From Candidatus Iainarchaeum sp. (GTDB lineage: Archaea; Iainarchaeota; Iainarchaeia; Iainarchaeales; Iainarchaeaceae), in assembly GCA_016202305.1 (NCBI GenBank), contig JACQPB010000005.1, positions 1-53,302 of the forward strand: a stretch of DNA of 53,302 nt, read 5' to 3'. The position numbers were made by a program, and so were the translations under genes. Below are positions 1 through 53,302 of the stretch, one piece after another. The notes beneath the pieces were generated by a model. That model saw only the letters and a list, made by a program, of their open reading frames with translations. It did no database searches and was not told the origin of the DNA. Numbering within the stretch: the first letter of the stretch is position 1; each line of letters begins with the position of its first letter.

Positions 1-1342
1 TGTATTACGTGATGAAATAAAAAATAATAATACGCGGATAATTTTTGGGGAAAGAGGGGTAGGAAAATCTGCGTTAATGATTGCCATTAATGGCAATTTA
101 CAAGAAACTTCTGAAAATGGGTATGTACTAATTACGGTCATAGACGAATATTCCTATTTGATTTCACAAGGCAATAACCTAAATAAAAAATGGCGCATTT
201 TTTTAATTAGAAATTTGCTGAAAACTTTTATTCAAACTACTCTGCTTAAAAATTTGTCTATATCGCGACTCGACAAAATAGAAAAAGAAAAACTGTCTTT
301 TATTATTTTGAATTTTTATCAAACCATTTCAAAAACAGAATTTTATAAATTCCAAACAAATTCTAACTATTACAATAATTTCGTAAATCCTGCTTTGAAC
401 ACTTTTTTAAGTGCAAGTGTTGCCTTATCATCTGATTTTATATCAAAGTCACTCGGATTATCAAAGTTAGAAAACGTGGATTTTTATAAGGAATATATTC
501 CTAAGGCAGATACATTAAAACAAATTGAGATAAATTCACTTGAAATTTCACAACTATGGCAAATTTTTAATGACCTTATTGGAATCTGTCAGAAAATGGA
601 GTTTAAGACAATTATCTTTTTCTTAGATAAATTAGACGAAGACCCAGCTATTGGAGGGAATGTAAAGGAAGAGGGAAAGATTCTATTGCCAATACTTTTG
701 AACACCAGTGTTTTGCTCGATAATAAATTTAGTTTAGTGTTCCTTCTTTGGTCTAAAGTTAAAGATGAATTGAATAGAAATCATGTCCGACTTGATAAAA
801 TAAAAGCCACGGATGTTGGTTGGACTCAGAGAGAAGTTAGAGAGATAATCGAAAAAAGAGTGTCGTATTTTTCAAATAAAACTTTGACTTTTGATAAGCT
901 TTTTCAAAATGTAAATGACATTGATAAAATACTCTATTTATCAAACGGGTCTCCGCGAGACGCTCTTAGATTATTGTCTTGTATCTATGATGAGGAAGAA
1001 ACTTCAATAAACTCTCAGGGAATCTTTTCCCCTACGTCTGTAACAAAAGGAATTAACAAGTTTTTAAGTGGATACGACTTTTATGCAATATACCCTGCCA
1101 GGAGTGGTTCGCGTCGGGACATACTAAGTATAATTACTAAATTAAAAAAAATCGGAAAGCCAAATTTTAAATCAAAAGATATTCAAACCACATTCAAATT
1201 TTCACAGGCTTCTGCCGTAAATTATGTTAAATTATGGAAAGCGTTTGGAGTGATTAAAGAAGACCAAGAAGTAGTTGGAAAAGAGAAACAATATTCACTA
1301 ACCGACCCTAAAATTGAATATCTGGTTAGATACCAAATATGA
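1..1342 (+). CDS. P-loop ATPase with C-terminal winged-helix-like region, 5'-truncated by window edge (possibly Sll1717-like family)
   Basis: ORF 77..1342 stays open upstream to the window edge; the upstream in-frame translation VLRDEIKNNNTRIIFGERGVGKSAL contains a Walker A motif (GERGVGKS) before the track's Met; Walker B-like IIFFLDKLDED; wHTH-like C-terminus. Visibly AT-rich. Confidence 0.7.
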   Translation, partial: VLRDEIKNNNTRIIFGERGVGKSALMIAINGNLQETSENGYVLITVIDEYSYLISQGNNLNKKWRIFLIRNLLKTFIQTTLLKNLSISRLDKIEKEKLSFIILNFYQTISKTEFYKFQTNSNYYNNFVNPALNTFLSASVALSSDFISKSLGLSKLENVDFYKEYIPKADTLKQIEINSLEISQLWQIFNDLIGICQKMEFKTIIFFLDKLDEDPAIGGNVKEEGKILLPILLNTSVLLDNKFSLVFLLWSKVKDELNRNHVRLDKIKATDVGWTQREVREIIEKRVSYFSNKTLTFDKLFQNVNDIDKILYLSNGSPRDALRLLSCIYDEEETSINSQGIFSPTSVTKGINKFLSGYDFYAIYPARSGSRRDILSIITKLKKIGKPNFKSKDIQTTFKFSQASAVNYVKLWKAFGVIKEDQEVVGKEKQYSLTDPKIEYLVRYQI

Positions 1343-1397
1343 TGTGTTGAATTTAGTTGCAGAATCTCGAATAAAGGTGCAAAGCCTGGCAGTGTAA

Positions 1398-1410
1398 CCC
1401 ATATATACCC
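1398..1410 (+). promoter_or_regulatory. TATA box (CCCATATATACCC) upstream of ORF 1437
   Basis: Archaeal TATA-like element about 30 nt before ATG 1437. Confidence 0.45.
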
Positions 1411-1436
1411 CTTCAGCCTCATTCTGTCTGGTTTGC

Positions 1437-1724
1437 ATGGCAAAAAGCGGCACGGATGCTGATGAGGGGGAAAAGGCCCTTGACGCGGCCGTGGCGGAGG
1501 AGGAAGAAGAAGTCCTTGTGGACAATGAGGACAGGCGCGAGGATGCGGCCATCGGTTCCGAGCTTTTCGGCACGAGTGAGGAGCAGGAGAAGAAGGACGC
1601 GGAGATGCTCAGGCGGCCCGTCAAAAACGACCGACTGCTTTTCAACATTCTTGCGCTCGCGGCCATCATTGCCTTGGCCTATGCCATTTACTGGGCCGTG
1701 AAGAAAGGGGTAGTGAAATTCTAG
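1437..1724 (+). CDS. Small acidic protein with one C-terminal TM helix
   Basis: Acidic N-terminus, LLFNILALAAIIALAYAIYWAVKK TM segment; upstream TATA box. Confidence 0.6.
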   Translation: MAKSGTDADEGEKALDAAVAEEEEEVLVDNEDRREDAAIGSELFGTSEEQEKKDAEMLRRPVKNDRLLFNILALAAIIALAYAIYWAVKKGVVKF

Positions 1725-1732
1725 GCTTTTCC

Positions 1733-2056
1733 TTGCGCGGGGTTGTTGCTGTCATGGTGCTGCTTTATGCCGTTTTTCCTTCCGCGGCAAGCGCCGGGAA
1801 GGCCGCGCTTTCGCTCTTGGAGGGGCGCCTTGCAGCGTGCGCTAACATAATGCCGTGCAGCTCGCTTTACAGGTGGAAAGGGAGGATTGAGCTGCAAAAG
1901 GAGTTCGTGGCCATTTTCAAGACGTCGAAGGCGAAGGTTCGAGAGGCCAGGGTGCGAATACTGAAAAGGCATCCATATGATGTTCCATGCGTCATCGAGC
2001 TGGCCGGGAAGGCCAACCGCGCTTTCGAGAAGTGGGCCAAGGGCGAGCTTCGCTGA
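1733..2056 (+). CDS. Hypothetical secreted protein
   Basis: ORF with signal-peptide-like N-terminus (start TTG 1733 or ATG 1754). Confidence 0.45.
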   Translation: MRGVVAVMVLLYAVFPSAASAGKAALSLLEGRLAACANIMPCSSLYRWKGRIELQKEFVAIFKTSKAKVREARVRILKRHPYDVPCVIELAGKANRAFEKWAKGELR

Positions 2057-2534
2057 ATCCCGTGTTTCTGCCTTTACGCCAGTTGAACCATTCCGTGGCT
2101 TAGCGGTTGGCGCTTTTCATGGCATCGGATTCACGGGGATAGTGGCCAAAATATGCTGTGTTGCACAATTAAGGAATCCGGGCAAAATGTCAACCATGCC
2201 TTGCCCTTTCAGGGCTTTGAAGGCCATATAAGTCAGACATCCGAACAAAAAAGGCCGGTTTTTTGGAATTATGCAACAAGGCAGTCAGAATGCCCCGCTT
2301 TTGGCGGCCAAGGGCTTTCGGTCAGCCTGACTTTGCCATGGGGCATCAGCCAAGCAGGCCGGACCGGCCTTTAATGCATTTGCCGCAGTTGCCCCGAAAT
2401 GTGCCGCAAAACAGGGGGCGCCCTTAATGTCTCGTGGCCAAGAGGGGGTAATTGCCGCGCTTTCGCGAAACCGCCATTAACATGTGTTAATTGTAAGTCA
2501 ATAGTCGAATTTCCAACGTACAGTCAACGTAACC

Positions 2535-2543
2535 CTTATATAT
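2535..2543 (+). promoter_or_regulatory. TATA box of por operon
   Basis: CTTATATAT centred about 26 nt upstream of ATG 2565; consistent with leaderless transcription. Confidence 0.55.
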
Positions 2544-2564
2544 CATACGAGTTAATTTGATTAG

Positions 2565-3137
2565 ATGAAGGAAATCAGGCTGCATGGCCGGGCAGGCCAG
2601 GGCATGGTCACTGGCGCAGAGCTGATTGCTCTTGCCTCGAACTATGAGGGCAAGCACAGCCAGGCTTTCCCGTTTTTCGGCTCCGAGAAGAGGGGGCCGC
2701 CTGTAGAGGCTTATTGCAGGATAGACACGAGGCCCATAAGCATCCACGAGGAGATTGCGGAGCCTGATGTCGTCATAGTCGGGGACCCTTCCATAATGGA
2801 TTCGGTGGACGTGTGCTCGGGCCTGAGGAAGGGCGGGATAGTAATAGTGAACTCTCCCAAGAGGCCTGAGGACCTCGGCCTGCACGCGGGGAGGATTTTC
2901 ACGGTTGACGCCACGGACATCGCGCTCAAGCATTTCGGGAAGCTCATATTCAATACCGTCATGCTCGGCGCTTTCTGCAAGGTGACGGACATTGTCGGCA
3001 TTGATTCGATAGAGAGGGCGATAAAGGAGTCGTTCGACAGGAAGTTCCCGCAGGCAGTCATTGATGCCAACGTGAAGGCGGTAAGGGAAGTGTATGACAT
3101 CATGAAGGTGGAAAAGGCGAAAGCCGTGTCGGGATGA
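2565..3137 (+). CDS. porG: Pyruvate:ferredoxin oxidoreductase gamma subunit
   Basis: MKEIRLHGRAGQGMVTGAELIALA and GSEKRGPPVEAY motifs; followed by delta, alpha, beta subunits. Confidence 0.93.
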   Translation: MKEIRLHGRAGQGMVTGAELIALASNYEGKHSQAFPFFGSEKRGPPVEAYCRIDTRPISIHEEIAEPDVVIVGDPSIMDSVDVCSGLRKGGIVIVNSPKRPEDLGLHAGRIFTVDATDIALKHFGKLIFNTVMLGAFCKVTDIVGIDSIERAIKESFDRKFPQAVIDANVKAVREVYDIMKVEKAKAVSG

Positions 3138-3172
3138 ACCCGGCGGCGCTTTTGTCAGGGATTTGATGGAAG

Positions 3173-3424
3173 ATGATAATACCTCACGCAAGGCCGGGCT
3201 CGAGCACCGAGAACTTCACGGGCGAATGGAAGGCTTACATGCCGCTGGTCACAGGCGACAAGTGCATAAAGTGCGGCATCTGCCAGAATTTCTGCCCTGA
3301 AGGCATAATGGGCGAAGTGAAGAAGATTCCGGAAATCGATTACGAGTACTGCAAGGGATGCAGCATCTGCGCGAACGAGTGCCCGGTGAAATGCATCGAG
3401 ATGAAGAGGGTCGAGCAGGACTGA
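3173..3424 (+). CDS. porD: Pyruvate:ferredoxin oxidoreductase delta subunit (2x4Fe-4S)
   Basis: CIKCGICQNFCP and CKGCSICANECP motifs. Confidence 0.93.
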   Translation: MIIPHARPGSSTENFTGEWKAYMPLVTGDKCIKCGICQNFCPEGIMGEVKKIPEIDYEYCKGCSICANECPVKCIEMKRVEQD

Positions 3425-3443
3425 AAGTGGGTGTTTGGGGTTT

Positions 3444-4595
3444 ATGCTGAAGACAAAGGAAGGCGCGCGAGTGCTCGGCGAGATGGCAGTGAACTGCAAG
3501 CCGCAGGTGTGCGCATGCTACCCAATAACTCCCACGACGCACCTCACGGAGGAACTCAACAGGTATTATTCCAACGGCAGGATTCCGGAGTACATAACCG
3601 TGGAGGCCGAGTTTTCCGCCATTTCCGCGCTGATAGGCGCGAGCGCCGCCGGCTCGAGGACATTCACCACGACAGGCGGCCAGGGCCTGCTCTACATGCA
3701 CGAGCCGCTGTTCAGCGCTGCCGGGATGAGGCTCCCGATAGTGATGCTGGTAGGCAACCGTGCCGTTTCTTCTCCTCTTAACATATGGAACGACGAGCAG
3801 GACTCGATAAGCCAGCGCGACACAGGGTGGATACAGATTTACTGCAAGAACAACCAGGAAGCCGTTGACGCAATTCCGCAGGCATTCTACGTAGCGGAGA
3901 AGATTCTCCTCCCTGTAATGGTGTGCGTTGACGGCCATTACCTCACGCATGCCGTGGAGCAGGTGGATGTCGCGGACGAAAAGGTCGTGGACGAGTTCCT
4001 GCCGCCTTACAAGTACCCGCTGAAGCTCGACCCGGAAAACCCCGTCAGCCTCGGGGTTTACGCCAACCCGACGCATTACCAGATTTTCCGCGAGGACATA
4101 ATGAAGGACATGGAGCAGGCGAAGCAGTTGCTCATAGAGGCGGGAAAGAAATGGGGCAAGCTCACTGGCAGGACTTACGGCCTCGTGAGCGGCTACAAGG
4201 TCAAGGATGCCGACCGCGTCATTGTCGGAGTGGGCTCCGTCATGGACAACGTCATTACGGTTGTGAACGAGCTGAGGGAGAAGGGCGAGAAGGTGGGGGC
4301 GCTCCACCTCAGGGTGTTCAGGCCATTCCCGCACGAGGAGCTGAGGGAAGCGCTCGCAGGCAGGAAAATCGGCGTGATTGACCGGGACATCAGCATCGGC
4401 GGCAAGGCCCCGATTTACCTTGAGGTGCTCGAAGCGCTCAGCGGGACCAAGGCGCAGGTTTCGAGTTTTTTTGGCGGCCTCGGCGGCCGCGGCATAAAAA
4501 GGACGCACATACGCGAGATGTTCGAAAAAATGAAGAAGGGCCCGGTGAGCCAGTGGGTCGCTACGGAGGCGCCGAAAGCGGCGATGAGCGGGTGA
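3444..4595 (+). CDS. porA: Pyruvate:ferredoxin oxidoreductase alpha subunit
   Basis: YPITPTTHLTEEL, TTGGQGLLYMHE, GNRAVSSPLNIWNDEQD motifs. Track start 3435 is TTG; ATG 3444 preferred. Confidence 0.93.
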   Translation: MLKTKEGARVLGEMAVNCKPQVCACYPITPTTHLTEELNRYYSNGRIPEYITVEAEFSAISALIGASAAGSRTFTTTGGQGLLYMHEPLFSAAGMRLPIVMLVGNRAVSSPLNIWNDEQDSISQRDTGWIQIYCKNNQEAVDAIPQAFYVAEKILLPVMVCVDGHYLTHAVEQVDVADEKVVDEFLPPYKYPLKLDPENPVSLGVYANPTHYQIFREDIMKDMEQAKQLLIEAGKKWGKLTGRTYGLVSGYKVKDADRVIVGVGSVMDNVITVVNELREKGEKVGALHLRVFRPFPHEELREALAGRKIGVIDRDISIGGKAPIYLEVLEALSGTKAQVSSFFGGLGGRGIKRTHIREMFEKMKKGPVSQWVATEAPKAAMSG

Positions 4596-4599
4596 AAAA

Positions 4600-5559
4600 A
4601 TGGACAAACTAGAAGTCGCGGGCCAGAGCAGGCAGAGCCAGCAGCACCTCTACGCGCCAGGCCACAGCGGCTGCCCGGGCTGCGGCCCAAGCAACGCTTT
4701 GATACAGGTATGCGACACTCTCGGGAAGGACATAATCGTCGTGAACGCGACAGGGTGCATGGAAATAACTTCATCGCAATACCCTCAGACCGCGTGGCGC
4801 GTCCCATACATACACTCGCTGTTCCAGAACGCGCCCGCAGTGGCCTCAGGAGTTGCGGCAGCGCTGAAGGCACAGGGCAACAACCACACGAAAGTAGTGG
4901 TGATTGCGGGCGACGGCAGCACTTATGACATCGGCTTCGGCTCCCTCAGCGGGATGCTTGAGAGGGGTGACAACGTGCTTTACGTCTGCTACGACAACCA
5001 GCTTTACGCGAATACCGGCGTGCAGAAATCCGGGGCGACGCCTTACGGCGCGGCCACCACTACCACTGTCGTGGGCTCGGTGCACAAGGGCAAGGAAACG
5101 GAGCGCAAGCCCATCAGCGAAATCGTCGCGGCGCACGGCGTGCAGTATGTCGCTTCCGCCTCGATAGCCTATTATGCGGATTTGCAGATGAAGCTGAAGA
5201 AGGCCAAGGCTGTCAACGGCCCGAGCTTCGTGGTCATTGACGCGCCTTGCTGCCTCGGCGCCGGCTTCGACGGCGGCATCACGATGAAGGTTTCCAAGAT
5301 GTCGGTGCAGTCGAGGCTATGGTTCCTTTACGAAATCGAGAACGGCCAGTACAAGCTCAATTTCAATCCCGCGAACCCGAAGCCCGTGAAGGAAGTCCTC
5401 GAACTGCAAAAAAGGTTCAAGCACCTTGATTCGGCGCAGACGGAGCACATACAGCGGCAGGCCAACCTCAATTACGAGGAGCTCGTGAGGAAGTGCTCTA
5501 TAGGTGCGCCCGTGCAGGGTCAGCAGCCTGCAAAGCCCGCAGAACAGCCGAAAGCGTAG
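4600..5559 (+). CDS. porB: Pyruvate:ferredoxin oxidoreductase beta subunit (TPP-binding)
   Basis: GHSGCPGCGPSNAL, GDGSTYDIGFGSLSG (TPP motif), YDNQLYANTGVQKSGATP. Confidence 0.93.
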   Translation: MDKLEVAGQSRQSQQHLYAPGHSGCPGCGPSNALIQVCDTLGKDIIVVNATGCMEITSSQYPQTAWRVPYIHSLFQNAPAVASGVAAALKAQGNNHTKVVVIAGDGSTYDIGFGSLSGMLERGDNVLYVCYDNQLYANTGVQKSGATPYGAATTTTVVGSVHKGKETERKPISEIVAAHGVQYVASASIAYYADLQMKLKKAKAVNGPSFVVIDAPCCLGAGFDGGITMKVSKMSVQSRLWFLYEIENGQYKLNFNPANPKPVKEVLELQKRFKHLDSAQTEHIQRQANLNYEELVRKCSIGAPVQGQQPAKPAEQPKA

Positions 5560-5616
5560 TTTTGCCGCTTTTTCGCTTTTGCCCTATTTTTTATTTCTTC
5601 TGCCCCCAATATATGC

Positions 5617-6051
5617 ATGCGCGAAAAGCACGGGGTCACGGCAGTCATCTTCGACGAGCGCGGGGGGATGCGCTATTTCCTGGTGCTACACAGGGTTCTC
5701 AACTGGAAGGGATGGGAATTCTGCAAGGGCGGCATTGACGTGGGAGAAATGCCGGAGCAGGCTGTGCTGCGCGAGGTGGACGAGGAAACAGGGCTGAGAA
5801 ATGTTTCAATCGTTTCCTCCCTTCCCCGGAAAGTTTCATGGACTCACAAGGGGATGAAGTACGTTTATACGCCATTCATAATACGGGGCGACATGTCCGA
5901 GAAGTTGGACCTGCTACAGCAGATTGTCGAGCATGACGATTACCGCTGGTTGGAAGAGGAGAGGGTGGAAGGCTTCCTGACTCACGGCGACAACAAGAAA
6001 ATTTTCCGTGAAGCCCTTGCCGTGCTCGCGGGGCATGGCATGAATGCGTGA
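5617..6051 (+). CDS. NUDIX hydrolase
   Basis: Nudix box [23 protein letters not shown]. Confidence 0.9.
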
Positions 6052-6068
6052 TTTTCTGCGTGGTCTGG

Positions 6069-6341
6069 ATGGAGCGCCTTGATGCGGTAGTGAAAGGCAG
6101 GGTGCAGGGCGTGGGCTTCAGGTTTTTTGTTCAAAGCCAGGCGACGCTCTTGGGCCTGCGGGGCTTCGTGCGCAACCTCCACGATGGCACAGTCGAGGTA
6201 GTGGCGGAAGGGGAGAAGGAAAAGCTCGCGAAGCTGCTTTCAGCGCTCGTGAAAGGCCATCCGCTTTCGAGAGTGGATGGGGTCGACAGCAACTGGGGCA
6301 CGGCCACAAGCGGGTTCAGGGATTTTTCTATCAGGCATTGA
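6069..6341 (+). CDS. acyP: Acylphosphatase
   Basis: [19 protein letters not shown]...[17 protein letters not shown]; internal ATG 6069 preferred over 6048. Confidence 0.9.
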
Positions 6342-6361
6342 CCGCATGGCACGAGCCTTTT

Positions 6362-6826
6362 TCATTCAACTGTGAGGATTGCCTCTTTCGTGTGTTCTTT
6401 CCCGTTTATTTCCGCCCTTGCAACAAGGACATACGTTCCGGGCAGCACATTGCCGACAGGGTTCACCATGAAGGCGACTTCGCGCGAAGTGCCCCTTGAC
6501 AAATCAGGGATTGTGCCGTTGAACTTGTCGCTGGAAGGGAAAACCCCGAGTTCGGTTTCCTCCTTCGCGGAAACTGACAGCTTCACGTCCTTCGCGTCCT
6601 TGTCAGAGGTGTTTGTCACGGTCACGGTCACTTTCGCTGTTTCCGAGCCTTTTACCGGGTTCTTCTCAAACCTGAACTCTATCGGCGAAGGCGAAAGCAG
6701 CTGGCCTCCGAACACGGCGATGCCGGCTATTATGAGAATGCCTGCAATGGCCATGGCAGCATAGGCCAGAATCTTCTGCTTTTCAGGGCCGAAGCCAATG
6801 CTTATTCCTGAATCGTAAATCCCCAT
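6362..6826 (-). CDS. Membrane-anchored extracytoplasmic Ig-like/CARDB-like domain protein
   Basis: N-terminal TM then beta-rich NPVKGSETAKVTVTVTNTSDKDAKDVKLSV. Confidence 0.6.
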   Translation of the reverse strand: MGIYDSGISIGFGPEKQKILAYAAMAIAGILIIAGIAVFGGQLLSPSPIEFRFEKNPVKGSETAKVTVTVTNTSDKDAKDVKLSVSAKEETELGVFPSSDKFNGTIPDLSRGTSREVAFMVNPVGNVLPGTYVLVARAEINGKEHTKEAILTVE

Positions 6827-6879
6827 GCAAAAACCCGTGAATTACATGGGGAGAAAGTCCTATTAATGCTTATCAATGC

Positions 6880-7314
6880 CTATCGGAAAGACACCATGCG
6901 TGCCACGAAAAGCAGAATGACGAGCGCGATAAATGTGTGCGCCCCTTTCGCAACAGCCTTTCTTCCCCTCACAGGTTCTTCTTTCGGAGACCCGCAAACC
7001 AGCGGCAAACCACTACTTATGGCTCCAATGCCATTATTCACTACCGCTTCCTTTTTCACGATTCCCAAAAAGGTCTGTATCCAAAGGTTTATGCCCATGG
7101 CGGCTAGTGCCACGGTTACAAAAAGTTCAGTCAGGAATAATACATTGCCGAAATCATGGGCGCTTAAAGCAAGACTAATCAATGCGGCGAAAAGCACTAT
7201 CACGAATCCAAATATCGTCGTTGAAACCACGATTAATTCGAGGAAATACGCCGCCCTCCAAAGTGGCGCGTAATTAGAATTTATTTTTGGCGGCGTGAAG
7301 AATCTCATCAACAA
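6880..7314 (-). CDS. Hypothetical multi-TM membrane protein
   Basis: Several hydrophobic segments. Confidence 0.55.
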   Translation of the reverse strand: MLMRFFTPPKINSNYAPLWRAAYFLELIVVSTTIFGFVIVLFAALISLALSAHDFGNVLFLTELFVTVALAAMGINLWIQTFLGIVKKEAVVNNGIGAISSGLPLVCGSPKEEPVRGRKAVAKGAHTFIALVILLFVARMVSFR

Positions 7315-7323
7315 ACACCGTGC

Positions 7324-7653
7324 TCACGGGAGTATAAATAACTTGTCATCGCCTTTCCCGTCCAGCAAGCCCAGCCTGACGCCGGCGTCTATCCATGCGT
7401 GCGCATAGCTGTACGCAGCGAGCGCCGTGAGTGCCATCCCTTTGCGCTCGAAGTACTGGGCATCGGCAAAGTAGGATTCGGCCATTTCGAGCAGGTTTTT
7501 GGCCATGCTATTTTCCTTAGTGCCTTCAGGGGCTATCAGGCCGGCCTTCTGGAGCGCGGCGCGGGTGAGCTCCCGATACTTTGTGACCTTGGCTATGAGG
7601 TCCTCCTGCCCTGCGCCCGCCTTCCCTGCGCCGGTGTCTTTCCGCGTCTTCAT
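7324..7653 (-). CDS. DUF357 family protein
   Basis: NLLEMAESYFADAQYFERKGMALTALAAYSYAHAWIDAGVRLGLL; next to dphB. Confidence 0.75.
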   Translation of the reverse strand: MKTRKDTGAGKAGAGQEDLIAKVTKYRELTRAALQKAGLIAPEGTKENSMAKNLLEMAESYFADAQYFERKGMALTALAAYSYAHAWIDAGVRLGLLDGKGDDKLFILP

Positions 7654-8411
7654 TCCAGACCACTCAGCTCCCTGAGGGCCTCTATTTCCTTCTCATTGAG
7701 CTTACCGCACACTATGAGGGACTGCGGATAGGCCGTGAATCCGCATGACTTGAGCTGCTCCATGGTGCCGGCCCTGACCTGCTGTGCGGAGGAGCCCATC
7801 CCTGCCATGCCGACGGCAATGCTTTCGGAAAGCACGCTCTTTTCGCGCCTTTCCTCTATTCTTTCGAGCAATGAGATGGCATGGGTTATGCCCATCATCC
7901 TGCCTTCCTCGTTCCTCACGTCGAGCAGGCACATGGTGTGGAGGCCGAGCTTCTTGTTTTCGAGGATTGCATCGTAGAACCCTTCTGGCTCGTAATTGTC
8001 CTCGTGGAAGACTATGCTCGTGGTCCTGCCGAATTTGTACCTCTCCAATCCGGTGAATGCCATGAAATCGAAAATGCTTATCCCGGCGATTGCGGCTGCC
8101 TTCACGCCGGCTTTCCTGGCGTCGAGAAGCAGCTGTATGTGCGTCGTGGCATTGAGGGGATTGCCGTATACTGCCAGGGCCACATTTTTCCCCTTTGCCT
8201 CCTCCAGTATTTTCGCGAATTCCTCCTCGACAGCCTTCCTGTCCAGCACCTCCACCGCCTTCCCTGCCGCTTTTTCCAGCCCTTCGGGCCCGCCGGAGGA
8301 ATATGCCGAGGTGTAGCCATCGAGGTAGACGCTTTCGCTCGCCCTGAAGGCTTCAAGAGCTTCCTGCGTGAGGTGCCCCGGGGACAGGCCTATGCCTACT
8401 ATGTAAAGCAT
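7650..8411 (-). CDS. dphB: Diphthine synthase
   Basis: MLYIVGIGLSPGHLTQEALEAFRASESVYLDGYTS; SAM-dependent precorrin-like methyltransferase fold motifs. Confidence 0.92.
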   Translation of the reverse strand: MLYIVGIGLSPGHLTQEALEAFRASESVYLDGYTSAYSSGGPEGLEKAAGKAVEVLDRKAVEEEFAKILEEAKGKNVALAVYGNPLNATTHIQLLLDARKAGVKAAAIAGISIFDFMAFTGLERYKFGRTTSIVFHEDNYEPEGFYDAILENKKLGLHTMCLLDVRNEEGRMMGITHAISLLERIEERREKSVLSESIAVGMAGMGSSAQQVRAGTMEQLKSCGFTAYPQSLIVCGKLNEKEIEALRELSGLE

Positions 8412-8608
8412 GATACCAGTATTTCCGGAAAGTCTTAAATATTACTCAGGGGGAGGCATGGCGAATGTCCCCGAACTCATGGCCTGTGCAATCCGCAGGC
8501 CTCACACGGGATTATGCTGGATTCAGGCCATGGGGCGGAATATGCAGGCGTGGTTTTGGAAATGTATGGAGGCCTTTGCCATGGGGAAAACAGGATTGGG
8601 AATGAGGT

Positions 8609-9445
8609 TCATCCGCAGTTACCAGCCGCAACCGTCCAGACGTTCCTCGTGCCAGTTATGAAGCCGAGCGACACGACTATGACTTTTATGTAGTTCCTCT
8701 GGAACTCGTCCTTTATTTCGGCGTCAACTATGTGCACTATCGCCACTATCAGCGCGATTTTTATGATGGGAAACGCCAGCGGGAAAGAGCCGATGATTGC
8801 ATTGGAAACGAAATGCTGCTCCGAGCACGTGAACACCGTCGTGGCTATGTAAGAGGATACGCCATCTATCGCCTGGCCTATCACCGCAAGGCTGTTGAGG
8901 CCGTCATCAGCGAAGCCTTTCAGGAATTTCGAGGCGAGGAATATGGCTATGGCGCTCACGATTGCTATTGCGAGTATGGTGCCTGCGAGGATGGCCAGGT
9001 CTATGGGGAGCGTGAAATAGAACGCGAGCGCGGAAACAAGCAGGATTGTGCCGAAAATACCGAACGCCCTGTCGTCCTTTTCCGTTGCCGGGAAGAGTTT
9101 CCTGCCTGCGAACACAGAGGCAATCATGAGGATTATTATGGCGTACCAGAGACCCGGGGTATGCGTGTAAAAACCGAGCTCAAGCGGGTTCAGCGTGTAC
9201 GGGAGTAGCCCTGAATCCTGGAACGTCCTTATGAGGGTGCCGAAAACCAGGTAGGGTATCATGAAAAGCATGATGCGGTAATCCAGCTTCACCGAGTGCT
9301 TCCTGAGGAGCGGCCCGACAACCCATATCAGGACAGGGAACGTTATGACTATCAGGATGAGCGTGTTGACCAGCGTGAATCCGCCGTTGTTGGAAGGGCC
9401 GAGGACTGAATTGATGATTGAGGTGAAATCCGCCATAAGGGCCAT
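8609..9445 (-). CDS. DUF63 family membrane protein
   Basis: Polytopic; LDYRIMLFMIPYLVFGTLIRTFQDSGLLPYT and VSSYIATTVFTCSEQHFVSNAIIG motifs. Confidence 0.75.
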   Translation of the reverse strand: MALMADFTSIINSVLGPSNNGGFTLVNTLILIVITFPVLIWVVGPLLRKHSVKLDYRIMLFMIPYLVFGTLIRTFQDSGLLPYTLNPLELGFYTHTPGLWYAIIILMIASVFAGRKLFPATEKDDRAFGIFGTILLVSALAFYFTLPIDLAILAGTILAIAIVSAIAIFLASKFLKGFADDGLNSLAVIGQAIDGVSSYIATTVFTCSEQHFVSNAIIGSFPLAFPIIKIALIVAIVHIVDAEIKDEFQRNYIKVIVVSLGFITGTRNVWTVAAGNCG

Positions 9446-9609
9446 CTTCCGGGTTGTATTATAACCTTTATTTTTCAGTTAATATTGCATGCATTCTAAA
9501 CAGTTAAAAATCATTGGGTTGCCCGACATAAAAGTAATGCTGGGCAGAGAATTGCCGCCGCTGGTGCAGGTGCAGGGGCCGTGGAAGTGCTTGTGAGCGG
9601 GTCATTCGT

Positions 9610-10677
9610 ATGCGGACTTCAGGAATAGCTGTGCAGGCGAGGCAGGCAAACGGGATGCATGCCATGCTTGCGCAGAAACAGGTTTTCGACTACGGGAAAA
9701 AGCCGCTGCGAAGGGGCGGCTGCGTGGTGTTCCCGCTGAAAAAAGGCGCGGGGAAAAGCGCTGCCGCCATTGCAAGGGCGTTTCCCGGAGCCAGGCTCAC
9801 GCGGGCAGAATTCACGGAAAGGGAAGCGAAGCCGCGCACAATCAGGGAAGCTCTGCGGAAGAAGCTTTCCGCAAAGGAGCTCGCGCTAGTGCCGAGCTCA
9901 TTCGACCTGCTCGGCGACGTGGCCATAATCGAGTTGCCCAAAGGGATTGCGAAAAAGGCGAAGAAAATAGGTGAAGCGCTCATGCGCGTCAACAAGTCCG
10001 TGGAATCAGTATACCTCAAGACAGGGGCGCACAAGGGCGTTTTCAGGAGCGAGCCAGTGAGGCTTGTCGCTGGCAGGAGGAAGAAGTTCGCCACTTACAG
10101 GGAACATGGCTGCGTTTTCCGCGTCAGCATCGGGAAAGTTTTTTTTTCCCCGCGTCTCTCCACCGAGAGGAAGCGCATAGCCTCGCTCATAATGCCGGGC
10201 GAGAAAATCGCGGCGCTCTTCGCAGGAGTAGGGCCTTTTCCGATAGTGTTCGCGAAGAACTCCGGAATGGCCTCGGCCGCCGCAATCGAGCTCAACCCCG
10301 CGGCCGTGGATGACATGGAGGAGAACATCAGGCTCAACAAGGCGGAGAATAAGGTCGAGGCTGTCCTGGGCGACGTCAAGGGGCTCTCCCGCGACAAAAA
10401 CTTTGCAGGCCTCTTCGACCGCGCGGTGATGCCGCTTCCGAAAGGGGGCGAGGATTTCCTCGAGGACGCGATACGCTACATAAAGCCTTCAGGCGGTGTC
10501 GTGCACTATTACCAGTTCGTCAGCCGTGACGACCCTTACACCATCCCTTTGCGGCAGATTGCAGCGGCATGCGAAAAGTTGGGCCGGAAATTTGGCATCC
10601 TGTTCAGCAGGAAAGTGCGCGAGTACGCGCCGGACACAATCCAAGTCGTGGTTGATTTCAGGGTTTTCGAGGCCTGA
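9610..10677 (+). CDS. trm5: Class I SAM methyltransferase, Trm5-like tRNA (guanine37-N1) methyltransferase
   Basis: LFAGVGPFPIVFAKNSG...AIELNPAAVDDMEENIRLNKAENKVEAVLGDV; GGVVHYYQFVSRDD; VREYAPDTIQVVVDFRVF. Confidence 0.8.
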   Translation: MRTSGIAVQARQANGMHAMLAQKQVFDYGKKPLRRGGCVVFPLKKGAGKSAAAIARAFPGARLTRAEFTEREAKPRTIREALRKKLSAKELALVPSSFDLLGDVAIIELPKGIAKKAKKIGEALMRVNKSVESVYLKTGAHKGVFRSEPVRLVAGRRKKFATYREHGCVFRVSIGKVFFSPRLSTERKRIASLIMPGEKIAALFAGVGPFPIVFAKNSGMASAAAIELNPAAVDDMEENIRLNKAENKVEAVLGDVKGLSRDKNFAGLFDRAVMPLPKGGEDFLEDAIRYIKPSGGVVHYYQFVSRDDPYTIPLRQIAAACEKLGRKFGILFSRKVREYAPDTIQVVVDFRVFEA

Positions 10678-10850
10678 CATTTTTCCAGCTGGCTGATTGA
10701 AGTGGGTATATTTGCAGGAGCCCCAAATCTGGCCCCGAAAAAGCCTGAAACGTGAAGGGCGGTACAGATCCCTCCTTCTTGGTCCGTGCAGGAATAAGTG
10801 CATGGCCTCATTATGTTTGTTGTGGGTTTCGGGGCTTGTGCCTGCCCCGG

Positions 10851-11465
10851 CTAATGCTTTGATTTTGCAATTCCCAAGAGCCGGTTCCTGTGTGAAACTG
10901 CCAGACTTAATGAATTGTAAACTTTGTGCCACGAGACAAATAGGTTGCTTGATTTTCTCGCGGAAAACCTTTCAGAAAAATTCGGGACACTCATTTTTTG
11001 CAAAACTTGGGCTGTGAACACACTCAGGAAATCTTTTGTAATAGGTTCAAAAATTTCGCTCGCTGTTTGAATTCCAGCCAATATAAGGTTTGCGTATTCA
11101 TGTTCACTGCCTGCAGGTATTCCACCTTCAAAGAGGTTGTTTAATTGGCTCTCAATTATTTCACATTCTACCCTAAGCTGCGCCAGTTTTCTCGATATTT
11201 CCCCGATTATCTTTTTCTGTTCTTGGATAGGCCGTCTCATGAACCGCTTCGTTAAAAATTTCCTGGTAGGGAGTCCTAATTCGTAAGAGAGAAGTATTGC
11301 TTCAGGGCATATATTTGTCTCCGATTTTAGCTGGCGCATTAGTTGGCTTCTCCCCCTGTCATTTTGGCGTTTGGATGCTAGCGCTTCATCCACAATTGAA
11401 GTCGTTTCAGCAAGGTCACGCCGAATTTTTGAGGCATTGCTTCTGTTTGGGCGGAGTCTTCTCAT
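10851..11465 (-). CDS. Hypothetical protein (helical, AT-richer orphan ORF)
   Basis: 204-aa ORF, no recognised motif. Confidence 0.5.
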   Translation of the reverse strand: MRRLRPNRSNASKIRRDLAETTSIVDEALASKRQNDRGRSQLMRQLKSETNICPEAILLSYELGLPTRKFLTKRFMRRPIQEQKKIIGEISRKLAQLRVECEIIESQLNNLFEGGIPAGSEHEYANLILAGIQTASEIFEPITKDFLSVFTAQVLQKMSVPNFSERFSARKSSNLFVSWHKVYNSLSLAVSHRNRLLGIAKSKH

Positions 11466-11642
11466 AAAATCACTTCTGTATAGTTGAACATTTTAAATGA
11501 ATGCACAATGGGCTTATTGGTCAAACTGGTCATCGTCAAATGCCATTATAATGCCTTAAAATGGCCAAATAGGCCAGTTGCGTGTGAATGAACGCAGTAC
11601 TGAGATTAACTTTTTAACCTCTTCTGGTGACAAATAAGGTGG

Positions 11643-13136
11643 ATGGATTTTACACAAATAGGCATTATTTTCGCCCTTTTCCTGATGCTGATTATCGGCC
11701 TGTATGCCGGAAGGAAAGTGAACGGAAAACTGGAGAATTACTTTGTCGCCGGCAGAAAACTGGCGGCCCCGGTAGTCGCGCTTGCGTTGGTTGGCCAGGC
11801 CATTGACGGCAATTCGACAATGGCAAATACAGGTCTGGCCTCGGAATTCGGGCTATGGGCCGGCGCAGTGCTCCCTATAGGGCTGGCTATATCCCTTCTG
11901 TTTTTGGGCAGGTTTTTTGCAAAGCCGCTCCATGAGATGAAGCTTCTCACCCTCGCGGATTTTTTCAGGCAAAAGTATGACAGGAAAATAGAGTTTATCG
12001 CTTCCATAATACTGCTTATCGGCTTCGGGTTCCTGCTTGCAGGCAACCTTGCTTCAATCGCCCTTCTCCTCGAAATCATTTTCCACGTCCAATATGGCAC
12101 GCTGGTGATAGCTCTCTCACTCTTCGTCTTGGCGTACATAATACTCGGCGGCATAATATCCGACATACTGACAGACACCCTGCAGGTCGGGTTTTTTGTG
12201 GTTGCCGTTGCACTCGCCTGCGGATTCCTTCTCTTCAGCAACAGCGGTCTCGGGGCATTCGCTTCGGAAAAAGGCCTGTCATTGATAAGTGTCACGCAGC
12301 TTCTCAACCCAGCGGAGGGCGCACTTGTCAACTGGGCAACGATCGTGGCGCTCGGCCTCGGGAATATCCTCGCAATTGATTTCGTCACGAGGATTCTATC
12401 AGCCAGGTCCCCGGAGGCAGCCAAGAACGGGTGCTATCTCGCCGCGGGAGGTACCATGCTGTTTGCGCTGCCATTTTCATTTTTCGCCATTTATGCGGCG
12501 GATTCCGGTATCAGCGCCGTTGAGGGCATACCTTTCTTTGTCACGTTTGCTGTGCAAACCTTTCCGCCCATCATCAACTTTATGCTTCTCGCTGCAATAG
12601 TCTCCATTGCCCTGTCAACGATTGACGGCGCAATGCTCAGCATGGGCAATATCTTCATGAGGAACGTGCTGGACATAAAGGAGGGCAGCGGCTCGGAGGA
12701 TGCGATGCTCTATTACGCAAGGATTTCGATTTTGCCGATAACCGCAGCTGCGATGCTCTTCGCGCTTCTCTTCCCGAATCCCGGCATAATGCTCACTGTT
12801 GCCTTCGATGTGCTGTTCGCCTCATGTCTCGTGCCTTTCGTGGCACCTTTTTTCGTGAAAAGGCCGAGCATCAATGCCGCGCTTGCAGCAATAATAGCCG
12901 GGGGAGTTGTCAGAATAGTTTTTGCGGTACTCACACCAACAACATTCGGCGTGGAAAACACTTTCTTCTATCTGGAAAACACTTTTATAACCGCTGAAAT
13001 GGACGGCCTCGGCACAATAATTTCCCCGATGGTTTCACTCGCGGCATTCGCTTTTGTCACATGGAGGGAAAATACAAAAAAGGTGACAGGTAATAGGCTG
13101 CTTTCCGGCCTACAGAAATTGTTTGATTTTTCGTGA
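11643..13136 (+). CDS. Sodium:solute symporter (SSS) family transporter
   Basis: AGRKVNGKLENYFVAGRKL, GQAIDGNSTMANTG, SIALSTIDGAMLSMGNIFMRNV; about 13 TM segments. Confidence 0.85.
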   Translation: MDFTQIGIIFALFLMLIIGLYAGRKVNGKLENYFVAGRKLAAPVVALALVGQAIDGNSTMANTGLASEFGLWAGAVLPIGLAISLLFLGRFFAKPLHEMKLLTLADFFRQKYDRKIEFIASIILLIGFGFLLAGNLASIALLLEIIFHVQYGTLVIALSLFVLAYIILGGIISDILTDTLQVGFFVVAVALACGFLLFSNSGLGAFASEKGLSLISVTQLLNPAEGALVNWATIVALGLGNILAIDFVTRILSARSPEAAKNGCYLAAGGTMLFALPFSFFAIYAADSGISAVEGIPFFVTFAVQTFPPIINFMLLAAIVSIALSTIDGAMLSMGNIFMRNVLDIKEGSGSEDAMLYYARISILPITAAAMLFALLFPNPGIMLTVAFDVLFASCLVPFVAPFFVKRPSINAALAAIIAGGVVRIVFAVLTPTTFGVENTFFYLENTFITAEMDGLGTIISPMVSLAAFAFVTWRENTKKVTGNRLLSGLQKLFDFS

Positions 13137-13144
13137 GTGGTCAT

Positions 13145-13588
13145 ATGAACGAAACCAAAAAGTCGCTGAGTTTTTCGCCGGAGCAGGCCAACATGCTCAA
13201 GCAAAACATAATCAAGAATGTGACTGCAGTGCTCGTGAGCATTGTCTTTGGCATATGGGTGTTCCCGCGCGTGCAGGCCGTTGACCCGGACTCGCTGATT
13301 AATGCGTTCTTTTTCCTGAGCATTTTCCCGCTGGGCGCAATGTTCGCCTATTTTGCATTCAATTACGGCGACACAAGGATCAGCATACTCATACACAGGG
13401 TATTTGCCGACGTTTCCTCGTTCATATTCCTCATCGTGATTTTCTGCTCATTAACGTTCGCCACCGTGCTTGGCATAATAGCTTATCCATCTTTCACGTT
13501 CCCCTTTATGGCGCTCTCGGCATTCCTGATACTCGGCTGCGTGGCCTATGACTTCTGGCAGTTCATGCTTGCGATAACCACGAAATAG
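13145..13588 (+). CDS. Hypothetical membrane protein, probable operon partner of the symporter
   Basis: TM-rich ORF directly downstream; ATG 13145. Confidence 0.6.
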   Translation: MNETKKSLSFSPEQANMLKQNIIKNVTAVLVSIVFGIWVFPRVQAVDPDSLINAFFFLSIFPLGAMFAYFAFNYGDTRISILIHRVFADVSSFIFLIVIFCSLTFATVLGIIAYPSFTFPFMALSAFLILGCVAYDFWQFMLAITTK

Positions 13589-13603
13589 GCGGATAAGGGC
13601 AGG

Positions 13604-14383
13604 TTATGGTTTTTTCGCGCTCAGGACAAAGAACTCTCCGTGGTCAGTGACTTCTACATGGAAGCCTTCCTGCAGGAGAAGCTTTCTCATCGGCTCGGGG
13701 TCAACGGTTTCGAGGCTCGCAAGCTCAGGGTCGCGCGCAAGCAGTGATTCGACCTCTCGGGTTATGTCTAGAACATCGGCCTGAAATGCTTTTGGATTTC
13801 CCATCAGCATTCCGCTTCGGATAAGGGCTTTTCTATCATTACGCATCGGCAGGTAAGTAGCTACCGTCTTTCTCCTGAATTCCTCCGGACTGACTTTTCG
13901 GTAATCAACAATCAGTATGGCATCGGCCATTCGCGCTATTTTCCTGAGGGTGCCAATCCGCCTATGTGGCTCTACATGGCCAAACACCTCGGCAGCCACG
14001 GCGAGGGAGATTTTTCCCGCATGAAAGCTTGGAGGGTTCCTTATGTCGCCATGCAGGACTTCGGCTGTCGGATGGGCTGCTCTCAGGCCCTGGACGATTT
14101 TGGGGCTTTGGTCCAGAAAAATCCTTTCCCTGAAAGGCAAATTGTGTATCAGGGGCGAGGTACCGGGCCCGATTTCCAGTGCTACCGCATTCCCTGGTTC
14201 AGGCACAAGGGCCTTTATCCTCGCCGCGAGCAATTCCCGGTTTTGCCGGGTTTCCTTTACAAATGATTGGAGCCTGTCACCTTCCACATAATGGCCCCCG
14301 GAAAACCATTTTCTTGCTTCAGGGCGCTTCAGGATTTCTCTTTTGCCGGGCCGTTTCACAATAATCCTAATCTTGGAACACAT
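13604..14383 (-). CDS. SAM-dependent methyltransferase
   Basis: AVALEIGPGTSPL... LDQSPKIVQGLRAAHPTAEVLHGDIRNP. Confidence 0.7.
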   Translation of the reverse strand: MCSKIRIIVKRPGKREILKRPEARKWFSGGHYVEGDRLQSFVKETRQNRELLAARIKALVPEPGNAVALEIGPGTSPLIHNLPFRERIFLDQSPKIVQGLRAAHPTAEVLHGDIRNPPSFHAGKISLAVAAEVFGHVEPHRRIGTLRKIARMADAILIVDYRKVSPEEFRRKTVATYLPMRNDRKALIRSGMLMGNPKAFQADVLDITREVESLLARDPELASLETVDPEPMRKLLLQEGFHVEVTDHGEFFVLSAKKP

Positions 14384-14434
14384 TAATTAGCTTTACCATG
14401 TTTCCGGGAGAGCCATATAAAATCATGGGAATTT

Positions 14435-14797
14435 TCATGGTTTTCTGTACCGTGGCAGCCTTCTCTGGAGGCGCGCCCTTGGCACGTTTTTCAGCCGCGC
14501 CATCTCCATCCGGTCCATGTGCATCGTGAATTTTTCTGCTATTTCAGCCCTTTTCTCTGGCGTAAGGGCGTACCGGTCCATGCCGACGGAGCGTATGGCT
14601 GCTACAACTTTCTGGATTGCCGCATCCAGCTTGCCTTCGTAAGTGGACGGCTGTGTCCTTCCGTGCTGGTATGCGGCAATCATTTCATTCATGGCCTCCT
14701 TAAATATTCTCATTGCCTGTGGGTCAGCTTCCACGCGCTGCACAATCTCATCAGGCAAACTTTTTCTAACCGCAATGTAATGTTCTTCCGGCATCAA
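14435..14797 (-). CDS. Hypothetical protein
   Basis: 120-aa ORF; no recognised family. Confidence 0.45.
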   Translation of the reverse strand: MMPEEHYIAVRKSLPDEIVQRVEADPQAMRIFKEAMNEMIAAYQHGRTQPSTYEGKLDAAIQKVVAAIRSVGMDRYALTPEKRAEIAEKFTMHMDRMEMARLKNVPRARLQRRLPRYRKP

Positions 14798-14880
14798 GCA
14801 CCCTCAGTCAGGCAATAGGACTTTTCGACACTGGCCTTAATAAAGCTTTTCGCGCTGTTCTTGTTGTTTGGGCGAGTCAG

Positions 14881-15519
14881 ATGAATCTTGTTCTTCTCGG
14901 TCCGCCGGGAACAGGGAAAGGCACCATAGCGAAGTTCATAGAGGTGCGCTTCGGGTGCGCGCACGTTTCCACCGGCGACCTCCTGCGCGATGAGGTGGCT
15001 TCCCGCACCGCTGTCGGCCTCGAGATAGAGCCGGTGATGAATTCTGGCGCCCTTGTTGATGACGCAATAGTCCTGAGGGTGCTTGAGAAGACGCTTGCGG
15101 GGCTGAAAGGCAAATCTTTCGTGCTTGACGGATTCCCGCGCACGCTGGAGCAGGGCGAAATCCTCGAGCCGCTGCTTGCGCGCCTCGGCATCGCACTCGA
15201 CCTCGTGCTCGAGATTGACTCGCCAGAGGAAATAATCGTGAAGAGGCTTTCTGCGCGCAGGCAGTGCGTTTCCTGCAAGCGGATTTACGGCCTTGACGTG
15301 CCTTCAAAGAATGAGGGCCTCTGCGACGAATGCGGCTCCCAGACAGTTCTCAGGAAGGACGACGAGCCGGAAGTGGTGAAGGAGAGGCTGAGGCTGTACA
15401 ATGACATAACGAGGCCCTTGAGTGACTTCTATTCAGGGAGGGGCCTTCTCAGGAAGATAGACGGTGACAGGACACTGCAGGAGATTTTCGCCGAGGTTGA
15501 GAAGCTGCTCTCGCCATAA
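14881..15519 (+). CDS. adk: Adenylate kinase with zinc-type LID
   Basis: GPPGTGKGT, DGFPRTLEQGE, LID Cys cluster CVSCKRIYG...CDECG. Confidence 0.94.
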   Translation: MNLVLLGPPGTGKGTIAKFIEVRFGCAHVSTGDLLRDEVASRTAVGLEIEPVMNSGALVDDAIVLRVLEKTLAGLKGKSFVLDGFPRTLEQGEILEPLLARLGIALDLVLEIDSPEEIIVKRLSARRQCVSCKRIYGLDVPSKNEGLCDECGSQTVLRKDDEPEVVKERLRLYNDITRPLSDFYSGRGLLRKIDGDRTLQEIFAEVEKLLSP

Positions 15520-15540
15520 CATTGGGATATGATTAAGCAG

Positions 15541-16338
15541 TTATGCATTAAGTTTGTAACCTAATGATTTTTTCCTCTTGTCGCGCAGCAGACTCCATGG
15601 ATAGTAATCATATCCTGCGGCCTTCATTATGTAGGAATTTAATGAACCAAGATAACCATATACCCTTAAAACTGAATCTAAATGCCCCCGCTTAACAGCC
15701 CCGAGATTTTGATGTGAAAACACTCCCAGCCCTTGCTCACGCCATTTACTCATTTTTTCAGGGTCGATCCCTGACTCGTGCTCCAACTTATCCATCTCTG
15801 CCTCTATAACTATATAAAGGTCGCATAATTCGCCGGCGTTTTTTTTAAAATCCGGGCTAAATTTATTGGAATGCTGCGCTTCTTTTATATCTTTTTCTAA
15901 TAATGGGTGTTCAGCGTCCCTTTCCCTCAATGCCTTTAAAATGGCTTTTTTTTCTTCTGGATCTATATCAAGCTTCCGCCTAATTTTTTGGATAAGGCTT
16001 AAGACATTTTCAATTACCTTCATGTCGCGAGGTGCCACCCCGGATTTCCTTAAATTATGGAAAAATACGCCCTTCAATCTTGGAATGAAGAATCCAAGAT
16101 GGCGGGAATGCAGGCTATGCCTGGGGTATATTTTTCTATATCCTTCAGGTACCGCCTTGCCAATAAAACCAGGTAAGCGCTTTTTCCCACTCATAGTTTG
16201 ATTAGCCTTTACGAAGATAGTCTCTGGAGTATAGGTTTTTTGATTCCTTTCAAGACTTTCGACTTTTTTCCCAACAGCGGCATAGGAGATATTTCGCATA
16301 AATACTAATAGCAAGTTGCCATTAATAAATTTAATCAA
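15541..16338 (-). CDS. Hypothetical protein (AT-richer orphan ORF)
   Basis: 265-aa ORF; no recognised family. Confidence 0.5.
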   Translation of the reverse strand: MIKFINGNLLLVFMRNISYAAVGKKVESLERNQKTYTPETIFVKANQTMSGKKRLPGFIGKAVPEGYRKIYPRHSLHSRHLGFFIPRLKGVFFHNLRKSGVAPRDMKVIENVLSLIQKIRRKLDIDPEEKKAILKALRERDAEHPLLEKDIKEAQHSNKFSPDFKKNAGELCDLYIVIEAEMDKLEHESGIDPEKMSKWREQGLGVFSHQNLGAVKRGHLDSVLRVYGYLGSLNSYIMKAAGYDYYPWSLLRDKRKKSLGYKLNA

Positions 16339-16361
16339 CTAAAACCTTTATTGATGACCGG

Positions 16362-17279
16362 GTGTTGCTTTTGCCAATTGTAGTTGTTGTAGGTACGATG
16401 GCCTTTGATGACGTGAAAACCCCTTTCGGGTCGGTGGATGGCGCGCTCGGTGGCTCCGCGACTTATGCGTCGCTCGCCTGCTCGCTTTTTGCAAGGCCCG
16501 GAATCGTCAGCGTCGTGGGCTCAGATTTCCCGGAAAAGCACATGGCCATGCTGAGGTCGAAGGGCGTCGACACGGGAGGCATAGAGGTAAAGCAGGGCGG
16601 GAAGACTTTCCACTGGAAGGGCGAATATGGCCTCGACCTCAATGACGCGAAGACTCTCCGCACCGACCTCAATGTGCTCGAGGGTTTCAAGCCCGTGGTT
16701 CCCGATGCTTTCCGCGGCGCCGATTTCCTTTTTCTCGGGAACATCGACCCGGAATTGCAGCTTGGCGTGCTCTCACAGATGAAGAAGAGGCCGAAGCTGG
16801 TCGTTGCCGACACCATGAACCACTGGATTTCCGCCAAGCGCGACAAGGTCATAGAGGTCGTGAACGAGGTAGACATCGCCCTGATGAACGAGCTCGAGGC
16901 GAGGCAGCTTTTCAGGACGCCGAACCTCAGGAAGGCCGCGATGGAGATTCTCGCCCTGAATTCCGAGATAGCGATAATAAAGAAGGGCGAGCATGGCTGC
17001 ATAGCATTTACGCGGAACTCGCATTTTGCCTGCCCAGGGTATCCTCTCGAAAACGTGCTTGACCCGACAGGCTCCGGCGACTGCTTCGGGGGCGCGCTGA
17101 TTGGTTATTTGGCAAAAACCCGCGACTTTTCGGAAAGGAACATGCGCAGGGCCATTGTGCACGCTTCCTGCGTGGCCTCGTTCAATGCCGAGGGCTTTTC
17201 AGTTGACAGGCTGAAGCGGGTCAAGATGAAGGACGTGAAGCGCAGGTACAGCGAATTCAGGGGTTTCGTGAGGTTCTAG
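16362..17279 (+). CDS. PfkB family carbohydrate/nucleoside kinase
   Basis: GGSATYASLACSLF, C-terminal signature DPTGSGDCFGGALIGYL. Confidence 0.88.
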   Translation: MLLLPIVVVVGTMAFDDVKTPFGSVDGALGGSATYASLACSLFARPGIVSVVGSDFPEKHMAMLRSKGVDTGGIEVKQGGKTFHWKGEYGLDLNDAKTLRTDLNVLEGFKPVVPDAFRGADFLFLGNIDPELQLGVLSQMKKRPKLVVADTMNHWISAKRDKVIEVVNEVDIALMNELEARQLFRTPNLRKAAMEILALNSEIAIIKKGEHGCIAFTRNSHFACPGYPLENVLDPTGSGDCFGGALIGYLAKTRDFSERNMRRAIVHASCVASFNAEGFSVDRLKRVKMKDVKRRYSEFRGFVRF

Positions 17280-17364
17280 CCTTTGATGCATGTGGCTTGG
17301 CCTTTCGGCCTTTGCACCCCAACCTTTTTATTGCTTTTCTGGTGCTTCTTCTAAGGTTGGTTGC

Positions 17365-18612
17365 ATGGATTATTCCGTCAAGGATATGAAGCTCGCCTCG
17401 CAGGGCGCGATGCAGCTGGAGTGGGCTGAGGCGCAGATGGGCGCCCTGCTCGATGTCCGGAAGAGGTTTGCGAAGGAAAAGCCGCTCAAGGGCCAGAGGG
17501 TAGGTATGGCCCTGCACGTCACCAAAGAGACTGGCATTCTCGTGCGCACGCTGATTGCAGGTGGCGCGAAGGTGGCAATAACCGGGTGCAATCCTTTGAG
17601 CACGCAGGATGATGTCGCGGCGGCGCTCGCGGACGAGGGCGTACATGTTTACGCAAAAAAAGGCGAGACGCGAGAGGAGTATTACGAGTACCTCAACAAG
17701 GTCCTCGATTTCTCCCCCACGGCGACGATTGATGATGGCCTCGACCTCGTCACCGAGATACATACCAAGCGCACAGGCCTTGTCGGGGATATAAAGGTCG
17801 GCACCGAGGAGACAACCACTGGCGTCATAAGGCTCAGGGCGATGGAGCGCGACAAGGCCATCAAGTACCCGGTAATTGCGGTGAACGACAACAAGACCAA
17901 GCATTTGTTCGACAATTATTACGGCACCGGCCAGAGCACTGTTGACGGCATACTGCGCGCAACCAACGTGCTCTTTGCAGGGAAGAATGTCGTCGTCATG
18001 GGTTATGGCGACTGCGGCAAGGGCGTCGCTTCCCGTGCACGCGGCCTCGGCAGCAACATCATCGTGGTCGAGGTTGACCCAGTGCGTGCGCTGCAGGCAA
18101 AGATGGATGGCTACTGGGTCATGACGCTCGAGCATGCGCTCCCGCTGGGCGACATTTTCATAACCGTCACGGGCAACAAGCATGCGATTCCGAAGGCCGC
18201 TTTCAGGAAGATGAAGAACGGGGCAATCCTCGCGAACTCAGGCCATTTCGATGTCGAGATTGATGTGAAGGGCCTCGAGGAGCTGGCAGTTTCGAAGAGG
18301 AGGCTGCGCTGGCAGTTGGACGAGTACACGCTCAAGGGCGGGAAGAAGCTCTACCTCTGCGCGGAAGGGCGCCTGGTCAACCTCGGCGCGGCGGAGGGGC
18401 ATCCATCCACTGTCATGTCCCTCAGCTTCTGCGGGCAGGCCCTTGCGCTGGAGTATGGCCTCAGGCACGACCTCAAGCCGGGCCTCCATGTCCTGCCTGA
18501 TTCGATTGACATGGAAATCGCGCGCCTCCAGCTCCGCGCAATGGGAATACGCACAGGCAGCCTCACGAAGGAGCAGGAAGCCTACCTCAACTCCTGGAAA
18601 GAAGGCACATAA
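17365..18612 (+). CDS. ahcY: Adenosylhomocysteinase
   Basis: GYGDCGKGVASRARGLG NAD-binding motif, ILANSGHFDVEID; ATG 17365 preferred to the track start. Confidence 0.94.
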   Translation: MDYSVKDMKLASQGAMQLEWAEAQMGALLDVRKRFAKEKPLKGQRVGMALHVTKETGILVRTLIAGGAKVAITGCNPLSTQDDVAAALADEGVHVYAKKGETREEYYEYLNKVLDFSPTATIDDGLDLVTEIHTKRTGLVGDIKVGTEETTTGVIRLRAMERDKAIKYPVIAVNDNKTKHLFDNYYGTGQSTVDGILRATNVLFAGKNVVVMGYGDCGKGVASRARGLGSNIIVVEVDPVRALQAKMDGYWVMTLEHALPLGDIFITVTGNKHAIPKAAFRKMKNGAILANSGHFDVEIDVKGLEELAVSKRRLRWQLDEYTLKGGKKLYLCAEGRLVNLGAAEGHPSTVMSLSFCGQALALEYGLRHDLKPGLHVLPDSIDMEIARLQLRAMGIRTGSLTKEQEAYLNSWKEGT

Positions 18613-18693
18613 GTATACATAACTGTTTTTGTGCTTTTGCCGCTAATTTTTAGGAATTTCGCCCAATTTGGGAAGCGTGAAAACCCCCCATAA

Positions 18694-18704
18694 ATTATAT
18701 ATAG
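18694..18704 (+). promoter_or_regulatory. TATA box upstream of scpA
   Basis: ATTATATATAG about 30 nt before ATG 18729. Confidence 0.5.
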
Positions 18705-18728
18705 CCTCCCGCCCTCGAATGTCTTAAC

Positions 18729-19511
18729 ATGAAAGCTATTGAAGAGGACGACATGGAGCTGCTCCAATCAGGGGAATCTGCCGCTGATTCAATGGTGGCC
18801 CTGCCTGACAAGGTTGACCTCGTGGACCTCATAGAGCAGCCCGCGTGGAAGACCATCCTCATAGAGCTCGTGAAGACCGAGCGCATGGACCCCTGGGAAA
18901 TAGACATCGCCGACCTGGCTAGCAAGTACCTCAAGAAAATCAATGCCCTGACAGGCAACGACCTCAGGCTTCCCGCAAACGCGATTCTCGCATCAGCCAT
19001 ACTCCTCAAGTTCAAGGCCAACGTGCTGCGCATAAGCGAGATTGAAGACGAGGAGGAATTCCTCGAAAAGCAAAAGCAGATGAGTGTTGAGGAGAGGGCG
19101 GAATTCGAGGCCATGCTGCCAGACCTGAAGAACATAAGGAAGATAAAGGAGGGCAAGGTCTCGCTCGACGAGCTTGTGCTCAGCATCGAAAAAATGCTCA
19201 ACAGCGCCAAGAAGACAAAGGACAGGAACATACTGCGCGAGCGCACGAAGTTCATAATTCCCGCGCACGACTTCGACATAGACAAGGCCATGGAGAAAGT
19301 CTACAAGTCAATAACCAAGGCAGCGGACTCCCAGGGCCTCGTGCTTTTCTCTAGGCTGGTGAAGGAAAGCGATACGAACGAAGGCATCGTGCGCACATTC
19401 ATACCGTGCCTCTTCCTGACCAACAAGGGCCGCATAAACATGTGGCAGGACGTTTTCTTCGGCGAAATTTTCCTGAGTCTGAATGCCGGAAATCAGGCGG
19501 AAAAAAGCTGA
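18729..19511 (+). CDS. scpA: Segregation and condensation protein A
   Basis: WEIDIADLASKYLKKI, LPANAILASAILLKFKANVL, C-terminal wHTH ending QDVFFGEIFLSLN. Confidence 0.88.
   Translation: MKAIEEDDMELLQSGESAADSMVALPDKVDLVDLIEQPAWKTILIELVKTERMDPWEIDIADLASKYLKKINALTGNDLRLPANAILASAILLKFKANVLRISEIEDEEEFLEKQKQMSVEERAEFEAMLPDLKNIRKIKEGKVSLDELVLSIEKMLNSAKKTKDRNILRERTKFIIPAHDFDIDKAMEKVYKSITKAADSQGLVLFSRLVKESDTNEGIVRTFIPCLFLTNKGRINMWQDVFFGEIFLSLNAGNQAEKS
19449..19511 (+). repeat. scpA 3'-end repeat, copy 1
   Basis: 63 nt; hand alignment gives 51/63 identical to 21449-21511. Confidence 0.8.
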
Positions 19512-19521
19512 TTTTATAATT

Positions 19522-19950
19522 TCATTTTTTCTTGAACAATTCTTTTTCGTATTGTGCAAGCCATTTTGCTACAAGTTTAAGCGCTTCTGTTTGCCTCATC
19601 CAGCTTGCATAGCTTTCCCCGTATTTTGTTTTTGAGTAGTGCCTGGATTTAGTGAAAAGAAAATTTTCTTTCCAAAGTTCCTTTTTGCTTTCAGCTATTT
19701 CCAGTGTGGCATCCTGCCATCTTGCCCTGAAATAGAAATGCTTTCGGAATATTGTTCCTTCTATTTGGACGGGCGCAGCAAAGCATGTTGTTTTGAGTTT
19801 AAGTGGCGAGAGGTAATCCTGCAGCGCTTTGTTTTTTTGAAACGCCTTGGAAATTTCTTTGAGCTTCTTTAGCCTTTGTTTTTTCGAGAGAGCTTTTTTT
19901 GCCATTACAAATTTTGAATGGCTGCTTTTAAATTCATATATTTTGGACAA
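19522..19950 (-). CDS. Hypothetical Lys-rich protein (AT-rich)
   Basis: 142-aa ORF inside the segment bounded by the two scpA ends. Confidence 0.55.
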   Translation of the reverse strand: MSKIYEFKSSHSKFVMAKKALSKKQRLKKLKEISKAFQKNKALQDYLSPLKLKTTCFAAPVQIEGTIFRKHFYFRARWQDATLEIAESKKELWKENFLFTKSRHYSKTKYGESYASWMRQTEALKLVAKWLAQYEKELFKKK

Positions 19951-19970
19951 TGACTAATAAACTTTGTAAC

Positions 19971-19996
19971 TTCATTTGCTGTTATTTCATTTGCTG
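19971..19996. repeat. Short direct repeat TTCATTTGCTG x2
   Basis: TTCATTTGCTG at 19971-19981 and 19986-19996. Confidence 0.7.
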
Positions 19997-20032
19997 GCCT
20001 GTTTTTTTTCTATTGAGCAATAATATGGTTTA

Positions 20033-20050
20033 TGCTCATTATAATGAGCA
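20033..20050. promoter_or_regulatory. 18-bp perfect palindrome TGCTCATTATAATGAGCA, operator candidate
   Basis: Self-complementary; in the divergent intergenic region upstream of the AAA ATPase. Confidence 0.5.
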
Positions 20051-20132
20051 AACCCGCCAAAATTGCTGGAAAAGCACCATTTAATCACTCATAGTAAACA
20101 TTTTTATATACTTTTGTTTAGTATATTTTTCT

Positions 20133-21380
20133 ATGTTGTCAGATGTGCTTGTTTTGCAAAAGCGTGAATTGGAAGCGCGCCTTGCAGAGCGGTTTATTGA
20201 AAGGGATGCAAAGCTGCGGAATGCAGCCAGTGACACGATAAAAGTCATTATCGGGCCGCGCAGGGCGGGGAAGTCGTTTTTTGCAATTCATGAATTGCGA
20301 AAATTGGGCTCATTCGGATATGTCAATTTTGATGATGAGCAACTGGCAAAAGTGGAGGATTTCAACGAAGTTCTGGCAGCTATAGACAGCCTGTATGGCT
20401 CGCCGCGCTTCCTGCTGCTTGACGAGGTCCAGAATTTCCCAAAGTGGGAACTGCTTGCAAACAGGCTCCAGCGGCAGGGGCGCAACCTTTTCCTGACGGG
20501 CAGCAATTCGAACCTTTTGAGTGCGGAACTTGCAACGCACCTGACCGGGAGGCACACCTTGGCTTATGTGTTCCCGTTCTCTTTCAAAGAATTTTTGGCT
20601 TTGGAAAAAAAAGAACTGACTTCTGCTGAAACCAAGCAGAAATTGCTTGATTTTGTGACTTACGGGGGCTTTCCAGAACCGCTTGTCAAGAAAATGGATT
20701 ATGCCGATTATGTGTCAAGGCTCTTCGATAACATCATGTACAAGGACATAATTTCGCGCTACAAACTCCGGCGCATAAAGACCGTGCGGGAAATAGCGCA
20801 GATTCTTTTTTCGAACGTCACAAAGGAATTTTCCTACAACCAGCTGAAAAACTCGGTCCAGAAAACAAGCGTAGTAACGCTCCAACGGTTTATTTCATAT
20901 CTTGAGGAAGCCTTTGTTTTTTTCGAGATGCCGCGCTTTTCTTTCAAGGCAAAAGAGCAGGCGAAGTACAACAAGAAGATATACTGCTTTGACAACGGCT
21001 ATATTTTTGCCAAGGCATTCAAAACAAGCCCTGATTGGGGCGGGTTATTTGAAAATGCCGTGGCCATCGAATTAAAGAAAGGGGAAATTGAGCACGAGCA
21101 CAAGGTATTCTACTGGAAAAATGCGCAAAACCACGAGGTCGATTTTGCCATCCAAAAAGACCGGAAAATCAGTCGGCTAATCCAAGTGTGCTTTGACCCA
21201 ACGGACCCGAAAACAAAAAAACGCGAGGAACGCGCATTGCTAAGGGCAAGCCATGAACTGAACTGCCAAAACCTTTTAGTGCTGACCAATGACTACGAGG
21301 CAACCCAGAAAACGGAATGGTTCGGGCTAAAAGGCACAGTAAAATACAAGCCCCTATGGAAATGGCTGCTCGAAAACTGA
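20133..21380 (+). CDS. AAA/P-loop ATPase with DUF4143-like C-terminus
   Basis: Walker A GPRRAGKSFF, Walker B FLLLDEVQNFPKWE, LTGSNSNLL, SFKEFLAL, nuclease-like tail HKVFYWKNAQNHEVDFAI. Confidence 0.88.
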   Translation: MLSDVLVLQKRELEARLAERFIERDAKLRNAASDTIKVIIGPRRAGKSFFAIHELRKLGSFGYVNFDDEQLAKVEDFNEVLAAIDSLYGSPRFLLLDEVQNFPKWELLANRLQRQGRNLFLTGSNSNLLSAELATHLTGRHTLAYVFPFSFKEFLALEKKELTSAETKQKLLDFVTYGGFPEPLVKKMDYADYVSRLFDNIMYKDIISRYKLRRIKTVREIAQILFSNVTKEFSYNQLKNSVQKTSVVTLQRFISYLEEAFVFFEMPRFSFKAKEQAKYNKKIYCFDNGYIFAKAFKTSPDWGGLFENAVAIELKKGEIEHEHKVFYWKNAQNHEVDFAIQKDRKISRLIQVCFDPTDPKTKKREERALLRASHELNCQNLLVLTNDYEATQKTEWFGLKGTVKYKPLWKWLLEN

Positions 21381-21398
21381 AAGTGGCAGGAAGTATTC

Positions 21399-21511
21399 AT
21401 CAGGGCAATCTTTGTTGTGGCATATGGGCCGACAAATACTCCCCAAGAGACGTGTTCTTCAGCGAGATATTCTTGAGTCTGAACGCTGAAAACCGGGCGG
21501 AAAATGGCTGA
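21399..21511 (+). pseudogene. Remnant second scpA 3' end
   Basis: 21449-21511 encodes [20 protein letters not shown], matching DVFFGEIFLSLNAGNQAEKS* of ScpA; weaker similarity upstream in a shifted frame (FIRAIFVVAYGPTN vs FIPCLFLTNKGRIN). Confidence 0.7.
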
Positions 21512-21582
21512 CAGCCAACTGCTGCAATGTGCGGTTTCCGCCTTGCAGAATGCCGGCTCAGGAAAAAAGTTTATATCCTGAT

Positions 21583-22038
21583 ATGCGGCAATCACTACTT
21601 TATTGGCGGGGTGTTTTCTTGAAAAACGATGCAAATGAAAAGTGGAAGGCCAAGCTCACCCCTCAGCAGTACAATGTTTGCAGGCTTGGCGGCACCGAAG
21701 CTCCTTTCACCGGCAAGTATGTGCACCACAAGGAAACCGGAATGTATTCATGTGTTGCTTGCGGAAACGAGTTATTCGACTCCGGGACAAAATTCGATTC
21801 CGGCACCGGGTGGCCCAGCTTCTATGACGTTGCGGCCAGAGGCGGGGTGAGGCTGCAGGATGATGGCAGCCATGGCATGCACAGGATTGAGGCGGTTTGC
21901 TCGAAGTGCGGCTCGCACCTCGGCCATGTTTTCGATGATGGACCAGGCCCTACGGGGAAGAGATACTGCATAAATTCAGCCGCGCTTGACTTCAAACTCA
22001 GCGAAAACAGGGGCAAAAGGCCTGCGGGAAACGATTAA
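21583..22038 (+). CDS. msrB: Peptide-methionine (R)-S-oxide reductase
   Basis: [41 protein letters not shown]. Confidence 0.94.
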
Positions 22039-22064
22039 ATTCATGTTAAGCGTCTTCTTCTGCA

Positions 22065-23186
22065 ATGCAGGACATTGTTGAAACGGCCGCGGCCGAGGCA
22101 GTGAAGGCTTTGCGCTCCTGCGTCACGCCCAATGGCCTCTATGCTTCAGGCGGCCGCGGCGGGTATAGTTCCGTGTGGGCGCGCGATTCCATGATTTCGC
22201 TCATAGGCGCGTCTTTCCACACTCCTGAGTTCCGCGGCGTTTTCGCGAAAAGCCTCTCCGTGCTGGCGAAGTACCAGAGTGCCAATGGGCAGATTCCGAA
22301 TTGCGTTGATGTTTTCGAGCGCATAAACGACAAACCCGTAACGTTCGCCACGATAGATTCTAGCCTATGGTTCGTGCTCGGCGAGCATTTTTACAGGAAG
22401 CGGTTCGGCGCATCCATGCGGGGGAGGCACGCGGGGAAAGTAAAAAAGGCCATGACATGGATTGGGTGCCAGGATGCCGGGGAGGATTCGATGCCTGAGC
22501 AGCTCCCGACCTCGGATTGGCAGGACTGCTTTCCGCACAAGTACGGGCACACGATAAACACGCAGGCCCTCTACTATGCTGCGCTCAGGGTTGCCGGAAG
22601 GAAGGCCGCGATTCCGTTTTTTGTGAAGCAGGTGAACAGTTATCTCTGGGACGAAAAACTCGGTTACTTCCTGCCATGGCACTGGAAGGACCATGGAGAG
22701 TACAGCGAGAAGGCCCAATGGTTCGATTCGCTGGGCAATATCCTTGCGGCAGTGCTCGGACTTGCCACGAAAAGGCAGGCTAAAAGGATTCTCGCATTCA
22801 TCGAGGACAAGGGCATCAACAGGCCTTTCCCGGTGCGCGTCATCTACCCTCCCATTTCGAGGGGTTCCGCTGAATGGAGGGATTACTTCGACGCGTGCCT
22901 CGCCGCTGAAAGGCACTCCTACCTGAACGGCGGCATCTGGCCTTTCGTGGGCGGCTTCTATGTCACTGCGCTTGTAGCGGCCGGCGAGCTCCGAAAGGCC
23001 AGGGAGGAGCTTGCGCTGCTTGCGAAAGCGAATTCCCTCGGGAGGAAATTCCCGTGGGACTTCAATGAGTGGATAAGCCCTGTGGAGAAAAAGGCGATGG
23101 GCAGCAGGCACCAGGCGTGGAGCGCAGGGACCTATCTGCTGGCATACCACGCAGTGAAAACAGGCAGGAACCCGTTAAAGGTTTAG
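22065..23186 (+). CDS. (alpha/alpha) toroid glycosidase, GH100/glycogen-debranching-C-like
   Basis: GGYSSVWARDSMISL, FATIDSSLWFVL, LNGGIWPFVGGFYVTAL, DFNEWISP. Confidence 0.65.
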   Translation: MQDIVETAAAEAVKALRSCVTPNGLYASGGRGGYSSVWARDSMISLIGASFHTPEFRGVFAKSLSVLAKYQSANGQIPNCVDVFERINDKPVTFATIDSSLWFVLGEHFYRKRFGASMRGRHAGKVKKAMTWIGCQDAGEDSMPEQLPTSDWQDCFPHKYGHTINTQALYYAALRVAGRKAAIPFFVKQVNSYLWDEKLGYFLPWHWKDHGEYSEKAQWFDSLGNILAAVLGLATKRQAKRILAFIEDKGINRPFPVRVIYPPISRGSAEWRDYFDACLAAERHSYLNGGIWPFVGGFYVTALVAAGELRKAREELALLAKANSLGRKFPWDFNEWISPVEKKAMGSRHQAWSAGTYLLAYHAVKTGRNPLKV

Positions 23187-24353
23187 CCTTTTCTCTATCG
23201 TGCGCGCCATGTCGAGGGATGTCTTCCTGTAATCGAAGGCTGCCACTGCGCGCTCCCTGCCCTTTGCACCCATCTTGTCCCTCAGGGCATCATCCTGCAT
23301 CAGCCTGAAGAGGTGCCTCGCGAGGTCGTCGATGTCGGCCCGGACGGCAAACGTCTTGGGCTTGTCGAATTTTATTATCTGCTTCCTGCCGAACCCCATG
23401 TCCTTGTAGGCCCATTCCTGCTCGAGCTCTATGGTTTCGCCGACTTTTGCAAGCAGCCCTGTCTCGTTGTGCACCACCGTGTCCTTTATTCCCATAGCGT
23501 CAACAGAGAGCACGGGTATGCCAGCAGCCATTGCCTCGACCTGTATCATGCCGAATCCCTCTATCCTGCTCGGCGCGGCGTAAATGTCGGCGGCCGCGAG
23601 GAGCACGTTCATGGTTTCGCGCGAGCATGGGCCGTCTATGTACTTTATTTTTTTAGTGAACCCGAACTCCCTGGCTATCTGCCTTTCGGCCTTGTAATGG
23701 TACTTCGGCTCCCTGTTCTCCCAGCTCTTGCCGACGTATTTCCATTCAGGGAATTCACTGCCTATTTTGCCGAGTGCCCTCAGCATTTCCTGGAACCCCT
23801 TGCTCGTGGTGTCCCCGCCTATTGTCAGTATCATCTTTTCATCGGCCCTGATGCCGAGCATCTCCCTCATTGTGAGCACGCGTGGGTCGCTTTTCGGAAT
23901 GGGCTTCAGCAAGCGGGTGTCTATGCCTATCGGCGCTGGAAGAATATTGGGGTTGCGGACCCCGTCGCGGATGTAGGTTTCCTTCACCCAGTTGCTCGTC
24001 ACGAAGACCAGCGGAAGGCTGTCGAGCAGCTCGTGGTAATTCGCTACCCATCCGTCCGCATTGAGCCACGGCACTGGCGTTATGCCGTGCTCCATAGGGT
24101 GCTTTATTATGTCGGGAGCATCGCCCCAGAACCCTATCCCTATTGCCACGTTGGGCCTGAAGCTCCGGTAGAGAAATTCCTTCTCGAGGTCGGCTTTCCT
24201 ATTGCACTGCGCAGTTTCATATCCGTTCTCCGAGAGGCCGTTGGCGAGATAAAGGCCCTGGAGGCTGATGCCGTCAAGCTCCGGCGGGAAAGGGTAAAGC
24301 ACCAGCGGCCTTAACCCATGTCCCGGGCTTTTCACAGGGTCGTGGTTCGGCAT
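23175..24353 (-). CDS. Glycosyltransferase, GT-B fold (GT4-like)
   Basis: APSRIEGFGMIQVEAMAAGIPVLSVDAMGIKDTVVHNETGLL. Confidence 0.85.
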   Translation of the reverse strand: MPNHDPVKSPGHGLRPLVLYPFPPELDGISLQGLYLANGLSENGYETAQCNRKADLEKEFLYRSFRPNVAIGIGFWGDAPDIIKHPMEHGITPVPWLNADGWVANYHELLDSLPLVFVTSNWVKETYIRDGVRNPNILPAPIGIDTRLLKPIPKSDPRVLTMREMLGIRADEKMILTIGGDTTSKGFQEMLRALGKIGSEFPEWKYVGKSWENREPKYHYKAERQIAREFGFTKKIKYIDGPCSRETMNVLLAAADIYAAPSRIEGFGMIQVEAMAAGIPVLSVDAMGIKDTVVHNETGLLAKVGETIELEQEWAYKDMGFGRKQIIKFDKPKTFAVRADIDDLARHLFRLMQDDALRDKMGAKGRERAVAAFDYRKTSLDMARTIEKRLNL

Positions 24354-24357
24354 CGGC

Positions 24358-24939
24358 TCACACTATTCTCTTGAAAGATTCTGTCCGGGCGCAGCTGAGG
24401 AACTCGAAGCTGGTCTCCTGAAAACCATACGCATCGCGGATTAAATACCTTTTCATTTCATGCTCCCGACTAGTCAGCTCCACTCTGAGCGTGGATTCGG
24501 GATTCGGCTCGCACCTGAAGGGGCTTTCGCGGCGGGCATAATCGAACGTGAACAGGCCTGAGCACCTGAGCTCGCCGTCCGAAACCATTTCGAGCACGCA
24601 CTTGTGCGTTTCGATGTGCCTCTTGTGCCCGTACTCGCCGTTGCTGCCATGCGTGAATACCGTGCCGAACTCCTTGTCCATCGCAACCGCCGAGACGCGC
24701 TTCCGGACCTCGTCCATGTTCGGGAGGTCTTCCTCAGGGTGGTCGTCCTCCATGTCCGAGATGAAGCCGCGGGCGTTCAGCAGCGAGCATACCCTGAAGA
24801 ACTTCGGCTTCCTGTCGGGGTCGTCCTTCCTGCACAGCGAGAGTATAGTCCACTCCCATTCTTTTTCGCGCATTATCCTGCCGCCCATCCAGATTGTCTC
24901 GTCATCCGGGTGCGCGACTATCACGAGGGCCTTTGCCAT
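24358..24939 (-). CDS. PIG-L/LmbE family deacetylase
   Basis: VIVAHPDDETIWMGG and THGSNGEYGHKRHIETHKCV motifs; start at internal Met. Confidence 0.88.
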   Translation of the reverse strand: MAKALVIVAHPDDETIWMGGRIMREKEWEWTILSLCRKDDPDRKPKFFRVCSLLNARGFISDMEDDHPEEDLPNMDEVRKRVSAVAMDKEFGTVFTHGSNGEYGHKRHIETHKCVLEMVSDGELRCSGLFTFDYARRESPFRCEPNPESTLRVELTSREHEMKRYLIRDAYGFQETSFEFLSCARTESFKRIV

Positions 24940-25017
24940 GAGGAAGAGGTGCAGGGAAAAAAATAAATAGGGTGTATGCACTTACTTTGACTGCCTCCGG
25001 ATTCGCGGATGGCTGAG

Positions 25018-26695
25018 ATGGTGCATCACTATATATACGGGCGGAAAAGTTTTTGCGGTAGGCGACCTGAACATTGACCTGTTCACGTACCACTCCGGCG
25101 CATTGAGGTTCGGCGAGGAGCATGCGGCGCGCGATTTCAGATGCGCTATAGGCGGGAACGCCGCCAACTCCGCCATGGCGCTTTCAGGCCTCGGCATTGA
25201 TGTTTCGCTCGTAAGCGCAATCGGGAAGGACGCGTTCACTCCGTTCCTGAGGCGCGAGCTGTCGAAGGGCGGCGTGAGGCAGGTTCTTTCACGGCTTGAC
25301 TCGCCGAATGGCGTGTCTACCATTTTTGTAAGGGCCGGGGGGGAGCGCGCCATCATTTCCCACAAGGGATGCCTTCTCGGCCTCGACTCGCGCATGGTAT
25401 CGCGCTCTCTCCTTCCGCGCATTTCCCGCGGCGACATCGTGCTCTTCGGTGGCTATTTCCATCTTCCCGGCATGAGGAAGGGCTTCACAGGGCTGCTGAA
25501 GGCCATAAGGCGCAAGGGGGCCATTGCATGCCTTGACGCGTGCTTTGACGAGTACGGCACGTGGAAGGCGAGGCATTTCGCCAGGCATATAGACTATTTT
25601 TTCCTGAACGAGCTCGAGCTCTCGCGCATCACGCGCTCCGGGAAAAACACCCGTGCAGGGGTGGAGAGGCTGCTTTCATGGGGCGCGGGAAATGTTATAC
25701 TGAAAAGGGGCCGCCGCGGCGCTGAATTCCATTCGGCTTCTGGCCATGCCTATGCGAAGGCCTGCAATGTGCGGGCTATCAATGCGACAGGGGCTGGGGA
25801 TTTCTTCAATGCTGGCTTCCTGTATGGCCTCCTCAGGGGATTCAGTCCGGAGAATTGCCTGCTGTGCGGCAACTTTGTCGCAGGGCAGAAGATTTCGAGG
25901 CAGGATTACTTCATTCCGCGGAAAAAAACGCTTGCTGATTTCCTCGCAAAGAGGAGCCTTGCCGGAATAGTGCGCGTGAAGGATTATAGGGCCGTTTCCA
26001 GGGCGGCTTTCGATGCCGTTGCCGGGGCGCTGCGCGAAAAGCCATCTTCCGTGCTTTCGCTCGCGGCAGGAAAAACCCCGGTGGGCGCATACAGGATGCT
26101 TGCGAGGGCATTCAGGCTGGGCAATGTCGACTTTTCGAAAGCATCTTTCCTTGAGCTGGACGAATATATTTCCCGTGGCGGTTTTCCGCGCGAAAGATTC
26201 GCGGGGATACTGGCGAAGGAGCTTATCGGGAAGGTCAACTTCAGGCATGGCAATGTTTTCCTTTTCAGCGGAGATGCCGCGAAGGCGCGCGCTGAATGCA
26301 GGCAGGCGGAACACCTCGCTTGGCGCAGGGGCATTGACCTGCTCCTTCTCGGCATCGGGGAGAACGGCCACATAGCGTTCAACGAGCCCGGTTCTCCATT
26401 CAGTTCAGGCACGCGCGTAGTGCGCATTTCGCGCTCCGCCCTGAGGTCGCGCGGCGGAAAGCCATCTGGCCATCATGACGCAAATGCCGTGACGTTGGGC
26501 ATGCGCACTATCATGTCTGCCAGGAAGATTGTGCTGATTGCTGCAGGAAGGGAGAAGGCGCGGGCCATTGTGCGCGCGTTCGGCAAAAGGCCTGGCCAGA
26601 ATGTGCCTGCATCCATCCTGCAGATGCACGGCAATGCCACTGTGATAGTTGACCGTGCCGCGGGAAGGCTGCTTGCCGGGGCACGCATGGATTGA
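25018..26695 (+). CDS. Fusion: PfkB-family sugar kinase + glucosamine-6-phosphate deaminase/6-phosphogluconolactonase-fold domain; 5' frame uncertain
   Basis: PfkB: VFAVGDLNIDL, GGNAANSAMALSGLG, NATGAGDFFNAGFLYGLL. NagB-like: LLLLGIGENGHIAFNEPGSPF. Track start is TTG 25103, but PfkB strand 1 is encoded from about 25046 with no in-frame ATG/GTG/TTG. Confidence 0.8.
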
Positions 26696-26824
26696 CATAC
26701 CGGCAGATGAGGGAAAGGATGGCCCCTGCCGCAAGCAACTTGGCTGAAAGGCATTTGAATTCTCGGTAGCCATGCCTTGAGTATATAGATGCCTTGATTC
26801 AAAACCATCGCCCCGGCGCGTTGC

Positions 26825-29005
26825 TCAGACTACCATAAGTCTCGCGAGCAGGTACGATATCGTGGCTTCCGCTCCCTGATTGGCATTCACTCCATTCGGC
26901 GTGAGGCCGTCATAGCACCCGCCAGTGGTTTCGTCATACACGGCCTGGTTCATGGAATTTTTGCCGAGGAACCAGTCGAACGATTCCCTCGCCTTGCGGG
27001 CATACGCATGGTCCCCTGTCCTTTCAAAAGCCTTGCGATATGCCACTGTCATGCCACCCGCCTCAATGGGCTGCTGGTCGAACATGGCGCGCTCCTCGCC
27101 CTTCGTGTACCATTTTTCCTGGCCTATGGGCACGAGTTTCCCGTCTATGAAAAGCGTCCTCGTGAGGAAATCCATTGATTCGCGGGCCACCTTTTCCGCC
27201 ATTCCGGTGCTGTCAAAAATTGCTGCCTCGAAGAGCGCCTCAGGGAGCGTGGCGTTTCCGTACGTGAGGTAATGCTCGAACCAGTGCCATTCCTTGTCGC
27301 TCGACTCCTCGTACTTGGAAATGAGCGACCCTATGAGACTGTCCTTTACCCGGTAAAAAGGGTGCTCGCTGAGGAATTCGCGCGAGTTCGCGATTCCGAT
27401 GAGAGTGTCCGCCTGTGCCCTAGGGGAGATTATTTCCCCGCTGCCTTCCATGGCCTTTTCAAGGGTCCTCTTTGCCCTGATGCGGTACTCTTCAGGAAGG
27501 CCGCTCTGCACTGCATACCCAAGCGCATTGACCGCCCTGCCGAAGCTGTCCTCGCTTCCGATGTCGTCGGAAAACTCGCGGTTCCCGTCAACAGTATTGT
27601 GGAACCTGCCGTCCGGAAGCTGGCATTTTTCCACGAAGGATAGGTAAGTGCTGGCAAGGCAGAGCATTTTCTTTGTGCCATAGCGTTCGTACGCTTTTGC
27701 CGCCACTACAAGCGCCCTCGCATTGTCGTCAAGCGTGTAGCCGCTCGCAGTGTCAGGCTCGGAATGGTTCGCGAACTGCACCATGCCAAAGCCGTCAGTC
27801 ATCTTTGAAAAGTGCCGGAAGCTCGCCCTCGGGATGTTGCTGAACTCCTCCGCGCCGAACGGCGAGAGGGAATCGAAAAGGCAATAGTACCTTGCGGACA
27901 CGTTGGGCCACGTCATTTTCCTGCTGTACTCATAGGCATTCCTTTCGAGGCTCCTTCGCTCTGCATCATTGCCGAGCAGCCTCACGGTTTCACTCGCGAA
28001 TTCCTCCGGCCTTGTCCTGCGCACCAGTATGCCTCTGCCGGAAGCCAGTACCTCGTTGTTGTAGTTGCTCCTCGAAGACACTATGGCCCTTCCGGCGCCC
28101 ATCGCATAACTCACCGTGCCGCTGCATATCTGCTTCGGGTCGATTGACGGAGACAGGTATATCGTGGCCATCTGGAGGCACTCGCTTATTTCCTCGAGCG
28201 TCAGGAACTTGTCGAGGAACTTCACTTTCCTCCCGACTCCGAGGCCTTCCGCGAGTTCCCTCAACTCCTGCCTGTAGCTCTCTCCCTCGATTTCGCGCAC
28301 GCGCGGGTGCGTCTGGCCCACCACGAGGTATTCCGTGTCAGGGTGCGCGCCGATTATCCCCGGCATGGCCTTTATGACGTTCTCCACTCCCTTACCCCTG
28401 CTGAGAAGGCCGAAAGTCAGAAGGACGTTTTTCGCGCGCACGCCATATTTCCTTTTCACCTTGAGCGCGTTCACTGGCCGCATGTTGGGTACGCCGTGCG
28501 GTATCACTTCCAGTTTCTCCGGAGGCAGGCCGTAATCCTCAAGGAGTATCGACCTCGCGGTCTCCGTCATGACAACCACCCTGTCGCTGAGGTGCGCAAT
28601 CTGCTGCACATTCTCCTTCATTTCCCTGGGAGGGGAATCTAAGACCGTGTGGAGCGTCGTGACGATTTTCCTGTTCAGCAGCTCCATGAACCTCAGTATG
28701 TGCCCGCCATATTCACCGCCGAAAAGGCCGAACTCGTGCTGTATGTTGACCACTCCAGCGTCCTTCATCCGGTTTATCTTCCTCGCGGCACTCTCATAGC
28801 TCGCGATGTCCTGCTCCGTGAGCTTCAGCGCGACCTTGCGGCCGTACTTGTGCAGGGTGCTGCCGGATTCGTTGACGGCTATGACCTTCGGGGAAACGGC
28901 GTTCCCGAATTTTTTCTGCATCGAGTCTGAAAGGTCTTTCGTGAATGTCGCTATTCCGCATTCGCGCGGCGGGTAAGAGGAGAGGAACAATACTGGCTTG
29001 GTCAT
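26825..29005 (-). CDS. Glycosyltransferase (GT4-like) fused to a six-hairpin/toroid glycosidase-like domain
   Basis: N-terminal LFLSSYPPRECGIATFTKDL, FGLLSRGKGVENVIKAMP; C-terminal SGYTLDDNARALVVAAKAYE, SEDSFGRAVNALGYAV, DQQPIEAGGMTVAYRKAFE. Confidence 0.82.
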   Translation of the reverse strand: MTKPVLFLSSYPPRECGIATFTKDLSDSMQKKFGNAVSPKVIAVNESGSTLHKYGRKVALKLTEQDIASYESAARKINRMKDAGVVNIQHEFGLFGGEYGGHILRFMELLNRKIVTTLHTVLDSPPREMKENVQQIAHLSDRVVVMTETARSILLEDYGLPPEKLEVIPHGVPNMRPVNALKVKRKYGVRAKNVLLTFGLLSRGKGVENVIKAMPGIIGAHPDTEYLVVGQTHPRVREIEGESYRQELRELAEGLGVGRKVKFLDKFLTLEEISECLQMATIYLSPSIDPKQICSGTVSYAMGAGRAIVSSRSNYNNEVLASGRGILVRRTRPEEFASETVRLLGNDAERRSLERNAYEYSRKMTWPNVSARYYCLFDSLSPFGAEEFSNIPRASFRHFSKMTDGFGMVQFANHSEPDTASGYTLDDNARALVVAAKAYERYGTKKMLCLASTYLSFVEKCQLPDGRFHNTVDGNREFSDDIGSEDSFGRAVNALGYAVQSGLPEEYRIRAKRTLEKAMEGSGEIISPRAQADTLIGIANSREFLSEHPFYRVKDSLIGSLISKYEESSDKEWHWFEHYLTYGNATLPEALFEAAIFDSTGMAEKVARESMDFLTRTLFIDGKLVPIGQEKWYTKGEERAMFDQQPIEAGGMTVAYRKAFERTGDHAYARKARESFDWFLGKNSMNQAVYDETTGGCYDGLTPNGVNANQGAEATISYLLARLMVV

Positions 29006-29064
29006 TCGTTTTCGCCGCGGGGAAAATCTTGCATTCGATTAGAATTAGTGCATACCTTGTTTAA

Positions 29065-29559
29065 CTATTTTTTGTTTCGCGACATTTGCGCAACTGACTT
29101 CTCACGCAACAACGTTTCAGGGTTCATTGTCAGAATTCCTTTTGACGTAGAGCCAGTTATAGTTTTCGCGCCCCTTTCTCTTGCCACTTGAATCACTTTA
29201 TTTATGATTTTGCCGCAATTTCCTAATAGGCGCATATTTTTTGGCACCCATAACGAGACAACTACCATTCTTTTTTCATTAGGCTTCCACTCTATTATGG
29301 CGCTTCCTCTGGAACCGACATATGGGGGCAAGTTTCCAACCCACAGTGTTTTACCATCTTCATACCGAATTAAATTAGGTAGCTTCATTAACCGGCCAAG
29401 TGCAATGTGTTCACAATTAGCCCTTCCGCCTGAATTGAAATTTTCAGGAAGGCTGGCAAAATAAGGGCGCGAATAAAATTCCTCCGCACTTAACACCTGC
29501 CCTGCACGAACAGACATTCTTGCCCTTCGGCCTTTTTTTCTTGCTTTTACTGAAAACAT
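29065..29559 (-). CDS. Hypothetical protein, possibly GNAT-like
   Basis: VVVSLWVPKNMRLLGNCGKIINKVIQVARERGAKTITGS weakly resembles a GNAT CoA-binding region. Confidence 0.45.
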   Translation of the reverse strand: MFSVKARKKGRRARMSVRAGQVLSAEEFYSRPYFASLPENFNSGGRANCEHIALGRLMKLPNLIRYEDGKTLWVGNLPPYVGSRGSAIIEWKPNEKRMVVVSLWVPKNMRLLGNCGKIINKVIQVARERGAKTITGSTSKGILTMNPETLLREKSVAQMSRNKK

Positions 29560-29563
29560 AGTG

Positions 29564-30649
29564 TCACACCAAGGAGCCGAGTATTTCCTTTATCCCGATT
29601 TTCCTCACCTCGATGCACGAATCTGCCGCGCCGGAATAAATCAGCAGGCCCTTCCCGTCCCTGTCCGGAATCGCGGCAGTCGGGAACACGACGCTGTTCA
29701 CGAAGCCAGTCCTTTCGTAATATTCCTTCGGGCCGAACAGCGGCTCGTCCTCCGGTGTCCTCGCGATGACCCTTTCGGGATTTTTCGCGTCGAGGAGCAT
29801 CGCTCCCGCGCTGTAGACCTTGCCCTTTTCCGGCCTTTTCCTGTTCACATAGCGCACGCCGTGGTATATTGCGAGCCAGCCTTCGCCGGTCAGGAGTGGC
29901 ACGGCCCCGGGCCCTATCCTGAGCTCGTCCCAGGAATTGTCCCTCGGGCTGAGTATCGGCCTGTCCCTCCCCCAGAACTCGAGGTCATTAGAATACGAAA
30001 TCCAGATGCGCGGCTTGTCGAATATCATCGTGCCTTCTGGCCTGTGAAGTGCGGCGTACATGCCGCCGATTTTCTCCGGGAATATCACCGCATCCTTGTT
30101 CTGCTGCCTGAATATTATCCCCTTCCTCTCCCATTCCACGAGGTCACGGGAGAGCGCGAGCGAAGTCGACACGCCGCTGCACATCGAAACTGAAACGTAC
30201 GTCATCGCGTAGAGCTTCTCCTTCCGCAGGTGCGTGATGCGCGCGTCCTCCACTCCGAAATCGCCGTCTTCGCTGAGGCCGGCGAAATCCATCGCCGTGC
30301 TGGCTTCAACCACATTCATGCCTGATTCGTCAAGGAGTATTTTCCTGAAGTGGGATATTGTGGGGAGCCTGTAAATGCTGTTGTCCATTATGAAGCTCTC
30401 AGGGCCAAGCCGGCCCTTGCTCCGCGGTATCTCCTCGATGATTATTTTAGTGCGCTTGGTGCCGGAGAAGCGCGGGGCGAGGAAAATCCTCTTTCCATGC
30501 TTCGGGGTTTCCGCGATTCTCGCATACAGCATTATCTTTCCGTCCCGCAGCCTCACGGCCCCGGGGTTCAGGACGCCGCGCACCCGGAAGTTCGGCAGCG
30601 TCGGCCGGATGTCTTCCGGGGAAAGAAGGAGCTTCGGCCTCGATTTCAT
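29564..30649 (-). CDS. GH130-family glycosidase/phosphorylase (DUF377-like)
   Basis: VLNPGAVRLRDGKIMLYARIAET, FGVEDARITHLRKEKLYAMTYVSVS, IYHGV; internal ATG preferred. Confidence 0.8.
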   Translation of the reverse strand: MKSRPKLLLSPEDIRPTLPNFRVRGVLNPGAVRLRDGKIMLYARIAETPKHGKRIFLAPRFSGTKRTKIIIEEIPRSKGRLGPESFIMDNSIYRLPTISHFRKILLDESGMNVVEASTAMDFAGLSEDGDFGVEDARITHLRKEKLYAMTYVSVSMCSGVSTSLALSRDLVEWERKGIIFRQQNKDAVIFPEKIGGMYAALHRPEGTMIFDKPRIWISYSNDLEFWGRDRPILSPRDNSWDELRIGPGAVPLLTGEGWLAIYHGVRYVNRKRPEKGKVYSAGAMLLDAKNPERVIARTPEDEPLFGPKEYYERTGFVNSVVFPTAAIPDRDGKGLLIYSGAADSCIEVRKIGIKEILGSLV

Positions 30650-30755
30650 GCTATGTAATTGTCGGACGCCGTATTTATAGGTTTTGCAGGGCAAACCCGG
30701 CCCTATGACTTTCTTTCTTCAATATTTCTGCGAATGTTATGATTTAGGCTTCTAA

Positions 30756-31100
30756 TCATGTTTGATAATCCGTAGAGGGTCCAAAAATAGTAATGATTAG
30801 CTGCGCCGGGAATACATCATTCAACAAACCCTTGATGGCCCCTACTTTAACGCTGTCAAACCCGGCTTCCGCCAAACCTCTAAAGAAAACGCTTCTCGCC
30901 GATGGGTAAAGGTAGTTCAGCCCTTTTACATGCAATTCATTTCTTTTCCCGGAACTGTCAGCAATTCTTGGCAAATCATTTTCCTTCCCAAACGCTACGA
31001 CCGTGCGGCCAAATCTAATAAAATGACTCTTGAGTGGCATTAAAGAGTAGCCATTGCCCAAACCTAAGAAAAACTGATTGCCCGGAGCGAATCCGCACAA
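30756..31100 (-). CDS. Hypothetical protein
   Basis: 114-aa ORF; weak support. Confidence 0.35.
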   Translation of the reverse strand: MCGFAPGNQFFLGLGNGYSLMPLKSHFIRFGRTVVAFGKENDLPRIADSSGKRNELHVKGLNYLYPSARSVFFRGLAEAGFDSVKVGAIKGLLNDVFPAQLIITIFGPSTDYQT

Positions 31101-31219
31101 GCAGGTTTTTATATTAGTAATTGTTATTATTAGCGAATATCAGCGAATTCGGGATATTTTCCGGGGTTTTACGGTGTTCCAGGTTTTTGCAGTCGCGAAA
31201 GGGGTTTTGGGGTTTATTC

Positions 31220-34200
31220 ATGGCCGGACTTGCTGATTCTCTTGGCGGCCTCTATTATTCGCTCGAGGACCGCTACTACGAAATCCTTGACGGCCTTGAG
31301 GAAAATGTGCCGGTTTACAAGGTCATTGACCCCATCGACAAGGTTTTTCCGTCATTCATCCTGCTCCTGATTGTACTGCTCCTCGCCATTTCCGCGGCCA
31401 TCTGGTTCATTGCCGGAGGCGGCCTCGCCTCGCTTTTCGCGGCCCAGACCGCGAAGTTCGTCGTAGTTGACAATGATGACACGCGCCTGGAGGGAATTGC
31501 CGTGTCTTTTTCCGAGGGCGCCCGGAAGGAAACCAAGACCACGAACGCGTTCGGCGAGTTCAGGACAGGCTTTTTCGGGAAGGCAGTTGCAATGGAAGTT
31601 GATGCGGAAGGGTATGCGCCTTTCAGGGACGTGAACGGGATAGAGCCGGGGAAATCGTACAGGATAAGGCTCAGCCAGGAGGCCGCGGACGTGAAGCTGA
31701 GGACTATAAGCTTCGAGCTGAGGGGCACGGACAACTCGCCGGTAAGCTCCACGGCGGCGGTTTCCATGTCATTTGCGTGCAGCGGCCAGGGAAGGCGCCC
31801 GGCATCCATTTCCGGGAAAGGCAGCCAGCACGCGGTTTCAGTGCAGACCGATTGCGGCGTGCTCACCTCCACAATCAATGCAACGGGCTTCGAGGAGGCG
31901 AGGAAGACAGTGGACACTTTGTCACAGCAGGGCACGGTGATAGTGAGACTCGTGCGGAAGAGCCTGTTTTCAAGCGTGAGAGTGGTGGTGCAGGACAGGA
32001 AGACGAAGGAGCCAGTGAAGGGCGTCGCACTGACCTTCAAGATGAACGGCGTCACGGCGCTTCAGGGCGGCGCCACTGATGATTCCGGCATCGCGCTCGT
32101 GGACAAGGTGCCTTACGGCGAGTACCTGATTGAGGCAAGTCCGCCTTCCGGCTCGCGGTACAGCGTCGGCTTCAGCGACCTTTTCGCGGTGGGGGCAGCG
32201 CAGCTCTCCGGTGACGTGACCATCTACCTCGACAAGGCGGATTCGTCGAAAATCCTGAGGCTCAGGTTCCTGGATGAAGCCACAGGCAGGCCCGTGCGGG
32301 GCGTTGCGGCCCGCTTCGTGGTCAACAACAATGTTTCGGGCATTTCCCTGGCTTCTGACGCTTCCGGCATAGTCGAGTTCATCAATCCTGACGCCAAGGC
32401 AGCTTATGCCGCCATCGCGACGCACGCCGATTACGTCCTCCGCGTCGTCACGGATATAGGATTGGTGGACCCTTCATCCGCATCCGCCAAGGAAGTGAAG
32501 CTCCTGAAGGCCACGTCCGCGAATTCCGGCACGGCTATGGTGCTTGTTTCAGAGCTGTCCGTCGGGCCGGTGAAAGATGCGGCAGTGCAGCTATATTCGA
32601 TAGGGGTGCCTTTCCCTCTTTTCACCGGGCAGACCGGGGATGACGGGAATGTTTCCTTCACCAACCTTCCGCTTGGCGATTACAACGCGTTCGCCTCCAA
32701 GCTCATCGACGGCACCATGTTCTCGAACAATTCCGCGAGGAAGGCGCTCGCGCCGGGCGCGGTGACGCAATTCCCAATCGTCCTCGTGGTCGCGAATGGC
32801 AAGGTTTCCGCGAGCGTGACCGACGAATCGGGCAGGCCCGTGCAAGGGGTGGAGGTGAAGTTTGTCGATTCCATAACCGGACAAACTCTCGGCTCTATGC
32901 AGACCGGCGCCAATGGATCCACTCCCCAGCAGCTCGAGCTGAAGGTAGACAAGAGGCCGTATATAGTGGCAAAAAAGCAGGGCTATTACGACGCCACCAG
33001 CATACCTTACCAGATAACGCCGAATTCGAGCCAGGTGATTCCCGTCACGCTCATTGCAGTGAAGGACCCCTTTGATCCTTACGCCCCTTTCGACGTCAGG
33101 CTCGGCGCGGTGCTTGATTCTTCCGGCAGGCAGGTGCAGGTAATGCAGGCCAAGAAGGATTACCTGCTATCATTCACCCTCATTTCCTCAGGCGACATTT
33201 CCGACGCGAAAACCGCCGTGAGGGCCGGCCTCGAGGGTGAGGCGAACGCCTCCGACAGCAAAATCGTGGTGCGCGGATTCACGTCTTTCGCGGGCAACGC
33301 GACACTCTCGCCCTGCTATAACATGGACAACAATTACACGAACTGCGGCCAGGCCACGGAAACTGACGCGAAGCAGGCCATAGCCGGATTCGGAAACCTC
33401 GGAAGGGGTTCGTACGATTTCAGGGTGGCGGTTTACGTGAAGGATGTGCCCAGGGACACACCCCTGCAGGTGAGGTTCGGGGCCAAGGCGTCTTCTGGCG
33501 GAAGCATGGCTTTCAGGCCCTCCGAGAAAACGCTTTACCTGCGCGAGTTCCTCGTTGACAAGCCATTCTGCGTTTCGGACTGCGGAATCGTGATGTCATT
33601 CACGCTCCAGGACAATGCGAAATCCGCGTTCCCCCAGCCTGTCGCCGTACCTTCGACTCCACAGCCGCTTCTCTTAAAGGGCCAGCAGTACAAGGTGCAT
33701 TACACGATAACGAACCTTTCCAACAGGGTTTTCCCCTCCGTGTCCATGGCGCTCTTGAACAAGAAGCCGCCAGCCACGCCACAGCCCGTAACTTTCGAAA
33801 GGGCTGCAATCCCGATTGGGAGGCTTGCGGCTTTGCAGTCTGCCGAGGGCGACTTTGCATTCACCGCGGCCTCTGATGCTGTTTCCACGGAAATCGACGT
33901 CAACCTCGATCTAGGCATCAGCGGCGACAATGCAAGGATTCTCGTCGGCATCTCGGCACTGAAGGTGATGAATATTGAGGTTTCCCCGGAAACGCTCCTG
34001 CCGGGGATGCCACAGGGGAATGCAGTTATAACGGTGATAGCCACAGACAAGAGCCCTGTGCCGGCGGCCAGCGTCCGCATCTATAAGGATTCGGGCGAAA
34101 CACCGATTGATACAGGAGCCACTGACAATGCAGGCCGCTATTTCGCCTCGTTCAGGAGCGCCTTCGCGGATGGCACTGTGCTGCATGTGAGGGCATCAAA

Positions 34201-34963
34201 ATCAGGATTCGTGGACGCTTCCAAGGACATAAACGTGAGAGGCACGGTTTCGCTCCTGCTTCCGGGAATAACTTGCGTAACTGCAGGCCCCACGACACAG
34301 GATCAGAAAACTATAGACTCCTTCTCGCTTGAAATCCCGAGGCGCAGGGGCGCCACGGGGTTCACGCTCCTCAACAATGCGTGCGGCCAGGACGTGATAC
34401 TCAATCTGAGGAAGCATGAGAAAAGCGACATCTCCCTCAAGGTGAACGGCGCTGCGTATGATTTCGCGGCCGGCACCGGAATAATACTGCAGAACAATGC
34501 CTCGGCGCAGGTCGAGGTGCAAACCCTCAATGAGTTCGGGGTCCACCCGATTTACGTCACTGCCAGGCTCGGGGGCGCGAGCGGGCAAGCGAACAACGCC
34601 GGAACAGTGAAAGTGATTATATTCGACCCGGAAGTATGCCTGTCAGGCGAGAAGGAGGGCTTCGCTTCAGCTTCCGACAGGTTCACGCTCGGCTCCGGCA
34701 GCTCCAACAATGCCGTGCTGGCCTTCATAAACAAGTGCTTCACCGGGCTGTTCGGCGGCGCAATAGAGGGCGACAAGTATCCGCGGAATGACCTCGCATC
34801 CCCGGACGTGCTCGGAGGCAAGGCCCTGGTGACCGCGAGCAGTGTTTCAGGGAGCGTGGAAGAGGCCAGGAGCAGGTACACTGCACAGGTCCAGCAGATA
34901 CAGGCTACGGAGGACCAGTTTTTCCTTGTTACGGTGCAGGATTTCGTGAAAGGTGGACAGTAA
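31220..34963 (+). CDS. Large membrane-anchored multi-domain protein with CarboxypepD_reg/Cna-B-like repeats
   Basis: Cytoplasmic N-terminus, TM (FILLLIVLLLAISAAIWFIAG), then repeated beta units such as VTDESGRPVQGVEVKFVDSITGQTLGSMQTGANGST; ATG 31220. Confidence 0.75.
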   Translation: MAGLADSLGGLYYSLEDRYYEILDGLEENVPVYKVIDPIDKVFPSFILLLIVLLLAISAAIWFIAGGGLASLFAAQTAKFVVVDNDDTRLEGIAVSFSEGARKETKTTNAFGEFRTGFFGKAVAMEVDAEGYAPFRDVNGIEPGKSYRIRLSQEAADVKLRTISFELRGTDNSPVSSTAAVSMSFACSGQGRRPASISGKGSQHAVSVQTDCGVLTSTINATGFEEARKTVDTLSQQGTVIVRLVRKSLFSSVRVVVQDRKTKEPVKGVALTFKMNGVTALQGGATDDSGIALVDKVPYGEYLIEASPPSGSRYSVGFSDLFAVGAAQLSGDVTIYLDKADSSKILRLRFLDEATGRPVRGVAARFVVNNNVSGISLASDASGIVEFINPDAKAAYAAIATHADYVLRVVTDIGLVDPSSASAKEVKLLKATSANSGTAMVLVSELSVGPVKDAAVQLYSIGVPFPLFTGQTGDDGNVSFTNLPLGDYNAFASKLIDGTMFSNNSARKALAPGAVTQFPIVLVVANGKVSASVTDESGRPVQGVEVKFVDSITGQTLGSMQTGANGSTPQQLELKVDKRPYIVAKKQGYYDATSIPYQITPNSSQVIPVTLIAVKDPFDPYAPFDVRLGAVLDSSGRQVQVMQAKKDYLLSFTLISSGDISDAKTAVRAGLEGEANASDSKIVVRGFTSFAGNATLSPCYNMDNNYTNCGQATETDAKQAIAGFGNLGRGSYDFRVAVYVKDVPRDTPLQVRFGAKASSGGSMAFRPSEKTLYLREFLVDKPFCVSDCGIVMSFTLQDNAKSAFPQPVAVPSTPQPLLLKGQQYKVHYTITNLSNRVFPSVSMALLNKKPPATPQPVTFERAAIPIGRLAALQSAEGDFAFTAASDAVSTEIDVNLDLGISGDNARILVGISALKVMNIEVSPETLLPGMPQGNAVITVIATDKSPVPAASVRIYKDSGETPIDTGATDNAGRYFASFRSAFADGTVLHVRASKSGFVDASKDINVRGTVSLLLPGITCVTAGPTTQDQKTIDSFSLEIPRRRGATGFTLLNNACGQDVILNLRKHEKSDISLKVNGAAYDFAAGTGIILQNNASAQVEVQTLNEFGVHPIYVTARLGGASGQANNAGTVKVIIFDPEVCLSGEKEGFASASDRFTLGSGSSNNAVLAFINKCFTGLFGGAIEGDKYPRNDLASPDVLGGKALVTASSVSGSVEEARSRYTAQVQQIQATEDQFFLVTVQDFVKGGQ

Positions 34964-36747
34964 TGGCTCGCTATCCTTTCTATCATTTTTTGCTCGGCGC
35001 ATTGCTGCTGTTATGCGCGCAGTTTGCGGCAGCTTCCGTGTTCTACAATGGCGCGCTCGAAGTCACGCTCGACAAGCAGATTTACAACGTGGGCGAACCC
35101 CTCACTGGCAGGCTGGAGGCCACGAATTTCGAAAGCATCGGCTTCTATGACGCGGAGGTAGTGCTTGAGCTTGTTTCCGGGACATCGGGTCCACTCTCCT
35201 ACCCTACACAGTTCAGCGAGGACGGAAGGATTTTTTTCGAGAGTAAAGTGGATGCACCCATGCTGGCCGGACAGAAGAAAAGCATCCCATTTAGCATCCA
35301 GCTTCCAGATGACCTGGTTTCCGGAGCCTATTCCATTCACGCTTATTTCCGCACCGCGAGGGCGCCGATTGCAGGGATAGCCCACATATTCGCCTCGCCG
35401 AAAACTGCGGAATTCACCGTGAACGGAACCTCTGCCGGGAAATTCCCACAGCTAGGCATTCTGCGCACAAAAACCGTTTTCGCCGGATACACTGGCCCTG
35501 TCGGCACGCCCGTGAACCCTGGTGACGCCATTCCGGCGGAAGTTTACGTGAAGAACTATTCCGGCTCAGCGCTCAACGGCGCAACGGTTTGGGCTGGATT
35601 GTGCATGTGGGATGACACGGAGTGTGGCTCTTACCTTTCCGAAGGCTCCGCAAAGGCTGATTTCCTGGCAGGCACGGAAACGATGGCAAAGCTCACGCTC
35701 AGGGCACCTGACCTGCCAGGCGCCTATGCAATCAGGATAGAGGTGCGCGATGCGGACAATAGAGTAGTGTCGCTCTACAGGAACAGGGCAATCGTGCTGG
35801 GGGCGACAGCGAGGATAAAGAAGCTCGACATTTCAGGCACGGCCCTCAGCGATGGAAAGCCGTCAACAATCAGCATGCTCCTCGGTGCCTCGCCAGACCA
35901 CTACACGAAACCCGACTTCAGCGATTTTGATGTGCGCGTGTGGGTGGAGGCCGGCGCGAAGGTTTTCGAGAAGGCAGAGCACATCGACAGCCTGCCGTTC
36001 TCGGAAGTCGAGAGGGACTTGTCATTCACGTTCATTCCAACGAAGGCCGCTGACACTTTCAGGGTTTGCGCATCCGTGGAGAAGGCAGGAAAGGAGATGG
36101 ATTCATATTGCTTCAATGTCAGGCCGCTCGGCATCGAGAACGTCGTCGGGGCGCAGACAGGCAGGATAGAAGTCGGCACAAGTTACTCAGGCAGCGACGG
36201 CAGGCTTTCCCTCAGCATTTGCGGCTTCGACAGCTTCGGCAGGCCAGAAAGCCTCGACATCGGCGTTTTGCTGCTCACGGCTTCGGGGGAGAAAGCGCTC
36301 TCCGACTCTTTCGGTGCAGGCAATTGTTATGGCCAGTCCATAGGAATCGATTCGGGCAAGCATCTGCTCATTGTGGATGATTTCAGGAACAGGTCGCAGT
36401 ACAGCAAGGAGCTGGATTTCGCTTTCAAGGCACCGGCGTCATGCAGTGCGATTGGCGCAATCGTGTGCGGACAGGGCGAGCAGTGCTCCGGTGAAGGCAC
36501 GCTCGCGCCCAATGGCGAAGCCTGCTGCATCGGCTCGTGCTCCCCTGCAAAAGGCTCCGTGAGCGAGGCCCAGGATTCCGGTGCTGGGCAGGAAAGCGGT
36601 GCCCCAATCCTTCCAGGCATAGGCATTTTAGCGGCTGCCGGTGCGGCAATATTGATTTTGGCGCTCTTGTGGCTTGCATGGAAAGCGATGGCCGGACGCG
36701 GAAGGAGCGAGGGCGAAAGGGGCGCGGAAGGTGAGGATTATGGCTGA
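34963..36747 (+). CDS. Secreted/membrane-anchored beta-domain protein with signal peptide and C-terminal TM
   Basis: FLLGALLLLCAQFAAASVF signal; C-terminal LPGIGILAAAGAAILILALLWLAW; start overlaps the upstream stop. Confidence 0.72.
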   Translation: MARYPFYHFLLGALLLLCAQFAAASVFYNGALEVTLDKQIYNVGEPLTGRLEATNFESIGFYDAEVVLELVSGTSGPLSYPTQFSEDGRIFFESKVDAPMLAGQKKSIPFSIQLPDDLVSGAYSIHAYFRTARAPIAGIAHIFASPKTAEFTVNGTSAGKFPQLGILRTKTVFAGYTGPVGTPVNPGDAIPAEVYVKNYSGSALNGATVWAGLCMWDDTECGSYLSEGSAKADFLAGTETMAKLTLRAPDLPGAYAIRIEVRDADNRVVSLYRNRAIVLGATARIKKLDISGTALSDGKPSTISMLLGASPDHYTKPDFSDFDVRVWVEAGAKVFEKAEHIDSLPFSEVERDLSFTFIPTKAADTFRVCASVEKAGKEMDSYCFNVRPLGIENVVGAQTGRIEVGTSYSGSDGRLSLSICGFDSFGRPESLDIGVLLLTASGEKALSDSFGAGNCYGQSIGIDSGKHLLIVDDFRNRSQYSKELDFAFKAPASCSAIGAIVCGQGEQCSGEGTLAPNGEACCIGSCSPAKGSVSEAQDSGAGQESGAPILPGIGILAAAGAAILILALLWLAWKAMAGRGRSEGERGAEGEDYG

Positions 36748-39700
36748 CGGGCGCATGCTTTTGCTTCTGGCGATTGTTCTGGTGTCTGTAATACTTTTGT
36801 CGCCATCCGCGCTTGCCGGCAAGCACTGCTGGTACAACGAAACCATAAGCCAGACATCTATATCAGTAAACTTTACCGGGAAGCACCTCGCATTGCAGGG
36901 CCGTGTCGTGGATGGCGCACAGAGGGAAACCTACCTCGTCAAGACAGGCGAATCGATGAACCTTGCGGACATCAGCACTTTCGTCGCCAACTGCGTGGAC
37001 GGCGCGAGGAGCAATTTCATTAACGCGGTCAGGCTCATGGAGGTGATGCCTGACGGCTCGAGAATCGAGACAGGCATAAACAATAAACTGACGTATGACG
37101 GCGCTGCCTGCGAAGGCGGCAACAACATCAAGGGCAGTGCAAAAGAGACAAACGCGTTCAAGTTCGGCGTGAGCAGGGCTTACACTTTCGAGGCCCAGTA
37201 CGCGTCTTCATTATCCTCTCTGGACCCGAAGTGGAAGCCAATAAAGAAGTTTGACGTCATAGTGGCGCCGGGCAACATTGACGTTAATATAGTGGCAGTT
37301 CCTACTGTCGGCGTCAGGAGCAGCGTCTATGCCAGTGACGCCCAGGCCGAAAGCGAGGCAATGTGGAAGATTTCGAATGTCGGAGAAGTGGACGTGAACG
37401 TGCAGGGCATATCCGCGGTCCGGTGCGAAGGCCTCATCAGCGGATGCGGCTTCTTGCTCCCGACAGAGGACAAGCCAATTGCGTTCCCGCACAGGATTCT
37501 TCCCGGCCAGTCTCTGTATTTCAGGGAAAAATTCACTGCGAAAAAGCCAGGGATTTCTCCTTCAAAGGGATTGCTTGCTGTCGACGTGCTTTACTCTGAC
37601 CCTTATGGCTTCGAGACAGTCACATATACCACAAAGCAGGTGCCGATAGAGCACGAGGTTTCATTCAGCGTGGCTTCGAGCATGGTTTATCCATACAGGA
37701 CACAAAAAAAGCCTTTCGAGCTGGATGGCGGCACGACTTACTATGTGCAGACATGCACGGACTCGCCACAGTACGAGCTCAACGGGCCCGGCGGAAACCT
37801 CCTGTTCGGAGCCAGCATTTATGATGAACAGGGCGCTCCAGTGACGCTCACCAACGTTTTCGACAACAGCACGAGATTCGGGAACACGAACTTCCACCAG
37901 GTATCCAACTGCGCCCCGCAACCCGGTTCCGCATCCTATCAAGCGCAGGTTGCTGAGCTGAAGCATATGAATGAAGGGAGCAGTGACCCAAACAGCCTCC
38001 AGTTCCAGGGCGCGGGCATGGGAAAGTTCACCACGCCTAATTTTGCTGGCAAGAGGACGTATTCTTATGTCATTGAAGGGCTCGTCGGCCTCAAAGGGCA
38101 TTACAAGAGCGATTTCATGCACATCGCAGACAAGTTCGACAATGGCACGCAGCTCCTCGTGGATGAAAACATTTTCGTCAGGGACAGCCTCGGAGCTGGC
38201 GTCGGCCAGGAGATAAAGTTTTCGGCTCCGACATCCAAGGTTTCCGCCAAGCTCACGGCCTTTGAAGGCACGAAAAGCCTCGGCCAGTACAAGCCAAGCA
38301 TCGAGCTTTCGGAGCTGGGCTCCTATCCGGTGTATTTGCTTACCAATTCATCAATCGACGGCAAGGGTCAGCAGGCAGGGCACGCATACAGTTTTTCGGA
38401 CAGCGACACAGCCATCTTCATAGACCCACAGTACGGTGACGTCTATGCCCGCACTTCATCCGTAGGAACGCAGAATATGGCCCCGCCTTCGACTGACGTC
38501 AACATCGCATGGCTCGGCACTGAAAAGTACATGTTCTATGTGAACGCCGGCCCTGTAGGATTGTGCCGCGACATGCAGGGCAACGCTTTCCAGGATGCCA
38601 CAGGCAAGGCTATGGCTGTTGCGGGCAATGCGGCCAGCCCGCACGTGAAGTATGACTGGGCACCTTCACGCATATTGCCCAACGAGTGCGACAACGGGAA
38701 CATTAACTACACGGTGTGCGATTCCGCGCAGTTTGCGATGGAGCTGCTGCGCAAGCTGAACATAATCAACGAGCTCAACAAGGCCGGAAACTACCAGGGC
38801 TCCGTGCAGGCATCCGGAAGGTTCCAGGCATATCTCATGAAGGACGGCTTTTCGACTGATTTCCAGGGGGATTTAGATGCTTACCTGAAGAACAGGTTCT
38901 TCTCCTCTGACCTTGGCTACGCTTCCGGCACCTCACCCTGGGCGAAATATTTCTCCGACACCGCCAGGCTCACCTTCTCATCAGGGGATGACAGGGCAAA
39001 CACCCCTGAAGCGCAAAAAGCCGGAAGGGGGGTGCACGAGGCGGGACTCTACAACGTCGACATTCTTATAGAGTATGACAAGAGTTCACCCTTCAAGTTC
39101 TTTGATGAATCAGGGAATCCGCTCGCGAAAATCAATGTATCGATAGGCAAGGCAGGCTCCCTGCCACCCAACCTGCTGTACAGCCTGCCTATTGATGCCG
39201 AGCTCGGACTGCTTGCCAATGCCGGCGGAATGGAGCGCCAAGGGTATGGCGTCGGCTTCACCGGAACCCCAATCCCGGTTTCGAGGTCCGGCAATGCGCA
39301 GGACTACGTGATGTCCCAGAAAATCACTGACGGAAGCACCCCTGTCGCATTTTTGGACGTCAGCTTCGTCAACAACATGGCAGATGCTACAAAGACAAGC
39401 GCTGCGCAGATGCTCCTCATAACCCCTGACAGCTCAGGGCAGGGCGTCCCGAAGTACAAGCTAAAGTTTTCCGGTGGCTATCCTGTGCCGCTGATAATAA
39501 AGGCCGAACCCTCAGGAAGCAGCCTCAGCGCTTCTTACTCCGTCTCCGAGAACAAGCAGGCGATAAACGCCGGCGCCTACCTCGCAAGGCTCTCGGAAAT
39601 ATCCTATTATGCCACGGGAGTCGCGGAAAACTGCACAGACACGCAGACAAAAGCGAAGCTTCCGCTGGTCATCGGCACAGACAGGCAGGCCAGCGCCTAC

Positions 39701-40183
39701 TCCTCTGAGCCTTCATGCAGGCTCGGCAATTCGTCACCGGATACATACAAAGTATACGGATTCAACAGGGACATAACAAACATGCCGGACAAAGGAGCGA
39801 ACGCATACTTCGGCACCGTGCTCTACCCGGTGCACTCCACCGAGGCCACCATAACGAATGCCTGCGCTTCGCAGGGAAGGCTGTATGTGGCAACGCTTTC
39901 CAATGACGGCTCGGTGTCAGGTTACAAGGAACTCGCACCGGGAAGCTCGACCCACGAATTCGACAGGCCGCAGGCCGGGCCGCAGACGCTGGCGGACGCG
40001 ATTGCGGGCATTTCATCCGGAAGCACCTGCATTGCATACGGAACCATGACAGCCGGCGCCTCTATACTGCCTGACAATGTAGGCATCTGGTGGAACGAAG
40101 GCAGGTTTGCAAAGCAGCTCCGCGACAAGCTTGCCGGCCAGCCGGCAGGGCTTCCCGTGAATGCCTGCTTCAGGGAGGCATGA
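36740..40183 (+). CDS. Very large secreted protein of unknown function
   Basis: MADGRMLLLLAIVLVSVILLSPSALAGKHCW signal; ATG 36740 overlaps the upstream ORF end. Confidence 0.72.
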   Translation: MADGRMLLLLAIVLVSVILLSPSALAGKHCWYNETISQTSISVNFTGKHLALQGRVVDGAQRETYLVKTGESMNLADISTFVANCVDGARSNFINAVRLMEVMPDGSRIETGINNKLTYDGAACEGGNNIKGSAKETNAFKFGVSRAYTFEAQYASSLSSLDPKWKPIKKFDVIVAPGNIDVNIVAVPTVGVRSSVYASDAQAESEAMWKISNVGEVDVNVQGISAVRCEGLISGCGFLLPTEDKPIAFPHRILPGQSLYFREKFTAKKPGISPSKGLLAVDVLYSDPYGFETVTYTTKQVPIEHEVSFSVASSMVYPYRTQKKPFELDGGTTYYVQTCTDSPQYELNGPGGNLLFGASIYDEQGAPVTLTNVFDNSTRFGNTNFHQVSNCAPQPGSASYQAQVAELKHMNEGSSDPNSLQFQGAGMGKFTTPNFAGKRTYSYVIEGLVGLKGHYKSDFMHIADKFDNGTQLLVDENIFVRDSLGAGVGQEIKFSAPTSKVSAKLTAFEGTKSLGQYKPSIELSELGSYPVYLLTNSSIDGKGQQAGHAYSFSDSDTAIFIDPQYGDVYARTSSVGTQNMAPPSTDVNIAWLGTEKYMFYVNAGPVGLCRDMQGNAFQDATGKAMAVAGNAASPHVKYDWAPSRILPNECDNGNINYTVCDSAQFAMELLRKLNIINELNKAGNYQGSVQASGRFQAYLMKDGFSTDFQGDLDAYLKNRFFSSDLGYASGTSPWAKYFSDTARLTFSSGDDRANTPEAQKAGRGVHEAGLYNVDILIEYDKSSPFKFFDESGNPLAKINVSIGKAGSLPPNLLYSLPIDAELGLLANAGGMERQGYGVGFTGTPIPVSRSGNAQDYVMSQKITDGSTPVAFLDVSFVNNMADATKTSAAQMLLITPDSSGQGVPKYKLKFSGGYPVPLIIKAEPSGSSLSASYSVSENKQAINAGAYLARLSEISYYATGVAENCTDTQTKAKLPLVIGTDRQASAYSSEPSCRLGNSSPDTYKVYGFNRDITNMPDKGANAYFGTVLYPVHSTEATITNACASQGRLYVATLSNDGSVSGYKELAPGSSTHEFDRPQAGPQTLADAIAGISSGSTCIAYGTMTAGASILPDNVGIWWNEGRFAKQLRDKLAGQPAGLPVNACFREA

Positions 40184-41184
40184 ACATGCCAGGAGACGCT
40201 GCTCCATCTTCAGGTTCAGGCCTCTACCTCAAGGCAGGCATTCTGGCTGCACTGCTGCTTGCACTCTATTTCCTGCTAATTTACCTCAACATAGTATCGT
40301 GCGGCCACCTGCATCCCGTGGTCTGCGACGTTTATTATTCGGTAATTTCGGGTGGCAAGCCTAAACTGCTAATAATTTCCGGCCAGGACGGCATCGGCGA
40401 CCCCGATTATTTCTATGAGATACTGAAAGGCCCGAGGTTTTCCGCATCCGTGAGGATGCGCGAGCTTAGCGTGACCTCCCTGCCTGAACTTTTGCAGTAC
40501 CAGATGGTAATAGTGGAACGGGCGAGGACAATGAAAATAGCGGACCACAGGATGTTCCTGGATTATGCAAACCGCGGAGGCAAGATAGTGTGGATTGCGG
40601 ATGCAGGCACGATGGCTACGCCCGATGAATCCGGCAGGAACTATTTCCTGGCTTATGGCGAGAGGAAAGCGGGAGGCAGCCCTTCCTACATAGGCCCATG
40701 GGCAAGGAAAGCAGGGAGCAAGCAGGTTTCGCTGGATTACATGCTCGGCGTGGAATACCTGGCCAATTACTGTGAACTCGCATCCGATTGCGGTGCCGGC
40801 AGCCTTGTAGGGTTCATGAATTTTTCTGACACCGGCAAGCGCCAGGTTTACGGCCTCTCCCAACAGCTCCCGTTTTATGGCGACTTTTCTATAGTGAGAC
40901 CCAACGAGAATGCATACCAGTCAGGCCTAGCGTACCTTGACTATGGGACAAGCCTCGTAGCTAAGCCGCCACAGGGCCACTTCTGGCTGCAGGGCCAAAG
41001 CACGAACTTCGGGAAGGAATTCCCGATGATGGTGTCAAGCGGCTATGGCTCGAGGGTCCTCTACTATTCGTTCCCGCCGGAATACCTTGTCAGCGAAAAA
41101 ATGCCCCTTGACCCGAAAACCGGGAAGAGGATAGCATACTGGGGCATAATAGAGGACATGTATTATGGGATGCTGTACAGGTGA
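40180..41184 (+). CDS. Membrane protein with type-1 glutamine-amidotransferase-like fold
   Basis: N-terminal TM (AGILAALLLALYFLLIYLNIV), then KLLIISGQDG...LLQYQMVIVERARTMKIADHRMFLDYANRGGKIVWIADAG; ATGA overlap with the upstream gene. Confidence 0.68.
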   Translation: MNMPGDAAPSSGSGLYLKAGILAALLLALYFLLIYLNIVSCGHLHPVVCDVYYSVISGGKPKLLIISGQDGIGDPDYFYEILKGPRFSASVRMRELSVTSLPELLQYQMVIVERARTMKIADHRMFLDYANRGGKIVWIADAGTMATPDESGRNYFLAYGERKAGGSPSYIGPWARKAGSKQVSLDYMLGVEYLANYCELASDCGAGSLVGFMNFSDTGKRQVYGLSQQLPFYGDFSIVRPNENAYQSGLAYLDYGTSLVAKPPQGHFWLQGQSTNFGKEFPMMVSSGYGSRVLYYSFPPEYLVSEKMPLDPKTGKRIAYWGIIEDMYYGMLYR

Positions 41185-41231
41185 AGTGCCTTTGGATCAA
41201 TGCCACACACTGCGTTTTTCCCATTGAGGAC

Positions 41232-41723
41232 TCACAACAAACGTTTTCTTCGACGAGCCAAATCAAGCCACTCTGACCTTACTTCTACTGACTGTCTAGT
41301 GGGTGAATGTAAGAGAAGATTATATTTTTTCAATCTATTCACCATGCGCTTACCTTTACCGTATATAACTCGGTACTCAAATTTTGTTGCGCCTTTCAGC
41401 ACTAAATCGTCCAGCAAAAATACTCCGGGAGGAACTTCAAACTCTTTCACAAACCGCTTTAAAATAGAAACATTTGCAAAGGAAATAATGCCATCAATAA
41501 GAATCGAGTCCGAAAATTTCCTGTACACGCAAGCTGAAACTAAAGTGTTTCCGAGGGCAATTCCAAAGGCTTGTTGTTCGCGTCCAAACGCCGAAGCAGC
41601 TGTAGTCGAACTATCCATAAAAAAATGGTCTGGAAGTTGTGACTTGAACTGGCCCTTTAGGTCTTCTTGCGTAACTCGCCTGAAAACATTTGGTTCATTA
41701 TCCATATTCAAGAATAAAGTCAA
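41232..41723 (-). CDS. Hypothetical protein (AT-richer orphan ORF)
   Basis: 163-aa ORF, no recognised motif. Confidence 0.45.
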   Translation of the reverse strand: MTLFLNMDNEPNVFRRVTQEDLKGQFKSQLPDHFFMDSSTTAASAFGREQQAFGIALGNTLVSACVYRKFSDSILIDGIISFANVSILKRFVKEFEVPPGVFLLDDLVLKGATKFEYRVIYGKGKRMVNRLKKYNLLLHSPTRQSVEVRSEWLDLARRRKRLL

Positions 41724-41775
41724 GGCAGTTTAAATGCCTTACGAAATCCCCAAGAGCCTGAAACGCTTTTTGCCC

Positions 41776-42444
41776 TCACTTTTCGCCCGCGAGCTTCATG
41801 TAGATTATCGCGCCGAGCACTGCCCCTGCCACGGGGCCGAGGAAGTATATCCAGAGCTGCTCAATGGCCTTTCCGCCGGCGAATACAGCAGGCCCTAAGG
41901 AACGCGCAGGGTTGAGCGACGCGCCGGAATATGGTATTGCAAAAAGGTGCGCCACGAGAAGGAAAAAGCCTATCGTGAGGCCCGCGTGGCCCGAATCAGC
42001 TTTTTTCGAGGTTGCAGACAGTATGACGACCATGAAAATTGCGGTCGCGATTATTTCAACAAGTGCCGCGGAAGCTGTGCCAAATTTGCCCGCAGTAGTT
42101 GCGCCTATTGAGGCCGATTGGGCTATGGCCCATAGTGAAGCGCTCGCAAGCAGCGCACCAAGGAACTGTGCTGCAATGTAAGTGAGCACTTTCCTGCCTT
42201 CAAAGCGGCGTGATGCCCAGAGCCCTATGGTTACAGCCGGGTTGAAATGGGCGCCGCTCGACTGCCCGAACGTGTTTATCAGCGTGACAAGGACAAGTCC
42301 CGCGGTCAATGCCACTGCAATGAGGTTCAGTGCGCCGAAATCGCCGCCGGTTAGTGAAAGGCTGCCGACTATGGAAGCAGTGATTGCAAAAACCAGCACG
42401 AAAGTGCCGAAAAACTCTGAAAGGACATCTTTTCCGAGCCGCAT
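41776..42444 (-). CDS. Aquaporin/MIP family channel
   Basis: Two NPA motifs: GAHFNPAVTIG and GASLNPARSLGPA. Confidence 0.94.
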   Translation of the reverse strand: MRLGKDVLSEFFGTFVLVFAITASIVGSLSLTGGDFGALNLIAVALTAGLVLVTLINTFGQSSGAHFNPAVTIGLWASRRFEGRKVLTYIAAQFLGALLASASLWAIAQSASIGATTAGKFGTASAALVEIIATAIFMVVILSATSKKADSGHAGLTIGFFLLVAHLFAIPYSGASLNPARSLGPAVFAGGKAIEQLWIYFLGPVAGAVLGAIIYMKLAGEK

Positions 42445-42481
42445 AAGTTCACACCTTACTATTCATACCGCCAAAAGTGAT

Positions 42482-43258
42482 TCATGGGCAACTGCCTGAA
42501 ACTCCTCCACCCTTCTCGAATTCGGCCGTGGAAAGCGTATATGTTTTCTCTACATATTGCTTGTTCCCGAAATCAATCTTGATTGTAGGCTTCGAGGGGC
42601 CATTGCCCAAAAACAGGAATGGTGGAGGCTCAACCCCCGGTATCTTGCTTATATAAAAATCAGTGTATGCCTGGCCTGCCTTGATGGTGAAGCTCTTAGT
42701 GGCATTACTGGTTATCTTGTCCGAAACCGAGCCGACGCTTGAAGATACGGTCAATATTCCATTGACCTCATAATCCGACGAGCCAGAATTCTTGAACTCT
42801 ATGTATTTGATGCCGAGGCCTTTCTTTCCTCCTTTTGTTATGCACTGGTAAAGCATGCTGCTTTCCACGATTGATATGTCAGGAGCCGCCTTGATTTCAG
42901 GAGGCTTGTCCTCGCACTTGCATGACTTGCACAGCTGGCTGGCAGAGCACTCCGAATCGGCCTCGCACGCTTCCCCCGTTTCCTTCACCTTGTTCCCGCA
43001 CACCGGGGCGGCCGGCTCTTTCTGGGAATTGGCATCCGCATTGGCGTTCGAATCCGCGCCGGAAACGGAATTGGAATCCTTGAGCTTGTTGGCATCAACC
43101 ACCACGGAATTGATTGCAGGGGTGTCGTCAGAGTTAGTGTCAGAATTGCCTGATGCAAGGAAAACGAATCCCGTGATTGCGACAAGCCCTATGAATGCCA
43201 CCACGAGGAAAATGAGAGCTGCGACAAGGGTCGCGGCAATGATTTTGTCTTTTTCCAT
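42482..43258 (-). CDS. Hypothetical membrane-anchored protein with Asn/Asp/Ser-rich linker and Cys-rich module
   Basis: N-terminal TM; SNANADANS linker; CGNKVKETGEACEADSECSASQLCKSCKC. Confidence 0.6.
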   Translation of the reverse strand: MEKDKIIAATLVAALIFLVVAFIGLVAITGFVFLASGNSDTNSDDTPAINSVVVDANKLKDSNSVSGADSNANADANSQKEPAAPVCGNKVKETGEACEADSECSASQLCKSCKCEDKPPEIKAAPDISIVESSMLYQCITKGGKKGLGIKYIEFKNSGSSDYEVNGILTVSSSVGSVSDKITSNATKSFTIKAGQAYTDFYISKIPGVEPPPFLFLGNGPSKPTIKIDFGNKQYVEKTYTLSTAEFEKGGGVSGSCP

Positions 43259-43363
43259 ATTACTAAAAATAGGCCAGAAAAGGTATTTAAACGAATTCTA
43301 TAATGTGCTGAGGCATCCTTAAATGCTTTGGGCCGCATAATCATTTCGGTAGATGCAAATGCT

Positions 43364-43484
43364 GCCCCTGTAGTATAGCCAGGACAGAATGCGGGCTTCC
43401 GGCCAACCTCATCGGCTAAAAAGAAAGGAAAGGTTTAAGGTTGGGAAAGAGCCTGAGACCCCGGTTCAAATCCGGGCAGGGGCG
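43364..43484 (+). tRNA. tRNA-Arg(CCG) with a 47-nt archaeal intron (43403-43449)
   Basis: Acceptor GCCCCTG/CAGGGGC; T arm CCCGGTTCAAATCCGGG; anticodon arm CGGGC-TTCCGG^A-GCCTG; canonical 37/38 BHB with bulges GG^C and AG^A around helix TTCC/GGAA; intron helix CAACCT/AGGTTG. Confidence 0.9.
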
Positions 43485-43540
43485 AAATGAAAATTCCCGC
43501 AATGGAAGGTTAAAAAAACCGGTCCAATCATTTATTCTGC

Positions 43541-44476
43541 ATGGACCTGGCCCTTTCGCTGCTGGCTGTCATGGGCCTCGCTCTTTTCGAGATAATCACG
43601 TCAGTCGACAATGCCGTAATCAATGCCGATGTCCTGCGCACGATGTCTGAGCGCGCGAGGAAATGGTTCCTCATCTGGGGCCTGCTCTTCGCGGTCTTTG
43701 TGGTGAGGGGCATCCTGCCTTTCGTCATTTTCTGGCTCGCCAATCCCGGCATCGGGCCAGTGGAGGCCCTAACCGCTACCTTCAGCTCCGACCCTAAGGT
43801 CATGGAGTCCATTGAGCTTTCAAGGCCGATACTGCTACTTGCTGGCGGGGTGTTCCTTGTTTTCCTTTTCCTTCATTGGCTTTTCCTTGAGCCGAAGAAT
43901 TTCGGCTTGAGGGGCGAGGCCCGCATACAGAAGTACGGGATATGGTTCTTTGCCATAGTTTCCGTGCTGCTTGCCGCCATTGTCTGGATGTCAATAAACC
44001 GCGACCCCATGCTTGCGTTCGGCGCTGTTGTGGGCTCCACGGCATTCTTCATTGTGCATGGATTCAAGGAGAATGCGGCGGAGCAGGAAAAGAAGCTCAT
44101 GCACGGCCACCCGATGAGCGATTTCAGCAAAATCCTATACCTAGAGATAATAGACACGACGTTCTCGATTGACGGCGTGATAGGCGCATTCGCTTTCACG
44201 ATGTCTGTACCGCTCATACTCATTGGGAATGGCCTCGGTGCTTTCGTTGTAAGGGAGCTCACCATACACAACATCGAGAAGGTGAAGAAGTACAGGTACC
44301 TCAAGAACGGGGCCATGTACTCGGTGTTTTTCCTCGGGGCGATAATGCTCCTTTCAGGGTTCGGCATGCACATACCCGAATTCATCTCGCCAATAGTCAC
44401 GTTCGCTGTCATCGGCTATTTTTTCGTGAAGTCAAAGCGCGAGCTGGAGAGGGAAGCGGAATCAGGCGCAAGATGA
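43541..44476 (+). CDS. TerC/DUF475-type integral membrane protein
   Basis: EIITSVDNAVINADVL and EIIDTTFSIDGVIGAFAFT motifs. Confidence 0.86.
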   Translation: MDLALSLLAVMGLALFEIITSVDNAVINADVLRTMSERARKWFLIWGLLFAVFVVRGILPFVIFWLANPGIGPVEALTATFSSDPKVMESIELSRPILLLAGGVFLVFLFLHWLFLEPKNFGLRGEARIQKYGIWFFAIVSVLLAAIVWMSINRDPMLAFGAVVGSTAFFIVHGFKENAAEQEKKLMHGHPMSDFSKILYLEIIDTTFSIDGVIGAFAFTMSVPLILIGNGLGAFVVRELTIHNIEKVKKYRYLKNGAMYSVFFLGAIMLLSGFGMHIPEFISPIVTFAVIGYFFVKSKRELEREAESGAR

Positions 44477-44540
44477 GAACACCGTGAAAAACCAAGGCCG
44501 TAATAGTTTAAATTCGCCTTTGACGATTAATTGTACAGTT

Positions 44541-45131
44541 ATGCCAATTGAAACGCTAGATGAAATAGTGGTTCCTGCGCCCAATCCACAAAGGCCGGAG
44601 GATGCCAGAAAGCAGGCATTGGAAGCCTTGAACTTGGCATTTGAACTTGCCGGAAGGAAGGTTGGCCTCATTAATTTATCCCAGATTCATTTGAAATTTC
44701 ACCGGCATTTTACGAGAGAGAACATAGCCGCTCTGGGAAAAAAATATCAGGTACAGCACGGAGTCTCACTGGGGCTATTTGGGAAAAAAGGGATGATAGC
44801 CCAATTGGAGTACATGGAAATCGGGGTAAGGGAATTCTTGCAGGAGCTTTCACGGGCAAATGCAGGCAAAAAAGTTGCCGCTCTTGTGGTAAACACTGTA
44901 ATGCCCAACATTGTCAGAAGCCTAGGGTCCCGCGGAGCAAGAATGGGGGAGCTTTCCCCGGCAGGCGCCCTCAAAATTTTTGAAAAAGTCAATAGTGAAA
45001 TGGGCCACCCGGTAGCAGTTATAGCTTCAGACCTTAGACACTTGGGAAAGCTGACCGGAAAGGCTCCACGGCTCAGCGTAAGAAGCCGGACCAATATCCT
45101 GAGAACCATGAGGCACTCGCCTCCGAGATGA
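44541..45131 (+). CDS. Hypothetical protein
   Basis: ORF with ATG 44541; no recognised family. Confidence 0.5.
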   Translation: MPIETLDEIVVPAPNPQRPEDARKQALEALNLAFELAGRKVGLINLSQIHLKFHRHFTRENIAALGKKYQVQHGVSLGLFGKKGMIAQLEYMEIGVREFLQELSRANAGKKVAALVVNTVMPNIVRSLGSRGARMGELSPAGALKIFEKVNSEMGHPVAVIASDLRHLGKLTGKAPRLSVRSRTNILRTMRHSPPR

Positions 45132-45133
45132 GT

Positions 45134-46189
45134 CTAATCCTCCATTATTTCTTCCCTGACCCTCTCAAGCATTTTCTGCAAAAAATAAAGGTTATGGTAG
45201 CTCAGGTATTTTCCCGCATTCTCCTCTTTCGTGCGGAATAGATGGTGGATATAGGCCCGGGAATGGTTTGCGCATACCTGGCAGTCGCATGCGCTGTCCA
45301 GCGGCCCAATGTCTGCCCTGAATTTCGCGGAGTCAATGTTGATGTTGCCTGCCGAGGTGAATGCCCCGCCGTGCCTTGCCGTGCGCGTGGCGAAGCAGGA
45401 GTCGAAGCAGTCGATTCCGGCTGCAATGGCGCGCCTGAGCTCCTGTTCGTCCCCGACACCCATCATGTAGCGCGGCTTTTCCTCCGGCAGGAAAGGGAGC
45501 GCTGCTTCGGCCGCTGGGAATGTCTTCTCCTTCGGCTCGCCTATCACGAGGCCGCCTATGGCATAGCCGTCGAAATCGAGCGAGGTTATTTCCCTCGCGC
45601 TCTTTGCCCGGAGCTTCGCGTCCGTTCCGCCCTGGCATATGCCGAAAAGCATCTGTTTCCTGTTCGAGTGCGCCTCCCGGCACCTTTTTGCCCAGAGAGT
45701 GGTCCTCGCGACGGCCTCAGCCAGCCTTCCGGCGCCTTCATTCGCGCGTGGAACATCATCAAGGCACATTGCCACGTCACTGCAGAGCGCATTCTGTATG
45801 CTTATGGACTCTTCAGGGGTGAAGAGTGCCTGCCTGCCGGTGAAAGGGTTCCTGAACTGCACGCCCTCATCGCTGAGGCCGAGGCAGAATTCCCTGCTGA
45901 GCACCTGGAACCCGCCGGAATCTGTGAAGAGGCCCCTGCCCCACTGCATGAACCTGTGCAGGCCGCCATGCTTCGCTATGATTCCTGTTCCGGGCCTCAT
46001 CGAGAGTATGAATGCATTGGCAATGATGCACTCTATCCCCGCGGAAGAAACCTCCTCCATTGACAGCAGCTTTACCGACCCTTTCGTGGCCACGGGCATC
46101 AGGAAAGGAGTCTTCACGCGGCCATGGGAAGTCATCAGGGTGCCTGCGCGCGCCTTCCCGCTGACGGCCTCCAGCCTGAATCCGGACAT
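45134..46189 (-). CDS. tgt: tRNA-guanine transglycosylase, bacterial-type
   Basis: FTDSGGFQVLS, MLFGICQGG, GGLVIGEPKE, Zn motif CDCQVCANHSRAYIHHLFRTKE...H; about 350 aa. Confidence 0.9.
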   Translation of the reverse strand: MSGFRLEAVSGKARAGTLMTSHGRVKTPFLMPVATKGSVKLLSMEEVSSAGIECIIANAFILSMRPGTGIIAKHGGLHRFMQWGRGLFTDSGGFQVLSREFCLGLSDEGVQFRNPFTGRQALFTPEESISIQNALCSDVAMCLDDVPRANEGAGRLAEAVARTTLWAKRCREAHSNRKQMLFGICQGGTDAKLRAKSAREITSLDFDGYAIGGLVIGEPKEKTFPAAEAALPFLPEEKPRYMMGVGDEQELRRAIAAGIDCFDSCFATRTARHGGAFTSAGNINIDSAKFRADIGPLDSACDCQVCANHSRAYIHHLFRTKEENAGKYLSYHNLYFLQKMLERVREEIMED

Positions 46190-46283
46190 GATTTACGTTT
46201 GCTGCATTGGGGTTTTAAGGTTTGCCCGGGGAATTTTTCAATGCAGGTCAACGATTAAAAACCCGCCCATATAATATTATTGT

Positions 46284-47687
46284 ATGGCCATGGAAATACT
46301 TTTCTCGGATGATTCCAATGGCATGCTCTCCGTGCAGTTCATGAATGAGGGAGACAAGAGGCCATTCAATTCCATGCCTGAATCCTTCACTGGAAAGAAG
46401 CTCGAGACCTTTTACCTGCCTGAAAAGGGCATTCTAGTCATAGGCCTAGGCAAGAAGGATGACTTCAAGGCAGATTACTATAGGCGGGCAGCCGCGAAGG
46501 CGGCAAAGCTCGCTTCATCCTACAAGATTCATGGCGTCGGTTTCGCGGCGGATTCGCTTTCCGAAAACGATGCAATTGCCATTGTGGAGGGCATGCTTCT
46601 TGGCAACTATTCTTTCGACAAGTACAAGTCTGATGACGGAAAGTTTTTCCGCGTCAGAAAAATCGCGCTCCCGACTTATGCCAAGAAGTACCACGAGTCT
46701 GTGCAGGCCGTGGCCAAGGTATGCACCAACGTGCACATGGTGCGCGACCTCGTTTCCGACAACAGTGATGTAGTGACCCCGGATTTCCTTGAGAAGACCG
46801 CAAGGGCAATTGCGAAGAAAAACCGGCTGCACATCACGGTGCTCCACGAAAAGGAGCTGAAAAGGCTCGGCATGAACCTGATTCTTGCGGTAGGCCAAGC
46901 CTCCGCCCAATCGCCCCGCATCATAGTGCTGGAGTACCATGGCAGCGAGTCCTCGCATGAAAAAGTCATGCTGGTAGGCAAGGGCATATGCTTCGACACC
47001 GGCGGCCTCGACATCAAGCCGCGCGACTCGATGCTTGATATGCGCATGGACATGGCCGGCGCGGCAACTGTTCTGGGCATAATGAAGAGTGCCGCAGAGC
47101 TCGGGCTCAGGAAGAACATCGTGGGCCTGCTTGCCGTCACCGAGAACCTCATAGGCGAGAAGGCCTACAGGCCTAAGGACATAATACGCGCTTATTCCGG
47201 CCTGACAGTTGAAAATTTCGACACCGATGCAGAGGGAAGGCTCGTGCTCGCTGACACGCTCAGTTACGGGGCCAGGAAGTTCAATCCGAAGCTCATTGTT
47301 GAATTCTCCACACTAACAGGCTCCATAGTGGGCACATTCGGCAGCCATGTAGCGGGAATGTTCGGCACAGGGAACGCGGCCGAGTACAAAAAGAAAATGT
47401 ATGACGCAGGGATGCAGACCTACGAGCGCGTCTGGGAGCTTCCGCTCTTCGAGGAATACCTCGACGAAACCGCTGGTGATCGCTCGGATTTGCGCTCGCT
47501 GGGGAAGACAAGGTATAATGGGGCAATCTTCGGTGCGGCATTCCTCACCAAATTCGTCGGGGACAGGCCATTCATACACATTGACGTGGCCGGCACGGCC
47601 ATGATAGACGAAGCCAAGGATTACATGCCGAAGGACGGCACCGGCTTCGGCGTGCGGCTTGCAATAGAGTTTTTGAAGAAGGTGTGA
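46284..47687 (+). CDS. pepA: M17 leucyl aminopeptidase
   Basis: VGKGICFDTGGLDIKP, NFDTDAEGRLVLADTLSYG. Confidence 0.93.
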   Translation: MAMEILFSDDSNGMLSVQFMNEGDKRPFNSMPESFTGKKLETFYLPEKGILVIGLGKKDDFKADYYRRAAAKAAKLASSYKIHGVGFAADSLSENDAIAIVEGMLLGNYSFDKYKSDDGKFFRVRKIALPTYAKKYHESVQAVAKVCTNVHMVRDLVSDNSDVVTPDFLEKTARAIAKKNRLHITVLHEKELKRLGMNLILAVGQASAQSPRIIVLEYHGSESSHEKVMLVGKGICFDTGGLDIKPRDSMLDMRMDMAGAATVLGIMKSAAELGLRKNIVGLLAVTENLIGEKAYRPKDIIRAYSGLTVENFDTDAEGRLVLADTLSYGARKFNPKLIVEFSTLTGSIVGTFGSHVAGMFGTGNAAEYKKKMYDAGMQTYERVWELPLFEEYLDETAGDRSDLRSLGKTRYNGAIFGAAFLTKFVGDRPFIHIDVAGTAMIDEAKDYMPKDGTGFGVRLAIEFLKKV

Positions 47688-47763
47688 AGACTCTGCAAAA
47701 TCCTGGAAAGCGACATTAACAGGAACACTTGTTTTATAAAACTTTAATCCTCATTTTGGAAAC

Positions 47764-48171
47764 ATGCCAAGAAAAATTTTCGTGAACCTGCCAGTGAAAG
47801 ACCTCGACAAAACGAAGGTTTTCTTCGCAAAACTGGGGTTCTCATTCAACACACAGTTCACTGATAGCAACGCTGCATGCATGATTGTTTCGGATGACAT
47901 ATCCGTGATGCTCCTAGTGGAGAAATTCTTCAAGACTTTCACCAAAAAGGAAATCTGCGATGCCAAGAGAAGCACGGAAGTGCTGCTGGCCCTTAACGTG
48001 GAAGACAGGGCGAAGGTGGATGAAACGATAAAGCTCGCTCTTGCTGCAGGAGGAAAAGAGGCGAGGGAGCCACAGGAGCACGGCTGGATGTACGGGAGAA
48101 GCTTCGAGGACCTCGACGGCCACATATGGGAAATCTTCTGGATGGACGAAGGCGCGATGAACAAAAAATGA
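47764..48171 (+). CDS. VOC (glyoxalase-like) family protein
   Basis: KIFVNLPVKDLDKTKVFFAKLGFSFN...FEDLDGHIWEIFWMD. Confidence 0.85.
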   Translation: MPRKIFVNLPVKDLDKTKVFFAKLGFSFNTQFTDSNAACMIVSDDISVMLLVEKFFKTFTKKEICDAKRSTEVLLALNVEDRAKVDETIKLALAAGGKEAREPQEHGWMYGRSFEDLDGHIWEIFWMDEGAMNKK

Positions 48172-48204
48172 AAAATGAAATTTCTCTGGAATAAGAATAA
48201 TGCA

Positions 48205-48497
48205 TCAGGCATTCTTGGCAATTTTCTGCATCTTTTCCATCAACTCTTTTGTGGCCCAGTCTTCACCCTGATGCCTTTGAGGTGCCTGTCGTTGCTCCAG
48301 AGGTCTGTGCCAGCAGTTTCATGGGAGAGCTCCTCGAAATGTTTTAGCATTTCCCTGTTAACCCTGCCCGCAATCCCTTTTATGTCCTTTTCAGTTAGCC
48401 TACTGCCTGAGACAATATTTTCAGCCTCTCCACGGTCTTCAAGCTGCTGGCTAATTGCAGACTGTGCGACTTCCGACTCTTTTTTATTTCGAATCAT
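48205..48497 (-). CDS. Small hypothetical protein, apparently frameshifted near its C-terminus
   Basis: Track ORF 48240..48497; an adjacent frame continues as HQGEDWATKELMEKMQKIAKNA* ending at 48205. Confidence 0.45.
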
Positions 48498-48501
48498 TCA
48501 A

Positions 48502-49923
48502 TCACAGACCCTGCACGACGTTCTCAATCCTGTTGAACCATTCGCGGCCGTCCTTTGCAATCATTTCGTCGGCCTCTTTCGGCCCCATGCTGCCTTTGGC
48601 ATAAGGATGGAGGACCGGCCTCTTCTTGGTGACCTTGTCAATGGTTTTCCATGATAGCTCTACCTCATCGGAGCGGACGAACGCGCTCTGGTCGCCCTGC
48701 AGTGCCTCGAAGAGCAGTGTTTCGTATGCCTGCGGTGTGTTGGGGCCAAAAGCGCACTCGTGGCAGAAGGTCATTTTCACGGGCATCACCTTCAGTTTCT
48801 CCCCGGGCACTTTTCCGTTCAGCTGGACAAGCATGCCGTCGTCCGGCTGGATTTGTATGACCAGGTAATTCGGGTTGAGCCGCTGGTTGTGGAACACGGT
48901 ATAGTTTGGTTCCTTGAATTGGATGTATATTGACGCGAATTTCCTGCCGAGGTTCTTTCCGGAGCGAAGGTAGAACGGAACGCCCTTCCAGCGCTTGTTC
49001 CCTATGGTCGCCTTGAGTGCGAAAAAAGTCTCGGTTTTGGAGCCGCTCCCGACACCCGGTTCGGATGAATACCCCTCATACTGCCCGAGCACCGCATCAC
49101 GTGCACTGAGCTTCACTTTCCTGAGCACTTTCACTTTCTCGTTCCTGATGCATTTCTCGTCAAAGCGCGCGGGAATCTCCATTGCAATAAGGCAAAGCAG
49201 TTGGAGAAGGTGGTTCTGGCCAACGTCACGCAGTGCGCCCTGATTGTCATAAAAGTTGCCCCTGTTGCCGATGCCGAAATCCTCTATCAGGTTTATCTGC
49301 ACGTGGTCAATGTTCTCGCTGTTCCATATTGGGGAAAATATCCTGTTTCCGGCGCGGAGTATCCCTATGCTCTGCACCAGCTCCTTGCCGAGGTAATGGT
49401 CTATCCTGTAAATCTGCTTTTCATCGAACACCTTGCGTATTTCCCTGTTGAGTTCGCGGGCGGTCTTTTCGTCGCTGCCGAAGGGCTTTTCGAATACGAG
49501 GCGGCACCATCCTTTTGTTTCTGTAAGGCCGTGCTTCCGGAGGCTGTAAGCGATGCTCTTGAAATGCGACGGGAGCGTGGCGAGGTAGAACAGCCTGTTT
49601 TCGCCTGCATTATGGGCTTTTTCGGTGGTTGACAGGTATTGCTGGAGACTTTTGAAGCCGTTTTCGGGCCTGCCGAAGTCCACTGCATGGTAATAGAGCC
49701 TCTCCTCGAGCCTTTTCCAGGAATCTTCATGCAGCTTCGGGATATTTGATTTCACGAGCCCCGCGAATTCTTCGCGCGAGAAATCCTTCCTTCCGGTGCC
49801 GATAATGCAGAAGTCATTGCCTGTGCGGTTCATCCTTATGAGGCCGTGCAGCGCAGGGAAGAGCTTTTTCTGCGCGAGGTCCCCTGTTGCGCCGAGTATT
49901 ATGAAAGAGAAATTATTTTGCAT
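48502..49923 (-). CDS. zwf: Glucose-6-phosphate 1-dehydrogenase
   Basis: FIILGATGDLAQKKLFPAL, active-site RIDHYLGKE; internal Met preferred. Confidence 0.94.
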   Translation of the reverse strand: MQNNFSFIILGATGDLAQKKLFPALHGLIRMNRTGNDFCIIGTGRKDFSREEFAGLVKSNIPKLHEDSWKRLEERLYYHAVDFGRPENGFKSLQQYLSTTEKAHNAGENRLFYLATLPSHFKSIAYSLRKHGLTETKGWCRLVFEKPFGSDEKTARELNREIRKVFDEKQIYRIDHYLGKELVQSIGILRAGNRIFSPIWNSENIDHVQINLIEDFGIGNRGNFYDNQGALRDVGQNHLLQLLCLIAMEIPARFDEKCIRNEKVKVLRKVKLSARDAVLGQYEGYSSEPGVGSGSKTETFFALKATIGNKRWKGVPFYLRSGKNLGRKFASIYIQFKEPNYTVFHNQRLNPNYLVIQIQPDDGMLVQLNGKVPGEKLKVMPVKMTFCHECAFGPNTPQAYETLLFEALQGDQSAFVRSDEVELSWKTIDKVTKKRPVLHPYAKGSMGPKEADEMIAKDGREWFNRIENVVQGL

Positions 49924-50587
49924 TTTTCCCACCGAATACGGTAAAGACAATGCACTTTTTGGCTTTTAAGGCTATTTTTGCAGGGCAATTTGCCACCGAA
50001 ACGTTTTTGTCCATGAATTTCTCAAATGCAGGCCTCTTGGTCTCCGAGGCAAAGAGCAGGATAACCATGCCAGCATGCCAGATGGCCTTGGGAGACAGTG
50101 AAATTCTCGAAGCTGGCGGCTTCGGGGCGTCGTGCACCTCTATGTACCCTGCGCTGTTATTGCCCACGGCGGGGGAATTCGGGAAAAGCGACGCGATGTG
50201 GCCGTCCTCGCCTGCCCCCAGCATGACCAAATCCAATTTGCCGTTTGTCACTGACAAAAATCTTGCTTCATAAGCCGAAAGCCCTTTTTCCATTTCAAAA
50301 GGGAACGCATGGATGCCCCGCACCTTCGAGAAAAGCAGTTCATTCGCCTGCCTGTAATTGCTTCCCGCATCGGTGATTGGCACGAGGCGCTCGTCTGCCA
50401 TGAAGGCGTTCACTGCGGGCCACACAGCTTTCCTGCCTGCAAGCTCCTCGAGCAGCCCGGTAACAGAGCTGCCACCGGAAATGGCAAGGCAAAACTGCTT
50501 CTTTGCCGAATTAATTTCGTATGCCGCCGTTTCAGCGGCCTTCCGGCTCATTCCATCGAAATCCTTGGAATGGATTATTTTCAGCAT
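49913..50587 (-). CDS. pgl: 6-phosphogluconolactonase
   Basis: AISGGSSVTGLLEEL, MADERLVP, LVMLGAGEDGHIASLFPNSPA. Confidence 0.9.
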   Translation of the reverse strand: MLKIIHSKDFDGMSRKAAETAAYEINSAKKQFCLAISGGSSVTGLLEELAGRKAVWPAVNAFMADERLVPITDAGSNYRQANELLFSKVRGIHAFPFEMEKGLSAYEARFLSVTNGKLDLVMLGAGEDGHIASLFPNSPAVGNNSAGYIEVHDAPKPPASRISLSPKAIWHAGMVILLFASETKRPAFEKFMDKNVSVANCPAKIALKAKKCIVFTVFGGKNAK

Positions 50588-50599
50588 AAGAATCGGGCT

Positions 50600-51496
50600 T
50601 CACTTCTTCGGCTCTTCATGACCGCCGAACATGCTGCGTAGCGCGGCAACAACCTTCGTGGAGAAATCAGGCTTGCTGAACGACCTCTTTCTGGCCTTCA
50701 TGGCCTGCTCAAGCATCGGCATTTTCAGCTTGTACTCTTTTGCCGTGTCAAGCGCCCATTTGCCGGTGCCCCCGCCCCCGACAACTCCGCGATGCCTTGA
50801 AAGCTTCGGGTCAGAGGCAAGGGATTGGGAGAGCAGGTCCATGAGCCAGCCCCTTATCACAGAGCCGTTCCGGAAAACCCTTGTAACTTCGCGCAGGTCT
50901 AGCCGATACTTGCTTTTTTCGAGGAGCGCATAGCCCTCGCCATAGGCCTGGAGGAGGGAATACTCAATGCCATTGTGCACCATCTTCACGAAATGCCCGG
51001 CCCCGCTCCCGCCGAGCCATGCGTATCCGCCAGGCACCGCGAGCGCCCTGAATGCTGGCTCAACAGCATCAAATGCCTGCCTGTTTCCTCCCACCATTAT
51101 TGAAGCGCCGTTTGCCGCGCCTTCGAGGCCGCCGGAAGTGCCGGCATCGAGGAAGTGGATGCCTCTCTTTGCCAGTGATTTTGCCCTCCTAATCGAGTCC
51201 TTGTAGAAGGAATTCCCGCAATCCACGATGATGTCGCCGGCGGCAAGAAAAGGCCCGAGCCCATTAATCACTTCGTCCACGGGCTTGCCATGGGTGACCA
51301 TGAGGAATATCATTTTTGGCGCGGGAAGTCTTTCGCAGAATTCCCTGTAAGAACCAGTAGGGACAGCGCCCTTGCCTGCAAGGGCCGTCATGGAGTCAGG
51401 GCGCCTGGCATAGAGCACGACCTCAAAGCCCTGCCCAAGCAGGCGCTCTGCCATACGCGAACCCATTTTCCCAAGGCCGATGAAGCCGATTCTCAT
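50600..51496 (-). CDS. gnd: 6-phosphogluconate dehydrogenase (short form)
   Basis: GFIGLGKMGSRMAERL, DAGTSGG, GGGGTGKWALDTAKE. Confidence 0.92.
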   Translation of the reverse strand: MRIGFIGLGKMGSRMAERLLGQGFEVVLYARRPDSMTALAGKGAVPTGSYREFCERLPAPKMIFLMVTHGKPVDEVINGLGPFLAAGDIIVDCGNSFYKDSIRRAKSLAKRGIHFLDAGTSGGLEGAANGASIMVGGNRQAFDAVEPAFRALAVPGGYAWLGGSGAGHFVKMVHNGIEYSLLQAYGEGYALLEKSKYRLDLREVTRVFRNGSVIRGWLMDLLSQSLASDPKLSRHRGVVGGGGTGKWALDTAKEYKLKMPMLEQAMKARKRSFSKPDFSTKVVAALRSMFGGHEEPKK

Positions 51497-51497
51497 T

Positions 51498-51799
51498 TCA
51501 ATCCTCTGCCTTCAGGACCGGGATTTTACCTTTCCCTGTCCGGATTCTATTTATTTCCGCTTTTGCAAAATTCATTTTTTCAATGACGGCCTTGATTTTT
51601 GTCTCGGCCATCAAATCCTCCTCTTCGGCACCAGAAAGAATCAAAGTGTCCCGTTCATTCTCAAGCCTGTCAAGTTGTGCTTGTAGCCAGCCAATGGCTT
51701 CCGGGCAAGTTCTTTGTCACTTTCCAGCAACCTATAATATCCGACCTCATTAATGCCTCTGATTCTGACAGGAGTTTTTCTTTGGGGCCTGCTTCGCAT
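51498..51799 (-). pseudogene. Small charged/coiled-coil ORF split by an apparent one-nucleotide frameshift
   Basis: MRSRPQRKTPVRIRGINEVGYYRLLESDKE in one frame continues as LCPEAIGWLQAQLDRLENERDTLILSGAEEEDLMAETKIKAVIEKMNFAKAEINRIRTGKGKIPVLKAED* in another; shift near 51700-51720. Confidence 0.55.
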
Positions 51800-51803
51800 C
51801 ACA

Positions 51804-52637
51804 TCACACTAATTTCCTGAACTCTTCCGGCGTATCCTCGGTGAATTTCTTCATCCCTTCAACCGTCAGCCGGTGCCGGGCCAATTCCCGGAAAACGCCG
51901 AATGGCATTGTCGCGATGTCAGCGCCGACTATTGCAGCCTCGCGCACCTGCCTTGCATTCCTCAAGGATGCGGCAAGCACTTGGGATTTGATTCCATAGC
52001 GCCTGAAGATTGAAACTATCTGGGCTACAAGGTCAATGCCGGAAACAATGCCATTGTCCTCGAGCATTTTCCCTTCATGCATGTGCCCATTGAGCGGATA
52101 ATAGTCCTCTTTTGAAAAACCGGCAAATTCATGGCTATGCTCCTTCCTCAGCATGTCGTCAATCCTTCCGGCAAAAGGGCTGACAAAGTCCGCGCCGGCC
52201 TTTGCGGCAGCAAGGGCCTGTTCCGGCGTGAAAACGAGCGTGCAATTGACTGGTATTTTTGCCTTGTGCAGTTCGTTTATTGCCCTGATTCCGTCAAAGT
52301 CCTTTCCGGGATTCTGGTCGAATGCCGGGTTCACTGGTATTTTGATGTAAACATTCTTTGCCACAGGATTGAACTTCTTGAACAGCTTCTTGCCCTGCTC
52401 CACCATGGCCTTTGCAGTGCCGATGTCGGTCACTTCAAGGCTCACGGGCGTGCCTTTCGCGGTCTTGAGGGCCTTTTTGATGTACTTCTCCAAGTCAATC
52501 CTCTCGCCATCCGCCTTGAGGCCGTCAACGGCCTTCTTGACAAGCGAAGGGTTCATCGTTATGCCGTCGCAGATGCCCGTCGAATAGGCCTGCTCTATCT
52601 CTGAAAGGAGCGCGGAGTCGAGGAAGAACTTCATCAA
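51804..52637 (-). CDS. tal: Transaldolase family protein
   Basis: MKFFLDSALLSEIEQAY, GITMNPSLV, NVYIKIPV, ADFVSPFAGRIDD. Confidence 0.9.
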   Translation of the reverse strand: MMKFFLDSALLSEIEQAYSTGICDGITMNPSLVKKAVDGLKADGERIDLEKYIKKALKTAKGTPVSLEVTDIGTAKAMVEQGKKLFKKFNPVAKNVYIKIPVNPAFDQNPGKDFDGIRAINELHKAKIPVNCTLVFTPEQALAAAKAGADFVSPFAGRIDDMLRKEHSHEFAGFSKEDYYPLNGHMHEGKMLEDNGIVSGIDLVAQIVSIFRRYGIKSQVLAASLRNARQVREAAIVGADIATMPFGVFRELARHRLTVEGMKKFTEDTPEEFRKLV

Positions 52638-52730
52638 ACCACAGGATAGTTGGGTTGGAACGGATTAAAAATGGGATTATAGCAGTCCAACAAAATAATT
52701 TGGCGATTTTTCATGGCCTGCTATCTATCA

Positions 52731-52777
52731 CCTTGTCCCCCGCGGGGGACGAGGCCTCGTCCCTATAAGGGACAAGG
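52731..52777. repeat. Compound palindromic (REP-like) element
   Basis: CCTTGTCCCCCGCGGGGGACGAGGCCTCGTCCCTATAAGGGACAAGG: outer CCTTGTCCC/GGGACAAGG, inner GGGACGAGG/CCTCGTCCC, central CCCCCGCGGGGG. Confidence 0.75.
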
Positions 52778-52829
52778 AACCGCTGGAAACACCGAAAAAC
52801 TTATGCAGTTTGATATAATCGCAATAACC

Positions 52830-52838
52830 TTTTATATT
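52830..52838 (+). promoter_or_regulatory. TATA box of ORF 52859
   Basis: TTTTATATT about 25 nt before ATG 52859. Confidence 0.5.
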
Positions 52839-52858
52839 TTCCTTAATAAAAGTGGATT

Positions 52859-53227
52859 ATGCAAAAAATAGCCCATAAATTCGCAGCCGTTGCACTTTGC
52901 CTGATTATATCGGCCTCTTTTTCGAGCGCGGCTGATTACGCCGGAAGCCTGAATGTCTATGTCAAGGATTCCCAGGGAAAATCCATGGCGGGCGTGAAGG
53001 TTTATGCGGGCGATGCAAGAAACTATGCCCCAAAATTCAATGAAACGACGACAAATGAGAGAGGCAAGGCGACCTTCCGCAACCTTTCCCCCACGACCTA
53101 CATAGTCCAGGCTAAACCAGAGGGCTATCTCAGGAGTATTGGTAAGGCGTCTGTTACCACCAATGGCGCAGCCAAGGTTTATTGGAATCTCGAATACCCC
53201 GCCGTCTCTGCGGCGGGGACCGCCTGA
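52859..53227 (+). CDS. Secreted CarboxypepD_reg/Cna-B-like single-domain protein
   Basis: Signal peptide FAAVALCLIISASFSSAADYAG; NVYVKDSQGKSMAGVKVYAGDARNYAPKFNETTTNERGKATFRNLSPTTYIVQA. Confidence 0.75.
   Translation: MQKIAHKFAAVALCLIISASFSSAADYAGSLNVYVKDSQGKSMAGVKVYAGDARNYAPKFNETTTNERGKATFRNLSPTTYIVQAKPEGYLRSIGKASVTTNGAAKVYWNLEYPAVSAAGTA
53197..53218. repeat. 8-bp stem hairpin CCCCGCCG-TCTCTG-CGGCGGGG
   Basis: Perfect inverted repeat over the last codons of ORF 52859. Confidence 0.65.
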
Positions 53228-53302
53228 ATGAAATGTTCTTGTGCTTTTTGCTGGAATAAGTTTGCATGGTGGAAGCGGCAAATCATTGTGTATATGATGT
53301 AA

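Follow-up and report, generated by a model that had tools for sequence, protein, structure and literature searches.

Integrative elements often enter genes at their 3′ ends and regenerate the ends they enter. The SCC/SCCmec elements, for example, enter the 3′ end of the conserved housekeeping gene rlmH (orfX), are flanked by direct repeats in which the gene end is included, and can stack as composite islands. An SCC-related island outside rlmH has also been described (PMC10581047). At a smaller scale, the dif (pdif) modules of Acinetobacter are recombinase-less units, often with toxin-antitoxin genes, that lie between short flanking sites and are attributed to host Xer (PMC13141974, PMC6449649), and LME-1 of Legionella is an IMEX element that borrows the host Xer/dif system (PMC9765430). 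Among archaea, integrons have been described, Nanoarchaeota included (PMC9668308), and attachment sites inside protein-coding genes are known (review PMC8371274). The segment described here, located directly behind the kleisin gene scpA of a Candidatus Iainarchaeum genome, very probably belongs to a family of small integrative gene cassettes.

The window, as we call the whole stretch of 53,302 nucleotides analysed (contig JACQPB010000005.1), contains scpA followed by a second copy of its 3′ end, as noticed in a sequence-only reading of this DNA. The segments 19449-19511 and 21449-21511 are identical at 51/63 positions (81%) in a gapless alignment, and both read in frame to a stop, copy 1 as DVFFGEIFLSLNAGNQAEKS. 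In the shuffling control proposed with that reading, 300 dinucleotide shuffles of the downstream 3 kb gave at most 34/63, and the next-best match to the scpA end elsewhere in the window was 32/63. Orthologues of scpA are present in 73 of 87 genomes of the phylum, and their alignment is conserved up to about residue 251-256, which identifies copy 1 as the true scpA end; within the family, ScpA ends in ...INMWQ[DE]xFFGEIF[LI]S. The roughly 2 kb between the copies hold the hypothetical gene (minus strand) and the DUF4143-type ATPase gene (plus strand) that had been read there, and no integrase. The weak similarity upstream of copy 2, which had been taken for decayed scpA, does not reflect scpA alone: 21381-21492 forms a conserved cassette right end, with 85-87% identity to segments at two further loci of this genome. 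Within it, at 21383-21412 and ~70 nt before the right core, the scpA end is resembled a second time, though more poorly (WQEVFIRAIFVV); this stretch is also kept in the C22 and C16 cassettes, with similar placement in the relative G003. The features are collected in Table 1.

Table 1. Features of the scpA locus in the window and cassettes elsewhere in the same genome
Feature	Position	Strand	Remarks
scpA (kleisin)	18729..19511	+	Pfam SMC_ScpA 2.7e-12; 3′ end is the insertion site; FFGEIF codons from 19455, short tail after
Cassette, core to core	19455..21454	+	2000 bp
Left core TTCTTCGGCGAAATTTTCCT	19455..19474	+	0 mismatches to TTYTTCGGCGARRTNTTYNT; alignment of 18 left ends
scpA tail LSLNAGNQAEKS, then stop	19475..19511	+	putatively cassette-supplied; near-identical tail opens an AbiE cassette (L005, 7458)
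142-aa ORF (cargo)	19522..19950	-	from the ORF list; no Pfam or PADLOC match
415-aa AAA_14/DUF4143 ATPase (cargo)	20133..21380	+	Pfam 6.9e-29 and 8.3e-22; PADLOC defence candidate PDC-S01, PDLC04787 1.9e-99
Right-end arm, class B (AAGTGGCAGGAAGTATTCATCAGGGCAATCTTTGTTGTGGCATATG...)	21381..21454	+	87% / 85% identical at C22:37555-37666 / C16:38525-38624, same genome
Right core TTCTTCAGCGAGATATTCTT	21455..21474	+	1 mismatch to the core pattern
Second scpA tail	21475..21511	+	putative displaced older tail; resembles the G003 displaced tail and the C22 cassette tail
msrB-like gene	21529..22038	+	longest ORF, start codon provisional; first gene past the cassette; name from the sequence-only reading
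C22 cassette			cargo AbiEi/AbiEii; between sortase-like gene and secF
C16 cassette			cargo 534-aa putative lipoprotein; between epimerase gene and GGGPS
C3 + C5 cassette			DUF1428-like gene split into two halves at the contig ends; flanked by secY and DUF106-like gene

The genome of the window (G000; 1.04 Mb, 56 contigs, 80% complete) carries four cassettes of ~1.8-2.2 kb with eight cores, which have related ends and unrelated cargo. Searching it with the window's right end (21381-21492) returned the C22 and C16 segments listed in the table, and the left end matched C22:35448-35515 and, more weakly, C16:40306, C3:22080 and C5:6716. Contigs C3 and C5 are probably adjacent, in which case one cassette spans both contig ends. 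Gene names lacking a Pfam match were assigned from reading the protein sequences. The remaining near-matches to the core that were checked in this genome were background, and the other weak core matches inspected in G000, G001 and G004 lacked a tail or arm of the cassette type.

Related Diapherotrites MAGs carry tandem arrays of such units after scpA. A pattern scan of named genomes gave matches in PCWY01000077.1 (G004), JANLGZ010000047.1 (G002) and JANLHD010000032.1 (G005), all MAG contigs. The array cassettes measure 0.56-1.9 kb and hold mostly toxin-antitoxin genes; each opens with a copy of the scpA end (FFGE[IV]F, short tail, stop) and most close with a conserved arm and the core TTYTTCGGCGARRTNTTY. 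G004 has six cores from scpA onward, spaced 0.56-1.9 kb apart, and a diverged seventh at about 7577 with a family-type tail (FSEIFLSLNKTHQVDN). G002 has four cores starting at scpA, plus two cassettes between secF and a sortase-like gene, and G005 has a single cassette immediately 3′ of nadE. Homologous cassettes occupy different loci in different genera: the first G004 cassette is 82% identical over 758 nt to the nadE cassette of G005, and the second is 85% identical over 613 nt to the third of G002, both of the latter pair residing in scpA arrays. The first G004 cassette (L058, 1960-3130) looks composite: its homologue in G005 lacks the initial ~400 nt, which hold a 95-aa ORF.

In G003 a single cassette is found at scpA, and its DUF4143 ATPase is 31% identical to that of the window. 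Here scpA ends in SVNKLPDS, and a family-type tail (SLNAENQAENT) is located 2.2 kb downstream, behind the cassette. A truncated transposase-like ORF (DDE type, by eye) lies within the same cassette, beside the tail (L054, 3180-3623, minus strand). Second scpA tails were also seen 2.7 kb downstream in G036, with a Fic protein and an unassigned protein between, and 1.6 kb downstream in G019, with a PEP-utilizing-type enzyme (by eye) between. In most of the about 60 genomes surveyed there was no clear second tail, several tails being missed by the automatic search or lying too near a contig end, and an integrase was not seen at any scpA end.

Occupied and empty forms of the target can be compared directly in MAG G027, from outside the family of the window, which has two scpA versions. 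The version on C22 is insert-free; on C21, ~2.1 kb of cargo separates WFGEIFI from a second WFGEIFISVIKND, past which the flank is 79% identical to the empty C22 flank; the core common to the pair is only about 21 bp. The two scpA versions (L060, L066) are 79-89% identical within one MAG, which may represent mixed strains or a binning mixture. Each secondary locus of G000 likewise has insert-free counterparts: secY and the DUF106-like gene are adjacent in G001-G005, GGGPS and the epimerase gene have no insert between them in G002, G004 and G005, and the same is true of the sortase-like gene and secF in G004, G005 and also G003, where they are ~110 bp apart. The same-genus relative G001 has an insert of about 1.2 kb between GGGPS and the epimerase gene (L203, C19, 793-2047), at the locus of the G000 lipoprotein cassette; it was considered as a cassette and set aside, the core being absent.

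The sequence-only reading had suggested looking for an empty site where scpA runs directly into msrB. Insert-free sites do exist, on C22 of G027 and, in relatives, at the three non-scpA loci. The exact scpA-msrB junction was not found because msrB does not adjoin scpA in relatives, where its orthologues have other locations. The first proposal of that reading, that a cassette entered scpA and supplied a replacement 3′ end, is supported by the cassettes at other loci, the arrays of relatives, G027, the insert-free loci and G003. These loci display the features of gene-end integration, namely direct repeats of the gene end at the boundaries, empty sites, and a target whose frame is kept and whose end is gained from the element. 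Given that both tails in the window are of the family type, the polarity rests on G003 and G027, which suggest that the left tail is the new one and the right tail the old one.

The attachment site appears to be composed of an arm, a core and a tail. The arm TATTCTATAATAACRCTATAAG and the core are conserved at right ends across three genera, and class A right ends (TTTCAAAAAATTTAATTTYY...TATTCTATAATAACRCTATAAG before the core) occur in G002, G004 and G005, with a shorter version on C5 of G000. All 18 left ends aligned, five of them real scpA ends, read FF[GRC][EG][IV][FY], and 17 of the 18 reach an in-frame stop within 11-24 codons; a few are irregular, among them one copy from G002 with 68 codons before the stop. 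Entropy by codon position is 0.64/0.32/1.03, and such variation, strongest at third positions, is expected if each cassette at times supplied the ScpA end. At four of the five secondary sites (C22, C16, C3 and G002 secF) the sequence immediately preceding the core (14 nt) resembles TGTGGCAGGAAG of scpA (p <=0.002 against G000 scpA), and at nadE the resemblance is seen only with a shift. The secondary sites also have nearly complete cores on both sides, implying that they were already strongly scpA-like or had been seeded by earlier insertions. A minimal core of 9 bp had seemed possible at the G002 secF site, but the variant is found again within the same array and the idea was abandoned. In a test for dif-like symmetry the best mean was 4.9/11 arm matches, against 3.4-4.3 in shuffles and far below a dif-like palindrome; compared with typical tyrosine-recombinase sites, any inverted repeat is weak at best. 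In two complete relatives (G020, G010), sampled GC skew and the positions of orc1/cdc6 spoke neither for nor against scpA marking the terminus or a chromosomal dif.

None of the cassette ORFs examined encodes an integrase, and the tyrosine recombinases of the genomes are on other contigs. Serine recombinases (PF00239) were not detected in the six family genomes searched, compared with 10 of 14 control genomes that were positive. As an order-wide rule, there is one strong XerA-type protein per genome, and XerA is a candidate, unproven and yet the leading one, for a recombinase acting in trans, because no other tyrosine recombinase was found in the array-bearing G002 (92% complete) or in G005. 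The G002 protein scores 274.8 with the XerA_Arch model (cut-off 220) and 200.9 with TIGR02249 (cut-off 265); the G004 protein likewise passes the archaeal XerA model and misses the integron-integrase cut-off. In G000 (80% complete) xerA was not detected, and two other tyrosine integrases were. A tyrosine integrase of ~406 aa in G000 (L061 on C7, 9554-10774, minus strand) lies about 3 kb after Cas1-like and Cas4-like genes (4701-5690 and 5973-6572, by eye), and a TnpB/OrfB-like gene is found in the same region (12873-14219).

The combined data suggest a model in which a family of small integrative cassettes without a recombinase of their own docks at the 3′ end of scpA, replaces its tail and builds arrays, an explanation that we regard as very likely. 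A circular cassette would hold one site, made up of the arm P, the ~20-bp core and, as P′, a short stop-terminated tail resembling that of scpA. A recombinase acting in trans would join this core to the matching core of scpA at the FFGEIF codons. Since the crossover would occur inside the core, scpA would stay in frame and gain the cassette tail, and the old tail would come to lie downstream, after the cassette. Further insertions at cores linked to scpA would then produce arrays, with occasional entry into other gene ends that resemble the scpA end. Within this model, the circle itself, the position of the crossover, the sequence in which cassettes arrived and the identity of the recombinase are inferred. 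Several observations speak against it, namely the nearly complete cores on both sides of secondary sites, the weakness of the inverted repeat, the missing xerA in G000 alongside its other tyrosine integrases, and the few irregular left ends. The tail change spares the conserved last strand of ScpA and, from what is known of kleisin C-terminal domains, is therefore probably tolerated. A more tentative extension, which we consider possible rather than probable, is a cassette-capture system of the Diapherotrites, integron-like and separately arisen, in which the scpA end serves as docking platform, XerA or another enzyme in trans loads the cassettes, and each cassette rewrites the kleisin C-terminus.

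As its alternative, the sequence-only reading had offered that scpA was duplicated in tandem and that the copy decayed around the unrelated genes. The in-frame, scpA-end-like copy 2 and the scpA-like sequence before it would fit such an origin. Nonetheless, related ends flank unrelated cargo at three loci where relatives have no scpA, and the duplicate is therefore rejected as a very remote prospect; only the last ~20 scpA codons are ever found, and relatives repeat just that piece between cassettes. Homologous recombination between dispersed repeats, with the scpA end as the longest common repeat and no site-specific recombinase, would account for the 60-110 bp repeats common to several loci, the lack of a dedicated recombinase linked to the cassettes, and the near-complete cores at secondary sites, which fit an exchange between pre-existing repeats. 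We nevertheless consider it improbable, as the insertions always break at the same core, the G027 pair shares just this short core, homologous cassettes occur at unrelated loci, and a coding constraint is kept in the tail.

The tandem single-function cassettes, mostly toxin-antitoxin, with their conserved right ends, together with the presence of integrons in archaea, raise the possibility of an integron or of a CALIN, an attC cluster lacking an integrase. The probability of this reading is minimal, given that the RYYYAAC/GTTRRRY pair occurs in 0/12 right ends on either strand, that the right ends fold no better than shuffles (z -0.8 to 0.3), that the XerA proteins fall below the integron-integrase cut-off (200 vs 265), and that the anchor is scpA, not an attI beside intI. 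The cassettes may instead travel with a larger autonomous element (provirus or plasmid) that integrates at scpA and whose own integrase moves them in trans, a reading that differs from the preferred one in the source of the recombinase and is otherwise compatible with it. Most integrative elements work this way, and tyrosine integrases of ~400 aa are present in G000 and other genomes. We still deem such a carrier unlikely: there was no core in the stretches examined around the three G000 tyrosine integrase loci, IMG/VR had no contig bearing a class A end, ScpA or the 119-aa toxin, and the survey of scpA ends described above revealed neither an extra tail in most genomes nor an integrase.

The cargo recognized by PADLOC comprises PDC-S01 ATPases and AbiE, and other cassettes carry PemK/MazF-like toxins with an RHH protein, HicA, several weak ParE/YoeB-like toxins and Fic; the remainder is metabolic or has no assigned function. 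In DPANN archaea, CRISPR-Cas and restriction systems are scarce, and AbiE, SoFic and several PDCs and candidate systems are enriched (PMC12988326). As AbiE, Fic and PDC-S01 are among the cargo, the cassettes are a possible route by which DPANN-enriched defence genes spread.

The cassettes work like SCC elements at rlmH, integrons and pdif modules, yet none of the enzyme or site characteristics of these systems that were tested was clearly present. With SCC they share entry at a gene 3′ end, direct repeats of the gene end and stacking; SCC elements, in contrast, encode their own Ccr serine recombinases and span tens of kb, whereas the scpA cassettes are 0.56-2.7 kb with no recombinase seen. Like integrons, including archaeal integrons and CALINs (PMC9668308), they form arrays of small cassettes with a conserved 3′ site, adaptive cargo and a recombinase that would act in trans, but the scpA arrays are without attC motifs or folds, IntI (in incomplete MAGs) or attI, and the platform is the coding end of scpA. 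The pdif modules are similarly small, recombinase-less, often toxin-antitoxin-bearing and located between short sites. The scpA core differs from theirs in having no clear 11-6-11 inverted repeat, array repeats are always in the same orientation, and the end of a host gene is replaced. Borrowing of host Xer, as in IMEX elements, is the mechanism favoured for the scpA cassettes, which differ in targeting a protein-coding end. The archaeal attachment sites in protein-coding genes treated in PMC8371274 belong to single viruses or elements, and that treatment makes no mention of recombinase-less cassette arrays. A limited, non-exhaustive literature search found no report of scpA as a cassette platform. 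Arrays that are tied to the end of a housekeeping gene and have no recombinase of their own make the loading of cassettes by XerA directly testable, and the short, portable core could become a genetic tool for archaea.

Follow-up and report, generated by a model that had tools for sequence, protein, structure and literature searches.

A PfkB sugar kinase fused to a NagB-type deaminase in Diapherotrites, a candidate bifunctional glucosamine kinase/glucosamine-6-phosphate deaminase

Can a single open reading frame of an uncultured archaeon, in which a PfkB-type kinase is followed by a domain resembling glucosamine-6-phosphate (GlcN6P) deaminase, encode one polypeptide that converts an amino sugar to Fru6P? 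The frame lies in a stretch of 53,302 nucleotides from Candidatus Iainarchaeum sp., here called the window, which corresponds to G000:C44 in our genome set and belongs to a MAG of 1.04 Mb and 79.7% completeness. The features needed for the analysis are the following, with the evidence for each in brackets.

22065..23186, + strand: GHx, a glycoside hydrolase of the conserved cluster, with GH100 invertases / GDE_C as its relatives (Pfam)
23175..24353, − strand: GT4a, a GT4 glycosyltransferase directly after PIG-L and paired with it at related loci (Pfam)
24358..24939, − strand: divergent PIG-L (LmbE/MshB-like) N-deacetylase that carries AHPDDE; the genome has no other PIG-L match (Pfam, family search)
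24971..26695, + strand: whole open frame of the PfkB-NagB fusion (homology from about 25046; the stop codon ends at 26695)
25009..25050, + strand: 5' anomaly, with ATG 25009/25018 one frame off from the fusion (the sequence itself)
25046..25903, + strand: PfkB (ribokinase-like) sugar kinase domain with GGNAAN and GAGD motifs and catalytic Asp253 (codon 25799-25801) (Pfam, invariant columns, ribokinase fold match)
25904..25993, + strand: interdomain linker, free of stops (Pfam, AlphaFold model)
25994..26638, + strand: NagB-type GlcN6P deaminase domain with D373-E374-Y375 (codons from 26159), H443 (26369-26371) and E448 (26384-26386) (Pfam, NCBIfam, PDB, invariant columns, fold)
26825..29005, − strand: GT4b, a glycosyltransferase of 726 aa that has an additional C-terminal domain and belongs to the cluster in family f1 (Pfam)
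29564..30694, − strand: GH130 (mannoside phosphorylase-like), in the cluster in f1 (Pfam, NCBIfam)

Two other parts of the window are recorded here for their composition. Positions 1-1400 have 33% G+C compared to about 54% elsewhere and carry a 421-aa ORF without a Pfam match, preceded by the P-loop-like GERGVGKSA; this part may be an element acquired recently, or the contig may be chimeric at this end. Positions 19501-21400 (41% G+C) encode an AAA_14/DUF4143 ATPase and are possibly mobile.

The stretch 24971-26695 is free of stops for 574 codons in a single frame, and the translation of 25043-26692 gives the 550 residues used for numbering. In this translation, Pfam assigned PF00294 (PfkB) to residues 2-287, with 145.8 bits against a gathering score of 25.8, and PF01182 (Glucosamine_iso) to residues 318-532, with 64.9 bits. 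A preliminary description of this DNA had placed both domains on one ORF, PfkB first and NagB second, and both assignments proved correct: no stop or frameshift separates the domains, the two motifs that it quoted (NATGAGDFFNAGF and LGIGENGHIAFNEPGSPF) were found in the fusion, and each domain retains its catalytic motifs.

The start given in that description, ATG 25018, had to be abandoned, as it lies in another frame than the fusion and reaches a TGA at 25075. No ATG, GTG or TTG is present in the fusion frame before 25103, although PfkB homology begins at about 25046. The ATG codons at 25009 and 25018 adjoin a TATATATA repeat and a GGAAAAG run, and they would be in frame if a single base were surplus in the stretch from 25018 to about 25050 (e.g. 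in either of these). The missing in-frame start suggests that the assembly is wrong here, that the gene has a real lesion or that its start codon is non-standard, and the window copy may be broken at its 5' end. As the fusions of relatives start with an intact ATG at the equivalent place (e.g. L034, L037), the reality of the fusion is independent of this anomaly.

When 93 Diapherotrites/Iainarchaeota genomes were searched with a fusion profile, the fusion was detected in 15, in two families (f1 and f8). It was intact in 12 (G000, G002-G004, G014, G049, G063-G068) and interrupted by an N gap or a contig end in three (G001, G069, G073). The PfkB-NagB fusion is real and conserved. An assembly chimera was considered and is ruled out by the 12 genomes with an intact fusion and the same neighbours. 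The kinase was also found without an attached NagB, in G005, G024, G033, G042, G055, G070-G072 and G092, and no NagB remnants were seen in the translated stretches downstream of these solo kinases. Two of these solo kinases, those of G033 and G042, branch within the fused f8 clade of the kinase tree, and the G005 kinase branches among fused f1 kinases, a nesting that suggests secondary loss or fission. On the NagB side, the fused domains of the two families fall into adjacent f1 and f8 clades (83/94), and the f1 clade also takes in the solo NagB of G005 and G024. One old fusion followed by several losses is the simplest reading of these trees, the alternative being two fusions.

Outside these genomes, the plasmid collection held no place covering 80% of the query, and L074, with the same homology coordinates as the G065 copy, was the only full-length match to the fusion among the contig matches listed. 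Beyond Diapherotrites, NagB was found next to PfkB relatives in one case only among the 80 loci listed: L084 (6001-7670), on an Actinomycetota contig (isolate NC_groundwater_992), where separate nagB and pfkB genes overlap end to start. Within what was searched, the fusion is restricted to Diapherotrites. The record of L075, titled Candidatus Falkowbacteria bacterium, is a contig of G042, which is placed in Diapherotrites, so that a mislabel is probable. No description of a PfkB-NagB fusion was found in the open-licence literature searched (PfkB with GlcN6P deaminase, Diapherotrites with glucosamine); its component families are known, and their combination appears to be new.

The AlphaFold model of the fusion showed two confident domains (pLDDT 88, pTM 0.88). 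Foldseek searches with this model matched its two parts to ribokinases and sulfofructose kinase (by target length, TM mostly 0.75-0.88) and to monomeric NagB (TM 0.91 on the same basis), and none of the best 50 matches was a structure spanning both domains.

For the second domain, the preliminary description had left NagB to be weighed against 6-phosphogluconolactonase (6PGL), and catalytic residues, scores and fold all decided for NagB. The domain carries LDEY and GENGHIAFNEP; across the 12 fused proteins, Asp373, His443 and Glu448 do not vary, and Glu374 is nearly invariant. The NCBIfam deaminase models NF001684 and TIGR00502 gave 181.2 and 157.1 bits, both under their curated whole-protein cut-offs (326 and 236.9, respectively). 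The 6PGL model TIGR01198 gave 56 bits on the fused domain, under its cut-off of 124.45, compared to 147 bits on a separate 6PGL gene between zwf and gnd (49913-50587), which served as an in-window control. The best solved relative in the PDB sequence search was Bacillus subtilis NagB (2bkv, E 4e-38), and solved GlcN6P deaminases were closer to the domain than 6PGL by both sequence and fold. A 6PGL identity is therefore excluded by scores, motifs and fold, and the predicted deamination of GlcN6P by the C-terminal domain is well supported. The domain resembles the monomeric B. subtilis-type enzyme in its fold, at 33% identity, and in the LDEY and GxNGHIAFNEP motifs; unlike the stand-alone protein, it forms the C-terminal half of a 550-residue chain behind a kinase and scores under the NCBIfam equivalog cut-offs.

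The kinase domain contains the GAGD motif with its catalytic Asp, and this residue (D253) is invariant among the fused proteins, so that the catalytic residues of both domains are invariant or nearly so in the set of 12. GGNAAN, FGG[FY][FY]HL and [ST]T[GA]AGD.F are kept in almost all fused homologues. Among NCBIfam models, the ribokinase model gave 107 bits compared to 59.1 and 55.1 bits for the hexose-phosphate-kinase models TIGR03168 (hexose kinase) and TIGR03828, whose cut-offs are 216.4 and 292, and no model of a characterised PfkB subfamily reached its cut-off. The kinase matches in the best 50 fold matches were only ribokinase-type or sulfofructose-kinase structures, with no phosphosugar-kinase structure among them. 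From these comparisons the domain looks like a sugar kinase rather than a phosphosugar kinase (Pfk-2, LacC, FruK). It shares with ribokinase and the sulfofructose kinase YihV the fold, the GG and GAGD motifs and the catalytic Asp, and it differs from the characterised enzymes in its low identity to them (19-24% in the fold comparison), in the NagB fused to it and in belonging to a lineage of its own within Diapherotrites, according to the tree made in this analysis. As its motifs give no substrate, we infer glucosamine from the context described below, with fructose, GlcNAc or Fru6P as alternatives.

The most constant part of this context is the PIG-L gene. The divergent PIG-L followed by GT4a was found at 14/14 fusion loci with upstream flank, and GHx was present at the fusion loci wherever enough sequence was examined. 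The place of the fusion is taken in G005 and G024 by a solo NagB, which adjoins PIG-L. The near-complete G019 and G020, without the kinase lineage, had no PIG-L. In addition, NagB carries a fused C-terminal PIG-L domain in G014, G033, G042, G055, G064, G065 and G072, and the corresponding half of a protein of G017 matches PIG-L weakly. PIG-L, PfkB and NagB are therefore linked in three ways, by synteny, by the PfkB-NagB fusion and by the NagB-PIG-L fusion. The NagB--PIG-L proteins (cf. NCBIfam NF002557/PRK02122, glucosamine-6-phosphate deaminase-like protein), which occur in the same phylum (L028), are similar to the window protein in joining NagB to another amino-sugar enzyme, but their partner is a C-terminal deacetylase instead of an N-terminal kinase. 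As the PIG-L of the window is a separate, divergent gene, the window protein does not have the NF002557 architecture.

Two further observations concern these neighbours. NagB--PIG-L type fusions were present in 7/8 relatives without full GlmS (G017, G033, G042, G055, G064, G065, G072; L027-L031) compared to 1/14 with GlmS (Fisher p about 4e-4, a value that leaves out G000 and relatedness and includes some GlmS cut by contig ends and the weak PIG-L half of G017), and such proteins might replace GlmS in making GlcN6P. Separately, PIG-L plus GT4a (window 22065-24939 and relatives) resembles MshA/MshB or PIG-A/PIG-L pairs, and the Diapherotrites cluster may make a GlcN-containing glycoside or lipid.

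Regarding the metabolism around the fusion, NagA was not found above cut-off in 16 genomes, and the ADP-dependent kinase family PF04587, to which the kinase of T. kodakarensis belongs, had no match in 24 genomes. Neither PfkA nor ADP-dependent PFK/GK turned up in the 24 genomes searched, which were the window genome (as assembled) and 23 relatives. Most fusion genomes carry a complete or nearly complete GlmS (G001, G002, G004, G014, G049, G063, G067, G068), and none was recognisable in the window genome; all genome-wide absences in the latter depend on searches, family by family, of a MAG that is 80% complete. Positions 48502-52637 of the window contain zwf, pgl, gnd and a gene of transaldolase type.

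Taken together, the domain scores, the catalytic residues, the conservation in 15 genomes, the PIG-L gene at every flanked locus, the NagB--PIG-L fusions and solo NagB genes next to PIG-L, the sugar-kinase character of the PfkB domain, the monomeric B. subtilis type of the NagB domain, the lack of NagA above cut-off in the 16 genomes searched and the pairing at L084 argue for a catabolic, bifunctional glucosamine kinase/GlcN6P deaminase that would depend on deacetylation by PIG-L for its substrate, and to this reading we give slightly better than an even chance. The divergent PIG-L would deacetylate GlcNAc or a GlcNAc-glycoside and so provide glucosamine, as synteny and the NagB--PIG-L fusions suggest; the N-terminal PfkB domain would phosphorylate C6 of a free amino sugar, with glucosamine as the most likely one; and the C-terminal NagB domain, in agreement with its family, fold and conserved catalytic residues, would isomerise and deaminate GlcN6P to Fru6P and ammonia. 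The Fru6P would then enter the pentose-phosphate route, in line with the zwf, pgl, gnd and transaldolase-type genes of the window and with the failure to find PfkA or an ADP-dependent PFK in the 24 genomes. The catabolic direction is inferred from the coexistence of GlmS with the fusion in most genomes, where NagB is not needed to make GlcN6P. The idea of the preliminary description that a single polypeptide takes an amino sugar to Fru6P is thus the best-supported reading, given the adjacent PIG-L, the sister-genome NagB--PIG-L fusions and the retention of the fusion; the substrate of the kinase is its presumptive part.

A comparable order of steps is found in the chitinolytic route of Thermococcus, where PIG-L type deacetylation is followed by phosphorylation of GlcN and deamination. 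There, the deaminase is of another (SIS) family and the kinase is ADP-dependent and separate; the Diapherotrites genomes differ in having no PF04587 relative among the 24 examined. We know of no PfkB enzyme with glucosamine kinase activity. The GlcN kinases of Vibrio cholerae, Thermococcus kodakarensis (the ADP-dependent enzyme) and Actinobacteria treated in PMC6520443 are unrelated in sequence, and neither PfkB nor ribokinase is mentioned there.

Some findings speak against the bifunctional glucosamine reading. The kinase without attached NagB stays in the cluster in G033, G042, G055 and others, which argues for a role of the kinase independent of deamination in cis. The cluster also includes glycosyltransferases and hydrolases of unassigned substrate, the fused NagB, as stated, scores under the NCBIfam cut-offs, PfkB enzymes are not known to us as glucosamine kinases, and the 5' end of the window copy may be broken. 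Four other explanations were weighed.

A fructokinase-like enzyme could phosphorylate fructose freed by an invertase-like GHx, with NagB, whose reaction is reversible, aminating the resulting Fru6P to GlcN6P for glycan synthesis. The best solved relatives of GHx are GH100 invertases and that of GT4a is Tll1590, which we take to be a sucrose-phosphate-synthase-like protein (both similarities are weak), and this scheme would also suit the window genome, in which no GlmS was recognisable at 80% completeness. However, a second route to GlcN6P is unneeded in most fusion genomes, which have GlmS, and the constant PIG-L partner has no place in it, so we regard it as unlikely.

Rather improbable, in our view, is a kinase that makes GlcNAc6P, with PIG-L deacetylating this product in the stead of NagA and NagB ending the pathway. 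The lack of NagA above cut-off in all 16 genomes agrees with it, as do the direct PIG-L--NagB fusions of sister genomes, which consecutive steps would predict. Nevertheless, the fused kinase and deaminase would then catalyse non-consecutive steps, and the PIG-L enzymes known to us have GlcNAc glycosides or oligosaccharides as substrates rather than GlcNAc6P.

The fusion might also merely tether two independent enzymes of the same regulon, with a kinase that acts on an aglycone or another sugar without feeding NagB, for example where a glycoside containing GlcN, produced by GT4a and PIG-L in an MshA/MshB-like manner, is turned over. That kinases lacking NagB keep their place beside PIG-L, GT4a and GHx fits this idea, and MshA and MshB are among the solved relatives of GT4a and PIG-L, respectively (the PIG-L match being weak). 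We consider it quite improbable, because NagB is repeatedly tied to both the kinase and PIG-L and all catalytic residues are kept in the fusion.

Least probable of all is that the kinase is the missing phosphofructokinase downstream of NagB, so that one chain would take GlcN6P through Fru6P to fructose-1,6-bisphosphate: phosphofructokinases do occur among PfkB enzymes and neither PfkA nor an ADP-dependent PFK was found in any of the 24 genomes, but the N-terminal GDLNxD and GGNAAN motifs and the scores fit a ribokinase-type enzyme, phosphosugar-kinase models score far lower and such structures are absent from the best 50 matches. Moreover, PFK is also missing from G019 and G020, which lack the kinase lineage, and PMC8407392 reports a wide absence of Pfk among DPANN archaea, with the pentose phosphate pathway proposed as a bypass.

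Returning to the bifunctional glucosamine kinase/deaminase, the wider proposal that PfkB-NagB and PIG-L form a compact GlcNAc-to-Fru6P module with the first PfkB-family GlcN kinase, restricted in what was searched to Diapherotrites without NagA or recognisable phosphofructokinases, is tentative and has in our estimate somewhat less than an even chance. Its confirmation would mean one more family of glucosamine kinases, unrelated to the others, together with a new domain architecture, and would provide a rare, directly testable step of carbon and nitrogen acquisition for an uncultured archaeal phylum of small genomes without a recognised phosphofructokinase.
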